Below, one piece after another: positions 1-64,000 of a stretch of DNA of 64,000 bases. The notes under the pieces are model-generated. The model was given only the letters and a program-made list of their open reading frames with translations. It made no database searches and was not told the DNA's origin. Both the position numbers and the translations under genes were made by a program. Source of the stretch: Halorubrum salsamenti (GTDB taxonomy: Archaea > Halobacteriota > Halobacteria > Halobacteriales > Haloferacaceae); NCBI RefSeq assembly GCF_007671685.1, contig NZ_VCNL01000005.1, positions 1 to 64,000 on the forward strand, given 5' to 3'. Each line of letters begins with the position of its first letter. Within the stretch, counting starts at the first letter, position 1.

Positions 1-84
1 CTTACTTCCCTGTTGAAGCGATTGACAATTAAAACTGCGGATTGGGAAACTCAGGCTGTGCCATCCACGGTAGAACGGGTCGAC

Positions 85-140
85 GTTGTCGGATTCATCC
101 TGCGGCTAAAGCCGCAGGTGTTCTCCTTGAATCCTTATAA
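85..140 (+). repeat. IS200/IS605-type terminal palindrome (solo end) followed by TATA box
   Basis: A perfect 9-bp-arm hairpin (CCTGCGGCT, loop AA, AGCCGCAGG, 99-118) is preceded by GGATTC and has the same architecture (GATTC, then a GC hairpin with 2-nt loop) as the palindromes at 32905-32942 and 49404-49442. Its right flank (GTGTTCTCC) differs from the GAGGATGTCAA of those two, so it may belong to another subfamily. No transposase is visible to its left, but only about 90 bases are available. TTATAA at 135-140 lies directly after it and fits the promoter of the kinase gene starting at 163. Confidence 0.5.
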
Positions 141-162
141 GTCTCGACGTGAATACGCAGGT

Positions 163-1209
163 ATGACTCAGGTCTCGCTCGGGAACCGGCGTGATTTCCG
201 AGCGCTGTTCGATCACCTCGACGGCGTCGCGCTGTGGACGGCCACCCAGCCCGGTGAATTCGACTACATCAGCGCCGGATTCGAGGACATCTGGGGGATC
301 CCACCCGCCGAAGTCAAAGACGACGTCTCCCTGTTGATCGACAGTATCCACCCCGAGGACCGCGACCGGGTCCGAAAAAATATCGAGGAATCGGCCCAGG
401 GAACCCGTGACGAGACGTATGAGGGCCGCGTCGTCCAACCGGACGGATCGGTTCGCTGGGTGCTCACGCGGCAGGTCGCGCTCCGGGACGATGACGGCGA
501 GATCGCCGAGGTCGTCGGCATCTGTACGGACATTACGGAGCAACAGGGCCGCGAGCAGGAGCTCGAACTGCTGAACCGGATCGTCCGCCACGACATTCGC
601 AACGATATGGCCGTCGTTCTCGGCTGGATGGAGATGCTCGAAGACCACGTCGACGCCGACGGGGAAGCGTACCTGCGCAAAATCCTCGCCAGCAGTGAAC
701 ACGTCGTCGAGCTGACGGAGATCGCGCACGATTACGTCGAAACGGTCGTCTCCGATGAGGACCTCGCCGTCGAGCCGGTTTCGCTTCGGTCGGTCCTGAC
801 GACCGAGCTGTCGCTCCGCGAGGAGTCCTTCCCGGAGGCGAAGTTCGTCGTCGACGGGTCCGTTCCCGACGTTTCGGTGGCCGCAGACAGCATGCTCAGT
901 TCGGTGTTCCGGAACCTCCTGAACAACGCCGTTCAACACAACGACAAAGAGACCCCTCTCGTCGAGGTGTCCTGCGAGCTTCGAGACGACGGCGTCGACG
1001 TCCGCATCGCCGACAACGGGCCCGGCATCCCGGACGACAAGAAGGAGTTCGTGTTCGGGAAAGGCGAGCGCGGTCTCGGGAGCCCCGGGACGGGAATCGG
1101 GCTGTACCTCGTACAGACGCTGGTCTCCCAGTACGGCGGCGACATCCGGATCGAGGACAACGAGCCGACGGGGACCGTGTTCGTCGTCGAACTCCCGCGT
1201 GCCGAGTGA
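163..1209 (+). CDS. PAS-domain sensor histidine kinase, soluble
   Basis: A 348-aa protein with one N-terminal PAS domain (about residues 10-130, ending in the usual GICTDITE junction) and a haloarchaeal-type histidine kinase module. Visible motifs are the phospho-acceptor box RHDIRND (His about 143), N-box NLLNNAVQHN, G1 DNGPGIP and G2 GTGIGLYL. There is no membrane segment, so it probably senses a cytoplasmic or redox/ligand signal and autophosphorylates on His; no response regulator is adjacent, which is common for haloarchaeal kinases. The ATG at 163 is preferred because TTATAA at 135-140 is about 25 nt upstream, giving a leaderless transcript. A TTG-initiated extension to 13 would run through the IS-type hairpin and is unlikely to be native. 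Confidence 0.85.
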   Translation: MTQVSLGNRRDFRALFDHLDGVALWTATQPGEFDYISAGFEDIWGIPPAEVKDDVSLLIDSIHPEDRDRVRKNIEESAQGTRDETYEGRVVQPDGSVRWVLTRQVALRDDDGEIAEVVGICTDITEQQGREQELELLNRIVRHDIRNDMAVVLGWMEMLEDHVDADGEAYLRKILASSEHVVELTEIAHDYVETVVSDEDLAVEPVSLRSVLTTELSLREESFPEAKFVVDGSVPDVSVAADSMLSSVFRNLLNNAVQHNDKETPLVEVSCELRDDGVDVRIADNGPGIPDDKKEFVFGKGERGLGSPGTGIGLYLVQTLVSQYGGDIRIEDNEPTGTVFVVELPRAE

Positions 1210-2073
1210 CGCGACGCCGTCGCGCCGATCCGCTTGCGGACCGCCGTCAGTGACTCCCGACTTCGGTCGGAGGCTTCTGTCTTGTATCGCTGTGAGTGGC
1301 TTCTCCGCCGACGCCACCGAAGTAACCTAAAACTGATAGTTCGAACGCTATACCAATCTAATTATATAAATATCGATTCGATTCAGCGCCGATCGTACCC
1401 TCGATCGTGGATACGATCGCGGCCGTGGTTGCGACAGGCCCGCAGGGTCGTGTCGAACGCGGATCGCGCTTACCGACAACATCCTCCAGCACCCCGAGCG
1501 CGACGTTCGATCTGTCTGAGCTAAAGAGCCATTCCTCCATATCTGGGTATTTCGATCAGCTGAATCCCTTTATATTGACATAATTGGGTGTGGTTCTTGA
1601 TCATCTAACAGTCTCTGTTTTATTTATAATATATTATATAAATATCTATTTTAGTATTTATACTTTATCTGTTCGCACCGAACCCGTCCGATTTGACAGT
1701 CCGATCGCATTCGCAGAGCGGTTGTACTCTCGCTGGGAGCTCCAACCGCGCCTCGGAGCGTGACGGCTCGACATCGCACAGTCGGTGCAAACCGCGAGGC
1801 TCATCCGACCGCCGATCGATCACGCGCCGCGCCGGTTGTCGAGGTACGGATCGCCTTGTATCTCCTGTGGGCGTCCCCCGCCGATCAGAACGCTTCGCGG
1901 CGATGAGATTCGCGTCGGCGCTCGCGAGGAACGCGGCGAGCCCGGCCGCGTCGAACGGCGTTCTCGGTCGAATCGCCCGGTGACATACCCACAACTGGTG
2001 GGACCCGGGTCAGATACCCACCGTCCGCAGCGGACCGCTGCGAAGGACGCTGCGGAGGATCGTTACCGGCCGC
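1210..2073. other. Gene-free spacer with an AT-rich island
   Basis: The stretch holds no recognisable coding sequence. Reading frames of 60-170 residues exist on both strands but are Arg/Ser-rich and have no halophile-like acidic bias. Positions about 1560-1675 are strongly AT-rich (runs of TATA/ATTTAT) in otherwise GC-rich DNA, resembling promoter or decayed mobile DNA, but no gene start follows it on the + strand. It could hold a small RNA. Confidence 0.5.
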
Positions 2074-3228
2074 CTACCACTCGGCGACGCTTCCGTCGGC
2101 GTGTCTCCACACGGGGTTGTGCCAGTCCACGTCTTTCTCGGCCTGCGCGCGTACGTGCCCCTCGTCGATCTCGATCCCGAGGCCGGGCGCGTCCGGAATC
2201 TGGACGTACCCGTCCTCGTAGTCGAAGACGGAGGGGTCCGCGAGGTAGTCGAGCACGTCGCTCCTCTCGTTGTAGTGGATGTCGAGGCTCTGCTCTTGGA
2301 TGAAGGCGTTCGGCGAGCAGGCGTCCACCTGTAGGCAGGAGGCGAGCGCGACGGGACCGAGCGGGCAGTGGGGCGCCATCGCCACGTCGTACGCCTCGGC
2401 CATCGCGGCGATCTTCTTCACCTCGGTGATCCCGCCCGCGTGCGAGAGATCGGGCTGGATCACGTCGACCGCGCCGTCCTCGAACACCTCCTTGAAGTCC
2501 CACCGCGAGTACATGCGCTCGCCGGTCGCGATGGGCGTCGTGGTGTGTGCCGCGATCTGGGGGAGGGCGTCGTTGTGGCCCGACAGGACGGGCTCTTCGA
2601 CGAACATCGGGTCGTACGGTTCGAGCGCCTCGACGAGCCGCTTCGCCATCGGTTTGGAGACGCGCCCGTGGAAGTCGACGCCGATATCGACCTCGTCGCC
2701 GACGGCCTCCCGGACCTTCCGCAGTCGCGTCGCGGCGGCGTCGATCGCGGCGGGGTCGTCGACCCGCTCGATCTCCTCGGTCGCGTTCATCTTCAGCGCC
2801 GTGAACCCCGCCTCGACCTGTTTCCGCGCCTGTTCGGCCACGTCGGACGGGCGGTCGCCGCCGATCCACTGGTACACCCGGATCCGCTCGCGGGCCGCGC
2901 CGCCGAGCAGCTCGTGGACGGGGACGCCGAGCTCCTTGCCCTTGACGTCCCAGAGCGCCTGGTCGACCCCCGCGATGGCGCTCATCAACACCGGCCCGCC
3001 GCGGTAGAATCCGCCCCGGTACATCGTCTGCCAGTGGTCTTCGATCCGACCGGCGTCCTCGCCGAGCAGGTAGGTGTCGAACAGCTCCTCCACCGCGGTC
3101 CGCACCGTCTTCGACCGCCCCTCGACGACCGGCTCTCCCCACCCGACCGTTCCGTCGGCGGTCTCGACGCGCAGGAAGAGCCACCGCGGCGGCACTTCGA
3201 ACAGCTCGTAGTCGACGATTTCGCTCAT
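2074..3228 (-). CDS. dgoD: D-galactonate dehydratase family protein (enolase superfamily)
   Basis: A 384-aa enolase-superfamily dehydratase that removes water from a sugar acid (galactonate or gluconate) to give 2-keto-3-deoxy acid. The central and C-terminal halves match the bacterial DgoD pattern: catalytic DFHGRV (D185, H187), metal ligands E211/E212 (VEEPV) and E237 (GERMY), PDLSHAGGITE, second catalytic His H287 in APHCPLGP, and the C-terminal WRHADGSVAEW signature. It is divergent from the aldolase at 3439, with an inverted repeat between them, so both probably answer to one regulator. Haloarchaea use this family in both the semi-phosphorylative Entner-Doudoroff and DeLey-Doudoroff routes, so gluconate dehydratase activity is the main alternative. 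No KDG kinase is present in the window. Confidence 0.88.
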   Translation of the reverse strand: MSEIVDYELFEVPPRWLFLRVETADGTVGWGEPVVEGRSKTVRTAVEELFDTYLLGEDAGRIEDHWQTMYRGGFYRGGPVLMSAIAGVDQALWDVKGKELGVPVHELLGGAARERIRVYQWIGGDRPSDVAEQARKQVEAGFTALKMNATEEIERVDDPAAIDAAATRLRKVREAVGDEVDIGVDFHGRVSKPMAKRLVEALEPYDPMFVEEPVLSGHNDALPQIAAHTTTPIATGERMYSRWDFKEVFEDGAVDVIQPDLSHAGGITEVKKIAAMAEAYDVAMAPHCPLGPVALASCLQVDACSPNAFIQEQSLDIHYNERSDVLDYLADPSVFDYEDGYVQIPDAPGLGIEIDEGHVRAQAEKDVDWHNPVWRHADGSVAEW

Positions 3229-3332
3229 TCCCGGCTGGGTGTTCCCCGTCGCCGCTGTTAGTCGTTCCGGGTCCGGCTGCGACGCGAGCGGTCGCTCGCG
3301 CGGAGTTGCCGGTGATATATCGACGACTGATC

Positions 3333-3354
3333 ATTACAAAATTAGGGTTGTAAT
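3333..3354. promoter_or_regulatory. Inverted repeat ATTACAA-N8-TTGTAAT, putative operator
   Basis: A perfect 7-bp-arm palindrome lies between the divergent dehydratase (start 3228) and aldolase (start 3439) genes. The core TTACA-N10-TGTAA recurs at 12501-12520 and 36754-36773. It does not look like the TrmB-type TACT-N-GAGTA site. Placement 105 bp and 85 bp from the two start codons is compatible with dual control. Confidence 0.6.
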
Positions 3355-3438
3355 TAAATTGATTGATGGTGAACCGGACCGAGACCGAACCGGCGGCGAG
3401 CCGCCCGATTTATGACGGCAGCCGTCCGGAATAGCCGT

Positions 3439-4080
3439 ATGCACTCACGACGAGTCGATCAGATCCGCGATGGCGGCGTGGTCGCAATTCTCCGCGGCGT
3501 GGCTCCGGAATCGGCGATCGACGTAGCGACTGCCGTGGTCGACGGCGGCGTCACGGCGCTCGAAGTGACCGCGGACACGCCGAACGTCGCGGAGACGATC
3601 GACGCGCTCTCCGATCGATTCGACGACGTGCTCGTCGGCGCCGGGACGGTTCTGGACGCCGAGACCGCCCGGGCGGTACAGCTCGCGGGCGCCGAGTTCC
3701 TCGTCACGCCGACGGTCGACGGCGGCGTCATCGAGACCGGAACCCGCTACGGGACGCCGGTCGCCACCGGCGCGTTCACTCCGACCGAGGCCGTCCGAGC
3801 GTACGAGGCCGGCGCCGACTTCGTGAAGGTGTTCCCGGCCGCGACGGGCGGACCGGAGCACGTCGCGGCCCTCGGCGGTCCGCTCCCGCAGATCCCGCTC
3901 GTCCCGACCGGCGGGGTCGGCCCCGCGAACGCCGGCGAGTACATCGAGGCCGGAGCCGCGGCAGTCGGCGTCGGAAGCGCGATCGTCGACGACGACGCCG
4001 TCGCGAACGAGGAGTACGAGACCATCGCCGAGAACGCGCGCCGGACGGTCGACGCGGTCGCGAGCGGTAGAGACCGATAG
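3439..4080 (+). CDS. 2-keto-3-deoxy-6-phosphogluconate / phosphogalactonate aldolase (Eda/DgoA family)
   Basis: A 213-aa class I aldolase of the bacterial KDPG/KDPGal family; it cleaves the phosphorylated 2-keto-3-deoxy acid to pyruvate and glyceraldehyde-3-phosphate. The general-acid/base Glu (E42 in LEVT), the GAGTVL phosphate region and the Schiff-base lysine K130 in DFVKVFPA are all present, followed by PTGGVGPANAGEY and the GVGSAI phosphate-binding end. Length is normal for the family. The ATG at 3439 begins the conserved region; an in-frame upstream start at 3412 would add nine unconserved residues. It pairs divergently with the galactonate dehydratase and convergently with an SMP-30 lactonase, so three steps of sugar-acid catabolism are clustered. 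KDPG versus KDPGal preference cannot be read from sequence. Confidence 0.88.
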   Translation: MHSRRVDQIRDGGVVAILRGVAPESAIDVATAVVDGGVTALEVTADTPNVAETIDALSDRFDDVLVGAGTVLDAETARAVQLAGAEFLVTPTVDGGVIETGTRYGTPVATGAFTPTEAVRAYEAGADFVKVFPAATGGPEHVAALGGPLPQIPLVPTGGVGPANAGEYIEAGAAAVGVGSAIVDDDAVANEEYETIAENARRTVDAVASGRDR

Positions 4081-4092
4081 CTCGACGGTCGA

Positions 4093-4956
4093 TCAGGCGA
4101 TCCGGGACCGGAACTCGGGGACGCCTTCGGTATCGAGGTCGGTCACGCGGAAGACGGCGCCCGCGCCATCTCCCTCTCTCGACCGGTCCCCGTCGGTGAG
4201 TGCGGTCGTCACGTAGAGCGTTTCGTACCCGGCCCCACCGAACGTGACCGAGGAGACCTTCCGCGCCGGGAACTCGATCTCGGAGACGGGCTCTCCGGTC
4301 GGCGCGTGCCGAACGACTCGCCCCCCGTTCCACCGTGCCGACCACACGTGACCGCTCGCGTCGACGGTCATCCCGTCGGGGATACCGTCGTCTGCCGCGG
4401 TCTCACGGAACGTCCGCTGGTTCGTGAGATCACCGGTATCGCGGTCGTAATCGAACGCGTAGATCCGGTGAGCTTCGGACTCGGTGACGTAGAAGGTCTC
4501 TCTGTCGCCGGTGAACCCCATCCCGTTCGGGATGTCGAGGTCCTCGAGGACCGTGGTAACGCGCCCGTCCGGATCGATCCGATAGAGGTCACCGAGCGTC
4601 TCCGCGCCGGGCATGGTCCCGCAGAAAACTCGCCCTTCCGGGTCGGCGATCACGTCGTTGAACCTCGTCTGGGCGTCGACTTCGAGTACGGCGGTGGTTG
4701 CACCGCTTTCCGGTTCGAACCGCTCGACGGTTCGGCGAGTAAACAGAAGTAACGCCCCGTCGTTCTCGAGCGTCAACCCACCGATCGGTCCGGACGGGGC
4801 GTCGTAGGCGATGCCGTGCTCGTCCGTTTCGGGATCGTACGACCAGAGCCGGCCGGCCGGGATATCCACCCAGTACAGCCGCCGGCGGTCGGGATGCCAC
4901 AGCGGTCCCTCGCCGGTGTGGCTGTGCGTATCCGCTATACGCTCAAGTCGAACCAT
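4093..4956 (-). CDS. SMP-30/gluconolactonase/regucalcin-family sugar lactonase
   Basis: A 287-aa six-bladed beta-propeller lactonase. The divalent-metal ligands of the family are visible: E16 in TGEGPLW, N100 in RFNDV, N144 in IPNGM and D194 in DGMTVD. It would hydrolyse an aldonolactone to the free acid, the substrate of the dehydratase at 2074. It converges on the aldolase with a 12-bp gap. The ATG at 4956 (MVRLERI) is chosen because the family starts close to this point and a perfect inverted repeat lies 17 bp upstream at 4973-4994; a 31-residue longer form would translate through that repeat. Confidence 0.85.
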   Translation of the reverse strand: MVRLERIADTHSHTGEGPLWHPDRRRLYWVDIPAGRLWSYDPETDEHGIAYDAPSGPIGGLTLENDGALLLFTRRTVERFEPESGATTAVLEVDAQTRFNDVIADPEGRVFCGTMPGAETLGDLYRIDPDGRVTTVLEDLDIPNGMGFTGDRETFYVTESEAHRIYAFDYDRDTGDLTNQRTFRETAADDGIPDGMTVDASGHVWSARWNGGRVVRHAPTGEPVSEIEFPARKVSSVTFGGAGYETLYVTTALTDGDRSREGDGAGAVFRVTDLDTEGVPEFRSRIA

Positions 4957-4972
4957 ATCTACTCGTCTCAAC

Positions 4973-4994
4973 GACAGTACTTGAACGTACTGTC
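4973..4994. promoter_or_regulatory. Inverted repeat GACAGTAC-N6-GTACTGTC, putative operator
   Basis: A perfect 8-bp-arm palindrome lies 17-38 bp upstream of the SMP-30 lactonase start (4956), where the TATA box or repressor site of a leaderless haloarchaeal gene would be. Its sequence differs from the repeat at 3333-3354, so the lactonase may have its own regulator. Confidence 0.6.
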
Positions 4995-5726
4995 CAGCGG
5001 GACTGCGAAGAGTTGTCTCAAGTGGCACTTCCCGTCTGTAAATTACCAATATATAATATATTATTTCTTTTTGACTTATAGCCGATTAGTGAGGGATCTC
5101 CGATCGCCCACGATAGGGCCTTGAAAGTAGGACTCCGCCCGCCGACAGCAAAAATCTGGAGTGCATCACGGTAGGGAGATCGTGATCCGGCTTCCGTGGA
5201 TTCACATCCAACTGTACCGCCGCATTCTCTCATTCGGCATTAATCACGTAAATACAACGCTCATATCGGAACTATTCTAAAAAATAACCACTTTAAGCGT
5301 ATTAATATCAACTATTTCAACTCTCCTAAGCTACCAACCGTCGACTCAGCGTATCGAAATAGAGCCACTGATCGCGTTTCTTTGAGTATCGGTTTCGGCG
5401 GACGCCAACGGCTCGGAGCCGTAACCCTCCGGTCGTCCGACCCGTGTTCTACATCCTTTTTGAAAGTATGTTTTTCGTATTTTATAACTTTAGATATATT
5501 TGAGATGTATCGATATCCGTGGTGAGTGATTTGACGTCGGAACGAGCTCCGTACGAGGTACGCTGTGAGATGTCCGTCACGCCAACGAGAATCGGATCTG
5601 TCGTCGAGAACCTGCTCTGTAGTGACCTCCCGAGCACGCGGGCGAACGCCGGGTTCGTTGTGCTCGGACGGCCTGAGGACCGATCTTGGGTCAGGGTTTT
5701 TGTACCACGTCCACGGACACTCAAGC
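4995..5726. other. Spacer without recognisable gene
   Basis: AT-rich patches lie at about 5040-5090 and 5270-5320 and again at 5455-5515. Open frames on both strands are short, lack conserved motifs and have non-halophilic composition. The DNA probably holds the promoters of the lactonase (left) and of the aldehyde oxidoreductase (right). An RNA gene cannot be excluded. Confidence 0.5.
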
Positions 5727-7394
5727 ATGCTTCACAGTACCGGGCCGCTGGTGTCGGTCGACGTCGGCGATGAGACCGTCTCTGAAACGGATATTACGGA
5801 CGTTCAGGAGCGATACATTGGCGGTCGTGGAGTCGCGACGCGGCTCGCCCACGAGCGAATTCCGTTCGACGCGGATCCGCTGGGATCGGAAAACCGGGTG
5901 GTGTTCACCACGGGGCCGATGCAGGCCTCCCAGATGAGCTTCACCGGACGGGCGAACTGTACCGCGCTCTCGCCGCTGACGGACGGGCTGCTGTCGTCGA
6001 ACGCGGGTGGGTTCGTCTCGCGTCACCTCGCGGCGACGGGATACGGGGCGATCGAACTGGCCGGAGCGAGCGACGAGCTGACCGTCGTCCACGTCCGCGA
6101 CGACGGCGTGGAGTTTGAGCCGGTGCCGGACCTCGCCGGGGCGACCGTCTCTGAGACGACCGACTACCTGGATTCCGAGCACGACATCTCCAGTGACCGG
6201 ACCGCCGTGATCGGACCGGCAGGCGAAAACGAAGTCCGGTTCGCGTCGATTATGACGACCGAGGAGCGCGCATTCGGCCGGGGCGGGCTGGGGGCGGTTC
6301 TCGGGTCGAAAAACGTCAAGGCCGTCACGTTCGGCGGCGACTCTGCGCCCGACCACTCGATTTCCACGACCGCTAACGAGATCCACCGCGAGGCCGCCAC
6401 CGACGACAACATCATGAAACGACAGGGGACGGTGGCGGTGATGGATCTCGCAAACGAGATGGACGGACTTCCGTCCTACTACTTCTCCGAGCAGTCCTTC
6501 GACGGCGTGGAGGGTATCAACGGCGCCGCCGTGGCGGAGAAGAAGTATAAGAAGGGGACGTGCTCCGCGTGTGCGTTCGCGTGTAAGCTCCCGACCCGTG
6601 ACGAAGCGCGCGGCGTTGAAACCGAAGGCCCGGAGTTCGAGGTCGCGATGGCGTTCGGGTCAAACTCCGGTATCGACGACATCGTCGACGTGATGAAATC
6701 CAACCAACTCTGCGACGATTACGGCCTCGATGCGATCTCAACGGGGAACACGATCGCGGCCTACCTCGCGGCCAACGACGAGTTCGGGAACGAGGAGCTG
6801 ATCTGGGACCTCGTCGAACAGATCGCCTACCGCGAAGATACCGGTGACCTGCTCGCAGACGGCATCGGCCGCGTACACGACGAACTCGGTGTCGAAAACT
6901 GGTCCGTGAAGAACCTCGATTTCGCTGCCCACGAGGGCCGCGTGCTCCACGGGCAAGCGCTCTCGTACGCGGTGGCGAACCGCGGCGCCGACCACATGTA
7001 TTCGGTCTTTTACTCCGTCGAATACCCCCTCGTGGACGAGGACCAAGCTATGAGGCCGGTCGGGTTCGATGGCAAAGCCGAACGGCTGGTCAAACGGGAA
7101 AACCAGATGGCGGTCAACGACAGCGGCGTCGTCTGTAAGTTCTCCCGGGACTACATGACGCCTCAGCGCTACGAACTGCTCTTCGATGCGGACTTTGACG
7201 AGCTCCTCGATGTCGGCGGGCGTATCGTCACGTTGGAACGCCATTTCAACAACCAACGCGGCTTCGATCGCGGCGACGACCGGCTCCCCTACGAAGACGA
7301 ACTCCCCGGATTCGAGGCGGCGCTCGATGACTACTACGACGCCAGAGGCTGGGACGACGACGGCACCGTCCCGGAGACTCCGGTCGCTCAGTAG
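5727..7394 (+). CDS. Tungsten-type aldehyde:ferredoxin oxidoreductase (AOR family)
   Basis: A 555-aa member of the tungstopterin AOR family, which oxidises aldehydes to acids with ferredoxin as electron acceptor. The 4Fe-4S cluster ligands are present: C279, C282 and C286 in CSACAFAC, and C470 in SGVVCKF. The N-terminal beta-barrel domain (FTGRANCTALSPLT, GRGGLGAVLGSKNVKAV) and the pterin-binding DYGLDAISTGNT segment are also clear. It is slightly shorter than the archaeal enzymes of about 600 aa. The ATG at 5727 gives the family's typical start; longer in-frame options extend into non-conserved sequence. It stands alone with long spacers on both sides. Substrate is unknown; glyceraldehyde or aromatic aldehydes are possible. 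Confidence 0.9.
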   Translation: MLHSTGPLVSVDVGDETVSETDITDVQERYIGGRGVATRLAHERIPFDADPLGSENRVVFTTGPMQASQMSFTGRANCTALSPLTDGLLSSNAGGFVSRHLAATGYGAIELAGASDELTVVHVRDDGVEFEPVPDLAGATVSETTDYLDSEHDISSDRTAVIGPAGENEVRFASIMTTEERAFGRGGLGAVLGSKNVKAVTFGGDSAPDHSISTTANEIHREAATDDNIMKRQGTVAVMDLANEMDGLPSYYFSEQSFDGVEGINGAAVAEKKYKKGTCSACAFACKLPTRDEARGVETEGPEFEVAMAFGSNSGIDDIVDVMKSNQLCDDYGLDAISTGNTIAAYLAANDEFGNEELIWDLVEQIAYREDTGDLLADGIGRVHDELGVENWSVKNLDFAAHEGRVLHGQALSYAVANRGADHMYSVFYSVEYPLVDEDQAMRPVGFDGKAERLVKRENQMAVNDSGVVCKFSRDYMTPQRYELLFDADFDELLDVGGRIVTLERHFNNQRGFDRGDDRLPYEDELPGFEAALDDYYDARGWDDDGTVPETPVAQ

Positions 7395-7810
7395 GCCCTG
7401 TTGAGGGGTCGCTCGCCTCACCGAGTCTCCCGAGCGGATCGACGTGGAGTTCGCGGGGCGAGAGACGACGTCCCGCGAGTCATTGGGACAATCGTTCGCC
7501 ACCATTTCGCAGAGCTACCATCTCCGAATATAGTTTCGTATCTTTATATTTCGTGTCAAACGGAGCCGAGTAGCCGGTCCACTTGAGTACGCGAGGTCGA
7601 CTTACACCCAGCTGGCGGCGAAATCACAGTCACGCCGCCGTCGATCGAAAGGCGATCCGGATCTTCGATGAACAGTGCTGACCGTACTCCACGGTTTATC
7701 CTGATTCGAACAGAATCTCTACTCACGGAATCACGCTGATCTTCCCGCGACGGGCGCCGGACTGACACCGCCGTTGTGGTGTCAGGGCCGAATATCGGTG
7801 CCCGGTACCG
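7395..7810. other. Convergent spacer without recognisable gene
   Basis: A 416-bp stretch between two genes that converge on it. A small AT-rich tract lies at about 7525-7560. One minus-strand frame of 70 codons (7556-7768) has no conserved feature and I do not call it. Confidence 0.45.
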
Positions 7811-8635
7811 CTATTCGCCGCGCCACTCGGGGTCGCGTCCTTCGAGGAAGGCGTCGATCCCCTCGTCCTTGTCCTCGGTCGCGAATAGCTGGGCGAACAG
7901 GGCGGCCTCGTACGCGAGCCCGTCGTCGAGATCCATCCGGCTGCTCGCCCGCACTGCGTCCTTCGCGAATTCGAGGGCGACCGGGCTCTTGTCCGCCATT
8001 GCGCCGGCCAGTTCGTCTACCCGCTCGTCGAGGGAAGCCCCGTCGAGGACTTCGTCGACGAGCCCGATGTCGGCCGCCTCAGTGGCGTCGATCAACTCTC
8101 CGGAGAGAATCAGCCGCATGGCCTGTCCCTCTCCGACGAGCCGCGGGAGACGCTGGGTGCCGCCGCCTCCGGGAATAATCCCGAGGTTAATCTCGGGCTG
8201 ACCGAGCTTGGCGTCCGTAGCCGCGAGGCGGACGTCGCAGGCCAGCGCGAGTTCGCATCCGCCTCCGAGCGCGTGTCCGTTTATTCGGGCGATCACCGGG
8301 AGCGAAAGATCGGCGACGCGCTCGTATATCCGCGGGCGTTCACTGGCGGCCCGCTGTTCGAGCGCGTCGCGCTCGCGGAGTTCGGTCACGTCGGCACCCG
8401 AGACGAACGCACCGCCCGCATCGTCACCCGTGATCACGACGACCCGCGTCGACGCGTCCGCTTCCGCGGCGCCAAGTACGTCGGCGAGGTCCTCACGAAC
8501 CACCGCATTCAGCGCGTTGCGCTCGTCCGGACGAGATATCGTCACCCTCGTCACGCCCTCGACGCGGTCACCGACGGCCGCCTCGATGACGTCCGATTCG
8601 GCGGCGATGGCGGCGGGGTCGGCCGGCTCAGACAT
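7811..8635 (-). CDS. Enoyl-CoA hydratase (crotonase family)
   Basis: A 274-aa crotonase. It carries the oxyanion-hole segments (SGADVTEL; GHALGGGCELALACD) and both catalytic glutamates of classical enoyl-CoA hydratase, one in GGGCELA and one in GQPEINLGIIPGGGGTQRLPRLVG, so true hydratase activity in beta-oxidation is likely. Its start overlaps the end of the upstream 3-hydroxyacyl-CoA dehydrogenase gene by 8 bp, so the two form a translationally coupled pair for consecutive steps (hydration, then NAD-dependent oxidation). The extra N-terminal residues (about 15, Ala/Asp-rich) precede the conserved fold. Confidence 0.9.
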   Translation of the reverse strand: MSEPADPAAIAAESDVIEAAVGDRVEGVTRVTISRPDERNALNAVVREDLADVLGAAEADASTRVVVITGDDAGGAFVSGADVTELRERDALEQRAASERPRIYERVADLSLPVIARINGHALGGGCELALACDVRLAATDAKLGQPEINLGIIPGGGGTQRLPRLVGEGQAMRLILSGELIDATEAADIGLVDEVLDGASLDERVDELAGAMADKSPVALEFAKDAVRASSRMDLDDGLAYEAALFAQLFATEDKDEGIDAFLEGRDPEWRGE

Positions 8636-9518
8636 CGTCGATCTCTCCGTCGCCGCTCACGCCGACGATCTCGTCGTCCTCCCAGATGTAGAACCCCTCT
8701 CCGGTCTTTTTGCCGAGCTTCCCTGCGCGCACCTTCTGTCGGAGCGCCTGCGGAGGCCGGAATCGCTCGCCAAGCTCCTCGTGGAGGTACTCCAGCACGT
8801 CGAGGCGTACGTCGAGTCCGACCACGTCTGTCAGTTCGATCGGCCCCATCGGATGGTTGTAGCCGAGTTCCATCGCGTCGTCGATATCTCGCGGGCCCGC
8901 GACGCCGGTCTCGAGCATACGGATCGCCTCCGCACCGAGGGCGACGCCCAGTCGCGAGGAGGCGAACCCGGCCGAATCGCGGATCGAGATCGGGCTCTTG
9001 TCGAGCGACTCGACGAAGTCGGTGACCCGATCGAGGGTCGCCTCGTCCGTCTGCTCGGCGTCGATCACCTCGACGAGTTCCATGATATGGACCGGGTTGA
9101 AGAAGTGGAGGCCGAGCGCCCGGCCCGGGTCGTCGAGGACGCTGATGATCTCCGTCACCGACAGCGAGGAGGTGTTCGTCGCGATGATCGCGTCGGCGGG
9201 CGCGGCCGCCGCGATGTCCTCGAACACGCTCTGTTTGAGGTCGACGTCTTCGGGCACCGCTTCGACGACGAGGTCGGCGTCCGCGACTGCCGCCTCCAGG
9301 TCCGTCGTCGTCGCGATCCGATCGAGCGTCGCAGCCATCTCGTCTTCCGTCGTTTTCCCTCGATCGACTCCCCCTTGCAGGTTCGTCTCAATGCTCTCGA
9401 CACCGTCTGCTAGTACCTCTTCGTTGATGTCACGGATCGTGACCTCGTTGCCGGCCATCGCAGTCACCTGCGCGATACCATGACCCATGGTGCCGGCACC
9501 TAACACTGTAGTTCGCAT
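8628..9518 (-). CDS. 3-hydroxyacyl-CoA dehydrogenase (Hbd/FadB C-terminal type)
   Basis: A 296-aa stand-alone dehydrogenase that oxidises 3-hydroxyacyl-CoA to 3-ketoacyl-CoA with NAD(P)+. The Rossmann motif GAGTMGHGIA opens the protein, the catalytic His lies in HFFNPVHIMELVEV, and the second domain carries NHPMGPIELTDVVGLDV. The ATG at 9518 puts the dinucleotide fold at residue 6, as in the family; a longer frame upstream is unconserved. It is the first gene of a two-gene operon with the crotonase at 7811 and is divergent from the metallo-hydrolase at 9722. It could serve fatty acids or a PaaH-like role in aromatic ring-opening products. Confidence 0.92.
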   Translation of the reverse strand: MRTTVLGAGTMGHGIAQVTAMAGNEVTIRDINEEVLADGVESIETNLQGGVDRGKTTEDEMAATLDRIATTTDLEAAVADADLVVEAVPEDVDLKQSVFEDIAAAAPADAIIATNTSSLSVTEIISVLDDPGRALGLHFFNPVHIMELVEVIDAEQTDEATLDRVTDFVESLDKSPISIRDSAGFASSRLGVALGAEAIRMLETGVAGPRDIDDAMELGYNHPMGPIELTDVVGLDVRLDVLEYLHEELGERFRPPQALRQKVRAGKLGKKTGEGFYIWEDDEIVGVSGDGEIDDV

Positions 9519-9721
9519 GGATCGAGTGTCTCTTTCGGTGTAAATGAAGCTTGTTGTCTCCGCATTCGACCTCGCGGTGGCACCGATTCGCTGGCGGGCG
9601 TTGACACCGATTCGCCGACGGAGCGGCTTCGATGGCGACGAGCGTGATCGTCGGATCGGCCCGCCGCACGACCGCTGTGACACACCGACAGCTTCGTTAT
9701 TGTCCGTCCGAAGAGTGCCCC

Positions 9722-10735
9722 ATGCGCGCTGATAGCGACAACACTCAAGCGATTGGCCTCAAAAACACGGTTTTCGAGGGTTCAAACACCGTGTACCTCC
9801 TCGGCGCGGACGGGACGGGTCCCCTCACACTCGTCGATGCGGGATTCGACGCCCCTGACATCCGCGACCAGCTGGCGGCCGGAATCGAGGCGACCGGCCA
9901 CGCGGTCGCCGACGTCGACCAGATCTTGCTGACTCACTACCACGGCGACCACGCCGGGCTCGCGGGCTGGGTGCAAGCGGAAAGCGGCGCGTCGATCCGG
10001 ATCCACGAGGCCGACGCGCCGGTCGCCGCGCCGGACGAGGCGGCGTACCGGGATCTCCGGGACCGACAGGAAGCGGCCTTCGAGGCGTGGGGAATGCCGG
10101 AGGCGAAACGCGAGGCGGTGCGAGTGGTGCTCGATGAAGAGATGGACCTCGCGGCCGGCGACCCCGAGATCGAGCCGATCGCGGACAGTGAGACCGTGAG
10201 AGCCGGACCGTACGACCTGACCGCTCTCCATCTCCCGGGCCACACCGCTGGCCACGTCGGCTACCACGCGGCCGACGAGGGCGCCCTCTGGAGTGGCGAC
10301 GCGCTCCTGCCGCGGTACACCCCGAACGTCGGCGGCGCGGACGTGCGGCTCGACGGCGCACTTGCGGCGTACCTCGGAAGTCTCGAACGGATCGTCGACG
10401 TCTCTCCAGAAATCGCCTGGCCCGGCCACCGTGACCGGATCGACGATCCGGTCGGGAGGGCGCGCGAGATCGTCGAACACCACCGCGAACGCACCCGACG
10501 GGTAATTCGAGTGCTCCGCGAGCGGGGTCCCGCGAACGCGTGGGCCGTAAGCCACGAGCTGTTCGGCGAACTCGAAGCGATCCACATCCTTCACGGCCCC
10601 GGTGAGGCGTCGGCGCACCTCGAACACCTGACCGACCACGGGATCGCCGAGCGCAACGACGACGGAACCTACGCGCTCGTCGATCCCGCGTCGGGGGATG
10701 ACCTCGACCTCGACGACCTCTTCCCGGACGTCTGA
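9722..10735 (+). CDS. Metallo-beta-lactamase-fold hydrolase with C-terminal winged-helix-like domain
   Basis: A 337-aa MBL-fold hydrolase. The metal motif HYHGDHAG, later LPGHTAGHVGY, the SGDALL Asp motif and the WPGHRDRI His are all present, so two metals can bind. The C-terminal 90 residues (from about 250) form a helical domain typical of the lactamase-B2/CDGSH-type relatives of thioesterase-like hydrolases. A paralogue with the same layout is at 41613, inside the UbiD operon. Here the gene is divergent from the 3-hydroxyacyl-CoA dehydrogenase, so a thioester or lactone substrate in the same catabolism is plausible but unproven. The ATG at 9722 follows a non-conserved extension. Confidence 0.82.
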   Translation: MRADSDNTQAIGLKNTVFEGSNTVYLLGADGTGPLTLVDAGFDAPDIRDQLAAGIEATGHAVADVDQILLTHYHGDHAGLAGWVQAESGASIRIHEADAPVAAPDEAAYRDLRDRQEAAFEAWGMPEAKREAVRVVLDEEMDLAAGDPEIEPIADSETVRAGPYDLTALHLPGHTAGHVGYHAADEGALWSGDALLPRYTPNVGGADVRLDGALAAYLGSLERIVDVSPEIAWPGHRDRIDDPVGRAREIVEHHRERTRRVIRVLRERGPANAWAVSHELFGELEAIHILHGPGEASAHLEHLTDHGIAERNDDGTYALVDPASGDDLDLDDLFPDV

Positions 10736-10923
10736 GCGAGCGGGCCCACGCGCGGGACCGACGCTCGCCGTCCCGCCGCCGTACCGTCGCTTACTCTCCC
10801 GCCGCCGTAACGACTGTCGGTTTCGCTCATTCTATCGGACCCGGCTATCGTCTGCCTGTGCTCGGACGGGGTCGCGGAATCCGGTTACGGAATCCTTTTG
10901 AGACGGGCCTGTCATCACGACCC

Positions 10924-12378
10924 ATGGGATACGACGGACCCACAGAGTTGTATATCGACGGCGAGTGGACGCCGGCGACCGACGAACAGACCATCGAAAC
11001 GACCGATCCCGCGACGGAGGCGCCGTACGCGACCGTCGCGAGCGCGACTCCGGAGGACGTCGACCGCGCGGCCGCGGCCGCCGACGCGGCCGCCGCCCGT
11101 GACGGTGACTGGCGCTCGCTCGACCCGAGTGAGCGCGCGGCGCACCTCCACGCGATGGCCGACGCGATCGAGGACCTCTCTGACGAGATCGTCCTCGTGG
11201 AGTCGCACGACAACGGCAAGACCCCGTTCGAGGCCGGGCTCGACATCGACATGGTCGTCGACACGTTCCGGTACTACGCCGGGTGGGCGGACAAGCTCAC
11301 GGGACAGACGGTGCCCGTCCCCGGCGACCGGCTCGACTACGTCCGGCAGGAGCCCCTCGGGGTGACTGCTCACATCGCGCCGTGGAACTACCCGTTCCAG
11401 CTCGCCGGGCGGAGCCTCGCGCCGGCGCTCGCCTGCGGGAACACCGCGGTGCTCAAACCGTCGAGCCAGACGCCGCTGTCGGCGCTGTACTACGCCGAGG
11501 CGGCCGATCGCGCCGGTCTCCCGGACGGCGTTCTCAACGTCGTCCCCGGAACCGGCAGCGAGGCGGGCGACGCGCTCGTCGGCCACCCGGACGTCGACCA
11601 CGTCGCGTTCACCGGGAGCACCGACGTCGGCAAGGGAATCATGTCCCGCGCCGCCGAGAACGTGACGGGCGTCACCATGGAGCTCGGCGGGAAGGGCCCG
11701 AACGTCATCTTCCCCGACGCGGATCTCGACGCCGCCGCGTCCGGCGTCCACTACGGGATCTTTATGAACGCGGGCCAGATGTGCTGGGCCGGCTCGCGTC
11801 TGCTCGTCCACGAGGATGTCCACGACGAGGTCGTCGAACGCGTCGTCGAGCGGGCCGAGGCGACCCCGCTCGGGAGCGGGATCGACGACGACGGCCGCAT
11901 GGGGCCGCTCGTCAGCGAGTCGCACCTCGCGGACGTCGAGGCGTACGTCCAGACGGGGCTCGACGAGGGCGCGACCCTCGCGACCGGCGGGTCGCGGCCC
12001 GACGATCTCGACGACGGGTACTTCCTCGAGCCCACGGTGCTCACGGACGTCACCAACGACATGACCGTCGCACGTGAGGAGATCTTCGGTCCCGTGCTCT
12101 CGGTGATCCCGTTCGCCGACCGCGAGGAGGCGATCGCGATCGCGAACGACTCCCCGTACGGGCTGATGGCCGGGATCTGGACGTCGGATCTGGAGACGGC
12201 GCACGGCGCGGCCGCCGACCTCGACTACGGTATGGTGTCGGTCAACGAGTACCCGGTGACGTTCCCGCAGACGCCGTTCGGCGGCTTCAAACAGAGCGGT
12301 ATCGGGCGCGAGCAGGGGACGGAGGCGCTTGCGGAGTACACGCAGGCGAAGAACGTCAACGTGAACCTCGAAGGCTGA
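10924..12378 (+). CDS. NAD(P)-dependent aldehyde dehydrogenase
   Basis: A 484-aa member of the ALDH superfamily (betaine/phenylacetaldehyde-type length). Visible are the Lys of the cofactor site in NTAVLKPS, FTGSTDVGKGI, the catalytic Glu in MELGGKGPNVIF and the catalytic Cys in NAGQMCWAGSRL, with the C-terminal PFGGFKQSGIGREQG signature. It oxidises an aldehyde to the acid. A GGAATCC direct repeat (10875-10881, 10889-10895) precedes the start. The nearby CoA-oxidation genes suggest a role feeding or finishing that pathway, for example the semialdehyde step that bacteria assign to the ALDH half of PaaZ. That link is inference. Confidence 0.88.
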   Translation: MGYDGPTELYIDGEWTPATDEQTIETTDPATEAPYATVASATPEDVDRAAAAADAAAARDGDWRSLDPSERAAHLHAMADAIEDLSDEIVLVESHDNGKTPFEAGLDIDMVVDTFRYYAGWADKLTGQTVPVPGDRLDYVRQEPLGVTAHIAPWNYPFQLAGRSLAPALACGNTAVLKPSSQTPLSALYYAEAADRAGLPDGVLNVVPGTGSEAGDALVGHPDVDHVAFTGSTDVGKGIMSRAAENVTGVTMELGGKGPNVIFPDADLDAAASGVHYGIFMNAGQMCWAGSRLLVHEDVHDEVVERVVERAEATPLGSGIDDDGRMGPLVSESHLADVEAYVQTGLDEGATLATGGSRPDDLDDGYFLEPTVLTDVTNDMTVAREEIFGPVLSVIPFADREEAIAIANDSPYGLMAGIWTSDLETAHGAAADLDYGMVSVNEYPVTFPQTPFGGFKQSGIGREQGTEALAEYTQAKNVNVNLEG

Positions 12379-12865
12379 CCGGCCGCTCCCCCGAGTCCGG
12401 ATCGATCACGGACGAGATCGCCAGGTGGGCACCGATTACGTTCAGCGTATACGCCCGCCGCGCGACCGCGGGCTCGTAAGCGGCCCGGGCCGAAGCAGTA
12501 TTACAACCTTATCCATGTAACACTAAACGGCGCTCACATCACCTCTTTCCCGGGCGTCCCGGTTCTACACCGGTAAGCCGGTCGAAACCGCCGGATTTCT
12601 CCGCTGCCTGCAATAGCGTAAACGCATCACGTATACACCAACTGCGGTGAGACGCGTCTGTCTCCGTGGCCCGTAACGAGACCTTACCTACCGCTGTCCG
12701 GTCGGTTCGTCGGATGGCCAGGCGAGTAATCGACCCGCGTCAGCGCTCGGACGCTGGCACGCGTCAGTCGCCACGCGCGGGTGCGTCGCCGATCAGCGCT
12801 CACTGCCTGTGGTATCAGCCCCGCCGCCCGTTGTGGTCACGCGGCGACAAGTCCGGGCGAACTGC
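12379..12865. other. Convergent spacer carrying a palindrome but no gene
   Basis: A 487-bp region between converging aldehyde dehydrogenase and acyl-CoA dehydrogenase genes. It contains the inverted repeat at 12501-12520, two GTATAC hexamers (about 12447 and 12631) and several GC-rich hairpins (for example CCGGCGG-like stems near 12560-12600). No frame has conserved features. A promoter-type operator in a convergent gap is odd and could mark an unannotated small RNA. Confidence 0.5.
12501..12520. promoter_or_regulatory. Inverted repeat TTACA-N10-TGTAA
   Basis: A perfect 5-bp-arm palindrome with the same 10-bp spacer as the sites at 3334-3353 and 36754-36773. No annotated start codon lies within 1 kb downstream on either strand, so its target is unknown. 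Confidence 0.45.
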
Positions 12866-14020
12866 TCAGAGCCCGAGCGCCGCCTCCGCGACCGTCGTCT
12901 TCTGGATCTCGTCGGTCCCGCCGATGATCGAGAGGATCCGGGCGTCGCGGTAGTAGCGCTCCAGCGGGTAGTCCGCGCGGTACCCCTTGCCGCCGTACAC
13001 CTGCATCGCGTTTCGGGCGACGAACTCGGCGGTCTCGCTCGCGGTGAACTTCGCGCGCGAGGAGGCTCGCGTGTCGCCCTCTCCCGCCGCGATCCGGGTC
13101 GCCGAGTCGTAGGTCAGATGGCGCGCGGCGGAGAGCTTGGAGTCCATCTCCGCGACGAGCACCTGCACGGCCTGGTACTCGCCGACCGCCTGCCCGCCCT
13201 GCTCGCGGTCGCCAGCGTAGGCGACCGCCTCGTCGAACGCCGCGCGCGCGATGCCGACGCCGATCGCGGCCAGCCCCGTCCGAGCCATGTCGATCGTCCC
13301 CATCGCGATGCGGAAGCCGTGGCCGACCTCTCCCAGCAGCGCGTCCTCGTCCACGGCGACCTCGTCGAAGGCCGAGTCCCCGGTGACGTGCCCGTGCATG
13401 CCGAGGTACTCGCCACGCTCGAACGAGAACCCGTCCGTCTCGTCGACCCCTGGGACGAGGAAAACGCTGACGCCGTGGCCGTCCTCCGGTGCCGGACGCT
13501 TGCGCGCCACGACGAGGTGGACGTCGGCGACGCCGGCGTTCGTGCCGAACGTCTTCTCGCCGCTGATCCGGTAGCCGTCGTCGGTCGCCGTCGCGACGGT
13601 CTCCAGCTCCGACGGCGACGACCCCGCCCCCGGCTCCGTCAACAGCATCGACCCGACGCGCTCGCCCGCGACCATGTCCGGCAGGAGCCGCTCGCGCTGG
13701 GCGTCCGTCCCGAAGTTCAACACCGGCAGCGTCGCGAAGGTGTGACCCTGTATCGTCTCCGCGACCGCGCCGCTCTCGGCCGCGATCCGCTCGATCGCCA
13801 GACAGTAAGCGACGAAGTCGGCGCCGAGCCCCCCGTACTCCTCTGGAACGAGGATCCCGAGGAGCCCCCGCTCGCCGGCCTCCTCGATCACGTCGCGGGG
13901 GAACTCTCCGGTCTCCTCGATCGCTTCGGCGCGTTCCGCGACGACCTCGGTCGCGAACGACTCGGCCCGTTCTCGGACCGCGCGCTGCTCGGCGGACAAC
14001 GACTGCTCGATGAGCGTCAT
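12866..14020 (-). CDS. Acyl-CoA dehydrogenase
   Basis: A 384-aa FAD acyl-CoA dehydrogenase of normal length; it introduces the alpha,beta double bond in an acyl-CoA. The N-terminal helical domain, the LLTEPGAGSSPSEL flavin-loop motif and the C-terminal MQVYGGKGYRADYPLERYYRDARI region are clear. At the site where medium-chain enzymes carry the catalytic Glu (IYEGT) this protein has SIIGGT, so the base is probably the helix-G glutamate near GDREQGGQ, as in isovaleryl-CoA and long-chain dehydrogenases. That points to branched-chain or bulky substrates. The next gene upstream on the strand is a PaaG-like crotonase, and the electron acceptor would be ETF. Confidence 0.88.
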   Translation of the reverse strand: MTLIEQSLSAEQRAVRERAESFATEVVAERAEAIEETGEFPRDVIEEAGERGLLGILVPEEYGGLGADFVAYCLAIERIAAESGAVAETIQGHTFATLPVLNFGTDAQRERLLPDMVAGERVGSMLLTEPGAGSSPSELETVATATDDGYRISGEKTFGTNAGVADVHLVVARKRPAPEDGHGVSVFLVPGVDETDGFSFERGEYLGMHGHVTGDSAFDEVAVDEDALLGEVGHGFRIAMGTIDMARTGLAAIGVGIARAAFDEAVAYAGDREQGGQAVGEYQAVQVLVAEMDSKLSAARHLTYDSATRIAAGEGDTRASSRAKFTASETAEFVARNAMQVYGGKGYRADYPLERYYRDARILSIIGGTDEIQKTTVAEAALGL

Positions 14021-14058
14021 GCCCGCTACTCCCGGCCCGGACCTCTTAAACGTTCACG

Positions 14059-14823
14059 TCAGTCGAAGTCCGGCCGGCGGTCGTCGAGGAAGGCGGCCAC
14101 CCCCTCCTCGTGGGCGTCGGTCCCGTACGCCCGGACCTGTAGCGCCGCCTCGCGGTCGAGCGCGTCGTCGACGGGGCGGCCGAGGTTCCCGTGGAGTCCC
14201 TCCTTGATCAGCCCGAGCGTCGTCGTCGGCTTTCGGCCGAGCGTCTCCAGCAGCTCGTCCACCCGGTCATCGAGGGCGTCTCCCGACACGGCCTCGTTTA
14301 TCAGGCCCATCGTCGCGGCCTCGTCGGCGTCGAAGAGCCGACCGGTCATCGTCAGCTCCTTCGCCCGTCGGAGGCCGACGAGTCGGGGGAGCAGCACCGT
14401 TCCCCCGGAGTCCGGAATGAGCCCGACGTTCACGAACGCCTCCCCGAACCGGGCGTCCGCGTCGGCGTAGGCGAAATCACAGGCGGCCGCGAGGTTCGTC
14501 CCCGCTCCGATCGCGTCGCCGTTCACCTTGGCGATCACCGGGAACGGGGCCGAGAGGATCGCCCGTATGTTCGCGTTCAGCGTCTCCTGGACGCGCCGCG
14601 ACGCCTCGTCGGCCGTCTCGTCGCGCTCGCGCATCGCCTCCAGGTCTCCGCCGGCACAGAAGCTCCCGCCCGAGCCCGTGATCACGAGCGCGCGGACGTC
14701 TCGCTCCGTCGCCGCCTCGATCGCGTCGCGGAGGTCCCGCGCCGTGGCCGGCGTCATCGCGTTTCGAGCGTCGGGTCGGTCGAACCGTGTCACCTGGACG
14801 CGTCCGTCGACAGTGGTTTCCAT
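14059..14823 (-). CDS. PaaG-like enoyl-CoA hydratase/isomerase
   Basis: A 254-aa crotonase. The oxyanion-hole motifs (CAGGDLEAM; NGDAIGAGTNLAAACDF) are present, and the segment FVNVGLIPDSGGTVLLPRLVG strongly resembles PaaG, the 1,2-epoxyphenylacetyl-CoA (oxepin-forming) isomerase, including the PDSGGT string where hydratases have PGGGGT. The hydratase glutamate of GGxCELA is replaced by Asn (GTNLA), consistent with isomerase rather than hydratase chemistry. It would fit the product of the PaaABC-like oxygenase at 38-40 kb. It shares a 60-bp bidirectional promoter with the thiolase at 14884 and lies 38 bp before the acyl-CoA dehydrogenase. The ATG at 14823 is chosen because the upstream extension enters that promoter. 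Confidence 0.82.
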   Translation of the reverse strand: METTVDGRVQVTRFDRPDARNAMTPATARDLRDAIEAATERDVRALVITGSGGSFCAGGDLEAMRERDETADEASRRVQETLNANIRAILSAPFPVIAKVNGDAIGAGTNLAAACDFAYADADARFGEAFVNVGLIPDSGGTVLLPRLVGLRRAKELTMTGRLFDADEAATMGLINEAVSGDALDDRVDELLETLGRKPTTTLGLIKEGLHGNLGRPVDDALDREAALQVRAYGTDAHEEGVAAFLDDRRPDFD

Positions 14824-14883
14824 ACGTGGTCTGCGAGACGGACCCACATAGTTTTTAGTACCCGCATCGACGTTACTCGCCAT

Positions 14884-16062
14884 ATGCGTGAGGCATACGT
14901 TATCGGCGCGGGTCAGTCACCGTTCGGCTCGTACCCGGAAGAGACCTACCGATCGTTGTTCGAGACGGCGTACGACCGCGCGCTCGACAGCGTCGACGGC
15001 GACGTCGACACCGATCGGATCGATGAGGCGTTTCTCGGCACTCTCGGCGTCGGCGGCCGACAGATCGGGCTCAGCGGTCCGGCAGTGACGGAGCACGTCG
15101 GTCTGCACGGCGTCCCGACGACGCGGGTGGAGAACGCCTGCGCGGCGAGCGGCTACGCGCTGCGCAACGCCGTCTCCGCCGTCAAGTCGGGGATGGCCGA
15201 CCTCGTCCTCGCGGGCGGGTACGAGGTGATGACGGACACCAGCGCCGACCAGACGAAGTGGTGGCTCGGCGTCAGCGGCGAGACCGAGTGGGAGCGCCTT
15301 TCCGGCACCACCTTCGCCGGCGTGTACGCGCAGATGGCGTCCGCGTACCTCGACGAGTACGACGCGACGCCGGACGATCTGAGCCGAGTCGCGGTGAAGA
15401 ACCACGCCAACGGCGCGGAGAACCCCAACGCTCACCTCGGGTTCACCTGCTCGCTCGAAGACGCCACCGCGGCGCCCGCGGTCGCCGACCCCCTCACGCT
15501 GTACCACTGCTGTCCGACCACCGACGGCGCGAGCGCCGCGCTCGTCGCCAGCGAGGAGGTCGCTCGCGAGCTGTCGGACGTGCCCGTCCGGGTCGCCGCC
15601 AGCGGCGCCGCCTCCGGGGCGGTCGGGCTGTTCCAGCGCGACTCGCTCACCTCGATTCCGGCGACCGTAACGGCCGCCGAGCGCGCCTACGAACAGGCGG
15701 GGATCGAGTCCGGCGACGTCGACTTCGCGGAGGTCCACGACTGCTTCGCGATCGCGGAGCTGCTGGCGTACGAGGACCTCGGCCTCTGCGAGCGCGGCGA
15801 GGCGCCGCGTCTGCTGCGCGAGGGCGTCACCGACCCCGACGGCGACCTCCCGGTCAACACGAGCGGCGGGCTCAAGTCGAAGGGTCACCCCATCGGCGCG
15901 ACCGGCACCGGACAGGTCGTGGAGGCGTTCGAGCAGCTCCGGGGCCACGGACACGTGCAGGTCGACGGCGCCGAGCGCGGGCTCACCCACAACGTCGGCG
16001 GCAGCGGCGGGGGCGTCACCGTCCACGTCTTCGAGCGCGGCTTCGGAGGTGGGTCGGCGTGA
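14884..16062 (+). CDS. SCP2-type/archaeal acetyl-CoA C-acyltransferase (thiolase)
   Basis: A 392-aa thiolase of the SCP2/archaeal class. The nucleophilic Cys is C86 in ENACAASGYAL, the His of the EVHDCFAIAELL loop and the GGLKSKGHPIGATGTGQ motif are present, while the second Cys of bacterial thiolases (CGGGG) is replaced by NVGGSGGGV as usual for this class. It either cleaves 3-ketoacyl-CoA or condenses acetyl-CoA. Its stop codon overlaps the GTG start of an HMG-CoA-synthase-like/DUF35 fusion, so the two products probably form a complex, as known for archaeal thiolase/HMGCS/DUF35 assemblies. Divergent from the PaaG-like gene. Confidence 0.9.
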   Translation: MREAYVIGAGQSPFGSYPEETYRSLFETAYDRALDSVDGDVDTDRIDEAFLGTLGVGGRQIGLSGPAVTEHVGLHGVPTTRVENACAASGYALRNAVSAVKSGMADLVLAGGYEVMTDTSADQTKWWLGVSGETEWERLSGTTFAGVYAQMASAYLDEYDATPDDLSRVAVKNHANGAENPNAHLGFTCSLEDATAAPAVADPLTLYHCCPTTDGASAALVASEEVARELSDVPVRVAASGAASGAVGLFQRDSLTSIPATVTAAERAYEQAGIESGDVDFAEVHDCFAIAELLAYEDLGLCERGEAPRLLREGVTDPDGDLPVNTSGGLKSKGHPIGATGTGQVVEAFEQLRGHGHVQVDGAERGLTHNVGGSGGGVTVHVFERGFGGGSA

Positions 16063-17471
16063 CCCGCGGAATCGCCGCGGCCGGTGTGCACGTCCCCCGG
16101 TTCCGGATCGAGGCCTCGACGGTCAGCGAGGCGTGGGGCGTCGATCACGCGAGCGGAATCGAGCGGAAGGCGCTGCCGGCGGCGGACGAGGACGCCCTGA
16201 CGATGGCGATTTCGGCCGCGACCGACGCGCTCGACCGTGTCGACGTGACCCCGGAATCCCTCGAGTTCGTCGGCCTCGCGACCACCACGCCGCCGCTGGC
16301 CGAGGAGGAGTTCGCGCCGCGGGTCGTCCGCGCGCTCGGAGGCGAGAGCGGGACTCGCACGGCGACGGCGACGGCGAGTCCGCTCGCCGGGGTCGACGTG
16401 CTGGAGCGCGCGGTCGAGGCCGACGGGCCGGCGCTCGCGATCGCCGCCGACGCGCCCACCGGTGACCCGGCCGAGGCCGACCACCGTCTCGGCGCCGCCG
16501 CGGTCGCGTTCCTCGTCGATGATGACGCTCCGGTAACGCTCGTCGACAGCGCCGCGCACGCCGACGAGTATCCCGGCGTCCGCTACCGTGAGCGGGGTTC
16601 GGAGACGGTCGACGCGCTCGGGGTGACGACGTACGAGCGCGACGCGGTCGGCGAGAGCGTCGCGGCCGTCCTCGAGACCCTCGCCGCCGACGACCCGGTT
16701 GGGGCGGCGCTCCACCAGCCGAACGGGGGACTTCCGTACCGCGTCGGCGGACGCACCGACCTCACCAACGACGCGATCGAACGCGGCACCGTCGTCGACC
16801 GCGTGGGTGACGCGGGGGCCGCCACGGTGCCGCTGGGGCTCTGCGCGGCGCTCGCGGCGGCCGATGCCGACGCGACGACCGTCGCCGCCGACTTCGGCGG
16901 CGGCGGGGCCGCGCTCGGACTCGCGTTCGCGGGCGGGCTCGATGCCGTGCCAGCCGTCGACGAGAGACTCGGCGGCGGTGAACTCGTCTCGTACGACCGG
17001 TACCTCCGCGAGCGCGGATACGTCGTCGACGGCGAGGTCGCCGGCGGCGGCGCCCACGTCAGCCTCCCGTCGTGGCGCCGGTCACTCGACGGCCGCTACC
17101 GGCTCGTCGCCGGTCAGTGTCCGTCCTGCGGTGGACTGACCTTCCCCGCTGAGGGGGCCTGCGGCGTCTGTCACGACCGCGGCTCGTTCGAGCGCGTGGA
17201 ACTTCCGCGAGACGGCGTCGTCGACGCGGTGACGGTGATCGGACAGGGCGGCGCGCCGCCGGAGTTCGTCCCTCAGCAGGAGCGGGACGGCCCCTACGCC
17301 GTCGGAATCGTGCGGTTCACCCGCGACGGCGAGGAGGTCACGATCCCGATGCAGTTGACCGACTGCGACCCCGAGACGGTCGCCGTCGGCGACGACGTCC
17401 GGGCGACGATCCGTCGCGTCTACGCGGACGAGGGGATCCCGCGGTACGGCTCGAAGGCGACGCCGATCTGA
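16059..17471 (+). CDS. HMG-CoA-synthase-like domain fused to DUF35 zinc-ribbon/OB-fold domain
   Basis: A 470-aa protein starting with GTG (TCGGCGTGACC), overlapping the thiolase stop by 4 bp. Residues 1 to about 340 resemble HMG-CoA synthase/ketoacyl synthase III, including the HQPNG His motif. The position of the catalytic Cys appears to read TATATASPLAG, with no Cys, so this half is probably not a synthase. Residues about 345-470 are a DUF35 protein: zinc ribbon CPSCGG...CGVC then an OB fold. In archaea the DUF35 protein bridges thiolase and HMG-CoA synthase so that acetoacetyl-CoA is channelled; here it is fused to a degenerate partner. The long overlapping frame begins upstream inside the thiolase and is not the true start. 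Confidence 0.82.
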   Translation: MTRGIAAAGVHVPRFRIEASTVSEAWGVDHASGIERKALPAADEDALTMAISAATDALDRVDVTPESLEFVGLATTTPPLAEEEFAPRVVRALGGESGTRTATATASPLAGVDVLERAVEADGPALAIAADAPTGDPAEADHRLGAAAVAFLVDDDAPVTLVDSAAHADEYPGVRYRERGSETVDALGVTTYERDAVGESVAAVLETLAADDPVGAALHQPNGGLPYRVGGRTDLTNDAIERGTVVDRVGDAGAATVPLGLCAALAAADADATTVAADFGGGGAALGLAFAGGLDAVPAVDERLGGGELVSYDRYLRERGYVVDGEVAGGGAHVSLPSWRRSLDGRYRLVAGQCPSCGGLTFPAEGACGVCHDRGSFERVELPRDGVVDAVTVIGQGGAPPEFVPQQERDGPYAVGIVRFTRDGEEVTIPMQLTDCDPETVAVGDDVRATIRRVYADEGIPRYGSKATPI

Positions 17472-17556
17472 CGCCCCGGACGGCGTCGATCGACCGACGG
17501 GTTCCCCCGCTCGCCTTCTGACAGGTTACGGGACAGGGGGCTGTTCCCGACACTAC

Positions 17557-17577
17557 TATGTGAAATGGGTTCACATA
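17557..17577. promoter_or_regulatory. Inverted repeat TATGTGAA-N5-TTCACATA, putative operator
   Basis: A perfect 8-bp-arm palindrome ends 12 bp before the amidase ATG at 17590. In a leaderless haloarchaeal promoter this covers the transcription start, the classical position for a repressor. Confidence 0.65.
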
Positions 17578-17589
17578 CCGTAGCGAACC

Positions 17590-19107
17590 ATGAGCGATCT
17601 CACGCCACCGACGCGCGAGGAGATAGTCGAGTACGCCGCGGAACACCACATGGACCTTACGGCGGAGGAGGTAGACACGCTGGCGGCCGTGATCCCCGAG
17701 GTGCTCGGGGCGTACGAGCGGCTCGACGAACTGTCGACATCGCCACCACCGGTAGCGTATCCGGACCGGCACGTCGAGGAGGTCGACCCCGACGACGCGG
17801 CCGATCCACTGAATGCGGTGATCCGAACCTGCGTCGTCGAGGGCGCCGACGCGGGCCCGCTGGAGGGCTACGACGTGGGGCTCAAGGACAACGTCTCGTT
17901 GGCCGACGTCGAGACGACGTTCGGTTCGGACGTCCTTTCCGGGTACGTTCCGCGGTACGACGCGACGATCGTCACCCGGCTGCTCGACGCCGGCGCGTCG
18001 ATCACGGCGAAGCTCAACATGGAGAACCTCGCCTTCTCCGGAAGCGGTGAGATGTCGGCGTACGGACCGGTAGTGAACCCGCACGACGACGGCCACTTAG
18101 CGGGCGGATCGTCGAGCGGCTCGGCGGCGGCGGTCGCGAGCGGCCTCGTCGACGTGGCGATCGGCGGCGATCAGGCGGGATCGATCCGGATTCCCGCCGC
18201 GTGGTGTGGCTGCGTCGGCCACAAGCCCACCCACGGGCTCGTCCCGTACACCGGGATCCTCGGACTCGGGCGGACGTTCGACCACACCGGCCCGCTGGCG
18301 TCGAGCGTCGCCGACTGCGCTCGCGTGCTCGACGCGATCGCGGGTGCGGACCCGCTCGATCCGCGGCAGAACGCGGCGGTCCCGACGCAGGCGTACGCCG
18401 ACCGCGTCGAATCGGCTCCCGACGCCGACGGGCTCACGATCGGCGTGCTGACCGAGGGGTTCGGCCACGAGGAGAGCGACCCCGGCGTCGACGAGACGGT
18501 CAGAGAGGCGCTCGACGCCCTCGACGACGCGGGCGCGACCGTCACGGAGGTGTCCGTGCCGATGCACCGCGACGGGCTGGCGATCTGGAACGGAGTCGCC
18601 AACGAGGGGACGACCGCGACGATCGCCGGCGAGGGCGTCGGCCACTTCGCGGACGGCTACTACGACACCGACCTGATGGCCGCGTTCGCCGAGGCGCGCC
18701 GGGAGAACGCCGACGCGTACCCGCCGACGATCAAGCTCGTCGCGACGCTCGGCGCGTACCTCTCGGAGGAGTACCACAGCCGGTACTACGCGAAGGCGCA
18801 GAACCTCTCGCGGGAGCTCTCCGAGGCGTACGACGACGCGCTCGCCGACGTCGACGTGCTGGCGATGCCGACCACGCCGCAGACGGCCCACGAGCGGCTC
18901 GATGACCCCTCGATGGCGCAGATCATCTCGCGCGCGGTGGACATGCTTCCGAACACGGCACCGTTCGACGTGACTGGGCATCCGGCGGTCTCCGTCCCGG
19001 CCGGCGCGAGCGACGGGCTCCCGGTCGGGCTGATGCTCGTCGGCGAGCAGTTCGACGACGCGACGCCGCTGGCCGCCGCACGGGTCGCCGAACGGACGCT
19101 CGGCTGA
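17590..19107 (+). CDS. Amidase-signature hydrolase, enantioselective/nitrile-pathway type
   Basis: A 505-aa amidase-signature enzyme (Ser-cisSer-Lys) that hydrolyses amides to acid and ammonia. The Lys is K99 in GLKDNVS, the cis-Ser lies in AGGSSSGSAA (about 174-176), and the nucleophile is S198 in GGDQAGSIRIPAAWCG. The GGDQxGSIRIPA pattern, the HKPTHGLVPYTG segment, the NTAPFDVTGHPAVSVPAG segment and the extra N-terminal helical domain of about 80 aa match bacterial enantioselective amidases found next to nitrile hydratases, which accept aryl-amides. This separates it from GatA. A perfect palindrome just before the start suggests tight substrate-linked control. The second amidase (33006) has a different layout. 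Confidence 0.88.
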   Translation: MSDLTPPTREEIVEYAAEHHMDLTAEEVDTLAAVIPEVLGAYERLDELSTSPPPVAYPDRHVEEVDPDDAADPLNAVIRTCVVEGADAGPLEGYDVGLKDNVSLADVETTFGSDVLSGYVPRYDATIVTRLLDAGASITAKLNMENLAFSGSGEMSAYGPVVNPHDDGHLAGGSSSGSAAAVASGLVDVAIGGDQAGSIRIPAAWCGCVGHKPTHGLVPYTGILGLGRTFDHTGPLASSVADCARVLDAIAGADPLDPRQNAAVPTQAYADRVESAPDADGLTIGVLTEGFGHEESDPGVDETVREALDALDDAGATVTEVSVPMHRDGLAIWNGVANEGTTATIAGEGVGHFADGYYDTDLMAAFAEARRENADAYPPTIKLVATLGAYLSEEYHSRYYAKAQNLSRELSEAYDDALADVDVLAMPTTPQTAHERLDDPSMAQIISRAVDMLPNTAPFDVTGHPAVSVPAGASDGLPVGLMLVGEQFDDATPLAAARVAERTLG

Positions 19108-19207
19108 TCGGCGCTCGTCGGGAAGGGGGATGAAGACTGTCCGCGAACGACATTTGCATAACATGTTCGTAACGACATTTATATGGGTGTGACACGAATC
19201 CTCACGT

Positions 19208-19813
19208 ATGAGCGCGCAATCTGACTCGGCGGGAGTGTCCTGTTCCGCGTGGGACAACTCGGAGTGCGGGGGCACGCCGTACTGTCCGCCGCGGTGTCCA
19301 CGGTTCGAGGGGAAAGACGGGATGCCGTACGTCGCGCGGCCGTTCAGGGAGGAGGACCGATCGGCGCTCGTTTCGATGTATGCCGATCTCGACCGGTTCA
19401 GCCGCGCGAACGGGCTACCGCCGATGAGCGTCCCGAAGATCGAGTCGTGGCTCGACCGGCTACTCGAGAACGGGTGGAACTTGGTCGTAGTCGACGGCTC
19501 GGAGATCGTCGGTCACGTCGCCGCCGTCCCGGTCGACTCGACCGCGCCCGAGTTCGTGATCTTCGTTCATCAGGACCACCAGAACAACGCGGTGGGGACG
19601 GAACTCGTCAAACAGCTCATTGCGTACGCCGACGACCGGGACCACGAGGGACTCACGCTGGAGGTGTCGACCGGCAACGAGCGCGCGATCACCGTCTACG
19701 AGAACGTCGGGTTCGAGGTCACAGAGGAGAAACTCTCCGAGATCGAGATGGAACTCGATCTCGACGGGTCGCTCGCAGATCGACTCCAGCGTCCACCCGC
19801 GGAGCGCGAGTGA
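19208..19813 (+). CDS. GNAT N-acetyltransferase with N-terminal Cys-rich segment
   Basis: A 201-aa protein. Residues about 40-175 form a GNAT fold with the acetyl-CoA loop around HQDHQNNAVGTELVKQL and the C-terminal NERAITVYENVGF motif typical of amino-group acetyltransferases. Residues 1-40 are separate and hold four cysteines (CSAWDNSEC, then TPYCPPRCPRF), which could bind zinc or a cluster. TTTATAT at 19178-19184 is 24 nt before the ATG, so the message is leaderless and the Cys-rich part is translated. Repeats CGAACGACATTT and ACATGTTCG stand in the promoter and recur upstream of the regulator at 30035. Substrate unknown. Confidence 0.8.
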   Translation: MSAQSDSAGVSCSAWDNSECGGTPYCPPRCPRFEGKDGMPYVARPFREEDRSALVSMYADLDRFSRANGLPPMSVPKIESWLDRLLENGWNLVVVDGSEIVGHVAAVPVDSTAPEFVIFVHQDHQNNAVGTELVKQLIAYADDRDHEGLTLEVSTGNERAITVYENVGFEVTEEKLSEIEMELDLDGSLADRLQRPPAERE

Positions 19814-19897
19814 CGTCCGTCGTTCGGCGTTACTACCGGAAGTTGTCTAGAGACTGCGCTTAGGGCCCTCCGATGGGACGAACGGCGATCGAGACCG

Positions 19898-20299
19898 CTA
19901 TGTCCGTTCGTCTCCGGCGATGAGCACGGGGAGTTCGGTCGTCAGGATAACGTCCTGCGTCACGCTTCCGAACAGCGCCTTTCCGGTCGGCGATCGCTTC
20001 CGACCGGCGAGACAGATCAGGTCGGCCCCGGCTTCGTCGGCGTACCCGATGATCTCCGCCGACGGGTTGCCGCTTCGACCGACGAGTTCGACGTCGATAC
20101 CGGCCGCTTCGAGTTCCGTCTCTGCGAACCGGGCCGTCTGGAGCTGCGCGATCGACGCGCCGGTCGGATTGTCCGAGAACACGTGCAGCACGGTCACGGT
20201 GAGATCCTCCGTCCGCATCGGTAGATCCTCTACGACCGTCTGGACCTGTCGACCAACGCGCTCCTTATCGTCGTCGATAGCGAACAGTATCTCGCTCAT
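19898..20299 (-). CDS. Universal stress protein A family protein
   Basis: A 133-aa single-domain UspA protein. The C-terminal nucleotide-binding pattern G-x2-G-x9-G-S/T is partly kept as LAGRKRSPTGKALFGSVTQDVI, where the first Gly is followed by RKRSPTG, so ATP binding is likely. Small proteins of this family act as cytoplasmic stress or metabolic sensors. The gene converges with the GNAT gene and lies 83 bp from the crotonase at 20383-21159, without obvious operon partners. Confidence 0.85.
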   Translation of the reverse strand: MSEILFAIDDDKERVGRQVQTVVEDLPMRTEDLTVTVLHVFSDNPTGASIAQLQTARFAETELEAAGIDVELVGRSGNPSAEIIGYADEAGADLICLAGRKRSPTGKALFGSVTQDVILTTELPVLIAGDERT

Positions 20300-20382
20300 A
20301 GCCGTTACTTCTCACCCGGATCATAAATAGACTGCTGGTGGTTCCGACGCTGGGGCCCGCCCGGAAGGGGGTATCCCGCCGG

Positions 20383-21159
20383 CTACTCGCCGGTGAACTC
20401 CGGGTCGCGGTCCTCGCGGAACGCCGCGATCCCCTCGCGGTGGTCATCGGTCTCCAGCAGCGTGCTCTGTGCGAGCGACTCGACGGTCCCGGCGGTCCGG
20501 GTGTCCGCGTCGCGGGCGGTGTTGACGACGCGTTTCGCCAGCCCGATCGCCTGTGGCGGGCGGTCACAGAGATCCTCGGCGTACGCGTTGGCCGCCGAAT
20601 CGGGGTCGTCCGCCACGCGCTCGACGAGCCCGACCTCGCGAGCGCGGTCGCCGTCGATCAGCTCGCCGCTGAAGATGAGATCCTTCGCCGTCCCCGGACC
20701 GACGAGGTGAACGAACCGAGAGCAGCCGCCCAGCCCCGGAATGAGCCCGATGTTATGTTCCGGGAATCCGAGCGTCGCGTCCGGCGCCGCGATACGGACG
20801 TCGCAGGCCAACGCGAGTTCGAGCCCGCCGCCGACGCAGGTGCCGTCGATCGCCGCGATCACCGGCTTCTCGATCGTCTCTATCGCGTCGAACGCGCCGC
20901 CGAGGATCCGCGAATTCTCGCGGAACTCGGCGGTCGTCCACTCCTGTGCCTCCTCGAAGAGCGCGACATCGGCCCCGACGGAGAACACCTCGTCGCCGCC
21001 GGCGACGATCCCGACCCGCACGCGGTCCTCGCGGAAGACGTCGACCGCCTCGGCCAGCTCGTGGCGCATTCGCTGATCGATCGCGTTCACCGGATCGTTG
21101 TCGAGCCGGACCGTCGCAACGCTCTCGTTGACTGCCACGGTTAACGTGTCGAATTCCAT
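20383..21159 (-). CDS. Enoyl-CoA hydratase/isomerase family protein
   Basis: A 258-aa crotonase with oxyanion-hole motifs SVGADVALFEE and GTCVGGGLELALACD. The first catalytic Glu (GGGLELA) is kept; the second region reads GFPEHNIGLIPGLGGCSRFVHLVG, with Cys for the usual Thr, so substrate or chemistry may differ from a classical hydratase. It lies 84 bp downstream of another crotonase and the Liv transporter genes, all on the minus strand, which may make one long transcription unit beginning at 26910. The ATG at 21159 starts the conserved part. Confidence 0.82.
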   Translation of the reverse strand: MEFDTLTVAVNESVATVRLDNDPVNAIDQRMRHELAEAVDVFREDRVRVGIVAGGDEVFSVGADVALFEEAQEWTTAEFRENSRILGGAFDAIETIEKPVIAAIDGTCVGGGLELALACDVRIAAPDATLGFPEHNIGLIPGLGGCSRFVHLVGPGTAKDLIFSGELIDGDRAREVGLVERVADDPDSAANAYAEDLCDRPPQAIGLAKRVVNTARDADTRTAGTVESLAQSTLLETDDHREGIAAFREDRDPEFTGE

Positions 21160-21243
21160 AGTGGTGGGCTCGCGGCTGATCGACTTGGTTCTTTCTCCCG
21201 CGAAGAACCGCGGCACCGAGGCTGACGGGTCGGCCCCTCCCCG

Positions 21244-22044
21244 TCAGCTCCACTCCGGCTCGCGCTCCGAGAAGAACGCCGCGAGCCCTTCGTCGAACGT
21301 GTCCGACTCGCTCATTCGTTTTATCGCCGAGCGCTCCCGTTCGAGGTGGCGATCGAGTCCTCCCTCGAAAGCGGTGTCGAGAAGTCGTTTCGTCCGTGCG
21401 TACGCTTCGGTCGGCCCTGCAGCGTAGTCGGCTGCCCTCTCTGTCACCGTGGCGAGAAACTCCTCTTCCGACCCCTCATACCGCTCGTTCGCGATTCCGA
21501 GGTCGACGGCTTGCGCCGCGTCGATCGGATCGGGATCGAACAGTAGCTCTCGCGCGCGATACGGTCCGACCGTCCACACGAGGAAGAACGGCGTCGCGTT
21601 GTCCGGCGTGAGCCCGATTCGGGCGTACGCCGTGTCGAACACCGCATCCTCGTGGACGTGGATCAGATCCGACGCGAGTGCGAACCCGAGGGCGCCCCCC
21701 GCAGCGACGCCCGTCACCGCCGCGATAACCGGTGCCGGGAACTCTCGAACGGCCCGGATCAGTCGGTTTGAGGCGGCCGCGATGGCGTCGATCTTCGCGG
21801 ACCGCATCTCTTGTGGCGCCTGTTCGATCGCCTGTAGGTCGGCGCCCGCGGAGAACACCGGGTCACCGTACAGGACGAGACAGCCCGCCTCGCCGGCGAC
21901 CGACTCAACGGTTTTCGCCATCGCCTCCACCTTCGCCGGGCGGAACACGTTCAGCGGTTCCTCTCCCTCCTCCATCGCGATCCGGACTACGTTCCCGTCG
22001 TCGACGCGCTCGACGCGGACGAGCGGGTGCGGTCGCTCAGTCAT
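21244..22044 (-). CDS. Divergent enoyl-CoA hydratase/isomerase family protein
   Basis: A 266-aa crotonase-fold protein. The oxyanion motifs survive (SAGADLQAIE; TGVAAGGALGFALASD), but the first catalytic Glu of GGxxELA is Gly/Phe here (GALGFA) and the second region reads YARIGLTPDNATPFFLVWTVG, lacking GGT. It is therefore probably an isomerase, hydrolase or decarboxylase-like family member rather than a hydratase. It lies 54 bp after livF on the same strand and 84 bp before the next crotonase, suggesting that the transported substrate is processed as a CoA thioester. Confidence 0.78.
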   Translation of the reverse strand: MTERPHPLVRVERVDDGNVVRIAMEEGEEPLNVFRPAKVEAMAKTVESVAGEAGCLVLYGDPVFSAGADLQAIEQAPQEMRSAKIDAIAAASNRLIRAVREFPAPVIAAVTGVAAGGALGFALASDLIHVHEDAVFDTAYARIGLTPDNATPFFLVWTVGPYRARELLFDPDPIDAAQAVDLGIANERYEGSEEEFLATVTERAADYAAGPTEAYARTKRLLDTAFEGGLDRHLERERSAIKRMSESDTFDEGLAAFFSEREPEWS

Positions 22045-22098
22045 AGCGCGACACCTTCGACGTCTGCAGGCGGGTGAAACGGGGAACCATCGTCTGAA

Positions 22099-22815
22099 TC
22101 ATTTCACTCCCAAGTAGCTCTCCATCGTTTCCCTGTCCTCGAGCAGCTCTGAGGCGGGTGACTCGTGGACGATCCTCCCGGTCTCGAGGACGTACGCTCT
22201 GTCCGCGAGCCCGAGCGCCATCTCGGCGTTCTGCTCGACGAGGAGCACCGTCACGCCCCGCTCGTTCAAGTCGCGGACGATGTCCGCGACGTCGTCGACG
22301 ATCTGCGGCGCTAGCCCCTCGCTCGGCTCGTCGAGCAGGAGGAGGTCCGTTTCGGGGCCCAACAGCGCGCGCGCGATCGCGAGCATCTGCTGCTCGCCGC
22401 CGCTCATCGTGCCGGCCTGCTGGTTGCGGCGCTCGTCGAGCCGGGGGAACTGGTCGTACACCTCCTCGAACTGCGCCGACTGGTCCCCTTCGCCGCTGTG
22501 GGCCGCCAGCCGGAGGTTCTCCTCGACGGTGAGGCTCCCGAACACGCGTCGCTCCTCCGGGATCCAAGAGATTCCGCGCTTGCGTATCTGGTTCGGGTCG
22601 AGCCCGTCGATCGCCTCGCCACGTATCTCGACGGTGCCGCTCGTCGGCGGCGTCAGTCCCATCACGCTCCGGAGCGTCGTCGTCTTCCCCGCTCCGTTGC
22701 GCCCGACGAGAGCGATGATCTCGCCCTCTCCGACCGACAGCGACAGGTCGAACAGGATGTGGCTCTCGCCGTAGTGAGTGTTGATCCCGTCGACGGAGAG
22801 CAGGGGATCACTCAT
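22099..22815 (-). CDS. livF: Branched-chain-amino-acid-type ABC transporter ATPase LivF
   Basis: A 238-aa ATPase of the HAAT family. Walker A (GRNGAGKTTT), the signature MSGGEQQMLAIARALL, Walker B (LLLLDEPSEGLAP) and the switch His region (VTVLLVEQN) are intact. It energises uptake with LivG through the LivHM pore. The start at 22815 (MSDPLL) overlaps the livG stop by 8 bp; an in-frame ATG three codons earlier is possible. It is the last transporter gene of the cluster and is followed by two crotonases. Confidence 0.92.
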   Translation of the reverse strand: MSDPLLSVDGINTHYGESHILFDLSLSVGEGEIIALVGRNGAGKTTTLRSVMGLTPPTSGTVEIRGEAIDGLDPNQIRKRGISWIPEERRVFGSLTVEENLRLAAHSGEGDQSAQFEEVYDQFPRLDERRNQQAGTMSGGEQQMLAIARALLGPETDLLLLDEPSEGLAPQIVDDVADIVRDLNERGVTVLLVEQNAEMALGLADRAYVLETGRIVHESPASELLEDRETMESYLGVK

Positions 22816-23614
22816 GACCGCCACCCCGAAGGTACGCCTCCTGTACCCGCTCGTCCGACTGTACCTCCGACGGTACTCCCTGAGTGAGCAGTTTGCCCTC
22901 GTTCAACACCGCAATCTGGTCGGAGATATCCATGACGATGTCCATATCGTGTTCGATGATCACGACCGTCGTGTCGGACGCGATGTCCTCGATCAGCTCG
23001 ACGGTCTCGTTCGTCTCCTCCGGACTCATCCCGGCCGTCGGTTCGTCCATCAGCAGCAGTCGCGGCTCCGACGCGAGCGCGATCGCGACTTCGAGGTGGC
23101 GCCGCTGCCCGTACGCCAGGCTCGACGCCGTCTCGGTCGCGACATCGTCGAGCCCGACTCGTTCTAGCACCCGTTCCGCGTCCGCGATCGGCTCATCGTG
23201 AGACGCGTGATGGGTGAGGAAATCCGACGGACCGAACCCGGTGTAGCGGGCTTGCGCCGCGAGCCGGACGTTCTCCAACGCGGTGAGTGCCGAGAAGAAG
23301 TTCGTGATCTGGAACGACCGCACGATCCCTCGCCGGACGACCTCGTGTGGCTCGACGTCGCTGATCTGCTCGCCGTCGAACTCGATCCGCCCCTCGGTCG
23401 GGGCGTGCTTCCCGGTGAACGTGTTGAACAGGGTCGTCTTCCCGGCGCCGTTCGGCCCGATGATCGCCGTGATCCCGCCGTCGGGGATCTCGAGCGAGAC
23501 GTCGTCGAGCGCGGTGAGCGGCCCGAACCGCTTCGTGAGCCCTTCGGTTCTGAGGATGGCTCCGCTCGATGCGTCCGCGTCCGTCTCGGCTCCTCCGATC
23601 GTGTTTCCGCTCAT
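22808..23614 (-). CDS. livG: Branched-chain-amino-acid-type ABC transporter ATPase LivG
   Basis: A 268-aa ATPase with Walker A GPNGAGKTTLF, a family-typical degenerate signature LAYGQRRHLEVAIAL, Walker B LLLMDEPTAGMSPEE and the C-terminal LivG extension (VLNEGKLLTQGVPSEVQ). It starts 2 bp after livM ends and overlaps livF, so it is translated as part of the operon. Together with LivF it forms the heterodimeric motor of the importer. Confidence 0.93.
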   Translation of the reverse strand: MSGNTIGGAETDADASSGAILRTEGLTKRFGPLTALDDVSLEIPDGGITAIIGPNGAGKTTLFNTFTGKHAPTEGRIEFDGEQISDVEPHEVVRRGIVRSFQITNFFSALTALENVRLAAQARYTGFGPSDFLTHHASHDEPIADAERVLERVGLDDVATETASSLAYGQRRHLEVAIALASEPRLLLMDEPTAGMSPEETNETVELIEDIASDTTVVIIEHDMDIVMDISDQIAVLNEGKLLTQGVPSEVQSDERVQEAYLRGGGHE

Positions 23615-23616
23615 GG

Positions 23617-24696
23617 TCAGTCACGCACCTCCCGCACGTAGTTTTTCAGCGCCTGCTTCACGTTGTCGACCGCGCCGCTCGGATCGTCACGCAGCGATAT
23701 CAGCGCCCCGGCGATGCCGCGCGGCGCGAAGATAACCACGAGCACGAACAGCGTGCCGAGGATCACCTCCCAGCTGGCGACGCCGCCGAGCCGGTCCTCG
23801 AGGAAGACGACGAGCCCGGCGCCGACCATCGGTCCCCAGAGGGTCCCCATCCCGCCGAGCAGCACCATCACGACCAACTCGCCGCTGACCGTCCAATGGA
23901 GCAGCCCCGGGTTCGCGACGCTCTGGAAGGGGACGTACAGCCCGCCGGCGAGCCCGGCGAATCCTCCGCTTATCGCGAAGGCGATGACCTTGTACCGCTG
24001 GACATCGTACCCGATGAACTCGATCCGCTCTTCGTTCTCGCGGATCCCCTGAACGACCCGTCCGAACGGGGAGTTCGCGAGCCGGATCAGTCCGGCGAGC
24101 GACAGCGCGACGAGGGCGAGGGTGAGGAAGTAGTAGGCGAGCGGATCACCGAATCCGATCCCGGCCAGTTCGTAGGAGCCGATCCCGTAGAGACCGTTGT
24201 CGCCGCCGGTCACCGTCTCTACGCCGGCGACCGTCGCCGGGAGGTCGGTGAAGACGACGACGTACAGCAGTTGGGCGAACGCCAGCGTCAGCATCGCAAA
24301 GTAGATCCCGCGTGCTCGAACGCTGAGCCATCCGATCAGCGCGGCGACGACCACACCGACCAAGACCGAGGCGGGCAAGACGACCAAAGCGTTCGGCGTC
24401 ACCTGTCCGACGAGCAGTGCAGCCGTGTACCCTCCTGCACCGTACATCGCCGCGTGTCCGAACGACAGCAGGCCGGCGTAGCCGAAGACGAAATCGAGGC
24501 TCAACGCCAGCAGTGCGAACGCCAGCATTCGAACGAGGAGATTGACCCAGAACGGCTGAATCGATCCGGCGATCGGTCCCGCGGCGGCGAGACCGAGGAT
24601 GCCAACAACTAGCAAGATCCGCCCCGGCCGCGAGAGGATCTGGTTTCCTGTTCGTGCCTTGTCGTCGTCTCGTAGGAGTTCGAATACCGGCATCAT
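23617..24696 (-). CDS. livM: Branched-chain-amino-acid-type ABC permease LivM
   Basis: A 359-aa membrane permease with about nine to ten hydrophobic segments. The LivM signature (LALSLDFVFGYAGLLSFGHAAMYGAGGY) and the cytoplasmic coupling region FGRVVQGIRENEERIEFIGYDVQRYK are present. Its ATG overlaps the livH stop (ATGA), so it is translationally coupled. Pairs with LivH in the pore. Confidence 0.93.
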   Translation of the reverse strand: MMPVFELLRDDDKARTGNQILSRPGRILLVVGILGLAAAGPIAGSIQPFWVNLLVRMLAFALLALSLDFVFGYAGLLSFGHAAMYGAGGYTAALLVGQVTPNALVVLPASVLVGVVVAALIGWLSVRARGIYFAMLTLAFAQLLYVVVFTDLPATVAGVETVTGGDNGLYGIGSYELAGIGFGDPLAYYFLTLALVALSLAGLIRLANSPFGRVVQGIRENEERIEFIGYDVQRYKVIAFAISGGFAGLAGGLYVPFQSVANPGLLHWTVSGELVVMVLLGGMGTLWGPMVGAGLVVFLEDRLGGVASWEVILGTLFVLVVIFAPRGIAGALISLRDDPSGAVDNVKQALKNYVREVRD

Positions 24697-25562
24697 GCGG
24701 CCTCCGTTGCGCCAAACAGTCCGTTTGGTTTCACCATCAACACAATCGCCATCAGTCCGAACAGGGCCAAGTCGGTCAGCGTCGGGGCGATCAGAGCGCC
24801 GTACGAGGTGACGAGTCCGATGAGCAGCGCGGAGAAGACGGCGCCGCGGAAGCTCCCGAGCCCCCCGATGACGACGATCACGAACGCCTCGATGATGATT
24901 CCCATCCCCATCCCGGGGTTGACGGAGCGCGACGCCCCGAGGAGGACGCCCGCGAGCCCCGCGAGTACCGCACCGAGCACGAAGACGCCGGTGAACACCT
25001 TCGAAACGTCGATCCCGAGGGCGTCGACCATCTCCGTGTCGTGAGCGCTCGCCCGCATGATGATTCCGAGGTTGCTCCGGTCGATCGCGAGCCAGACGCC
25101 GCCGATCAGCGCCGTGCTGATCGCGAGGACGAACAGCCGGTACACCGGGTAGTCCACCACGCCGAGCGACAGGGTGCCGGTGAGCAGCGCCGGCTGGGCG
25201 ATCTGCCGCGCCTGTCCGCCCCAGATCTGGACGACGGCACCTTGGATCATGATGGCGAACCCGAACGTCAACAGAATGTGGTACAGGGGATTCCGTCCGT
25301 ACAGCGGACGCAGCGAGAACACCTCGATCGCTATCCCGACCACGCCGACCAGAAGCGGCGCGAGCAGCAGCGCGAGCCAGAAGCTCCCGAGTTCGACCGC
25401 GATCACCGACCCGAAGTACGCTCCGAGCATGTACAGGGCCCCGTGCGCGAAGTTGATGACGTCGAGCATCCCGAAGATGAGCGTCAGCCCCGCAGCGATC
25501 AGGGCGAGTATCATCCCGGACTGGACGCCGAGCAGGGTGGCGCGAACGATCGACTCGATCAT
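24693..25562 (-). CDS. livH: Branched-chain-amino-acid-type ABC permease LivH
   Basis: A 289-aa membrane permease with about eight hydrophobic helices. The LivH hallmark LIFGMLDVINFAHGALYMLGAYFG and the coupling-loop stretch LGIIMRASAHDTEMVDALGIDV are visible. It follows the binding-protein gene after 67 bp and overlaps livM by 4 bp. HAAT-family pores also carry urea, short amides and aromatic acids in bacteria, so amino acid transport should not be assumed. Confidence 0.93.
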   Translation of the reverse strand: MIESIVRATLLGVQSGMILALIAAGLTLIFGMLDVINFAHGALYMLGAYFGSVIAVELGSFWLALLLAPLLVGVVGIAIEVFSLRPLYGRNPLYHILLTFGFAIMIQGAVVQIWGGQARQIAQPALLTGTLSLGVVDYPVYRLFVLAISTALIGGVWLAIDRSNLGIIMRASAHDTEMVDALGIDVSKVFTGVFVLGAVLAGLAGVLLGASRSVNPGMGMGIIIEAFVIVVIGGLGSFRGAVFSALLIGLVTSYGALIAPTLTDLALFGLMAIVLMVKPNGLFGATEAA

Positions 25563-25629
25563 TCAGTCGGCCCTCCTCGTCGTAGCGCGAGACGGTCGGC
25601 GAGCGGTGACGCGTGTGGAACGGACCATG

Positions 25630-26910
25630 TTAGCTGAGATCACAGTCCCATGTGGGGCCCTCGACGCTCTCGATCGTCTCCACGACCTGATTTTCGACCG
25701 GCTGTTCGCCGTCGCTCTCGACGACCTCGCGGACGTACATGTTCTGAATGGCCTCGTGGGTCTGCTCGTTGAACCGGAAGCTCCCGCGCGGGCTGTCGAT
25801 CTCCATCCCGCTGAGCGCGCCCGACAGCTCGTCGGGCTCCGCGCTGCCGGTCTCCTCGACGGCGGCGGCGAACGCTTGCGCCGAGTCGTACCCCTGACAC
25901 GCGTACACGTTGGCCGTGCTGTCGTACGCGCCGCGGTAGTTCTCGACGAACGTCTGGTTCCGCTCGCTCTCCTGTGCGGGCGTGTAGTGGAGCAACGAGT
26001 ACATGCCGAGCGCGGCCTCTCCCTGTGCGGGGAGCGTGTCTTCCGACAGGAGGAATCCGCTTCCGGTCTGAGTCATCTCCTCGTTGAGGCCGTAGTCGGC
26101 GAAGGCGGAGACGTATCCGACCGCGTCGCTCCCGGCGAAGAAGGAGAAGACGGCGTCAGCCCCGCTGCTCTCGATTTGGCCCAGATACGTCGAGTAGTCG
26201 TCGGTGCCGAGCGGCGCGCCGACCTCGGCGACGATCTCGCCGCCCGCCTCCTCGAAGGCCTCGCCGAAGAAGTTCTTGGAGTTCTGGCCGAACGCGTAGT
26301 CAGCGTACGCCAGACAGACGTTGTCGGCGACGTTCTCGTACACCCACTCCGCCAGCGGCGCGCTCGTCTGCCAGTCGTTGAACGACGTCCGGAAGTGGTA
26401 GTCCAGACACCCTTCTTGAGTGACGCGGTAGTCGCCGGCGTTGGCGTTCAGCCAGATCGCGCTCGCCTCCGACTCGATGGTGTCCATGATCGCGATCGCG
26501 ACCGCGCTCGACACCGGACCGACGATCACGTCCGCCTGCTCTTCGATGAGCAGCTCGCGGGTCACGTCGACGCCGCGGTTCGTGTCCGCCTCCGTGTCGC
26601 GTTGGACGGTTTCGACCTCTCGTCCGTCGATCTCGCCGCCGTTCTGTTCGAGGTACATCTCGAACCCGTTGACGATGCTCTCGCCGAGCATCGCGTACGT
26701 CCCGGTGAACGGGAGCGCGTAGCCGACGGTGAGTCCGCCGCCGCCCTCGCCACTACCACCGAGGCACCCGCCGATCGCGGCGGCCGTCCCGACCGCCGCA
26801 CCCGTGTGGAGGTACTTCCGCCGCGACATCGTCGATCTGTCCGAGTCGCCGGAATTCCCGTGGCGATCTCGTTCATGATTGCTACTATTTCTCATGGGTC
26901 TGCGAGCCAT
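25630..26910 (-). CDS. Liv-type periplasmic-binding lipoprotein (Tat-exported)
   Basis: A 426-aa type I binding protein. After a hydrophilic N-region the twin-arginine motif SRRKYLHTG and a lipobox ending GGCLGG are visible, so it is exported folded and anchored by lipid on the outer face. The ligand-binding fold starts at LTVGYALPFTGTYAMLGESIVNGFEMY. It delivers the substrate to LivHMGF. An AT-rich TATA region at 26930-26945 supports the ATG at 26910 as a leaderless start. With amidases, CoA ligase and aromatic genes nearby, an aromatic acid or amide ligand (as for CouP-type proteins) is a reasonable guess, not shown. Confidence 0.9.
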   Translation of the reverse strand: MARRPMRNSSNHERDRHGNSGDSDRSTMSRRKYLHTGAAVGTAAAIGGCLGGSGEGGGGLTVGYALPFTGTYAMLGESIVNGFEMYLEQNGGEIDGREVETVQRDTEADTNRGVDVTRELLIEEQADVIVGPVSSAVAIAIMDTIESEASAIWLNANAGDYRVTQEGCLDYHFRTSFNDWQTSAPLAEWVYENVADNVCLAYADYAFGQNSKNFFGEAFEEAGGEIVAEVGAPLGTDDYSTYLGQIESSGADAVFSFFAGSDAVGYVSAFADYGLNEEMTQTGSGFLLSEDTLPAQGEAALGMYSLLHYTPAQESERNQTFVENYRGAYDSTANVYACQGYDSAQAFAAAVEETGSAEPDELSGALSGMEIDSPRGSFRFNEQTHEAIQNMYVREVVESDGEQPVENQVVETIESVEGPTWDCDLS

Positions 26911-27030
26911 AGACACGTCTGCGAGTCTATCATATATATAAATTATGGAACTGGGGCTGTTTGCGCGCCGTGCGGCGGACGTATTTTTACTATTATTAAT
27001 ATTTATATACCATGATAGAGATGCCCAGAC
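26911..27030. promoter_or_regulatory. Divergent promoter region, Liv operon / DUF5058 operon
   Basis: Two TATA-like tracts occur: about 26930-26945 for the minus-strand binding-protein gene and about 26993-27010 for the plus-strand membrane gene at 27031. Each lies 20-35 nt from its start codon, as in leaderless haloarchaeal promoters. Co-location of two transport operons suggests shared induction. Confidence 0.6.
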
Positions 27031-27780
27031 ATGGTATGGATAGAGTCCCTGCCAGTGGTACCGGCGTACATGGATGTCGCGAACAGCCGATGGCTGTGGC
27101 TCTCGACGGTCCCGGTCGTCTCGGTGGTGCTATTGCAGGCGGCGATATTTTTCCGGCGCGCCTGGTCGGACGGAAAGGAGATCGGGTTATCGGACGATCA
27201 GCTCAAATCCGGGTTCAAGACCGGGGTGATCTCGGCGATCGGTCCCGCCATCGCGGTCTTGGTCGGGATGCTGGCGTTGATCGCGACTGTCGGCGGCCCC
27301 GTCGCGTGGATGCGGCTCTCGGTGATCGGATCGGTTGCGTTCGAGCTTCCTGCGGCCGAACTGGGCGTGAGCCAGTTCGGCTACAGCCTCGGTGACAGCG
27401 ATATCACCGAAACCGCGTACGCGACGGCGGTCTGGTCGATGACGCTGGGCGGGACCGGCTGGTTGCTCGTCTCTGCGTTCGGGACGCCGCACATGGAGAA
27501 GGCCAGACAGAAGCTCGGCGAGGGGAAGGACGCGCTCATTCCGATCATCGGCGCCGCCGCGATGCTGGGGGCGTTCGCCTACTTCCTGACCGGCGAGGTC
27601 GCGTCGGGAACGCCCGAGACGGGATCGGTCGCCACAGGGGGGTTAGTGATGCTCATCTTGTTGCAGATCGCGGATAACAAGGAGATACAGTGGCTCCGCG
27701 AGTGGGCGCTCGGAACGGCGATGATGGTCGGGCTCCTCGTTGGTGTCGCGCTGCAAGTGACTGTCGGAACCTGGTGGTAA
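27031..27780 (+). CDS. DUF5058 family membrane protein, putative transporter subunit
   Basis: A 249-aa integral membrane protein with about six hydrophobic segments. It matches the DUF5058 pattern (opening SRWLWLSTVPVVSVVLLQAAIFFRRAW; later AYATAVWSMTLGGTGWLL). Function is not experimentally assigned to my knowledge. It is followed after 1 bp by a second membrane protein and then by an AbgA-like amidohydrolase; I recall the same trio in Firmicutes, which suggests a two-component carrier for the hydrolase substrate. Transcription probably starts just at the ATG given the TATA tract at 26993-27010. Confidence 0.75.
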   Translation: MVWIESLPVVPAYMDVANSRWLWLSTVPVVSVVLLQAAIFFRRAWSDGKEIGLSDDQLKSGFKTGVISAIGPAIAVLVGMLALIATVGGPVAWMRLSVIGSVAFELPAAELGVSQFGYSLGDSDITETAYATAVWSMTLGGTGWLLVSAFGTPHMEKARQKLGEGKDALIPIIGAAAMLGAFAYFLTGEVASGTPETGSVATGGLVMLILLQIADNKEIQWLREWALGTAMMVGLLVGVALQVTVGTWW

Positions 27781-27781
27781 G

Positions 27782-28525
27782 ATGTCTGGAAACACCGACT
27801 CGGTAGACGGTCAGCACAGTGGTGACGGCGTGTACGAAACCGAATTCATCCCGTACATCAACAAATGGGGGCGCCGGACGAACGCCCTCGCGGTACTGCT
27901 TTCGCTCGGTCCCGCGGTGGCGCTGCTTACGGTGTTCGACATTCTCCCGCCGACGCAGGCGATCACCGGTGCGTTCATCTCGGTCGCGGCGACGTTCGGG
28001 ATCTTCTGGGTGGTCGAGCCGCTCTCGTACTACCCCGTGTTGGGGATCCCGGGAACGTACATGGCGTTCCTGTCCGGGAACATCTCGAACCTCCGGTTAC
28101 CCTGTGCCGCCGCCGCACAGGAGAGCGCGGACGTCCAAACCGGGACCCCGAAGGGGAGCATCATCTCGACGATCGCGATCGCCGCGTCGATCGGCGTCAA
28201 CACGACACTTCTGGGGGTCGGCGCCTTCGCGCTCGTCTCAACGTTCCAGGCGCTGCCCGAACTGTGGCAGAACGCGCTCGACTCGTACCTCGTGCCGGCG
28301 GTGTTCGGCGCGATCTTCGCGCAGTTCGGTCGCGACTACCCGAAGGTGGCCGGCGCCGGATTCGTTCTGGCGCTGGCGATGACGATGTTGTTGGAGCTCG
28401 GCTACCTCGGTGTCTTCCCCGGATACCCGCTGTACATGGTGATCATCGTCTCCGTCTTCGGGACGATCCTGATCGCCCGGTGGATGTGGAAACAGGGGAT
28501 GATCGAGCCGCCGGAGGAGTCGTGA
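27782..28525 (+). CDS. Membrane protein, putative partner of DUF5058 transporter
   Basis: A 247-aa integral membrane protein. A hydrophilic N-terminal stretch of about 40 residues precedes about six hydrophobic segments. Conserved-looking features are the PVLGIPGTYMAFLSGNISNLRLPCAAAAQE loop and a long re-entrant-like segment. I do not recognise a named family. The 1-bp gap after the DUF5058 gene implies co-translation and probably a heteromeric complex. The Asn-Leu-Arg-Leu-Pro-Cys loop between helices could line a substrate path; that is inference. Confidence 0.65.
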   Translation: MSGNTDSVDGQHSGDGVYETEFIPYINKWGRRTNALAVLLSLGPAVALLTVFDILPPTQAITGAFISVAATFGIFWVVEPLSYYPVLGIPGTYMAFLSGNISNLRLPCAAAAQESADVQTGTPKGSIISTIAIAASIGVNTTLLGVGAFALVSTFQALPELWQNALDSYLVPAVFGAIFAQFGRDYPKVAGAGFVLALAMTMLLELGYLGVFPGYPLYMVIIVSVFGTILIARWMWKQGMIEPPEES

Positions 28526-28597
28526 GATGCTTCGGACGACGCCGAGACGACGCGATCGATCGGAAAGCGAATACGGCTCGCACGCATATCCACCAAT

Positions 28598-29875
28598 ATG
28601 ACGACTGACACCCCCCAAAACGCGGATCTGACGGCATGGAGACGAGAGTTCCACCGGTATCCGGAGCCCGGCTGGTGTGAGTTCCGGACGACCGTGCGGA
28701 TCGTCGAGGAGCTCGAACGGCTGGGCGTCGACGCGATCCACGTGGGGACGGACGCCGTCGATCCCGACGAGCGGTTGGGCGTGCCCGACGAGGACGTGCT
28801 CTCGGAGTGGTACGAGAAGGCGGCGGCCGAGACGGACCGGACGGACCTGTTAGCGCGGCTCCGTGGCGGCCACACGGGCGCCGTGGCCGTCGTCGAGAAC
28901 GGACCCGGCCCGACAGTCGGGCTGCGCGTGGACATCGACGCGCTCCCGATCACCGAGTCGGCCGACGAGGACCACCGACCGGCCGCCGACGGGTTCCGGT
29001 CGGCGAACGAGGGGTACATGCACGCGTGCGGTCACGACGCTCACATCGCGTTCGGGCTGGGGACGCTCCGAGAAGTGATGCGGGACGGCTTCGACGGGAC
29101 GTTCAAGGTCTTCTTCCAGCCGTCGGAAGAGCTCCTCGGCGGCGGGAAGGCGATGGCGTCGACTCCGCACCTCGACGACGTCGACCACCTGTTCGGCGCC
29201 CACGTCGGCCTCGACTACCCGACCGGGACGGTCGTCGCCGGGCTCGACGAGGCGCTCGCGCTCACCCGGATGGACGTCGCGTTCGAGGGCGAGTCAGCCC
29301 ACGCCGGGCTGGCGCCGAACGAGGGCCGAAACGCGGTGCAGGCCTTCGTCTCCGCGGCCGACAGCGTCTACGGAATCCCGCGCCACAGGGAGGGAACCAC
29401 GCGCGTGAACGTCGGCGAGATCCGCGCCGACAACGCCGCGAACATCATCGCCGACCGAGCGACCGCGTCGATCGAGGTCCGCGGCGGATCGACCGAGCTG
29501 ATGGAGTACATGCGCGACGCGGTGCACCGACGCGTCGAAGCGGCGGGTGAGATGCACGAGTGCGACACCGAGATCACTCGCACCGGCGAGTCGATCCGAC
29601 AGGACTGCGACGAGGAGCTGGTGGACCTCGTGAGCGAGGTCGTCACCGACCGATCGGACTCGCTGTCGCTGATTCGACGCGACGCGCTGGCCGCGAGCGA
29701 GGACGCGACCTACCTGATGCGGACCGTGACGGAGAACGGCGGCACGGCGACGTACGTCGGTATCGGCGGCGGCAATCCGAGCGGCCACCACACGCCGACG
29801 TTCGACATCGACGAAGAGAGCCTCTCGATCGGCGTGGACGTGCTCTCGAGCGCTGTCCGAAAGCTCCTCTCGTAG
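28598..29875 (+). CDS. M20-family amidohydrolase, AbgA-like (p-aminobenzoyl-glutamate hydrolase type)
   Basis: A 425-aa M20D metallo-amidohydrolase. The zinc motif MHACGHDAH, the Glu pair of PSEELLGGG, the FEGESAHAGLAPNEGRNA dimerisation segment and the C-terminal GHHTPTFDIDEE His are present. The N-terminal block (WRREFHRYPEPGWCEFRT, then RLGVPDEDVL) resembles E. coli AbgA more than ordinary hippurate hydrolases, including the long insert near 50-85. It would split an N-acyl amino acid such as an aroyl-glutamate. The AbgB partner is not adjacent. It follows the two membrane proteins by 72 bp, so uptake and cleavage of one amide substrate is likely. Confidence 0.85.
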   Translation: MTTDTPQNADLTAWRREFHRYPEPGWCEFRTTVRIVEELERLGVDAIHVGTDAVDPDERLGVPDEDVLSEWYEKAAAETDRTDLLARLRGGHTGAVAVVENGPGPTVGLRVDIDALPITESADEDHRPAADGFRSANEGYMHACGHDAHIAFGLGTLREVMRDGFDGTFKVFFQPSEELLGGGKAMASTPHLDDVDHLFGAHVGLDYPTGTVVAGLDEALALTRMDVAFEGESAHAGLAPNEGRNAVQAFVSAADSVYGIPRHREGTTRVNVGEIRADNAANIIADRATASIEVRGGSTELMEYMRDAVHRRVEAAGEMHECDTEITRTGESIRQDCDEELVDLVSEVVTDRSDSLSLIRRDALAASEDATYLMRTVTENGGTATYVGIGGGNPSGHHTPTFDIDEESLSIGVDVLSSAVRKLLS

Positions 29876-30034
29876 CGGGCAACCCACTGCGAACAGCTCT
29901 CTGACGGCCGGTGGTGTTCTTCCTCGCAGCGAGAGACGTATGTAGAACCCCACATGTTCGGGTATGGCAGGTTCCGCTCGGCAAAATGGATAACGAACGA
30001 CATTTTTATCGCAGTCCGGTACCTGCTGAGGATA

Positions 30035-31060
30035 ATGACAGATTTGAATCACACGATTAATGATTATCTCAGTAGGTCGTCGGTTCTTCTCCTCACTCCG
30101 TCGCACGAGCCTCCCGACAACAGCGCCTGTATCGATCTGTTGACTCGCGATCCGCCCGGCGAGACCAACGTGTTGAGTGCCACGCTCTCGGCGTCTCCCG
30201 CCGAGCGGCTGTCGCTCTGGAAACGCGAGGCCGGCAGCGAACTCCCGAAGCGGGCGACGATCATCGACGGGAGACGAAACGTGACAGACGCTCAGCTTCC
30301 GACTTCCGAAGCCGGGTCGATCTCCGTGCGTGGGCTTCCTGAGGACGCGGACCTCTACGACGTCTGTCTCGCTATCGCCAGCCAGCTCGGTGCCTGGAAG
30401 GACACCGACGCGACGACAGTCGCGTGTCTGCATTCGGTGTCAACCCTGCTTACCACCTACGGGACCGACCGGGTGATCAGTCTGATCACCGGCCTCAACG
30501 ACCTCTGTGAGCGACTCGACGTGATCGCCCATCACCACGTCGACCCGAGCGCACACGACGAAGAGACGTTGGCGACTCTGAGGCCGCTGTACGATACGGT
30601 GATCGAGCACACGCCAGACGACGGCTGGATCCCGACGGAACGCGAGGCGACGACCACCGAACCGTCGTTCCGTTCGACGACGACACCACCGGGCGGGGCG
30701 GCGAAGACGGACCCGGACCGTCCCGAAACGGTGCCGATGCGGCACTCTTTCGACACGGTACTGGACCTGCTGTCACCCCCACGCCGACGGACGCTGTTGT
30801 ACAACCTGAAGAACCAGCCGACGACCGAGATTCCAATCGATCGGTTGGTCGAAGAGATCCATGACATCGAGCGAGCGATCCCGATCCGCGATTCGTCGCC
30901 ACGCGAAGAGATCAGGATTGAACTCCTCCACAACCATCTCCCGATGCTCCAAGAGGCCGGTATCGTTCGGTACGACGCCGACTCCGAAACGGTCCATTAC
31001 ACGTCGAATCAGGGACTGGAATCGTTCCTCCGATACGTCGAAACCGTGGAATTGGGCTGA
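30035..31060 (+). CDS. Haloarchaeal regulator-like protein (DUF7504-type N-domain, helix-turn-helix C-domain)
   Basis: A 341-aa cytoplasmic protein. The N-terminal ~190 residues resemble the halophile DUF7504 domain (degenerate RecA/KaiC-like: SVLLLTPSHEPPDN at the start, no intact Walker A). Residues about 250-340 resemble the DUF7344 winged-helix domain (FDTVLDLLSPPRRRTLLYNL, later LPMLQEAGIVRYDADSETV), a DNA-binding pattern. It is probably a transcriptional regulator or signalling adaptor. TTTTTATC at 30003-30010 precedes the ATG at 30035 by 25 nt, supporting this start. The promoter shares repeats with the GNAT gene at 19208. The small gene at 31084 follows by 23 bp. Confidence 0.7.
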   Translation: MTDLNHTINDYLSRSSVLLLTPSHEPPDNSACIDLLTRDPPGETNVLSATLSASPAERLSLWKREAGSELPKRATIIDGRRNVTDAQLPTSEAGSISVRGLPEDADLYDVCLAIASQLGAWKDTDATTVACLHSVSTLLTTYGTDRVISLITGLNDLCERLDVIAHHHVDPSAHDEETLATLRPLYDTVIEHTPDDGWIPTEREATTTEPSFRSTTTPPGGAAKTDPDRPETVPMRHSFDTVLDLLSPPRRRTLLYNLKNQPTTEIPIDRLVEEIHDIERAIPIRDSSPREEIRIELLHNHLPMLQEAGIVRYDADSETVHYTSNQGLESFLRYVETVELG

Positions 31061-31083
31061 CAAACGACCTTGACTCACATCCA

Positions 31084-31314
31084 ATGACTCGATCCGGTCC
31101 ATACACTGTCGTCGAACCGATGAACGATCACAGTGTGGTAACGATCCGAGAACACCCTCGGAACGCCACGTATCACGTGGTCGAATACGACGACGAAGAC
31201 ACCGAACTCGTGCTTGACGACCTCGGGCGTGGTGACGTCGTGTACCTCGAGATCGCGCGAGTCGGGCGGCGCGGTAACGCATGGTCTGCGGAGGACGCGC
31301 GGGTAGTCGATTAG
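31084..31314 (+). CDS. Small haloarchaeal protein of unknown function
   Basis: A 76-aa acidic protein beginning MTRSGPYTVVEPMND and rich in beta-type alternation; no cysteines or membrane segment. I recognise it only as a halophile-type small conserved protein. It lies 23 bp behind the DUF7504-like regulator and probably shares its transcript. Just downstream (31341) the IS200/IS605 element begins. Confidence 0.6.
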   Translation: MTRSGPYTVVEPMNDHSVVTIREHPRNATYHVVEYDDEDTELVLDDLGRGDVVYLEIARVGRRGNAWSAEDARVVD

Positions 31315-31400
31315 CCACCTCTGACACCTGATCGAGCGCATGCCCCCGCCTTCAGGCGGGGGTCGAGCGACCACACAACTACATAATCCACCGACGACGC

Positions 31401-31538
31401 TTACTCCGGGGTCTGTTCTAGAATACGCATCTCACCTTCGAGAAGCAATCCCTTCCACGTCAAACCACGACGCTTCTTCAATTTCTTCAACCGCTCATAC
31501 TGTCCATCGTCATCAAACTCTATTCTAATTGCAACCAT
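31401..31538 (-). CDS. IS-associated 45-aa protein, ribbon-helix-helix-like
   Basis: A 45-residue reading frame on the strand opposite to tnpB: it opens MVAIRIEFDDD, has a basic middle (LKKLKKRRGLTWKG) and ends RILEQTPE followed by TAA. The beta-strand/helix/helix outline resembles short ribbon-helix-helix DNA-binding proteins. Similar small genes accompany haloarchaeal tnpB elements, so it may repress the element. The start codon at 31538 and the tnpB start at 31592 are 54 bp apart, so the promoters overlap. Confidence 0.65.
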   Translation of the reverse strand: MVAIRIEFDDDGQYERLKKLKKRRGLTWKGLLLEGEMRILEQTPE

Positions 31539-31591
31539 ATAGTATCACATGAACGGAATATTTATGTGCGTTACGATACGACTCGTAATTG

Positions 31592-32942
<1,351 letters not shown>

Positions 32943-33005
32943 GACTCGCCAGAATGCCGGGGTCACCCATAAATATAAGTCGTGAAGTCGACGATCGGGT
33001 TGTAC

Positions 33006-34466
33006 ATGGTTAACAAAGACATTTGTTACCTACCTGCAACGGAGATGGCGTCGCGGATCAAACGCGGCGACCTGTCTCCGGTCGATCTCGTCGACGCACA
33101 CATCGAGCGCATCGAGGCGCGTGAGGACGACCTGAACGCGTTCATCACGCTGCTGAAGGAACGGGCGCGCGAGGAGGCGAAGGAGGCGGAACGCGCCGTT
33201 GAGACCGCCGAAGAGTTGGGACCGCTTCACGGGGTTCCGATCGCCGTCAAGGACCTCCTCGGCGCCATGGAGGGGATCCGACACACGAAAGGCGCGAAGC
33301 CGCTGGAGAACGTCGTCGCCGACAACACCGCGATAGCGGTGCAACGCCTCCAAGACGCCGGAGCGATCGTCGTCGGCAAGACGAACACCCCGGAGTTCGG
33401 CCACAAGGGACAGACCGACAATCTGCTGGCGGGAACGACGCCGACGCCGTTCGACCTCGACCGAACGTCGGGCGGATCGTCCGGCGGGAGCGCAGCGGCG
33501 GTCGCCGACGGGATGGTCCCGCTCGCGACCGGCTCCGACGCCGGTGGCTCGTGTCGGATTCCGGCCAGCGCGTGCGGAGTGTTCGGCTACTGCCCGTCGT
33601 TCACCCGCGTACCGCACGCCCACCGGCCGAATATGTTCGTCGCACCGCCGTTCTTCCAGGCCGGAACGCTGTCTCGGTCCGTCTCCGATGCAGCGGTCAT
33701 GCTCGACGTGATGACCGGCCCGCACCCGCGCGATCCGTTCGGGCTCCCCGACGACGGGGTCGACTACGTCGCCGCCACCCAACGGCCGATCAGCGGGCTG
33801 GATATCGCGTACAACCCCGACTTGGACGGGCTGTTCCCCATCGACCCGGAGGTTCAGTCGGTCGTCGAGGACTCGCTCGACGCGTTCGAGACGCTCGGCG
33901 CGACGGTCGACGACGTCGAGATCGGGATCGACCAGACGTTCGACGACCTCTGGCACGCGTTCATGGACCACTGGAGCGTCACGATGGCCGGCATCAACGA
34001 GGGCGTGAAGGCGGAACACGGCATCGACATGTACGGAGATCACCGAGACGAGCTGCCCGATTCGGTGACCGAGAAGATCGAGGAGGGGCAGGAGATGGCG
34101 GCCCTCGAACTCGGCGCGGCACAGGCCGAGATCACCTCGTTCTTCGATACGATTCAGGACCTCTTCGAGGAGTACGACCTGCTGGTGACGCCGACGCTGT
34201 CGATAGAGCCGCCGAGCACGGAGTACGTCTCGGGCCCGTCCGAGATACACGGCGAAGAGACCCGCGAAGCGCTGGGATGGTTCCTCACGTGGCCGTTCAA
34301 CCTGACGGCGACGCCGAACGCGTCGCTCCCCGCGGGGCTCTCGAAGAACGGGCTTCCCGTCGGGCTACAGATTGTCGGCCCCAGATACGAGGACGAGCGG
34401 GTCTTCGCCGCGAGCGCCGGGTTCGAACGGGTCAATCCGTGGGCCGACACGTACCCGCCGAGATAG
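33006..34466 (+). CDS. Amidase-signature family hydrolase
   Basis: A 486-aa amidase-signature enzyme. The catalytic Lys is in GVPIAVKDLL, the cis-Ser in RTSGGSSGGSAAAVADG and the nucleophile Ser in GSDAGGSCRIPAS; length and ending (NASLPAGLSKNGLPVGLQIVGP) are standard. It resembles generic catabolic amidases rather than GatA, which normally sits with GatB. TATA-like ATAAATATAAG at 32969-32979 precedes the ATG at 33006, just downstream of the IS right end (32942), so the insertion did not remove the promoter. The aryl-CoA-ligase-like gene follows 201 bp later on the same strand; amide hydrolysis followed by CoA activation would be logical. Confidence 0.88.
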   Translation: MVNKDICYLPATEMASRIKRGDLSPVDLVDAHIERIEAREDDLNAFITLLKERAREEAKEAERAVETAEELGPLHGVPIAVKDLLGAMEGIRHTKGAKPLENVVADNTAIAVQRLQDAGAIVVGKTNTPEFGHKGQTDNLLAGTTPTPFDLDRTSGGSSGGSAAAVADGMVPLATGSDAGGSCRIPASACGVFGYCPSFTRVPHAHRPNMFVAPPFFQAGTLSRSVSDAAVMLDVMTGPHPRDPFGLPDDGVDYVAATQRPISGLDIAYNPDLDGLFPIDPEVQSVVEDSLDAFETLGATVDDVEIGIDQTFDDLWHAFMDHWSVTMAGINEGVKAEHGIDMYGDHRDELPDSVTEKIEEGQEMAALELGAAQAEITSFFDTIQDLFEEYDLLVTPTLSIEPPSTEYVSGPSEIHGEETREALGWFLTWPFNLTATPNASLPAGLSKNGLPVGLQIVGPRYEDERVFAASAGFERVNPWADTYPPR

Positions 34467-34667
34467 TGTGATCTGCCGGGGATTCCCTCCGAATTTCCCG
34501 GATCTCCACCGGACTTCTTGCTAATTGTCGTCGACGGGTGCGGTTGCCAGCGGGTCCACGGAAGACGGTATTCTCCGCGGGCGATCGGTTTCTCGTGGGA
34601 TGTTCGATTCGGCTTGTTAGGGTAGCCTCCGTCGCTGAGCGAACCGTTAGGTATATAATGAAACCAC

Positions 34668-36320
34668 ATGATCGATGATCCGTACATGCAACAGGCTGTC
34701 ACAGAAGAATATCTGCCGAGCGATTCGGAGGCGCCCGACACCATCCACACGCTGCCAGAGCAGCACTACCCCAAGCGGATCAACGTCGTCGACGAGCTGG
34801 TCGACAGACACGTTCGGGAGGGACGCGGGGATAGCGTCGCCATCTACTTCGAGGACCGGGAGATCACGTACGCGGAGCTACAGGAACAGGTAAACCGGCT
34901 CGGTAACGCACTCAAGGACCTCGGCATCGAACCGGGTGACCGGGTCGTTGCTCGGTTCCCAAACCGTCCGGAAGCGATCGTCACCTGTCTGGCGATCCAG
35001 AAGATCGGTGCCGTTGCGCTTCCGTCGATGAAGCTGCTCCGAGCGAAGGAACTGGAGTACATCATCAACAACGCAGAGGCGGCGGCGGTCGTCGTCTACG
35101 ACGACCTGCTCAGCGAGGTGGAGAACGCGCTGCCGAACCTCGACACCGTCGAGGACGTGATCGTCGCAGGGCGCAACGGTGTCGACCACGACTACCACAG
35201 CTACGACGACCTAATTGCGGCGGCCGACGCCGAGCTGGAGGCGCACGACACGGAGCGCGACGATCTCGCGCTAATGCTGTACACGAGCGGGACGACGGGA
35301 CGACCGAAAGGCGCGATCCACACCCACCGGAACATCCTCGCGACCGCCGACGGATACGCACGCTACTGTTTGGAGCCGACTGAAGACGACGTCTTCGGCG
35401 GCAATCCGCCGCTTCCGTTCGCGTACGGATACGGCGACCTCGTCACCTTCCCGCTGCGATTTGGCGCGAGTGTGAGCCTCGTCGAGGACGCCAGCCCCGG
35501 CGACCTGCTGGAGGCGGTCGAGGACCACGGGATCTCGATCCTCGCGTCGATCCCGACTGGGTTCAACCAGATTCTCGAACGGCACCCCGACGGACCGGAG
35601 GAGTACGACGTCTCGTCGCTCCGGCTCGGACTCAGCGCGGGTGAGCCCCTGACACCGACGACGTTCGAGAAGTTCAAGTCCGCGTACGGGATCGACCTCC
35701 TCGACGGGATCGGGACGACGGAGATGCTCCACATCTTCATCAGCCACCGCCACGACGACGAGATCGATCCCAGCCCGACCGGGTTCCCGGTGCCGGGATA
35801 CGAGTGTAAGATAATCGACCCCGACACGGGGGAAGAACTCGAACGCGGGGAGTCCGGTCTGCTCGCCGTTCGGGGGCCGACCGGCATGGAGTACTGGAAC
35901 CGCCCGGACAAACAGCAGGAGGTCACGCAGGACGGCTGGTCGATCCCCGGCGACATCTTCGTGCAGCGCGAGGACGGCCGCTTCGAGTACAAGTCTCGCA
36001 GCGACGACCTCATCATCTCCAGCGGGTACAACATCCCCGGTCCAGAGGTAGAGGCGGTTATCGAGGAACACGAGTCAGTCTCCGAGGTCGCCGTCGTCGG
36101 TAGCCCCGACGAGCAGCGTGGCGAGATCGTCAAGGCATTCGTCGTTCGCGCCGAGGACGAAACCGACGACGACGAGCTGATCGAGGAGATCCAGAACCAC
36201 GTGAAAAACACCCTCGCGCCGTACAAGTACCCCCGTACGGTCGAGTTCTGCGAGTCGCTTCCGCGGACGGACACAGGGAAGATCCGGCGTACCGAACTGC
36301 GCGAGCAGGAACACGAGTAG
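34668..36320 (+). CDS. Acyl/aryl-CoA ligase (AMP-forming; benzoate-CoA-ligase-like)
   Basis: A 550-aa ANL-superfamily enzyme that activates a carboxylic acid to its CoA thioester with ATP. Motifs: P-loop-like LMLYTSGTTGRPKG, DGIGTTEMLH (A5), the QDGWSIPGDIF Asp (A7), KSRSDDLIISSGYNIPGPEVE hinge (A8) and the catalytic Lys in PRTDTGKIRRTEL. The opening (HYPKRINVVDELVDRHV) and loop LLRAKELEYIINNAEAAAVVV resemble benzoate/2-aminobenzoate-CoA ligases. It lies 0.8 kb from the ferredoxin and paa-like genes and probably supplies their substrate. A TATA box at 34652-34658 is only 10 nt before the first ATG, so the in-frame ATG at 34686 may be the real leaderless start. Confidence 0.85.
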   Translation: MIDDPYMQQAVTEEYLPSDSEAPDTIHTLPEQHYPKRINVVDELVDRHVREGRGDSVAIYFEDREITYAELQEQVNRLGNALKDLGIEPGDRVVARFPNRPEAIVTCLAIQKIGAVALPSMKLLRAKELEYIINNAEAAAVVVYDDLLSEVENALPNLDTVEDVIVAGRNGVDHDYHSYDDLIAAADAELEAHDTERDDLALMLYTSGTTGRPKGAIHTHRNILATADGYARYCLEPTEDDVFGGNPPLPFAYGYGDLVTFPLRFGASVSLVEDASPGDLLEAVEDHGISILASIPTGFNQILERHPDGPEEYDVSSLRLGLSAGEPLTPTTFEKFKSAYGIDLLDGIGTTEMLHIFISHRHDDEIDPSPTGFPVPGYECKIIDPDTGEELERGESGLLAVRGPTGMEYWNRPDKQQEVTQDGWSIPGDIFVQREDGRFEYKSRSDDLIISSGYNIPGPEVEAVIEEHESVSEVAVVGSPDEQRGEIVKAFVVRAEDETDDDELIEEIQNHVKNTLAPYKYPRTVEFCESLPRTDTGKIRRTELREQEHE

Positions 36321-37144
36321 TCGCCGTTTCGGCGCATCCGCGCTCCTGTCATCGCGATCGTCTTCACCGCGATCGTCGGCGTCCCCGACGCATCTGTCGT
36401 TCGTCCCGGTCGACCCGGCGCTATCGCCACCCTCCTGCCGGATCTCTCGACTGGGCTCGATAACTCGGTTCGTCCGGACTGATTCGTCAAGGACACGTGA
36501 CGAACTGTTTCTGCTGGCTCAGACCGGGTGGCTGGGACGCCGAGTCTGCACGCCGTAGACCGGAGCCGTGTGACGCCAGAGACCGCCGTTTGCGTGATTA
36601 CACTATACGTATACTATATCCGTATACAAACGTGCGTCGATCCGCTCGCCCGATCCCGCGCATGGTCTGTCGCTCGTTCGACGCCGCACCGACGATCCGG
36701 ATAAATCGAACTCGAACGCGCCGTGTCGTTCCCGGGATTTGGGACTCATTAAATTACAACTGTATGTGTGTAATTCAATAGCCACTCCTCGTCCATATAC
36801 CGTATACGTATTATGTATACGACACGGGTGTGCGGTCGCCGACGCCATCTCTCTTACTCGGCGTCGTCGGGCGACCCGATGAGCGTGTTAGTTATACACT
36901 TGTATGACAAACTCTATCGCTTCAACTCTGGAGGATGTCAAGCCGGTTCCGGGGCGCGGTCGGGACTGTGTCTGGCGATCTGAGACGTGATCGTTCCGCA
37001 CGGGCGGCCTCGCGCGAGGTTCACGACGGTCGCGAAGGGCGCGCTCACGACGGTGACGGATCGGACAGACCGACGCCCGCGATGTCGATTCGAACGGCTG
37101 CGCTCGACGGCGACGGACGGCAAAAAAATGGATTCTATCCCGTC
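36321..37144. other. Convergent spacer with palindromes, no recognisable gene
   Basis: An 824-bp region between the convergent ligase and ferredoxin genes. Frames present are short and non-acidic. It holds the palindrome TATACGTATA (36604-36613), GTATAC at 36609, 36622, 36802 and 36815, and the inverted repeat at 36752-36775. These look like promoter or operator DNA, yet no gene start fits them, so an unrecognised small RNA or a deleted gene is possible. Confidence 0.5.
36752..36775. promoter_or_regulatory. Inverted repeat AATTACA-N10-TGTAATT
   Basis: A perfect 7-bp-arm palindrome with the same core (TTACA-N10-TGTAA) as the sites at 3334-3353 and 12501-12520. It lies in an AT-rich patch in a convergent spacer. 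Confidence 0.5.
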
Positions 37145-37429
37145 TTAGGGGCTCTCGTCGGTTCGGATCCGGAGATCCGAGCGGGGCTTCGCGATGCAGG
37201 TGAGGGCGTATCCCTCCTCTTGCTCGCTGTCGGAGAGGAACATCCCCTCCGTCTGGTCGACCTCGCCCTCCTCGACGATCATCGCACTGCACACGCCGCA
37301 GACGCCCATCCGACACTGGTAGGGTGGCCTGAGCCCAGCTTCCTCGGCCGCTTCGAGGATCGGTTTGTTTTCGGGTATCTCGATCGTCCGTCCCTCGTCG
37401 ACGAACTCTACAGAGTAGGTTTCGACCAT
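37145..37429 (-). CDS. Plant-type [2Fe-2S] ferredoxin
   Basis: A 94-aa ferredoxin with the classical ligand spacing C39-x4-C44-x2-C47 (YQCRMGVCGVCSA) and C78 (YALTCIAKP). It resembles the C-terminal ferredoxin domain of PaaE and of ring-oxygenase reductases, without the flavin/NAD domain. Because no PaaE homologue is present beside the paaABC-like operon, this protein probably brings electrons to that oxygenase from a separate reductase. It is transcribed away from the paa genes together with the GNAT gene upstream (6-bp gap). Confidence 0.9.
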   Translation of the reverse strand: MVETYSVEFVDEGRTIEIPENKPILEAAEEAGLRPPYQCRMGVCGVCSAMIVEEGEVDQTEGMFLSDSEQEEGYALTCIAKPRSDLRIRTDESP

Positions 37430-37435
37430 CAGTCG

Positions 37436-37930
37436 TTACTCCTGGTCGGTCGACCGCTCGAAGACGTGCTCGACCGGCTCGAACCCGTTCGCCTCGTAGA
37501 ACCCCTCGGACCCCTCGTCGCCGTGGATGACATCGACGCGGTAGAAGTCGATATCCTTCGGCGACTGCGTGAACCACTCGTGAACCTCGTCGAGCAACGC
37601 CGCGCCGAGCCCGTTTCCGCGGTGGTCTTCGCTGACAAAATGACCGTTGATATACCCGTGGTCCTGCAGACGGAAGATCGGGTGGTTCCCCGTGATACGC
37701 GCCTCGAGCACCCCGACGAGGTCACCCGTCTCCTCGTGCTCGGCGACGATGACGTTCCCGTACTTGGAATCGACGAGCTGGTTCTCGAAGTACTTGAGCC
37801 ACCGGTCGTCGGCGTCCTCCTTGTGTTCGTAGCGATCGTCGTGCTTCGAGAGGTGGCTTGTGAAGCCGTGCCACAGATCCAACAGCTCGGCGCCGTCATC
37901 CATCGTCGCCTCGCGTATCTCGTACGTCAT
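37436..37930 (-). CDS. GNAT family N-acetyltransferase
   Basis: A 164-aa single-domain acetyltransferase. The acetyl-CoA-binding motif A is seen as NGHFVSEDHRGNGLGAALLDEVHEWF (R/Q-x-x-G-x-G/A) and motif B as GFYEANGFEPVEHVF. It precedes the ferredoxin by 6 bp on the minus strand and is divergent from paaA. A substrate cannot be assigned; acetylation of an amino-aromatic compound or of a toxic amine would fit the neighbourhood, but that is speculation. Confidence 0.85.
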   Translation of the reverse strand: MTYEIREATMDDGAELLDLWHGFTSHLSKHDDRYEHKEDADDRWLKYFENQLVDSKYGNVIVAEHEETGDLVGVLEARITGNHPIFRLQDHGYINGHFVSEDHRGNGLGAALLDEVHEWFTQSPKDIDFYRVDVIHGDEGSEGFYEANGFEPVEHVFERSTDQE

Positions 37931-38020
37931 GCATCACCATCTAAACCGGATCATCAAAAAATGCACTGGTCAGCGAGACCGACGCCGCCCGTGGCAGCTC
38001 GAACCACCCGTTCCGATCTA

Positions 38021-38048
38021 CCGATATCGTTCTATCCGCTGATATCGG
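38021..38048. promoter_or_regulatory. Inverted repeat CCGATATC-N12-GATATCGG, putative operator of paa-like operon
   Basis: A perfect 8-bp-arm palindrome lies 30-57 bp upstream of TTATAA (38078-38083), the likely TATA box of paaA (ATG 38119). A GTATAC hexamer (38063-38068) sits between. Location upstream of the TATA box favours an activator site, or control of the divergent GNAT-ferredoxin pair. Confidence 0.6.
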
Positions 38049-38118
38049 CCGATACAGGAACCGTATACAGCAAACAGTTATAACCTTGGAGTTTGAATGG
38101 CTTGATGAGATCAGCACT

Positions 38119-39039
38119 ATGCCAACAGAGAAGCGATTCAAAGAGGAGTTGCAAAACGGACGGATGATCGAATCGACCGAAGAGATGACCGACGGCTATA
38201 AGAAGGCGCTCAAGCAGATCCTGACCGTCTCGGGGGATACGGAGCTGATGAGCGCGCCGGCGTACTACGACCAGTCGCTCAACGCGCCGTCGATGGACGC
38301 TCGGGCGTCATGCGTTAGCGTCATCCAGGACGAACTGGGTCACGGGCACATCGCCTACCGGCTCCTGGAGGATTTGGGCGAGGATCGACACGAGCTCATC
38401 TACGAGCGTGAGCCCCACGAATTCCGGAACACGTACGGATTCGATCAGCACCTCGATAATTTTGCCGAGCTCGTGTCCGCCCACGGGATGTTCGATCGCG
38501 CGGGGATCGTGCTTCTCAGCGACATTCACGAGAACACCTCGTACGCGCCGTGGAAGCGCGCGCTCACGAAGGTGAGCAAGGAAGAGCAGTTCCACCTTCG
38601 ACACGGTGAGACGTGGATGCGCCGGCTCGCCAACAACAGTGAAAAGACGCGCCAGCAGCTCCAAGACGCGATTGATTGGATGTTCCCGATGGGCGTCGAG
38701 TGGTTCGGTATGCCGGACGACAAGAAGAAGCACGACGATCAGCTCGAGTACCGGATCAAGGGCAAGTCCAACGACGAACTCCGCCAAGATTGGCTCTCCC
38801 GGGCGATGCCGCTGATGGACGAACTGGACCTGGACGTGCCGGCCCACTACGACGAGGAGCAGGATAAGTACGTGCTCGAGTACGATATGCCGGTCGCGTT
38901 CGACCCCGAGAATAAGGAATGGCGCTTCGACGAGCCGATCTCTTGGTCGGACGTCATCGATCGATGGCGCTCTCGCGGCCCGGCCAACGAGAAGTACGTG
39001 AACATGATCCAGTCCGGCACGGTCAACGTCCAGGTGTAA
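38119..39039 (+). CDS. paaA: PaaA-like oxygenase catalytic subunit (1,2-phenylacetyl-CoA epoxidase family)
   Basis: A 306-aa ferritin-like diiron oxygenase subunit, nearly the length of E. coli PaaA. The two diiron motifs are E72-x2-H75 (QDELGHGHIAY) and E156-x2-H159 (KEEQFHLRHGE). It would insert oxygen into the ring of an aryl-CoA thioester to give an epoxide. It heads a tight operon (1-bp gaps and ATGA overlaps) with PaaD-like, PaaB-like, PaaC-like and a zinc-ribbon protein. The ATG at 38119 follows TTATAA at 38078-38083 by 36 bp; a TTG upstream at 38086 would be too close. Phenylacetyl-CoA is the known substrate of the family, but benzoyl- or aminobenzoyl-CoA cannot be excluded. Confidence 0.9.
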   Translation: MPTEKRFKEELQNGRMIESTEEMTDGYKKALKQILTVSGDTELMSAPAYYDQSLNAPSMDARASCVSVIQDELGHGHIAYRLLEDLGEDRHELIYEREPHEFRNTYGFDQHLDNFAELVSAHGMFDRAGIVLLSDIHENTSYAPWKRALTKVSKEEQFHLRHGETWMRRLANNSEKTRQQLQDAIDWMFPMGVEWFGMPDDKKKHDDQLEYRIKGKSNDELRQDWLSRAMPLMDELDLDVPAHYDEEQDKYVLEYDMPVAFDPENKEWRFDEPISWSDVIDRWRSRGPANEKYVNMIQSGTVNVQV

Positions 39040-39040
39040 C

Positions 39041-39436
39041 ATGTCGAGCGCACCATCGGAATCCAATGACGTGTCGACGGCGTCCCTGACCAGTGAGTTT
39101 GTCGCAGAGCGGCGGACCGACGCATCGCCGTTCGAGCAGCAGCTGTGGGACGTCCTCGACGAGATCCCCGACCCACACATTCCGGTCAGTCTCGTCGAGA
39201 TGGCGATGATCTACGACGTCGACGAAGACGACGGCCACGTCACGGTCGAGATGTCGTTCCCCTGTATGGGGTGTCCGGCGTACGACATGATCCACAACGA
39301 CGTCGAAAGCTGTCTGACAGTGCTCGACGGCGTCGACGAGGTCGATATCGAGGTCGTCTGGGACCCCGTCTGGTCGAAAGACATGCTTACGCCCGCAGTC
39401 AGAAACAAAATGAACGAATCCGGTATCAGCCTCTAA
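39041..39436 (+). CDS. paaD: PaaD-like MIP18/DUF59 protein, N-terminal part only
   Basis: A 131-aa protein of the MIP18 (DUF59) family. The signature DPHIPVSLVEMAMIYDV and the Cys motif SFPCMGCPAYDMI (C75, C78) are present, and it ends ...VVWDPVWSKDMLTPAVRNKMNESGI, like the DUF59 part of PaaD. Bacterial PaaD continues into a C-terminal zinc ribbon; here the protein stops and the ribbon is encoded separately at 40408. PaaD is thought to mature the iron or iron-sulfur centre of the epoxidase system. It sits between paaA (1-bp gap) and paaB (1-bp gap). Confidence 0.85.
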   Translation: MSSAPSESNDVSTASLTSEFVAERRTDASPFEQQLWDVLDEIPDPHIPVSLVEMAMIYDVDEDDGHVTVEMSFPCMGCPAYDMIHNDVESCLTVLDGVDEVDIEVVWDPVWSKDMLTPAVRNKMNESGISL

Positions 39437-39437
39437 C

Positions 39438-39647
39438 ATGAAGTACGAAGTATTCGCACGAGTCAATCAAGGCGACGACACCATCCACATCGGAAACGTC
39501 ACCGCCAAGTCGGACCGCCTCGCGAAAGTGTACGCCCGAAACACCTTCAACGAGGAGGACTGGGACCGGCTCGCAGTCGTCAGGGAGGACCAGCTTCTCG
39601 ATGTCACAGGTGAGGCCAAGCCGACGGTCGAGGTGGGCACCCAATGA
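39438..39647 (+). CDS. paaB: PaaB-like structural subunit of aryl-CoA epoxidase
   Basis: A 69-aa protein similar to PaaB: MKYEVFARVNQGDDTIHIGNVTA, then AKVYARNTFNEEDWDRLAVVRED. Bacterial PaaB is about 95 aa and bridges PaaAC heterodimers; this version is shorter at the C-terminus. Its stop overlaps the paaC start (ATGA), so subunits are made in equal measure. Confidence 0.85.
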   Translation: MKYEVFARVNQGDDTIHIGNVTAKSDRLAKVYARNTFNEEDWDRLAVVREDQLLDVTGEAKPTVEVGTQ

Positions 39648-40408
39648 GCGACTGGCCCGACCCGGCGGTCGACTACGTGCAGGCGATCACCGACACGAAG
39701 ATCCTCCTCGGTCAGCGGTACGCCCAGTGGAGCCTCGCCGGCCCCTCGCTCGAGGACGACATCGGCGGCGCCAGCGCCGCCCAAGAAGAGATCGGTCACG
39801 TTCGCCAGCTCGTACGCGAGCTGGAGGGACAAGGCCGCGACGCCGATTGGCTTAACGGCGACCGCGATCCCGAGGAGTTCGCTAACGCGTCGTCTCTCGA
39901 CCGAATCGACGGCGAGTGGCCCGAATACCTCGCCTCGATCGCTCCCGCTGACCGCGCCGCCTGGTACATGCTGGACGCTATCGACCGGGACGACCTGGAC
40001 GGACTGATCACCAAGATCGGCGAAGACGAATATTTCCACTTGGAGTATCACGATGCCCGTCTGGAGACGCTCGCAGCGGAATATCCCGAGCGGATTCAGG
40101 CGACTCTCGAGGAAACGCTCCCGCAGGCGCTCGCGCTCATCGGCCCGGCCGCGCACGATGAATCGGCGGATCCGGTATACGACACCGGATTCACCGACCG
40201 ATCGACGGCCGAGCTTCGCGAGGCGTTCGCCGACCACTACCGGGAGCTGTTCGCCGACACCGACGTCTCGCTGGAGGCCGTCGACTGGGACGCGCCACCG
40301 ATCGAGGAGTGGGACGAGACGCGCCGGCGCGCCGACGGTGGGGCGGTCTCCGAGGAAGACGTCACACAGATCAGCGGCAAACAGAACGAGCTGTTCGCGA
40401 TGAACTGA
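39644..40408 (+). CDS. paaC: PaaC-like ferritin-fold subunit of aryl-CoA epoxidase
   Basis: A 254-aa ferritin-fold protein with PaaC-type length and layout (DTKILLGQRYAQWSLAGPSLEDDI at the start, YHDARLETLAAEYPERIQ in helix 4). In bacteria PaaC is a metal-free scaffold that stabilises PaaA. Here two diiron-type motifs seem to be kept: E49-x2-H52 (QEEIGHVR) and E129-x2-H132 (EDEYFHLEYH). The stop overlaps the start of the zinc-ribbon gene at 40408. Confidence 0.87.
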   Translation: MSDWPDPAVDYVQAITDTKILLGQRYAQWSLAGPSLEDDIGGASAAQEEIGHVRQLVRELEGQGRDADWLNGDRDPEEFANASSLDRIDGEWPEYLASIAPADRAAWYMLDAIDRDDLDGLITKIGEDEYFHLEYHDARLETLAAEYPERIQATLEETLPQALALIGPAAHDESADPVYDTGFTDRSTAELREAFADHYRELFADTDVSLEAVDWDAPPIEEWDETRRRADGGAVSEEDVTQISGKQNELFAMN

Positions 40409-40590
40409 TGGCGATGACAAACAAACAGACCGAACCCGTCGTGGCCTGTCCGTTCTGCGAATCAACGGACACGGAACAGGAGTCGGCCTTCGGGAGCGAG
40501 ATCTCGAAGACGCAGTACTACTGCAACGGCTGTCACACGGTGTTCGAACGGATCAAGTACGACGGCGCGAACCCTGACACCGGTCGGTAG
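40408..40590 (+). CDS. PaaD C-terminal-like zinc-ribbon protein
   Basis: A 60-aa protein with two CxxC pairs (CPFCES and CNGCHT). The intervening TEQESAFGSEISKTQYY and the FERIKYDG tail match the C-terminal domain of bacterial PaaD (CPxCGS...S.FGST...C..C..PF..FK). The start overlaps the paaC stop (ATGA). Together with the DUF59 gene at 39041 it reconstitutes PaaD as two chains, separated in the operon by paaB and paaC. Confidence 0.8.
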   Translation: MAMTNKQTEPVVACPFCESTDTEQESAFGSEISKTQYYCNGCHTVFERIKYDGANPDTGR

Positions 40591-40717
40591 GGTACCGCAC
40601 CAGTCGGGGTCGTTCGATCACACCCCGACCAGCGTCCGCTCTACGCAGCACCGCTAGAGCCCGATTTGGGCGTAATTGGGGAACGTTTATGTGGGATTGG
40701 CGTGACCGGTATCCTGT

Positions 40718-41554
40718 ATGTCGCTCCGACCGTTCGACGAGCTCGAACTCGAGTATTTCACGACCGAAGTAGACAACCACGTGGGCGTGCTCCGCCTTGA
40801 CCGACCGCCGGCGAACGCGCACGACATCGACGTCCTGCTCGAACTCCAGCGCGCCGTCGAGTCGATCCGCTTCGACGAGAACGTCCGCGCGGTGCTTTTC
40901 GGCAGCGCCAACGACAGGTTCTTCTCGACCGGCTTCGATATCCAGGAGCTCGACGAGGAGTCGGGCCGGCAGGTCGGATACGCGAGCCAGACCAGCAAGG
41001 AGGTCATGATGAAGATCCGGTCGACGGACACGATTTTCATCGCGATGGTCAACGGCCACTGCATGGGCGGCGGCCTCGAACTCGCGCTCGCGTGTGACTT
41101 CCGGTACGTCGGCAACGACGACGACTACAACATCGGGATGCCGGAGATCAGCCTCGGCCTCATCGCCGGCGAGGCCGGCACGCAGCTGCTGCCGCGCTAC
41201 ATCGACCGGTCCGAGGCGCTGGAGATGATGCTCACCGGCGACACGTTTACGCCGGAAGAGGCGACCGAGAAGGGAATCTTCGACAAGATCTTCCCGCCGG
41301 AAGAGATCGAAGACGCCGCCTTCGAGTTCGCCGAAGAGATCGTCCAGAAGCCGAGCGTCGCGGTCGGCAACAACAAGCTGGCGGTCAACGAGGGGCTGGA
41401 GATGCCGCTGCAGGACGCGCTCGTTCACGAGCGTGAACTCCAGAACCGCCTGCTCGGCTCCGACGTCGCCAAGGAGGGCGTCAGCGCGTTCCTCGAGGAC
41501 CGCGAGCCCGACTTCCTCGGCGTCGAACTCGGCGACAAAGAGCCCGGCGAGTAA
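40718..41554 (+). CDS. Enoyl-CoA hydratase/isomerase family protein linked to paa-like operon
   Basis: A 278-aa crotonase. Oxyanion motifs STGFDIQEL and NGHCMGGGLELALACDF and both acidic positions (GGGLELA; GMPEISLGLIAGEAGTQLLPRY) are present, so hydratase activity is possible. The ALA/AEAG substitution of the usual PGGGG loop is unusual. It lies 127 bp behind the zinc-ribbon gene on the same strand and could act on the epoxide or oxepin-CoA product, complementing the PaaG-like enzyme at 14059. Confidence 0.85.
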   Translation: MSLRPFDELELEYFTTEVDNHVGVLRLDRPPANAHDIDVLLELQRAVESIRFDENVRAVLFGSANDRFFSTGFDIQELDEESGRQVGYASQTSKEVMMKIRSTDTIFIAMVNGHCMGGGLELALACDFRYVGNDDDYNIGMPEISLGLIAGEAGTQLLPRYIDRSEALEMMLTGDTFTPEEATEKGIFDKIFPPEEIEDAAFEFAEEIVQKPSVAVGNNKLAVNEGLEMPLQDALVHERELQNRLLGSDVAKEGVSAFLEDREPDFLGVELGDKEPGE

Positions 41555-41612
41555 GGTCACTCCCGTCGTCAGTCCCTCTGTCGTCTGTCCGTCCCTCTGT
41601 CGTCAGTCACAG

Positions 41613-42590
41613 TCACTCTTCCAGTCGTTTCGCTTCCGACGGCGTGAGTGACTGCTCCGTCGGATACGCCTCGACCGTCGCCCGGAATCTGACCGGCGGT
41701 CCGTCGATCCGTTCGACGACGTCGACGGCGGCGAGCCGTCGGAGGTGAGCCGCGGCCTCGCCGGCACCGAACTTCGCGTGGATACCCGAGAGGTCACCGA
41801 ACAGCGTCTTCGCCACCGTCCACGGTGTCGACGGCTCCTCGGTGTCGGCGACCGCCTCGAAGGCGGCGGTCGCCCGCTCCCGGTGGTGGCGTCGTACGGC
41901 CGCGGTCTCGGCCGCGACATCGATGACCGTCCCGTGTCCCGGGCGAGCCGTCAGTCGGGCGGACTCGATCCGAGACAGCGAGTCGAGGTACTTCCCCAGC
42001 GGGTCGGCGAGTCGGGTGTCGCTACCGCCGACGTTAGGGGTGTATGTCGGCAACAGCAGGTCACCGAGAAACAGGTCCGTCTCCGTGCGGAGCGAGACGT
42101 GGCCGGCGGTGTGGCCCGGTGTGTGAACGAATTCGATCCCGCCGACCCGGTCTCCGTCGTCGTGTCGGTAGACCGGATGGGTGTCCGGGATCGGAGACGG
42201 CGCGTCGCCCTCGGCGACCTCGTCGCGGACCGGTTCCGGAACGCCCCAGCGTTCGAGGGTCCGACGATCGCGTTGCACGCGCCGCTTCCGGGCGCTCGCG
42301 TACTCGCCGACGAAGGGCGCGTCGCGCCGGTGGAGATGTACCGTCGCGTCCGTGCGGTCGGCGAGCCGGCAAGCGAGCCCCGCGTGGTCGGCGTGCCAGT
42401 GGGTGACGAACACGCGCTCAAGGTCACCGAGCCGGCAGCCGGCGGCTTCGATCCCGTCGCGGAGGTCGCGCCACGCCGCGTCCGTCGGCGGACCGGGATC
42501 GACGACGGCGTGCTCTGTCGGAAGGAGGTACGCGCTGTTCGTCCCCTCCGGCGTCCCCTCGCCGACGGGGATCCGGACTGGGTCACTCAT
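41613..42590 (-). CDS. Metallo-beta-lactamase-fold hydrolase
   Basis: A 325-aa MBL-fold enzyme with THWHADHAG, HTPGHTAGHVSL, LFLGDLLL and RPGHGTV metal motifs and a C-terminal helical domain of about 85 aa (TPWTVAKTLFGDLSGIHAKFGAGEAAAHLRRL). It is a paralogue of the protein at 9722, sharing the same second domain. Its start overlaps the end of the UbiD-family gene at 42583 by 8 bp, so it is the last gene of a four-gene minus-strand operon. A thioester- or lactone-hydrolase function is likely but unproven. Confidence 0.82.
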   Translation of the reverse strand: MSDPVRIPVGEGTPEGTNSAYLLPTEHAVVDPGPPTDAAWRDLRDGIEAAGCRLGDLERVFVTHWHADHAGLACRLADRTDATVHLHRRDAPFVGEYASARKRRVQRDRRTLERWGVPEPVRDEVAEGDAPSPIPDTHPVYRHDDGDRVGGIEFVHTPGHTAGHVSLRTETDLFLGDLLLPTYTPNVGGSDTRLADPLGKYLDSLSRIESARLTARPGHGTVIDVAAETAAVRRHHRERATAAFEAVADTEEPSTPWTVAKTLFGDLSGIHAKFGAGEAAAHLRRLAAVDVVERIDGPPVRFRATVEAYPTEQSLTPSEAKRLEE

Positions 42591-44061
42591 CGTCGTCGAA
42601 CCGGTCGGGACGGATCGCGTCGTCGAGCCCGAACTCGTCCCAGCGATCGGCCAACGACGCCAAGACGTTTTCGGAGAAGGCGGTCTCCATCGTCACCCGG
42701 GGCGCGATGTATTCCTCGTCCCAGCGCGGGTCCCACGTGGCGTTGATGTAGAGCCGCGAGCCGGAGTCGTCGTCGCGGTACGCCGGCGCGGCAGCGCTGG
42801 GGGCGTTCGATTCGCTAAACACCCAGTCGTTCGCCGGGTGCGCTTTCACCCACATATCGTCTAATGCGCGGGCGAGATCGGTCGGCTCCACCTGCTCGTC
42901 AACGATGAGTACCTTGTCGAAGAGATCGGAGAAGGAAAACAGCGTGTTCGCCAGTTGCCACTCGAAGCCGGCGTACAGGATCTCACTCGAGACGATACAG
43001 AGCCCGAGACGTCCCTCGACGGGGATCTGAATCCACCGCACCGGAGAGACTCCCCAGTAGTTGTTCACCCGACGGAACAGCTTCGCGGCTTCAGCCAGAC
43101 ACGCCAGGTGGATGTCGTCGGCCAGGGCCTCACCGGACGGCGAAAACGGTATCGTTGGGCTTTCGCGAGCCGCGATCGCTGTCGTCTCTACCGTAACTGT
43201 CGCCGTCTCGCACCCGGTTTCCCACGCCGCACCCCGTCCGGTAGCTGCGGACGTCGGATCGTCCGCCGTCGCAGGGCGGTTTCGCTCCCCGTCGACGTCT
43301 CGGGAGTCGCCATCGCGATGGTCGGCAACAGTTAGCTCGCCGTCGATGCGTACCTCGGCGTCGGCTGGGATCGTTCGTCCGTCGACGGTCGACAGCGGAT
43401 CGTCGCTCAGCCCGGCGGCGAGGGCCGGCACGTCCGGCGTCGGCTGCCCTTGTGTCCACCCCTGCAGTGCGGCGAGTAGCATCGCGACCGGCACGCCGAG
43501 AAGGACGCTTGCGTCGGCTTCCCGCGGACACCACTCAGCGAACGCCCGTGGGACCGAGAGTTTCAGTTCAGTGCTTCTACGGCCCCGTCCGGCGATCGGC
43601 ACCCACGTCGTCGTGTCGTCTACTTCGACTGCAAGCACGCCGAGCGAGACGAGTGGCACGCCGTCGCGTGTCATCGGCAGTCCGAGGTCGTACAGATCGA
43701 TGCCGTCACGAACCGTCGCCTCCGGTTCCGCGACCATCTGCTCGTCGATGGGAGCGGGCCCCCAGCGGACGAGTTGGTCGAGCATGTCGACATACGATCT
43801 ATCTGACGGCTCACCGAGCGCGAGGTCGATCCGACTCCACGGCTCCTTGTTGCCTGTGGAGAACTGATCGGGCCCGCCGTAAACGCCGCTCGCCAACTGA
43901 GCAAGCCCGGGAGTCTCGGCGAATCGGACGACCGGACAGTCGTGTCGGGTTGCCTCCGCCGCCACCGCCTCGGCCTCACCGTCCCAGTGGACTCGTTCGG
44001 TTACGTCGACGACGTCGTCGGTCTCGCGGAGCCGATCGAGGTGGTCCCGCATCCCCGTCAT
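42583..44061 (-). CDS. UbiD family protein, catalytic motif degenerate
   Basis: A 492-aa UbiD-fold protein. Recognisable family parts are VVRFAETPG, GVPLVSLGVLAVEV, AVPVAMLLAALQG-like sheets and the C-terminal DKVLIVDEQVEPTDLARALDDMW and APRVTMETAF. At the place of the hallmark EGPFGE-type motif (Arg-Glu-Glu triad) there is a low-complexity charged insert, DHRDGDSRDVDGERNR (about 245-260) and onward, so decarboxylation through prenyl-FMN is unlikely. It overlaps the intact UbiD gene by 4 bp (ATGA) and probably forms a heteromer with its product, as PpcA/PpcB-type phenylphosphate carboxylase subunits do. Confidence 0.78.
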   Translation of the reverse strand: MTGMRDHLDRLRETDDVVDVTERVHWDGEAEAVAAEATRHDCPVVRFAETPGLAQLASGVYGGPDQFSTGNKEPWSRIDLALGEPSDRSYVDMLDQLVRWGPAPIDEQMVAEPEATVRDGIDLYDLGLPMTRDGVPLVSLGVLAVEVDDTTTWVPIAGRGRRSTELKLSVPRAFAEWCPREADASVLLGVPVAMLLAALQGWTQGQPTPDVPALAAGLSDDPLSTVDGRTIPADAEVRIDGELTVADHRDGDSRDVDGERNRPATADDPTSAATGRGAAWETGCETATVTVETTAIAARESPTIPFSPSGEALADDIHLACLAEAAKLFRRVNNYWGVSPVRWIQIPVEGRLGLCIVSSEILYAGFEWQLANTLFSFSDLFDKVLIVDEQVEPTDLARALDDMWVKAHPANDWVFSESNAPSAAAPAYRDDDSGSRLYINATWDPRWDEEYIAPRVTMETAFSENVLASLADRWDEFGLDDAIRPDRFDDDE

Positions 44062-45566
44062 CGTTTCCCCTCATCCTCGGCGAACTGGAGATCATCTATC
44101 TCTACGCCGGCCCGTTCGAGGATCTGCCTCGCGCGGTATCGCCGGTCGACGTCGGAGGCCGCGCTGTCGCGGCGTCGAGCCTCTTGATCTGTCGCGTCGC
44201 TGCTCGTCGCGTCGATGTACGCCTTGGCGGTCTTCGCCTTCGAAGTGCCGGTCTGGATATCCCCCTTCTCTGTCGGGGTCTGATAGATGTTCAGGGGCAC
44301 CTTCGGCATCGTCTCGACGCCGAACTGGTGGAAATCAGCGTCGGGATCCGCATGCAGCGCGAGCGCTTCGAGTACCGCACGCTGGTCGAGCGGGTTGACG
44401 TCGCCGTCGACGAACACGAAGAAGTCGACGTGCAGCATCCCCCACGTGGTGAAGATGAAGTTCGCCATATCGTGGAGGTAGCTCGGGTCCGTCTTCTCCG
44501 TGGAAATGACGTATACCGTCCGCGGCGTCGACTTCCACGGCGCGCAACACTCGACATCGAAGCCGGCGGTGCGGAGCCCCAGCGTTGCATCAGGGCCGAC
44601 ACAGCCGACCTCCATCGAGCTCGTCGTGTTCTCCGTTTCACCGACGCCCGTCCCTTCGACACAGAACGGGATGATCGGATCCTCTCGGCTGGTGATCCCG
44701 GTCACCCGGAACAGGGGCATCGACCGCCGAGGGCCATGCATGTAGCCGAAGTAGTCACCGAACGGCCCCTCGTCGCGGCGCTCGTTTGGTAAGATCTCTC
44801 CCTCGATCACGAGTTCGGCACTCGCCGGCACCATGAGATCGTTCGTCTCGCAGGGAACGAGATCGATGGGCTCACGCTTTAGCCCTCCCGCGTACTCCGC
44901 TTCGTTTCGACCCGTCGGGATCCACATCACGGAGGTGTACTGTACGGCCGGTTCGACACCGACGGCGAGCGCGACGGGCATGGGCTCGTCGCGCCGTTCG
45001 TACTTGTAGTAGTAGAGGTTCGGTGTCTGTTCACCTGCTAGCAGCAGGACGCTCGATGTTTCGCTGTCGTGGATCATCGACCGGTGGTACGACCAGTCGA
45101 CCCACTCAGAATCGGGATCGGGGGCGATGAGGGTGTGGAGGTTCGAGTAGCGTCCCCCGTCGCCGGCGTGGATGTACGGCCACGGGTACTGCAGGAGGTC
45201 GACGTCGTCGCCTGTCTGCACCTGCTGCTTGCACGGGGCATCGTCGGGGGAGACAGTCCGCGGTTCGATCGGGTCTTTCAGCCGATCGATCACGGACTCG
45301 TAGTACTCATTATACGAGAGATCTCCGGGGAGCCCGAGCGCGAGCGCTATCCGGTCCCACGGCCGACGCTGAGAGCCGCGATACGGATCGCCGACGAGCC
45401 GGGCTGTGTCGACGTCCTCGAACAACGGCACGTCGCCGTTGGCCTCGTTCAAGAGAAGCGTCACGGCACTGGCTTCCAGGTTCCACGAGACGGATTCGTC
45501 GATCCGATGGAGCTCGCCTCGTGCCTCGAGGATCCGGAGGTAGTCTCGGAGGCTGTCGGCGGTCAT
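44058..45566 (-). CDS. UbiD family prenyl-FMN-dependent (de)carboxylase
   Basis: A 502-aa UbiD. The catalytic segment NERRDEGPFGDYFGYMHGPR holds E266 and D271 (positions of the paired acids), with the cofactor-binding block around GRYSNLHTLIAPDP and SVMWIPTGRNEAEYAGG. Such enzymes add or remove CO2 from aromatic or unsaturated acids. UbiX, which makes prenyl-FMN, is not in the window. It starts 4 bp inside the end of the small gene at 45563 and overlaps the next UbiD-like gene. Substrate unknown; given the neighbours an aromatic acid is plausible. Confidence 0.87.
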   Translation of the reverse strand: MTADSLRDYLRILEARGELHRIDESVSWNLEASAVTLLLNEANGDVPLFEDVDTARLVGDPYRGSQRRPWDRIALALGLPGDLSYNEYYESVIDRLKDPIEPRTVSPDDAPCKQQVQTGDDVDLLQYPWPYIHAGDGGRYSNLHTLIAPDPDSEWVDWSYHRSMIHDSETSSVLLLAGEQTPNLYYYKYERRDEPMPVALAVGVEPAVQYTSVMWIPTGRNEAEYAGGLKREPIDLVPCETNDLMVPASAELVIEGEILPNERRDEGPFGDYFGYMHGPRRSMPLFRVTGITSREDPIIPFCVEGTGVGETENTTSSMEVGCVGPDATLGLRTAGFDVECCAPWKSTPRTVYVISTEKTDPSYLHDMANFIFTTWGMLHVDFFVFVDGDVNPLDQRAVLEALALHADPDADFHQFGVETMPKVPLNIYQTPTEKGDIQTGTSKAKTAKAYIDATSSDATDQEARRRDSAASDVDRRYRARQILERAGVEIDDLQFAEDEGKR

Positions 45567-46060
45567 TCCCCTTCCCGAAGCTCACTTGTCAGTTCGCTCC
45601 GCTCTGACTCAACCTTGAGGTCGATGTACTCGCTGACCACCTCTGGGTAGGCGTCGGAGAGGTATTCAAGCATGATCGTCCGGCTCGCCTCTGACACCGA
45701 CTCGAACTCCCCGCGCTCGGTGAGGTACTGAAGCAGCGTCTTCACTTCCTTCGACCGCGTGTTGATCACTGTCGACTGGTCGTCGACTCGTTCCATCGCC
45801 GACTTAAGCAGTTCGTGATCGACCTGTTCGCCGTCATCTGTCTCGATCACGTCCACGTACCACTCCTCCTCGATGTTTTCGTGGGGGCCCTTGACGACCG
45901 TCAGACGCTCGGGATCCGAGAGGTTCTCCGGGTCCGTGTCTACTTTCGCTTTGATGTCGAAGATCTCTTTTGTCTCCTCATCACTCACCTGCAGTCGGAT
46001 CTCTTTTCCTTCCGGATCCTCAGGCAAATTGTTTTCCGACGTGACGTACTTTCCTGCCAT
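45563..46060 (-). CDS. Small acidic protein of unknown function, first gene of UbiD operon
   Basis: A 165-aa soluble protein with no cysteine-based motif or membrane segment. It begins MAGKYVTSENNLPEDPEGKE, has a beta-rich first half (RLTVVKGPHENIEEEWYVDVIE) and a helical second half (LLQYLTERGEFESVSEASRTIMLEYLSDAYPEVV). I do not recognise it. The stop overlaps the UbiD start by ATGA, so it is co-translated and may be a third subunit or assembly factor. The ATG at 46060 is preferred over a TTG/ATT-type extension to 46090. Confidence 0.7.
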   Translation of the reverse strand: MAGKYVTSENNLPEDPEGKEIRLQVSDEETKEIFDIKAKVDTDPENLSDPERLTVVKGPHENIEEEWYVDVIETDDGEQVDHELLKSAMERVDDQSTVINTRSKEVKTLLQYLTERGEFESVSEASRTIMLEYLSDAYPEVVSEYIDLKVESERSELTSELREGE

Positions 46061-46173
46061 CGTTACCGATAGATACTGGACGATGTTCAATAAAACCCCT
46101 TACCAACGTCCGTGGGAACTCTGCGAAAATCGGCTGGGAACGAGAATCGCCTGCGCGAGACGCACACAAAGAA

Positions 46174-46192
46174 TCACACTCATGTGGTGTGA
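46174..46192. promoter_or_regulatory. Inverted repeat TCACAC-N7-GTGTGA, putative operator
   Basis: A 6-bp-arm palindrome lies between the divergent UbiD operon (start 46060) and MaoC-like gene (start 46210), 18 bp before the latter's ATG. It could couple the two. Confidence 0.5.
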
Positions 46193-46209
46193 CATCGTCG
46201 ATCGGTTTG

Positions 46210-46716
46210 ATGCCTGATTCGGACACAGAGACTCTGTACCTGGAGGACATTGAGGAACACACGATCCACTGTGGCGAGGTGGAAGTCACGGCCGATGAAA
46301 TCGTCGAGTTCGCCGAGCAGTTCGACCCGCTTCCCATACACACTGACCCGGAGGCGGCGGCTGAGAGCCGATACGACGGACTCATTGCCAGCGGCTATCA
46401 TACGCTATCTCTGTCCGTACGGCTGTTGGTCGACGCGGTCCGGAGCAGACGTGCAGTCGTCGCGGGACTCGGAATCGACGATGTCCGGTGGCACGCGCCC
46501 GTCAGGCCGGGCGACACGATCACTGTCGAGACGACGATACTCGAGACGCGTCCTTCAGAGAGCGACCCGTCGAACGGGATCGTTCACGAGCGGATCACGG
46601 CGAGAAAGCGAGACGGAACCGAGGTCCTTACCCTCGAGAACCACGAACTCGTGGAGCGGCGCGACACCGAGACCGACGACGAGACGGTTGACTCATCTCC
46701 GGACGCTGAGCGATAG
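46210..46716 (+). CDS. MaoC-like (R)-enoyl-CoA hydratase
   Basis: A 168-aa hotdog-fold hydratase. The catalytic Asp-His pair of the R-hydratase signature is visible in FAEQFDPLPIHTDPEAAAESRYDGLIASGYHTL. The MaoC half of bacterial PaaZ hydrolyses oxepin-CoA; a separate MaoC protein here could do that step or a normal hydration. The start at 46210 is just behind the palindrome 46174-46192. A hotdog protein follows 78 bp later. Confidence 0.87.
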   Translation: MPDSDTETLYLEDIEEHTIHCGEVEVTADEIVEFAEQFDPLPIHTDPEAAAESRYDGLIASGYHTLSLSVRLLVDAVRSRRAVVAGLGIDDVRWHAPVRPGDTITVETTILETRPSESDPSNGIVHERITARKRDGTEVLTLENHELVERRDTETDDETVDSSPDAER

Positions 46717-46794
46717 CGCACGAACGTTGACCCCTGTCCGGACTTGTTTGCCGTTTCCTGTACGCTTCTTACGGTCGGTCGAGTAGGACGCGGC

Positions 46795-47676
46795 ATGCGA
46801 ACGCTCACCAACAAGCGCGTACACTTCGGCGAGTTCGCTGGACCGCTTGCCCACGAATCGGCGATTTTCGACTGGCAACTAATAGCGACCCAAGAACTGG
46901 CAGCGGCGTCTGACTATCCGTTCGCGGCGATCCTCGAGGACGACGGAATCCCGTACGCCCCGGTCGTCGTCGACGCGAGCGTCCACCGTTATCCGGAAAT
47001 CGGCGATGCGGTCAACGTCGATGCTACCCCGGTTGCGGTCGGTGAATCGAGTCTCGACCTCATATACGAGATGACTGACGGCGACGGCGATCCGATCGCG
47101 ACGATACGCGCGACACACGTGACAATCGGTCCCGACGGGAGCGCACTGCCGCTCCCCGATGCGGCGCGGGACGCGTACGCCAGCGCCCGCGTCGACGAGG
47201 ATCTCGATCCCGGTCCGGAACCGATCTCTGAGCCCTCCACGGACGGCGGAGACGCAGATCCGGCCGCAGTCGCCGACTCCGCATCACTCCCGTCGTACGG
47301 GACGACGGTCTCGATCCGGAGTCCGCACGTCGAGGGCGCAGAGCTGGCGTACTTCGAGGAATACCCTCGGTTTGCGGGGACCGCTCTCGAGGCGTTTGTC
47401 GCGGAGCGTGGCCCGAGCGTTGGCGATATGAGCGGAGAGAAGTGGCCGTACAAGCTCCGAGACTGGCACTGGGAGTTCAAGGCACCGGTGCCTTTCGAGT
47501 CGGAACTGCGCGTCGACTGCGAGGTCGTCGCCGTCGATCAAGAGGTGATCCGGGTCGTCCACGAGTTCTCCAGCGGCGGCACGACGAACATCGAGGGCGT
47601 CACCGAATACGGCTGTTTCGACCGCACGGGCGAACCGACGACGTTCGAGGAAGTGATGCTCGAACCGTTTCGGTGA
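46795..47676 (+). CDS. Double-hotdog acyl-CoA thioesterase/dehydratase-like protein
   Basis: A 293-aa protein built of two hotdog-like repeats: the N-terminal one (about 1-130, VHFGEFAGPLAHESAIFDWQLIATQELAAASDYPF) and a second (about 185-290) around WHWEFKAPVPFESELRVDCEVVAV. An acidic Pro/Asp linker (about 140-175) joins them. It is most similar in layout to 4HBT/acyl-CoA thioesterase or MaoC double-hotdog proteins; I cannot fix the reaction. The first ATG in the conserved part is at 46795. Probably co-transcribed with the MaoC-like gene. Confidence 0.65.
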   Translation: MRTLTNKRVHFGEFAGPLAHESAIFDWQLIATQELAAASDYPFAAILEDDGIPYAPVVVDASVHRYPEIGDAVNVDATPVAVGESSLDLIYEMTDGDGDPIATIRATHVTIGPDGSALPLPDAARDAYASARVDEDLDPGPEPISEPSTDGGDADPAAVADSASLPSYGTTVSIRSPHVEGAELAYFEEYPRFAGTALEAFVAERGPSVGDMSGEKWPYKLRDWHWEFKAPVPFESELRVDCEVVAVDQEVIRVVHEFSSGGTTNIEGVTEYGCFDRTGEPTTFEEVMLEPFR

Positions 47677-47739
47677 ACGACTACCGCACACTCCGTCGGA
47701 CCCGTCAGTTCGGTATCTCACGCCGTCTAGCGGCACTAG

Positions 47740-48335
47740 CTAGTTGCGCAGCGTGAGAAGCAAGAAGCCACACCGAAGCTGTTGATGAAGCTCGGTATTC
47801 GGTGTCTGCTGTCCGAATTACCTCTTTTAAATACTGTTCTGTTTCTCGAGGTGTTCGGTGTTAATCGGATTCTGTCCACCGTTCACAGCCGGGTTCACAA
47901 GACCGATCTACAGCCAGACGCTGGCCGGAGTCCGAATCGCGTTGCGGTTGACGGAACCGTGATTCGGTTGACGACGAACGGTATCGGCTGTACGCTGCCG
48001 CCGATCCCGATTCGGACCGATTGCTCGGGGAAACGGTTGAAACGCCGAGAACAAACGTGATCGCGGACCGGTTCTCCGCGGAGATCCGCGAACAACACTA
48101 CGTGGCTGACGCGATCGTTCTCGCTGATAACGCGGTTCGACTTCAGCGAGCCTGTCGAAACCACAGCCTCTATTTCAGATACGGACGACGTGGAAGTCGG
48201 GACAGCATTAAACATATCTCTAATGAGATGAATACGCAACTACCAGTTTTCAAACTGTTTAGCAACGTCGAAGCAGAAACTGCCACCGAGTGGCTGAGAT
48301 CGTTCGCTTTCGCGTGGAATCGGCGTATCTCAACG
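47740..48335 (+). pseudogene. Decayed IS6-family (ISH14/ISH15-like) DDE transposase
   Basis: Two consecutive frames together read like a haloarchaeal IS6-type transposase. Frame one (to about 47975) gives EATPKLLMKLGIR, then FLEVFGVNRILSTVHSRVHKTDLQPDAGRSPNRVAVDGTVIRL; after a one-base shift frame two gives YRLYAAADPDSDRLLGETVE and RADFSAEIREQHYV-type text, then LADNAVRLQRACRNH and AETATEWLRSFAFAWNRR. The N-terminus and ends are missing and both first-Asp context and catalytic residues look eroded. GGCACTAGC at 47731 may be a relic of the terminal repeat. It cannot encode an active enzyme. Confidence 0.8.
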
Positions 48336-48383
48336 CTCCCCGTGTACGCGGGAGTGATTTCGCTTGTAGCGGCGTCGTGACCG

Positions 48384-49250
48384 TCAGCCGTGGGACGGGG
48401 CCGTTCCGACTGACCGCTGTCGCCACACGCTCGCGACCAGTCCGGACCCGACAACACCGATAGACGAAAACGCAAGGACCGTCGTGAGGACGCTCGGGTC
48501 CGAGAACCCGGTCGTCGCGATGAACAGTGCGATCGCCGCGTTTCGGGCGGCAGTCGTCGTCGCCAGCACCTCTCGAGTCCCTCGTGCAGGGCCGCCGAGA
48601 CCGTATCCGAGCAGTAACGATGCGCCCACGACGACAGCCGATAGCCAGAGTGTGTCCGTCCCGACGAGGGATATCATGCTATCGCTGTAGACGACGAACA
48701 GCAGCACGATCAACCCGACGAACGTGTAGTCTGAGACCCGCTGAACCGGCGAAGAAAGGTGGTCTGTGAGCGTCGGGAGGAGAATAGACATCCCGAGCCC
48801 GAGCAGGAGCGGAACCAGCTGGATGCCCAGAACGATCCGTCCGATAGCGACCGGATCGACGACGACGTCGCCGGGGAGCAACAGCAACAGAGAGATGGGG
48901 ATCGTCACGACCGAGAGCACACAGAGGACCGCCATGAGACCGCTCGCGAACGCCACATCGCTATCCGAGACCTCTGCGAGCTTCGGGCCGAACGGAGCAC
49001 CTGGTGAGACCGCGAGCAACACGAGGCCCGCTGCGAACCCGGTCCCCAGCGAAACCGTCTGAACGAGCAGGTAGGCGACCAATGGAACCGCGACGAGGTT
49101 CACCGTCAGGGATTTCGCCAGCAACCGCCGCTTTCGAAGCACATTGACGAGTTGGTTAGGAGACAACTGCACCCCCATCGAGAACATCGTAGAGAGCGCG
49201 AAGATCATCGTTACGACCTCGACAACCGCCTCACCGGATAGTTCCATCAT
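48384..49250 (-). CDS. Bile acid:Na+ symporter (BASS) family transporter
   Basis: A 288-aa membrane protein with about nine or ten hydrophobic helices; motifs SPGAPFGPKLAEV and TTTAARNAAIALFIATTGF are typical of BASS/arsenite-like carriers. It would import an organic anion with sodium or protons. It is a single gene, downstream-adjacent to the transposase relic and upstream-adjacent to a solo IS200/IS605 end. Substrate unknown. Confidence 0.82.
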   Translation of the reverse strand: MMELSGEAVVEVVTMIFALSTMFSMGVQLSPNQLVNVLRKRRLLAKSLTVNLVAVPLVAYLLVQTVSLGTGFAAGLVLLAVSPGAPFGPKLAEVSDSDVAFASGLMAVLCVLSVVTIPISLLLLLPGDVVVDPVAIGRIVLGIQLVPLLLGLGMSILLPTLTDHLSSPVQRVSDYTFVGLIVLLFVVYSDSMISLVGTDTLWLSAVVVGASLLLGYGLGGPARGTREVLATTTAARNAAIALFIATTGFSDPSVLTTVLAFSSIGVVGSGLVASVWRQRSVGTAPSHG

Positions 49251-49403
49251 TAGTTGCGTCTAATTGTAAGCTGTAACACGCCCTCGATACTACTCTCCTT
49301 CGCTTTCGGACGAGAAAACGAGAGTACGGGCCGAACAGACAACTAATCCCTGCTGGTAGCCAGCCCGGTACCGAGACTGCCGTCATTATTATCCCAAACG
49401 CGG

Positions 49404-49442
49404 TCGGGATTCCTCCGCCTGAAGGCGGAGGAGGATGTCAAC
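49404..49442 (+). repeat. Solo IS200/IS605 right end (PATE-like relic)
   Basis: GGGATTCC, a perfect 9-bp-arm hairpin CCTCCGCCT-GA-AGGCGGAGG (49412-49431), then GAGGATGTCAA. The flanks are identical in form to the right end of the tnpB element at 32905-32942, but there is no tnpB, so this is a solo end or the edge of a small non-autonomous element. It ends about 12 bp before the glutamate dehydrogenase stop (49454) and could act as a terminator for it (minus strand). Confidence 0.72.
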
Positions 49443-49453
49443 CGGTAGCGTGG

Positions 49454-50743
49454 CTACGGCCAGAGTCCACGCATTTCATGGGCCTCTGCGATCCGTGATA
49501 GCGCGACGATATACGCCGCGTCACGCCACGTCACGTCGCGCGTCTCGAACTCCTCACGGACGCCCTGCCAAGCCGCCAGCATCTCCGTTTCCAACTCGTC
49601 GTGAACGCGGTCCAACGACCACGCACGTCGATTGATATCCTGCAGCCATTCGAAGTAACTCACTGTCACACCGCCGGCGTTAGCCAAAATGTCCGGAATC
49701 ACCGGGAGATCTCGCTCGGCGAAGATCGCACTCGCCGCACTCGTCGTCGGTCCGTTCGCCCCCTCGATGACGATGTCCGCAGCAACGTCGTCGGCGTTCT
49801 CCGCCGTCAGGACGTTTCCGATCGCCGCCGGGATCACCACGTCCACGTCGAGTTCCAGTAACTCGTCGTTGGTCAACGTCTCCGGGGCCCCGTGCGTCAG
49901 CACCGCCTCCGGCTCTTCATCATGAGACGGAATCGCGTGTGTGTCTAACCCGTTCGCATCGTAGATCCCGCCATTGACGTCACTCACGGCGACGACGTTC
50001 GCACCCCAGTCGTCGAGTAATTTCGCTGCATTCGACCCGACACTTCCGAAGCCCTGCACAGCAACCGACGTCGCCGTGATATCCTTGTCGTAGTACTCAA
50101 TGGCCTCACGAGCGATAATTGCGACACTCCGACCCGGCGCCGAGTCTCGCCCTTCACTCCCGCCGACGATGGGCGGTTTCCCTGTGACCACCCCGGGGAT
50201 CGTTTCACCCTCTTGCATCGAGTAGGCGTCCATCAGCCACGCCATCGTCTGCGGATCCGTTCCCATGTCGGGCGCGGGGATATCTTTTGTCGGGCCGATG
50301 ACGGACCGGATTTCGTCGGTGAACCGCCGCGTCAACTGTTCTTTTTCGGCCTCGCTGAGGTCCTTGGGGTTGACTGCAATACCGCCTTTCGCACCGCCGA
50401 AGGGGATATCCATCACGGCGCACTTCCACGTCATCCACATCCCAAGTCCGACACACTCCTCGCGTGTTACGTCGGGGTGATACCGAAGCCCACCCTTGAA
50501 CGGGCCCCGAACGCTGTCGTGTTGGGCGCGATACCCGGTGTATAGCTCCACCTCCCCGTTTTCGCGTTCGATCGGAACGGTAACCTCGTGGACTTTTTTC
50601 GGATGTTTCAGTCGCTCGATGATGTTTTGACCGATATCGAGATGATCGGCGGCCTGCTGGAGTTGGCGGCGCGCCGTCTGTAACGCGGACTCCGGTTCAC
50701 TTGGTTCCTCGTCTCGAGCTGTTGATGTCGAGGCCATGGTCAT
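49454..50743 (-). CDS. Glutamate dehydrogenase (Glu/Leu/Phe/Val dehydrogenase family)
   Basis: A 429-aa hexameric-type dehydrogenase of oxidative deamination/amination of glutamate. The glutamate-binding and catalytic segment [10 protein letters not shown]...[16 protein letters not shown], the AxDMGT proton loop ([14 protein letters not shown]) and the Rossmann motif [13 protein letters not shown] are present. The N-terminal stretch of about 30 residues is variable. Its ATG overlaps the stop of the zinc-ribbon gene at 50740 (ATGA); a second ATG two codons later is possible. Nearby regulator (51093) shares promoter-like text, which may indicate joint control. Confidence 0.93.
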
Positions 50744-50883
50744 TCGATCGGCATGCGGCGGTTCCGCATCTCACCGCCGCAGTCGGGACATTTGCCGGGG
50801 CTCGTTTCCGAAAGCACGACGTTTCCACACTCAAAGCACTCGTAGGGCGATTCGGTGGATGAATTTTGGGAGGCGTCTCTCAT
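50740..50883 (-). CDS. 47-aa rubrerythrin-like zinc-ribbon protein
   Basis: A small reading frame beginning [20 protein letters not shown] and ending [11 protein letters not shown] before TGA; the two CxxC pairs (CFEC and CPDC) form a rubredoxin/rubrerythrin-like zinc knuckle. This tiny family is widespread in haloarchaea. The stop overlaps the glutamate dehydrogenase start by 4 bp, so they are translationally coupled. The ATG at 50883 is followed upstream by the AT-rich stretch at about 50985-51000, which looks like the promoter. Role unknown; a metal-binding or regulatory partner is possible. Confidence 0.8.
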
Positions 50884-51092
50884 GGTGGTTGAGAGCCCCG
50901 GCGGTATTTCGCAGGGTACTCTATCAGAGTAGAGGGGCCGTACGAGGGAATATTCAGCAGTTGATCATGAAGGCATCTGGTATGTTCCGGGATTTATTAT
51001 TCAACCCTCGGCGGATTCAGCGCCGTTCAAGAGGGATCCCGCGCCCTCATCGAAGCGAACGGCGACGCCGTGAGCGAGGAGGGTGGGGTAGT

Positions 51093-53966
51093 TCACTCGG
51101 GGGACTGCGCAACGACGGGCGAGTGATCGTCGATCAGCGCCGTGAACAGCTTCCGTTGTGCCGTTCGAATATGCTGGTAGAAGGCCTGCGGAGAGATGTC
51201 CAGCGAGTCCGCCACGATCTCCCCGTTCGCCTCCCGTGGGGATTCGAAGAACCCGCTGTAGTACGCCGTCTCCAGGACTTCCAGTTGTCTGGCAGTCAGT
51301 TGGTCAAGCACTGACGCGTACAGTCCGTGTTCCGACGCCTGTTCCCGTGTTTGCTTTGACGTGAGCTTGACGTCGCTGAACCGCTCGCTGATGAACTGGG
51401 TGACATGCCTGACCTCGACACCTCGAGAGATGTCGATAACTAATTCTGTGTTCGACTGTGTGGCAGTCGCACCCTGAAGGACGGCACCGTGGTCGGCGAG
51501 TTCCGTCGCGAGAAACGGCTCAGATAACTGGAGCCGCACCACGCCTCCAGAGTCACCGCCGCGAATCCGCTGTACATCCTCAACGATCCGGAGGCCGTCC
51601 GCTGCGTCGATGACGGCGTCAAGCGGTGTATCGTCGATAGTGACGAACACGTAGTTTCCGCTGGCGGTCTGTCGGACGCCGCCTTCGTAGGTAAGCGTAC
51701 AGTCAGCGGCTTTCGCCAATTGCGTCAGCACGAACGATGGATTGGTGGCCGTGTACTCGACCCGAGTCATCGACGTGGTGAGCAGCGCCCGCTTGCGCTC
51801 ACTCGCGCTGATGGCGGAGGCGATCGTCTCTCCCAGTTCCGCGAACACAGACTGAATGGTCTCACCGAAGGCATCCGGCGTGTTCGCGTACACCGTCAGG
51901 ACACCGTATGAGAGGTCGTTGTACACCAGCGGGATGCTCAACACGGAGAGCAGATCGCGCGAAATCGCGTCCTTGCGCCACGGGGCCGCGCGAAGATCGG
52001 CCGCGACGTTCGAGACGAGCGTCATTGTTCCAGATGCCGCCGTCCGACCGGCTGGCTCGACGTCTGCAGCGGCTACGGGGAACGATTGCGTATCGAGATA
52101 TCCCTGATCAGTTCCGGCCCACGCCTGCGGTGTCACCGTCTCGTTCGCCCCGTCTAGAGTGCCGATCCAAGCGAACTGGAAGCGGCCGTCGGCAGTAAGG
52201 CGGTCACAGACGGTGTGATCGATCTCCTCGCGGGTCTCTGACTGTACGAGCGCCTGATCGATCTCTCGGATGGTCTCGTTGATCTGGTTGAGAGCGGTGA
52301 GCTGGTCGTTCCGTCGCTGGAGTTCGCGTTCCTGTTCGCGAAGCTGAGACTCGCGGTCAACGCGGTCGAGCGCCGCCTCTGCGGTTGCCGCGAGGAGGTC
52401 GGCAAGCTCTCGCGTGACGTCGTCGAACACGCCGACCTCTGTCGAGCCGACGACGAACACGCCGTGATTGCCGAGCGGGATGTATGCCGCACTCCGGAGG
52501 TCAGTCGCGAAGTTCGTAAGGCGGCCCGCGTCGTGGACGTCCGCGAAAAAGCTGGCTTCGTTCTCGACGAAACTGTGACTGACGAGGTCGTTCCCGTCCG
52601 CGTGAACGGCCGGCAGTGGACCGTGGGCGTTCCGCATCGCCTGCGAGTGGACGGCCGGCTGGAGATGATTCTCGTCGGCGTCGAAGAGGTAGACGGCACT
52701 GGCCTCGAGGCCCAGAACGTCCGAGGTGTCGTCCACGACGTGTTGGGCGATCTCTTGGTGTGTTTCAGCGTAGAGGAAGTCTCGGGCAGTCTCCTGTAGA
52801 GTGGCCAGCGACTGTTCGCGCTGCTTTCGCTTCGTGATGTCCCGACAGCTGTACAGCAGCGTCCCGTCCTGAATAGCGACTTCGCGAACGTTCACCAACA
52901 GCGTGTGTTCACGGCCGGCTTTGTCCGTGGCCGTCGTCTCGATGTTCTTCAGGACGCCCTCGTCAGCGAGCTTCTCACGGTCGAAGAGGTCCTCGCCGAG
53001 CAGGTCCTTGATCGTTCCGAGCTCCCGGATCTCGTCGGCGGTATATCCGAAAATGAAGTGAGCGTTCGGACAGACGTACGTGTATTCGCCGTCCTCGTTG
53101 GTCATGAGGACGGTGTCGGTCATATTGTTGAGCGTGACGCGGTGGAGTTCTTCGGAGCGTCGGAGTTCCCGTTCGAGATCGACGCGCTCGGTGATATCGA
53201 CACTGTCGACGATGATCGAGACGAGTTCGCCGCGTTCGTTGGTGACCGGCTGTACGGAGAGTTCCAGAACGCTGGAGCTCGCTGCAGCGTCCTGGATGAC
53301 AACGGCGTGCCTAAACTCGCCGTCTCCAGCCGTGTCCACGAGCTGACGGATGTCAGCTCTCGTTTGGCTGTTATCGGGCCACCAGGGAAGCGTCCAGAAC
53401 GGGTCACCGACGACGGCGTCAGCGTCCGTATCCACCATGTTACGGGCGGCTTGGTTGACGCGCGTAAGCGTCCCATTGGGGGCAAGCACCCACGTGGCCG
53501 ATCTGGTGTCGTGGAAGATGGCGTCGAACTGTCGGGCACGCTCGCGCTGCGTGGCCGAGCGCTGAGATTTCCGAAGGGCCCGCTCAGTTCGTCGTAAAGC
53601 ATCGCTGAGGGTGTCGTCCGACAGGTCAGTGACAGCGATGTAGTCAGTAATACCGGCTTCGATGGCCTCGCTAGCGAGTCGCTCGCTGCCGTCCGTCGTG
53701 CCCAATATCACCGGTAGCGTAGCCGACGTATCGCGGATGCGGCGAACGAGATCGATGCCGGTGGATTCAGCGAGATCGTAGTCCGTCACGACGCAGTCAA
53801 CGGCCGTCTGTCGAACCTTCTCTTGGGCTGCCGATACCGTTGAGACAGTGTGGACCGTCGTGTCAAAGTCCTCTCGGAGGGCACCAGCGTATGACGTTAT
53901 CCATGGCGTGTCGCCGACAACGACGACAGCGGCCGTGTCGAGGATGCTATTCGTTGTGGAGTTCAT
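51093..53966 (-). CDS. Bat-type multidomain sensor-regulator (receiver, 2 PAS, 2 GAF, bacterioopsin-activator domain, HTH_10)
   Basis: A 957-aa soluble protein. Receiver-like domain at about 10-125 has a phosphoacceptor-type Asp (DCVVTDYDL) but a Val replaces the conserved Lys (DYIAVTD). PAS domains lie at about 145-270 and 280-395, GAF-like domains at about 410-545 and 570-720, the Bat N-terminal domain at about 730-885, and HTH_10 at about 890-945 (LTARQLEVLETAYYSGFF...ISPQAFYQHIRTAQRKLF). It probably senses light, oxygen or redox and activates transcription. It is monocistronic and lies 210 bp from the zinc-ribbon/glutamate dehydrogenase operon. The ATG at 53966 (MNSTTN) starts the receiver; a seven-residue longer form is possible. 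Confidence 0.87.
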   Translation of the reverse strand: MNSTTNSILDTAAVVVVGDTPWITSYAGALREDFDTTVHTVSTVSAAQEKVRQTAVDCVVTDYDLAESTGIDLVRRIRDTSATLPVILGTTDGSERLASEAIEAGITDYIAVTDLSDDTLSDALRRTERALRKSQRSATQRERARQFDAIFHDTRSATWVLAPNGTLTRVNQAARNMVDTDADAVVGDPFWTLPWWPDNSQTRADIRQLVDTAGDGEFRHAVVIQDAAASSSVLELSVQPVTNERGELVSIIVDSVDITERVDLERELRRSEELHRVTLNNMTDTVLMTNEDGEYTYVCPNAHFIFGYTADEIRELGTIKDLLGEDLFDREKLADEGVLKNIETTATDKAGREHTLLVNVREVAIQDGTLLYSCRDITKRKQREQSLATLQETARDFLYAETHQEIAQHVVDDTSDVLGLEASAVYLFDADENHLQPAVHSQAMRNAHGPLPAVHADGNDLVSHSFVENEASFFADVHDAGRLTNFATDLRSAAYIPLGNHGVFVVGSTEVGVFDDVTRELADLLAATAEAALDRVDRESQLREQERELQRRNDQLTALNQINETIREIDQALVQSETREEIDHTVCDRLTADGRFQFAWIGTLDGANETVTPQAWAGTDQGYLDTQSFPVAAADVEPAGRTAASGTMTLVSNVAADLRAAPWRKDAISRDLLSVLSIPLVYNDLSYGVLTVYANTPDAFGETIQSVFAELGETIASAISASERKRALLTTSMTRVEYTATNPSFVLTQLAKAADCTLTYEGGVRQTASGNYVFVTIDDTPLDAVIDAADGLRIVEDVQRIRGGDSGGVVRLQLSEPFLATELADHGAVLQGATATQSNTELVIDISRGVEVRHVTQFISERFSDVKLTSKQTREQASEHGLYASVLDQLTARQLEVLETAYYSGFFESPREANGEIVADSLDISPQAFYQHIRTAQRKLFTALIDDHSPVVAQSPE

Positions 53967-54301
53967 GTGTGGAGCAGTAGGAGCCAATCACGGAGTTTGG
54001 TACCACGGGGGGTGAGATACTGATACCATCCGATACTCAATGAACAATCAAAATCCCTGCTATTTAATAATCAACCTCGACCGCTATTCGGTGTTACTAC
54101 ACCAACGGTGGCCGTAACTACACCAAGTTGGATCCCTAAGTGGTGGGAGTCGGCATTCGAGCCTATAATGGGATCTGATATCTGACCGGCTCTGTTGAAA
54201 TCCTATTTGTCAGACAGATTTTCACCTGAAACAGCCGGTCGATGAGAGCTGCTTATTGATTAGGAAGAAACATTATAACGCCACTATCGGTAAAATGGAC
54301 T
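53967..54301. other. Intergenic region with direct repeat
   Basis: A 335-bp AT-rich spacer between divergent genes. It contains ACTACACCAA twice (54096-54105 and 54118-54127 approximately), a TATA-like ATTATTAAATA on the minus strand near 54060-54070 for the regulator gene, and TTATAA at 54273-54278, 24 nt before the lipoprotein ATG. Confidence 0.55.
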
Positions 54302-54754
54302 ATGCCCTCCCGACGTGATGTAATAGTTGGATTGCCTCTATTACTGGCGGGATGTACCGACTTACAGGACGGGTTTAGTTCGGACAGTGGAAGTGACGAA
54401 ATACCCTCGGCAGACCAAATTGCAGGAGTGTATGCTGTACTTGTTACTGAGGGCTACGAAGATGAGCCGATAGTCCACTACACCGACGACCGAATTCACG
54501 GAGTGGCGGCTCTTCAGACGCTTATCGAAATGGGAGTAGATACAGAGCCCCGAACGGACGGTAACAACCAAACCACTGAGCGCCCTGAAACGGTACTCAT
54601 AGGCCACGGCGATGTTTCACAAGACAACCTGTACGAAGCCGTAGAAGCTCTATATGACCTCCCACAGAGAAAGAAGCGCGATTGGGGGATACCTAAATGG
54701 TATATTGAACATCCTGAACAGGTACTCAGAGTATCCTACGTTCTCTTTGACTGA
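54302..54754 (+). CDS. Small predicted Tat/Sec lipoprotein of unknown function
   Basis: A 150-aa protein with an N-terminal SRRDVIVGLPLLLAGC lipobox signal (Cys18), then a charged linker (SSDSGSDEIPSAD) and a small domain with ADQIAGVYAVLVTEGYEDEPIVHYTDD. It should be anchored on the outer face of the membrane. I do not recognise the domain. TTATAA at 54273-54278 supports a leaderless start. Composition is less GC-rich than most of the window, as is the surrounding DNA. Confidence 0.7.
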   Translation: MPSRRDVIVGLPLLLAGCTDLQDGFSSDSGSDEIPSADQIAGVYAVLVTEGYEDEPIVHYTDDRIHGVAALQTLIEMGVDTEPRTDGNNQTTERPETVLIGHGDVSQDNLYEAVEALYDLPQRKKRDWGIPKWYIEHPEQVLRVSYVLFD

Positions 54755-55494
54755 ACTCCACAGATACAATATCTTGTAGGATTCCTGACCACATCGTTTG
54801 TATCTCGCACAGGGCTCCTGACACAATACAGGCAAATCCGTACTGAGTGTCAGTGTATGGATCACCTGTACTGACCGCGACTGGGTGAGAATATATCACT
54901 TGCTGAGGATTTCAACAGAGCTATCTGACCCTATTAGATATATCTAAAATACCATATGTATTATCTAAACTATCAATTATAGTTTATAGACGTTTTTCGA
55001 TCTTCATAGTTGGATACTGAGATCACGACTGCCACTCGATAGAGCGGATTACATCGCATTCGATAAGACGACAATCTAGGTAGCTAACGATTGAAATCGA
55101 CTGGACACCGTCGATCTCTCGAATCAAACTATTTGCTAGATATCTTCTTTAACAGGCACGGAAGACCGTAATTGTAGATCAGTTACCTATGTTGATGACC
55201 TATTTCGGTGGATCTGCCGCAAACACGGGTCCGGGTTAAGATACACACGATCTTGAAATCAGAAATTTTCAAATATCTTAACTGTATTATAATATAATGA
55301 TATACAATTATATATAAATATTTGATAGTATCGCCATAGAACCTCCGGTGAGTGGTTCAGATCTTCATCTTCAGGGGGTCAGGCCCGCCAAGACATGATC
55401 GGCTCGTTGAGCCGAAACAAGCGACCCCATCTGCGTTAACACTCAGTTACCCCGACCCCGTTGTTTTTTACTCATTCGATTTATTCGGGTTACC
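54755..55494. other. AT-rich spacer without recognisable gene
   Basis: A 740-bp region of lower GC than the genes around it, with AT runs at about 54935-55010 and 55260-55335 (TATATAAATAT-like). No frame of useful length has conserved features on either strand. It holds the dehydratase promoter at its right end. Looks like recently acquired or decayed DNA. Confidence 0.55.
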
Positions 55495-56736
55495 ATGGAT
55501 ATCGTAGACGTGGCTGGGTATGCATTATCATCACGAATTGATCCGCACCAAGATCGCTCGTTCCACGGTGGATCTCGTCGGTTATTAAAACGGGATGTCG
55601 TTCTCATCGTAATTGAGACTGCGGACGGCACTCGCGGAGTCTCTACAGCCGGCGCAAGCAGTTCAGCCATGACGGAGTATTTCGAAGGGGAATCCCAAGG
55701 GACGTTCGCCGATGTCGTTGATGACGTAGTGGCGAACGCACTGGAGGGAGAGACGATTGAGGAAGTTGCCGATGCTCACACCCTTCTTAAGAACAGCGAT
55801 ATTCCGGAGGGCGATCTGACTGAGGCTATCTCAGCAGTCGACGTGGCTCTCTACGATATTCTGGGTAGACAGCACGGGGCCCCTGTGTATGAACTACTCG
55901 CGGACCGGTACGAGACATCCCCTTCAACGCAGCTTCCGCTCTACGCCAGTGCGGGGATGTATATGGAGCCGGAGGAGTACGCCGATCAAGCCAAAGTCGT
56001 CGAAGAGCTCGGCTTTTTCGGATATAAATACCGTCCGGGAATTGGGCCAGAGGATGACCGTCGCACAGTCGAACGTCTCGCCGAAACACTGGACGAGACG
56101 GAGATCATGCTGGATGCCCACACATGGTGGAAACTCCGCGAAGGCTACGGACGAGAAACCGTCCAGAGCCTCGTTGAACACGCCGGCGAACACGACGCCT
56201 ACTGGGTGGAAGAGCCCGTCAGTCCAGACGAGTATAACGAATACACCGAACTCGCCGAAATCGGAACTCCGCTGGCCGGCGGAGAAAGCGAAAACGGGCC
56301 TGAAGAGCTCCTCGCACTTGGTAAGACGGGAGCAGTCCAATTTCTACAAGGGGACGTCCGTCATCACGAGGGGTTCACCGGTTGTTGGGAGGCCGTCGAG
56401 TTCTGTGTGGGACGAGACGATATCACATTCGTCCCCCATAATTTTGGTACGTGGATCGGGTTGGCTGCCAACGCTCACCTCGTTGCGGCTGCCCCAGAAG
56501 CGGATCTCGTGGAGTACCCCATTTTCGAGGACGATCCCGTATTCGATACGGCAGTCGATCCCGGCATGTATCCGTTTGATCTGGCGTTCGACCTCATTGA
56601 GGGACAACCGACTATTAGCGATGGCATCTTATCCGTCTCAGACGATCCCGGGCTAGGTGTCGAAGTGAATCTCGATGTTATCGATGAGTATCCCTTTGTA
56701 GAAGGACCATGGACGGAATTTCATTATGAGGAGTAG
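55495..56736 (+). CDS. Mandelate racemase/muconate-lactonizing (enolase superfamily) sugar-acid dehydratase
   Basis: A 413-aa enolase-superfamily protein. The catalytic K178-x-R180 (GYKYRP), metal ligands D207 (MLDAHTWW), E239 (WVEEPV) and E264 (GGESE), and H315 (VPHNFG) are present. It probably dehydrates or epimerises an acid sugar or glycoside-derived acid. It is unlike the DgoD-type enzyme at 2074 (no HGRV/HCPLGP). Codon and base use is more AT-rich than the left half of the window, and it neighbours the sugar ABC/GH3 cluster, so a shared pentose- or oligosaccharide-acid pathway is plausible. Substrate not assignable. Confidence 0.82.
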   Translation: MDIVDVAGYALSSRIDPHQDRSFHGGSRRLLKRDVVLIVIETADGTRGVSTAGASSSAMTEYFEGESQGTFADVVDDVVANALEGETIEEVADAHTLLKNSDIPEGDLTEAISAVDVALYDILGRQHGAPVYELLADRYETSPSTQLPLYASAGMYMEPEEYADQAKVVEELGFFGYKYRPGIGPEDDRRTVERLAETLDETEIMLDAHTWWKLREGYGRETVQSLVEHAGEHDAYWVEEPVSPDEYNEYTELAEIGTPLAGGESENGPEELLALGKTGAVQFLQGDVRHHEGFTGCWEAVEFCVGRDDITFVPHNFGTWIGLAANAHLVAAAPEADLVEYPIFEDDPVFDTAVDPGMYPFDLAFDLIEGQPTISDGILSVSDDPGLGVEVNLDVIDEYPFVEGPWTEFHYEE

Positions 56737-57004
56737 TTGACCCGCCGAACCAGAGACAGGGGGGTAGTTCAGAACCGTTGAGAGGCGTTCCGTATGCTCA
56801 TCCCGTTTGCAATGTCCGTTGAGATTGGGTCATCAAGACAACAGAGCGATCGGAGGTTCGGGAGACACGGTACACACCAACCGCGATATCCGCTGAGATA
56901 TTCGAATCGATCTCTCCGTGCATGGGGCGCACTACGCGATCTACTCCGCTGAGATCGGAGAGAAAATCAAGGCGGACGGTCTACTGAGGTCGTCGTATCA
57001 GGCG

Positions 57005-58135
57005 CTATACCGTTGACGACGGGACCGATTCCTCATTATCTGATGGATTCCAGATGGCGTTTCCAGTTCGGCCATCAAATAGGTGAACGTAGTCCGGTGG
57101 GAACCGAACGCCGATGCGGTCACCCTCTTCGAAACGCTGACGACCGGTGATCGTCGCGATGATCGATTGGTTGAATTCGGCATCCACGGGGTCCAAATAG
57201 AGGTTATGCTCCTTTCCGAACGGCTCGACGACATCGATCGTAGCGAAGAAATCGTTCGGTTCCTCCGGCTCCGGAAGCACATCGACGTTTTCGGGACGAA
57301 TACCCAGCGTTACCTCTGGTGTAGCACTGACGCTTTCGGCCATCTTCTCGGTCAATTCGTACCTAAAGTTCTCACGCGTAAGCGTTCCGTTCTCTCGATT
57401 GAGCGAGACAAAATTCATCGATGGTTCACCGATAAATCCAGCGACGAACTGATTGTTTGGCTTGTGATAGCACTCCATCGGTGTTCCGAATTGCTGGAGT
57501 TCACCCCCGTCGAGGATGATAATTCGGTCACCCATTGTCATCGCTTCCGTCTGGTTATGGGTGACATACAGCGTCGTGACATCCAGCTGTCCCTGGATGT
57601 GTTGTAGTTCCGTCCGCATCTGCGCCCGGAGCTTCGCGTCAAGGTTTGATAACGGCTCGTCCATCAGGAACACGTCCGGATCCCGGACAATTGCTCGTCC
57701 GAGGGCGACGCGCTGTTGCTGTCCACCAGAAAGATCCTCCGGCTTCCGGTCAAGTAGCTCACCAATCCCGAGCATCTCCGCGGTCTCCACGACCTTCGTT
57801 TCAATCGCTTCGCCGGAGAGGTCCGTCGAGTGCCTGAGACCGAAGCTGATGTTCTCTTTGACGGTCATGTGCGGGTACAGCGCGTACGACTGAAACACCA
57901 TCGCGATGTCCCGTTCCTGTGGGCGCTGGTCGTTGATGACCTCGTTTTCGATAGCGATCTCGCCTTCGGAGATCTCTTCGAATCCGGCGACCATCCGCAG
58001 GGTTGTGGTTTTTCCACAGCCGGACGGGCCGACGATGACGATGAACTCGCCGTCCTCGACGTCGATATCGAGGTCCTGTACTGCGACCACGTCGCCGTAC
58101 CGTTTCGTCACGTCATTGAATGATAGGTTGGACAT
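57005..58135 (-). CDS. Sugar ABC transporter ATPase (MsmK/UgpC/MalK family)
   Basis: A 376-aa ATPase. Walker A GPSGCGKTTTLRM, signature LSGGQQQRVALGRAIV, Walker B FLMDEPLSNLDAKLR, the switch His (VTHNQTEAMTMGDRI), and a C-terminal TOBE-type domain (about 235-360) are all present. It powers the two permeases encoded just upstream (58150-60088; 14-bp gap). ATPases of this family can be shared by several sugar importers. Confidence 0.93.
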   Translation of the reverse strand: MSNLSFNDVTKRYGDVVAVQDLDIDVEDGEFIVIVGPSGCGKTTTLRMVAGFEEISEGEIAIENEVINDQRPQERDIAMVFQSYALYPHMTVKENISFGLRHSTDLSGEAIETKVVETAEMLGIGELLDRKPEDLSGGQQQRVALGRAIVRDPDVFLMDEPLSNLDAKLRAQMRTELQHIQGQLDVTTLYVTHNQTEAMTMGDRIIILDGGELQQFGTPMECYHKPNNQFVAGFIGEPSMNFVSLNRENGTLTRENFRYELTEKMAESVSATPEVTLGIRPENVDVLPEPEEPNDFFATIDVVEPFGKEHNLYLDPVDAEFNQSIIATITGRQRFEEGDRIGVRFPPDYVHLFDGRTGNAIWNPSDNEESVPSSTV

Positions 58136-58149
58136 TGTTGTGAATCGGG

Positions 58150-59100
58150 TTATTTGACTCCCTCAGCGAACTTATCGCCGAACAGGAGGTACACGATGAG
58201 CGTCGGCAGTGCAACGATAAATGCGCCTGCCGTCTGTCGGTTGTACAGCTGTGCGTATCCACTATTAAGATCGTTTAGTGCGACCGTCACGGGGGCCGCT
58301 TGGCTACCGGCCGAAATAATGAGTCCGTAAAAGAACTCGTTCCAAATTGTCGTGAACTGGAAGATGAGCACGACTGCGAACATCGGATACGAGAGTGGTA
58401 CGATGATCTCCCGGTATATCTGGAAGATACTCGCACCATCCAGCCGAGCGGCCTCCATCAGTTCCTGATCGATCGTCAGGTAGTACCCTCTGAATAAGAG
58501 CGTACAGATGCTGATCCCGTACGCACTATGGGTGATAATCAACTCGATGATTGTCGCGTGGTAGTCTTGGATGTACGGAAGCGCCCAGAGGTTGATCGGT
58601 CCGAGGTTTGCCAGGATCGCGTGAATGTCGACGATACTCCAAAACCGAGAGAGCGGAACGACGATCGCCTGCTTCGGGAGGAACGTGGCGGCGACAAAAA
58701 TGGCCATGAGCCCGACCTGTCCCCGCCAGTCGACCATCGTCAAACCGTACGCGGCCAAGCTTCCCAGCACTGCGGAAAAGACCATTGCGGGAATTGTGAA
58801 CGCGAAGCTGTTGATCATCGAAGGGCCCAGAATGTCCAGCGCCGCTAGCCACGGGCTGATCGAAAATCCCCCCGGTTCTGGCGGTGCCATCGGGAGTGAC
58901 TGGGCAAACTCGGAAATGGTCTTGATAGACGTCATCAACCCGGCGTGAAGTGGGAGGAGGAACACGAATGCTCCCAGCACGGCGAGTATCTGAACGACGA
59001 GCGTGAAGCCGCCCTCACGGCTCCGTATCTCTCCTGCTGTCCCCTGGATCGATTTTCTCAGTTCGTGTGTTGTTTCTTGTATTGTCGTTATTAGTTGCAT
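58150..59100 (-). CDS. Sugar ABC transporter permease (MalG type)
   Basis: A 316-aa permease with about six hydrophobic helices. The EAA coupling loop reads LMEAARLDGASIFQIYREIIVPLSYP. An N-terminal stretch of about 30 residues is hydrophilic. Stops 14 bp before the ATPase gene; starts 73 bp after the companion permease. Forms the inner-membrane pore with the MalF-type partner. Confidence 0.9.
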   Translation of the reverse strand: MQLITTIQETTHELRKSIQGTAGEIRSREGGFTLVVQILAVLGAFVFLLPLHAGLMTSIKTISEFAQSLPMAPPEPGGFSISPWLAALDILGPSMINSFAFTIPAMVFSAVLGSLAAYGLTMVDWRGQVGLMAIFVAATFLPKQAIVVPLSRFWSIVDIHAILANLGPINLWALPYIQDYHATIIELIITHSAYGISICTLLFRGYYLTIDQELMEAARLDGASIFQIYREIIVPLSYPMFAVVLIFQFTTIWNEFFYGLIISAGSQAAPVTVALNDLNSGYAQLYNRQTAGAFIVALPTLIVYLLFGDKFAEGVK

Positions 59101-59173
59101 AGCTGTTACCTCACGGATAGACCGCTTGCCGGACGGTCCTCTTTTTCAGGTTCGGTTTTCGGCTCGGGCATCG

Positions 59174-60088
59174 TCAGAGTTCACCTCTCCGGTACTGCCA
59201 GTACAGATAGGGGCCGACAATCGCGATCGAGACGACAAACAGCAGCGTCCCGATTGCGGCTCCGTATGCCCACTGATTCGCTACGAACGCTTCACGGTAC
59301 ATCATCGTCGCAAGGATATCCGCGGCTGGACCGGGATTATCTCCGAAGACGACGTATAACCAACTGAACGCCTTTAGCGCGAACACCATCACCACAACAG
59401 CGATGCTCACGGCCGCTGAGCTGAGCTGCGGGACAATAACTTCGCGATAGGTACTGAACCACGACGCCCCATCGATCTTGGCCGCCTCGTAGTGTTCAGT
59501 CGGGATCCGCTGCAAGTTCGCCAGATAGATCACCATCGCATAGCCACTGTACTGCCACACGAGTGCGACGATGACAGAGGCGAGCTGTAGATTCGGGTTT
59601 GACAGCCAGTGTTGGGCCAGAAACCCTAAGCCGACCCCGCGAACTATCGAGTTGATGACTCCGGTGTTGAAGTTGAACATCCACAGCCATAGAACGCCTG
59701 TCACGACGAACGAGAGGCTGAACGGCAGCAAGTAGATCGTCCGAAAGACGCCTCTGAAACGGATTTTTTGATCCAGCAGTATTGCTAAGAGTAGTCCCAC
59801 GAACAGCGTGACAACCGTAAAGACGACCAGTAGGACAACGGTGTTTCGAGTGGCCGTCCAGAACGTCGGATCCGACAACAGTTCGGTGTACATCTCGAGA
59901 TCGAAATTGGCGATCTCGTACGTGGGCAGCGTGAAGCCACTGAAATCAGTCAGGGATATGACGAAATTCCAGAAAATCCCTCCGTACACGAAGAGCCCTA
60001 GCAGAGCCGTGGGAATACCCCAGAACGGCAACGAGCGAAGGAAATCGCTCCGACGGATCCGGGTGAAGATTGTCGCGTTATCTCCCAT
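59174..60088 (-). CDS. Sugar ABC transporter permease (MalF type)
   Basis: A 304-aa permease with about six helices and the EAA loop YEAAKIDGASWFSTYREVIVPQLS. It follows the binding-protein gene after a 321-bp gap and precedes the MalG-type permease. Together with it and the MsmK-type ATPase it imports a mono- or oligosaccharide, probably one released by the GH3 enzyme at 61993. Confidence 0.9.
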   Translation of the reverse strand: MGDNATIFTRIRRSDFLRSLPFWGIPTALLGLFVYGGIFWNFVISLTDFSGFTLPTYEIANFDLEMYTELLSDPTFWTATRNTVVLLVVFTVVTLFVGLLLAILLDQKIRFRGVFRTIYLLPFSLSFVVTGVLWLWMFNFNTGVINSIVRGVGLGFLAQHWLSNPNLQLASVIVALVWQYSGYAMVIYLANLQRIPTEHYEAAKIDGASWFSTYREVIVPQLSSAAVSIAVVVMVFALKAFSWLYVVFGDNPGPAADILATMMYREAFVANQWAYGAAIGTLLFVVSIAIVGPYLYWQYRRGEL

Positions 60089-60409
60089 ACAGACACCTCT
60101 CGGACGGTGGACGGACTCCGCCGCGCAGATCGCTGCGGGCTACATCTTTCAGTCGGATTCCGTGGTCGGTACTCGAGCGACGTTCGGGCAGATCTTCTCT
60201 TTGTAACATCTGGTTCTGGATAATGGACGCGCCGGACCACACTCGATCGGTCAGACCGTCCGTGGACGAGTGATTAGATGCGTGCCTTATCGGTACACTG
60301 GATCCACGAGTGGACCGCGGTTGTGGCAGGTGATCATATCCCATCACCCATCGTGGCATACAGAGCTCACAAAAAATGGGGGCGATACGGTTCATACTTT
60401 GCTACCGGG
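60089..60409. other. Spacer inside sugar ABC cluster
   Basis: A 321-bp gap between the binding-protein and first permease genes. No gene is visible; short frames have no conserved content. It might hold a processing hairpin that lets the binding protein be made in excess, as is typical, but I could not identify one with confidence. Confidence 0.4.
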
Positions 60410-61792
60410 CTAGTTGCTGACCGCGTCTAAGAGGCCCTGGTGGGCGCTGTCGACGTCGTATCCCGAGATGAAGTTTGCCATGACCTCGGTAATGGAGTTG
60501 AGGACCTCGGGCGACACTGCCAGTCCGTGGGCGATGGACGGCGGTTGGGCTTCGGAGTTCGCGAACTGTTCCATCTCCTTCTGCTGAAACGGCGGGAACT
60601 CGTCAGTTGGGACGTCTGAACGTGGCGGAATCGACCCTTTGATCGGATTGAACGTTTCCTGCGCCTCGACGGTTCCAAGGAATTTCAGGAACTCCCGAGT
60701 CGCATCGGGTGACGGATTGTTTTTCGGGAAGGCGAACCCGTCCATGTTGAGCTGGTAGTAGCCTTCCGTTCCCGGCCATGGGACGTGATCCCATCCGGAC
60801 TCGTAATCAACGCCTTCGATGGTTTGGAAGTTCCCGGCCTGCCAGTCACCTTGGTTCATAAAGGCGGCTTCACCGTTAGCGACTTTGTATCCGGCCTCGT
60901 CCTGATTGATCGACCCCGCGTCGCTGGTGTAGTGGTTGGCGTACTCCGCGACCGTTTCCAGCGCACCACGGACGGCCTCCTCGTGTCCGTCGGTGTTCCC
61001 GTTGATGAAGTCCATGTAGGCATCGGCGCCGGCCTCGGCGAGGAACGTGACCGCCCACAACTGAACCGTCCCTTGTGCCGAGCTCGTCTCTTGACCCATC
61101 CCAACGGCATCGGTCTCCGATTCGATCGTTTCCATCGCGTCGATGAGCTCCTGCGGACTACTCAGCGATGCCGGATCGACACCGGCCTCCTCGACGACCT
61201 CGACGTTATAGAAGAGATTGTTAATGCGGTGGATGTTGAGTGGGACCGAGACGAACGGATTGTCCGGGTCGCCCGCGCGGGCCTGCAGCTTCGGCCCGTC
61301 GAGATACGCTTCTCGGAGGTCGTCCGTCCATATCTCGTCACCGATATCGTTCAGCTTGTCGGCTTCGACGTACGGTTCGAGGTTCGCCCCGGGCCAGTCC
61401 TGCCACGTGCTCGGCGGATCGTTGTTGAGAATCCGATTCTGCACGACCGCATGGAGATTTCCGCCACCGGCTCCAGAAACGGGGTTCTCTTGAATCGTGA
61501 TGTCCGGATGCTCCTCTTGGAAGAGGTCGAGGAGCGCCTGCATGGCTTCGCCGTCGCCACCGGCGGTCCACCAGTGCTGAAGCTCAAGGGTGTTGTACCC
61601 GTCTCCGTTCGAGGTGTCGCTGTCTTCCCCGTCACTACCGTCGTTTCCGTCGCTTCCGTCGTTTCCGTCGGCACCATCTCCGCTATTGGTGTCATTACTA
61701 CTGCTACAACCGGCAAGGGCAGTAGCAGCTGCGGTACCACCGATCAGTTGAATATACCTCCGTCTTGGGACGGAGCTCTTGTCGGACGTCAT
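60410..61792 (-). CDS. Sugar-binding lipoprotein of ABC transporter (Tat-exported)
   Basis: A 460-aa type 1 extracellular solute-binding protein. The twin-arginine signal RRRYIQLIGG and lipobox LAGCSSS are present, followed by a repetitive acidic Gly/Asp/Asn/Ser linker (GDGADGNDGSDGNDGSDG). The mature domain has a binding-protein layout from LELQHWWTAGGDGEAMQALL. TATA at 61821-61833 supports the ATG at 61792 as a nearly leaderless start. It captures the sugar and delivers it to the permeases. Confidence 0.92.
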   Translation of the reverse strand: MTSDKSSVPRRRYIQLIGGTAAATALAGCSSSNDTNSGDGADGNDGSDGNDGSDGEDSDTSNGDGYNTLELQHWWTAGGDGEAMQALLDLFQEEHPDITIQENPVSGAGGGNLHAVVQNRILNNDPPSTWQDWPGANLEPYVEADKLNDIGDEIWTDDLREAYLDGPKLQARAGDPDNPFVSVPLNIHRINNLFYNVEVVEEAGVDPASLSSPQELIDAMETIESETDAVGMGQETSSAQGTVQLWAVTFLAEAGADAYMDFINGNTDGHEEAVRGALETVAEYANHYTSDAGSINQDEAGYKVANGEAAFMNQGDWQAGNFQTIEGVDYESGWDHVPWPGTEGYYQLNMDGFAFPKNNPSPDATREFLKFLGTVEAQETFNPIKGSIPPRSDVPTDEFPPFQQKEMEQFANSEAQPPSIAHGLAVSPEVLNSITEVMANFISGYDVDSAHQGLLDAVSN

Positions 61793-61820
61793 GATCCATC
61801 ATGGAGGTAATCCTCCCTCA

Positions 61821-61833
61821 TTATAAATTTAAT
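61821..61833 (-). promoter_or_regulatory. TATA box of sugar-binding lipoprotein gene
   Basis: ATTAAATTTATAA on the minus strand is centred about 35 nt before the ATG at 61792. It fits the haloarchaeal BRE/TATA spacing for a short-leader transcript. Confidence 0.55.
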
Positions 61834-61992
61834 GGGACCTATATGATGTATGTCATCTTGTGACGAGATGAACCTCTCGATGGCACTGTCCACGTAACGG
61901 GTGACTATTTGCGAGGGCACTATCGCTTCGTCTCGTCCGATACAAAAAATAACACCCGGCCAAATCTGGACGCCCGGCCTCACTCAACCGTA

Positions 61993-64000
61993 TTACGATC
62001 CGCTGGACTCGCTCCGGTTTCCATGCGGCGGATCTTCTCGCAGTCGGAGCGTCCGCTTCTCTCGGATGTCACGAGAGGAACTCCCCACCTGCACCACGTA
62101 TTCGCCACCCGTCACGGCCCAGTCACTCTCATCGGGACTCCAGTATCTGAAGCTCTCCTCTTTGAGGTCGATCTTAGCGGTCTTGGTCTCGCCTGCGGAA
62201 ATCTCGAGCTTTTCGACACCTTTCAGCTCCTTTGGCGGCCGTTCGATTGCCGGATCGACGTCGCTGAGGTACACCTGCACGGCTTCTGCTCCATCTGTTT
62301 CGCCCGTATTCGTCACCTCAACACTCACCGTCACACCCTCTTCGGGTGTCGTCGAGGCCTTCGAGAGCTTGACGCGACCGTATTCGAAGGTGGTGTAGGA
62401 TTCCCCGTGTCCAAACGGGAACATCGGCTCGATATCCGCTTCGTCGAAGTGGCGGTAGCCGACGAAGACGTCTTCGTCGTAGTACACGTTGCCCTCCACA
62501 CCCGGATAGCCACGTGCACTGTCAGGGAGCGTGTCAACCTCCTGTGGAAGATAGTCTTCGACAGATTCGGCGAATGTCACGGGAGCTTTCCCCGACGGAT
62601 TCGCGTTTCCGACGAGGAGATCACCGAGCGCACGGCCTCCCTCTTGTCCGGGGAACCACAGCTGCATGATCGCCGGAACGTCATTGACCCACGGCATTGC
62701 CACGGCGGAGGTCGCATTCACTAAGACCGCCGTATCATCGTTCGACTCGATGACGCTCTCGATGAGCGCATCCTGGTTGTCCGGAAGCGCGTACTGTTTT
62801 CGGTCGTCACCGTAGTCGGTGTACGTCCGGGTCAAGACGACGGCGATGTCGGCGTTCGCAGCCGCCTCGGCCGCCTCCCGGATGCCAGTGGGCGGATTCC
62901 ACTCCAAACGGACGGGACCCCCACCGCTCACTTCGACAGCGATCTCGTAGGATTCCCCGGCTGTCAGCGACACTGAGGACACCTCGGTATCAGGGCCTCC
63001 GAACCCTCCCCCCTCCGTGTAGACGACTCGCTCTCCGTCCACGGAGACGGTTCCAGAGCCGCCGCTCGTGAGCGAGATACCGTGGGCCCCCGTGGTACTC
63101 GGCGTGATCTCACCCGTCCACGTAATTGAGATCGCATCCCCCTCATAGTCGATTTCGGAGACGGTACCGGTCTCAATCGGCTCTCCGCTGAAGTCCGCTT
63201 CGTCATAGGACTCGTAGCTGAACCCGTCGTCAGCGGTCACTAATTCGGTGCGGTCCGACGATACCGTCGTGATCGCAGTGTCGTCGTCGGTGACGGCTTC
63301 GAGTCCCTCCACCGGCGAGATTCGCCGGCTCTCGTTAATTCCGTCACTCCCGCCGATGTCCTCTTTAAATTCCGTTGGAGCCGGTCCGACAAGCGCGATC
63401 TCGTCTATCTCGCCGGTATCGAGTGGTAACAGGCCATCGTTCTTCAGGAGTACCGTCCCTTCTCTGGCCATCTGTTCTGCGATGGCGAAGTGACCTTCCG
63501 TGTTTCGAGCCGGCTCACTTCCGATCCGGTCTCCCGAGAGTGCTCCGATCTCTTTTTGTGAGCGAAGGGTCCTAGCGACCATCTCATCAACGACGCCCTC
63601 TCTCAGATCATCGTTCTCCACCGCTTCCCGGAGATTCTCACCGAGGTACTCCGGCTCGTCTCCGACTAGCTCGACGTCGAGCCCGTTGACCGCTGAACGC
63701 ACGCCGCTGTGGGTCCCACCGTAATCCGAGATCACGTATCCGTCGAATCCCCATTCGCCTTTCAAGATATCATCGAGCAGATCTTCGTGTTCGGCCGCAT
63801 ACGTGCCGTTAATCCGATTGTACGCGGTCATTATCGCCCCTGCACCTCCCTCGACGACCCCCGCTCTGAACGGCGGAAGGTAGATCTCTCGGAGTGCCCG
63901 CTCGCTCACCACGACGTTGTGTTCCGAGGTCGAATAGTAGTCTTCGACATCCCCGGTGGTTCGGGTTTGATTGTACGCACAGTAGTGTTTCAGAGTCGCG
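61993..64000 (-). CDS. GH3 beta-glycosidase with inserted PA14 domain (5' end outside window)
   Basis: A glycoside hydrolase family 3 protein that continues beyond the window; its reading frame is open to 64000 without a start. The visible start ATLKHYCAYNQTR and SERALREIYLPPF belong to the GH3 barrel; the nucleophile Asp lies in GYVISDYGGTHSGV. After the alpha/beta sandwich begins (TVLLKNDGLLPL), a PA14-like carbohydrate-binding domain is inserted (TVSEIDYEGDAISITWTGEI to VRLEWNPPTG), then the sandwich resumes and a fibronectin-III-like C-terminal domain follows. PA14-GH3 enzymes cleave beta-glucosides or related chains. No signal peptide can be checked. It is the upstream gene on the strand to the sugar importer and likely releases its substrate. 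Confidence 0.88.
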   Translation of the reverse strand, partial: ATLKHYCAYNQTRTTGDVEDYYSTSEHNVVVSERALREIYLPPFRAGVVEGGAGAIMTAYNRINGTYAAEHEDLLDDILKGEWGFDGYVISDYGGTHSGVRSAVNGLDVELVGDEPEYLGENLREAVENDDLREGVVDEMVARTLRSQKEIGALSGDRIGSEPARNTEGHFAIAEQMAREGTVLLKNDGLLPLDTGEIDEIALVGPAPTEFKEDIGGSDGINESRRISPVEGLEAVTDDDTAITTVSSDRTELVTADDGFSYESYDEADFSGEPIETGTVSEIDYEGDAISITWTGEITPSTTGAHGISLTSGGSGTVSVDGERVVYTEGGGFGGPDTEVSSVSLTAGESYEIAVEVSGGGPVRLEWNPPTGIREAAEAAANADIAVVLTRTYTDYGDDRKQYALPDNQDALIESVIESNDDTAVLVNATSAVAMPWVNDVPAIMQLWFPGQEGGRALGDLLVGNANPSGKAPVTFAESVEDYLPQEVDTLPDSARGYPGVEGNVYYDEDVFVGYRHFDEADIEPMFPFGHGESYTTFEYGRVKLSKASTTPEEGVTVSVEVTNTGETDGAEAVQVYLSDVDPAIERPPKELKGVEKLEISAGETKTAKIDLKEESFRYWSPDESDWAVTGGEYVVQVGSSSRDIREKRTLRLREDPPHGNRSESSGS

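Follow-up and report, generated by a model that had tools for sequence, protein, structure and literature searches.

The window analyzed here, a stretch of 64,000 nucleotides at the start of contig NZ_VCNL01000005.1 of Halorubrum salsamenti, contains five open reading frames that form one tight operon on the + strand. The first, paaA (positions 38119 to 39039), encodes a PaaA-like catalytic di-iron subunit of 306 amino acids that matched PF05138 at 4.7e-60 (203 bits versus 28.5). It is followed after a 1-bp gap by a gene for a DUF59/MIP18-type maturation protein (39041 to 39436, 131 amino acids; PF01883, 2.1e-17) and, after a second 1-bp gap, by paaB (39438 to 39647), whose 69-amino-acid product, a PaaB-like bridging subunit, is shorter than E. 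coli PaaB and matched TIGR02157 at 3.8e-6 and PF06243 at 4e-5, the latter slightly under the Pfam cut-off. A 4-nt ATGA overlap leads into paaC (39644 to 40408), which encodes a PaaC-like structural subunit of 254 amino acids (PF05138, 4.1e-21; 76 bits versus 28.5), and a 1-nt TGATG overlap joins paaC to the gene for a stand-alone zinc ribbon of 60 amino acids (40408 to 40590, with an alternative start at 40414; PF23451, Zn_ribbon_PaaD, 9.7e-18). The original prediction had placed these genes correctly and had described them as joined by 1-bp gaps or ATGA overlaps, which was borne out for the first three junctions but not for the last overlap.

The scores of PaaA and PaaC place both proteins in PF05138, and PaaA has all six first-shell iron ligands (E42, E72, H75, D126, E156, and H159). 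None of the proteins reached the cut-offs of the Paa equivalog models: PaaA scored 131.9 bits against TIGR02156 (cut-off, 280), PaaC scored 44.8 bits against TIGR02158 (cut-off, 133.35), PaaB scored 26.9 against TIGR02157 (cut-off, 85.45), and the scores against TIGR02159 were 68.6 and 39.8 (cut-off, 108.15). The models curated for haloarchaea (NF041867 to NF041869) were missed as well by PaaB (19.5 versus 150), by the DUF59 protein (104.4 bits versus 180 for NF041868), and by the ribbon, termed "PaaE" in that set (40.9 versus 100). Since the window proteins fall far under these cut-offs, they represent something other than that curated system.

Against TIGR02159, the 146-position model of one-piece PaaD, the DUF59 protein matched positions 1 to 89 and the ribbon positions 100 to 144. 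Because these stretches are complementary, the two proteins are the two halves of PaaD, encoded by separate genes as had been proposed. The match to positions 100 to 144, together with the PF23451 match, also answers the possible objection that the ribbon might be unlike the PaaD C terminus. Family searches of the genome (3.67 Mb, 99.96% complete) recovered a single PaaA/PaaC pair and a single PaaD-type ribbon, those of the window, with neither a further Paa oxygenase nor a full-length PaaD elsewhere.

Distribution of the operon in archaea and bacteria

We compared the window PaaA with its relatives in other genomes. A genome-wide pattern scan recovered 228 relatives, with 80 loci kept, and these came from Halobacteria, Chloroflexota, Actinomycetota, Bipolaricaulota, Armatimonadota, Acidobacteriota, Gemmatimonadota, KSB1, and others. 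The closest relative in the scan was that of Halorubrum saccharovorum (98%), and among the matches listed, a PaaA at least about 60% identical to that of the window was present in 43 of 391 genomes of the class. When plasmids were searched by tblastn with the window PaaA, the best bacterial match was from Thermus thermophilus (approximately 51%), compared to approximately 28% for canonical PaaA. The same five-gene order, which the original prediction had proposed to look for in other haloarchaea, was found in exact form (A-DUF59-B-C-ribbon, in some cases with two B genes) in 72 haloarchaeal and bacterial loci taken from the scan and from Thermus and Agrobacterium plasmids, with paaB maintained in its position throughout. 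An order that recurs in so many loci is not due to chance. The split layout of the window type was also present in Thermus, Rubrobacter, Ktedonobacter, and others, demonstrating that the layout is not archaeal and extends from Halobacteria to numerous bacterial phyla.

In a tree of 98 PaaA proteins, a branch with an SH-aLRT value of 100 parted the window clade from all canonical PaaA proteins, both bacterial and haloarchaeal, and the window side comprised 79 rows, 33 of them archaeal and 46 bacterial. The window operon thus belongs to a second major clade of the Paa family, whose members come from both haloarchaea and numerous bacterial phyla. Two kinds of locus occur within the family of the window's host, the canonical A-B-C-DUF59-ribbon kind, whose PaaA is approximately 29% identical to that of the window, and the window type, and some genomes carry both.

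Bacterial PaaD had been taken to be a single protein. This was true of the canonical bacterial operons examined but not of haloarchaea, nor of the bacterial members of the window clade: a DUF59 domain and a ribbon in one open reading frame were found at 0 of 75 window-type loci, and E. coli PaaD was recovered as a fusion by the same models. A split PaaD is not new in haloarchaea, since curated models of their ordinary paa operons already include one. Haloferax mediterranei is annotated with separate PaaD (DUF59) and "PaaE" (ribbon) genes beside paaK, and the NCBIfam haloarchaeal models consist of PaaB, a PaaD covering DUF59 only, and a "PaaE" that is a 56-position zinc ribbon. Given that a one-piece PaaD occurs only in the canonical bacterial operons, whereas haloarchaeal loci of either kind have two separate genes, fusion may be the derived state.

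Di-iron site and fold of PaaA

Throughout the clade, the ligands Glu42, Glu72, His75, Asp126, Glu155, and His158 (E. coli numbering) are retained. One divergent PaaA from Natrialbaceae has Gln in place of Glu155. A different result was obtained for the "lysine bridge," to which Lys68 and Glu49 belong and for which a role in electron transfer has been suggested (PMC4498308). The canonical bridge, in which Lys68 is placed with Glu49, Glu72, and Asp126, is replaced by V68 and Y49 in the window PaaA and by Ile or Val at the Lys68 position and Tyr at the Glu49 position across the clade. The scan pattern itself had asked for [VAI] at residue 68, which biased its count of 84 bridge losses in 84, and the count was therefore repeated on 29 loci that had been found by the zinc-ribbon family or by tblastn, with no residue-68 pattern. 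Lys68 was present in 0 of these 29 rows, compared to 20 of 20 canonical rows.

Two further positions separate the clade from canonical PaaA, as it has Thr41 and Ser45 where all canonical PaaA proteins have Ser and Gly. These residues are in register with Thr119 and Ser123 of BoxB when the register is set at the shared ligand Glu, a comparison based on published residue numbers. In BoxB, Thr119 and Ser123 lie in the second shell, where they set the orientation of the benzoyl group (PMC5489048). Other BoxB pocket residues (Gln116 and Thr210) had no match in the window PaaA. An AlphaFold model of the window PaaA (pLDDT, 92.8) gave a Z score of 32 to E. coli and Klebsiella PaaA and of 21 to BoxB, and the closest solved structure was canonical PaaA.

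Electron supply

Two genes divergent from paaA lie on the - strand, one for a plant-type [2Fe-2S] ferredoxin (37145 to 37429; above the TIGR02008 cut-off) and one, apparently cotranscribed with it, for a GNAT-family protein (37436 to 37930; PF00583, 5.2e-13). The ferredoxin gene adjoins the operon in 34 of 35 haloarchaeal window-type loci and in 0 of 50 bacterial loci, the GNAT gene is near the operon in 34 of the 35, and neither was linked to the canonical haloarchaeal paa loci. PaaE was absent at all 85 clade loci, and none was found above cut-off in the genome, where the best match (56 bits versus 420.8), a flavin-reductase-like protein, lacks a ferredoxin domain and sits on another contig. 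The earlier statement that there is no PaaE and only a lone ferredoxin nearby was thus confirmed, and the conservation of that ferredoxin in the absence of PaaE makes an electron supply other than PaaE likely, as had also been predicted. Beside the bacterial operons, a search for other iron-sulfur carriers gave only scattered motif matches, none of them conserved. Haloarchaea reduce plant-type ferredoxin via 2-oxoacid:ferredoxin oxidoreductases, and a supply of reduced ferredoxin from these enzymes would explain why an NAD(P)H-flavin reductase is not needed.

Neighboring genes

Upstream of the operon is an acyl-CoA ligase gene (34668 to 36320, + strand) of the benzoate-CoA ligase family, whose product cleared the TIGR02262 cut-off by only 10 bits (384.8 versus 375.25), and this subfamily also takes in ligases for substituted benzoates, including relatives of 3-hydroxybenzoate-CoA ligase. 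A homologue was present at 33 of 35 haloarchaeal loci. Only 13 of 50 bacterial clade loci had a linked ligase, and two loci had a PaaK-like one, so the substrate may differ among clade members. Directly downstream of the ribbon gene, as in many haloarchaeal loci, lies a crotonase gene (40718 to 41554, + strand; PF00378, 1.2e-55), a candidate for epoxide or oxepin handling, and crotonases were near 35 of 35 haloarchaeal loci. Next to it, on the - strand, is an associated block (41613 to 46090) made up of genes for an MBL-fold hydrolase (41613 to 42590), two tandem UbiD-family proteins (42583 to 44061 and 44058 to 45566), and an uncharacterized 175-amino-acid protein (45563 to 46090). UbiD genes were near 20 of 35 haloarchaeal loci and no bacterial loci. 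At 7.8 to 22 kb, the window further encodes two additional crotonases along with an aldehyde dehydrogenase, a PaaF-like hydratase, and a 3-hydroxyacyl-CoA dehydrogenase. Haloarchaeal loci often have a branched-chain-type ABC transporter, CoA transferases, and an acyl-CoA dehydrogenase, and linked acyl-CoA dehydrogenases resemble cyclohexane-1-carbonyl-CoA dehydrogenase. The bacterial clade loci have aldehyde dehydrogenases and crotonases, with a strong benzoate-CoA ligase in the Thermus and Rubrobacter types (591 bits versus a cut-off of 375 in Thermus). Thermus also has a 3-oxoadipyl-CoA-thiolase-like gene that scored 561 bits against a cut-off of 597. Together, the linked genes are suggestive of benzoate.

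In the genome, no PaaK and no 3-oxoadipyl-CoA thiolase were found above cut-off, and neither BoxB (TIGR03225) nor gentisate 1,2-dioxygenase had a match, the latter giving a below-cut-off match in Haloferax volcanii in the same search. The search for a BoxC-like orthologue in the genome returned only weak crotonase matches, the best being the crotonase at 40718 (60.4 bits versus 712).

Proposed function and alternatives

We favor, with a probability of approximately 0.55, the interpretation that the operon encodes a PaaABC-type monooxygenase of the second clade with a two-piece PaaD that epoxidizes an aromatic acyl-CoA, probably benzoyl-CoA, with electrons from a ferredoxin and thereby takes over the task of BoxAB. 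Benzoyl-CoA is suggested by the ligase family, the lower-pathway genes, and the two pocket residues. We infer the substrate, the product, the ferredoxin as donor, and the role of the PaaD halves. In the proposed scheme, an aromatic acid would be taken up and activated by the ligase at 34668 as its CoA ester, with benzoyl-CoA the most likely product. PaaA, in complex with PaaB and PaaC, would take two electrons from the stand-alone ferredoxin encoded at 37145, activate O2, and epoxidize the ring, which the crotonases and aldehyde dehydrogenase would then open and oxidize, with beta-oxidation-type enzymes completing the breakdown. The DUF59 protein and the ribbon would help to load iron into PaaA. 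Because DUF59 relatives function in the assembly of metal clusters, and because PaaD is required in vivo but not in vitro, a role in maturation is the natural inference.

The original prediction had instead proposed an archaeal version of the epoxidase, which in this reading would be a divergent phenylacetyl-CoA 1,2-epoxidase acting on phenylacetyl-CoA. The subunits and fold are the same as in the canonical enzyme, whose PaaA is the nearest solved structure, no second Paa-type oxygenase is present in the genome, and the PaaK-like ligase at two bacterial clade loci fits this substrate. However, haloarchaea have a separate canonical operon beside PaaK, at times in the same genome as the window type, every subunit fell far under the Paa equivalog cut-offs, no PaaK was found above cut-off in the genome, and the lysine bridge is missing. 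As the window clade is moreover shared with many bacteria, the designation "archaeal phenylacetyl-CoA epoxidase" is probably wrong, and we consider this substrate improbable. Benzoyl-CoA acts as an inhibitor of PaaABCE, and BoxB shows no turnover of phenylacetyl-CoA (PMC4498308).

An aromatic acyl-CoA other than benzoyl-CoA itself, whether a benzoyl-CoA of the hydroxy-, amino-, or phthalate-derived kind or another related compound determined by the neighboring UbiD pair, is an unlikely but credible substrate, given the UbiD pair and MBL-fold hydrolase near 20 of 35 haloarchaeal loci, the 3-hydroxybenzoate-CoA ligase relatives within the ligase subfamily, and the resemblance of the linked acyl-CoA dehydrogenases to cyclohexane-1-carbonyl-CoA dehydrogenase. 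Against it, Thermus has a plain set of benzoate-CoA ligase, aldehyde dehydrogenase, and thiolase, and no bacterial locus has the UbiD block, which therefore lies outside the core system. A ring hydroxylase whose epoxide rearranges to hydroxybenzoyl-CoA and feeds the gentisate pathway would agree with reports that haloarchaea degrade benzoate and 4-hydroxybenzoate through gentisate (PMC4005966, PMC6140281), but it is very improbable in a genome with no match to gentisate 1,2-dioxygenase and with linked crotonases and aldehyde dehydrogenases as in ring opening of the Box or Paa type.

Comparison with known systems

The epoxidase that we propose for benzoyl-CoA shares with canonical PaaABCDE of E. 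coli and Klebsiella the PaaA/PaaC di-iron pair, PaaB, both PaaD domains, the six ligands, and the fold. It differs in a PaaA that is only approximately 29% identical, a PaaD split around B and C, the lack of PaaE and of the Lys68/Glu49 bridge, and linkage to a benzoate-CoA-type ligase rather than PaaK. The haloarchaeal paaABCDE operons described by the NCBIfam models, such as that of H. mediterranei, resemble it in having separate DUF59 and ribbon genes and no adjoining flavin reductase, but have the order A-B-C-DUF59-ribbon, lie beside PaaK, keep Lys68, and encode a PaaA that falls on the same side of the tree as canonical bacterial PaaA. BoxAB and BoxC of Azoarcus evansii likewise combine a di-iron epoxidase with benzoate-CoA ligase, crotonase, and aldehyde dehydrogenase genes, although BoxB is one long chain without PaaB or PaaC partners and is served by BoxA. 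The T. thermophilus plasmid cluster pHB5018c belongs to the same clade, with the same split order, a PaaA approximately 50% identical, and genes for benzoate-CoA ligase, aldehyde dehydrogenases, crotonases, and thiolase. It differs in having two paaB genes and no linked ferredoxin, GNAT, or UbiD gene.

The cross-domain second clade of Paa-type epoxidases probably has a benzoyl-CoA-type role. More tentatively, its members may constitute an undescribed class of benzoyl-CoA epoxidase, built from PaaABC, a two-piece PaaD, and a ferredoxin-type supply, that works without the lysine bridge and takes the place of BoxAB across haloarchaea, Thermus, Rubrobacter, Chloroflexota, and other phyla. If so, this would be another type of ring-attacking enzyme for aerobic benzoyl-CoA breakdown, widespread in archaea and in bacteria that are seldom regarded as Box or Paa degraders. 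The clade also offers a natural experiment on PaaD function, its halves being separable, and on the need for the lysine bridge in electron transfer. The literature searched contained nothing on this clade, on a Thermus benzoyl-CoA epoxidase, or on the DUF59/zinc-ribbon split, and a survey of the pathway lists archaeal cases only as incomplete configurations (PMC13186573). Annotation pipelines label the clade genes "phenylacetic acid catabolic protein" and "metal-sulfur cluster assembly factor," and the pHB5018c genes carry only generic annotations. If the proposed function is correct, such labels would cause surveys of aromatic degradation to assign the genes to the wrong pathway. The ribbon gene is omitted from the Thermus and Agrobacterium gene tables and is present in the DNA of both.

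Conserved neighbors and variants of the operon

A GNAT-family gene (window 37436-37930, minus strand) is paired with the plant-type ferredoxin gene, and this pair was found at 34 of the 35 haloarchaeal loci of the second PaaA clade, to which the window operon belongs. At the bacterial loci of the clade, a GNAT-family gene was looked for and none was found. On the other side of the operon, window 41613-46090 (minus strand) carries tandem UbiD-family genes, an MBL hydrolase gene, and a gene for an unknown 175-aa protein, a block kept alongside many operons of the window type in haloarchaea; the PF01977 domain was not recognizable in one of the two UbiD-family genes. In Haloterrigena turkmenica (L110:24242-28918), formate dehydrogenase genes come directly after the cluster. 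Formate is released by Box-type ring cleavage.

Within the clade, the Thermus plasmid cluster has two short adjacent genes for paaB (L107:15241-15629), and HMM searches recovered the same doubling at further bacterial loci, among them those of Rubrobacter and KSB1. In the divergent PaaA of Natrialbaceae AArc-T1-2 (L109:9968-10954), the iron ligand Glu155 is replaced by Gln.

The zinc-ribbon half of haloarchaeal PaaD is curated as "PaaE" in NCBIfam NF041869, which is matched by window 40408-40590. This name collides with PaaE, the bacterial flavin reductase, and may misdirect pathway surveys.

Wider catabolic island

Window 7811-28525 encodes a branched-chain-type ABC transporter and CoA-linked catabolic enzymes (crotonases, 3-hydroxyacyl-CoA and acyl-CoA dehydrogenases, an aldehyde dehydrogenase, a thiolase-like protein, and an amidase) and makes up a broader island for the degradation of aromatics or acids on the 323-kb contig. 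An ORF adjoining the amidase gene (window 31589-32854, plus strand) looks like a TnpB/IS200-605-type transposon protein, with a zinc-finger-like cysteine pattern at its C-terminal end.
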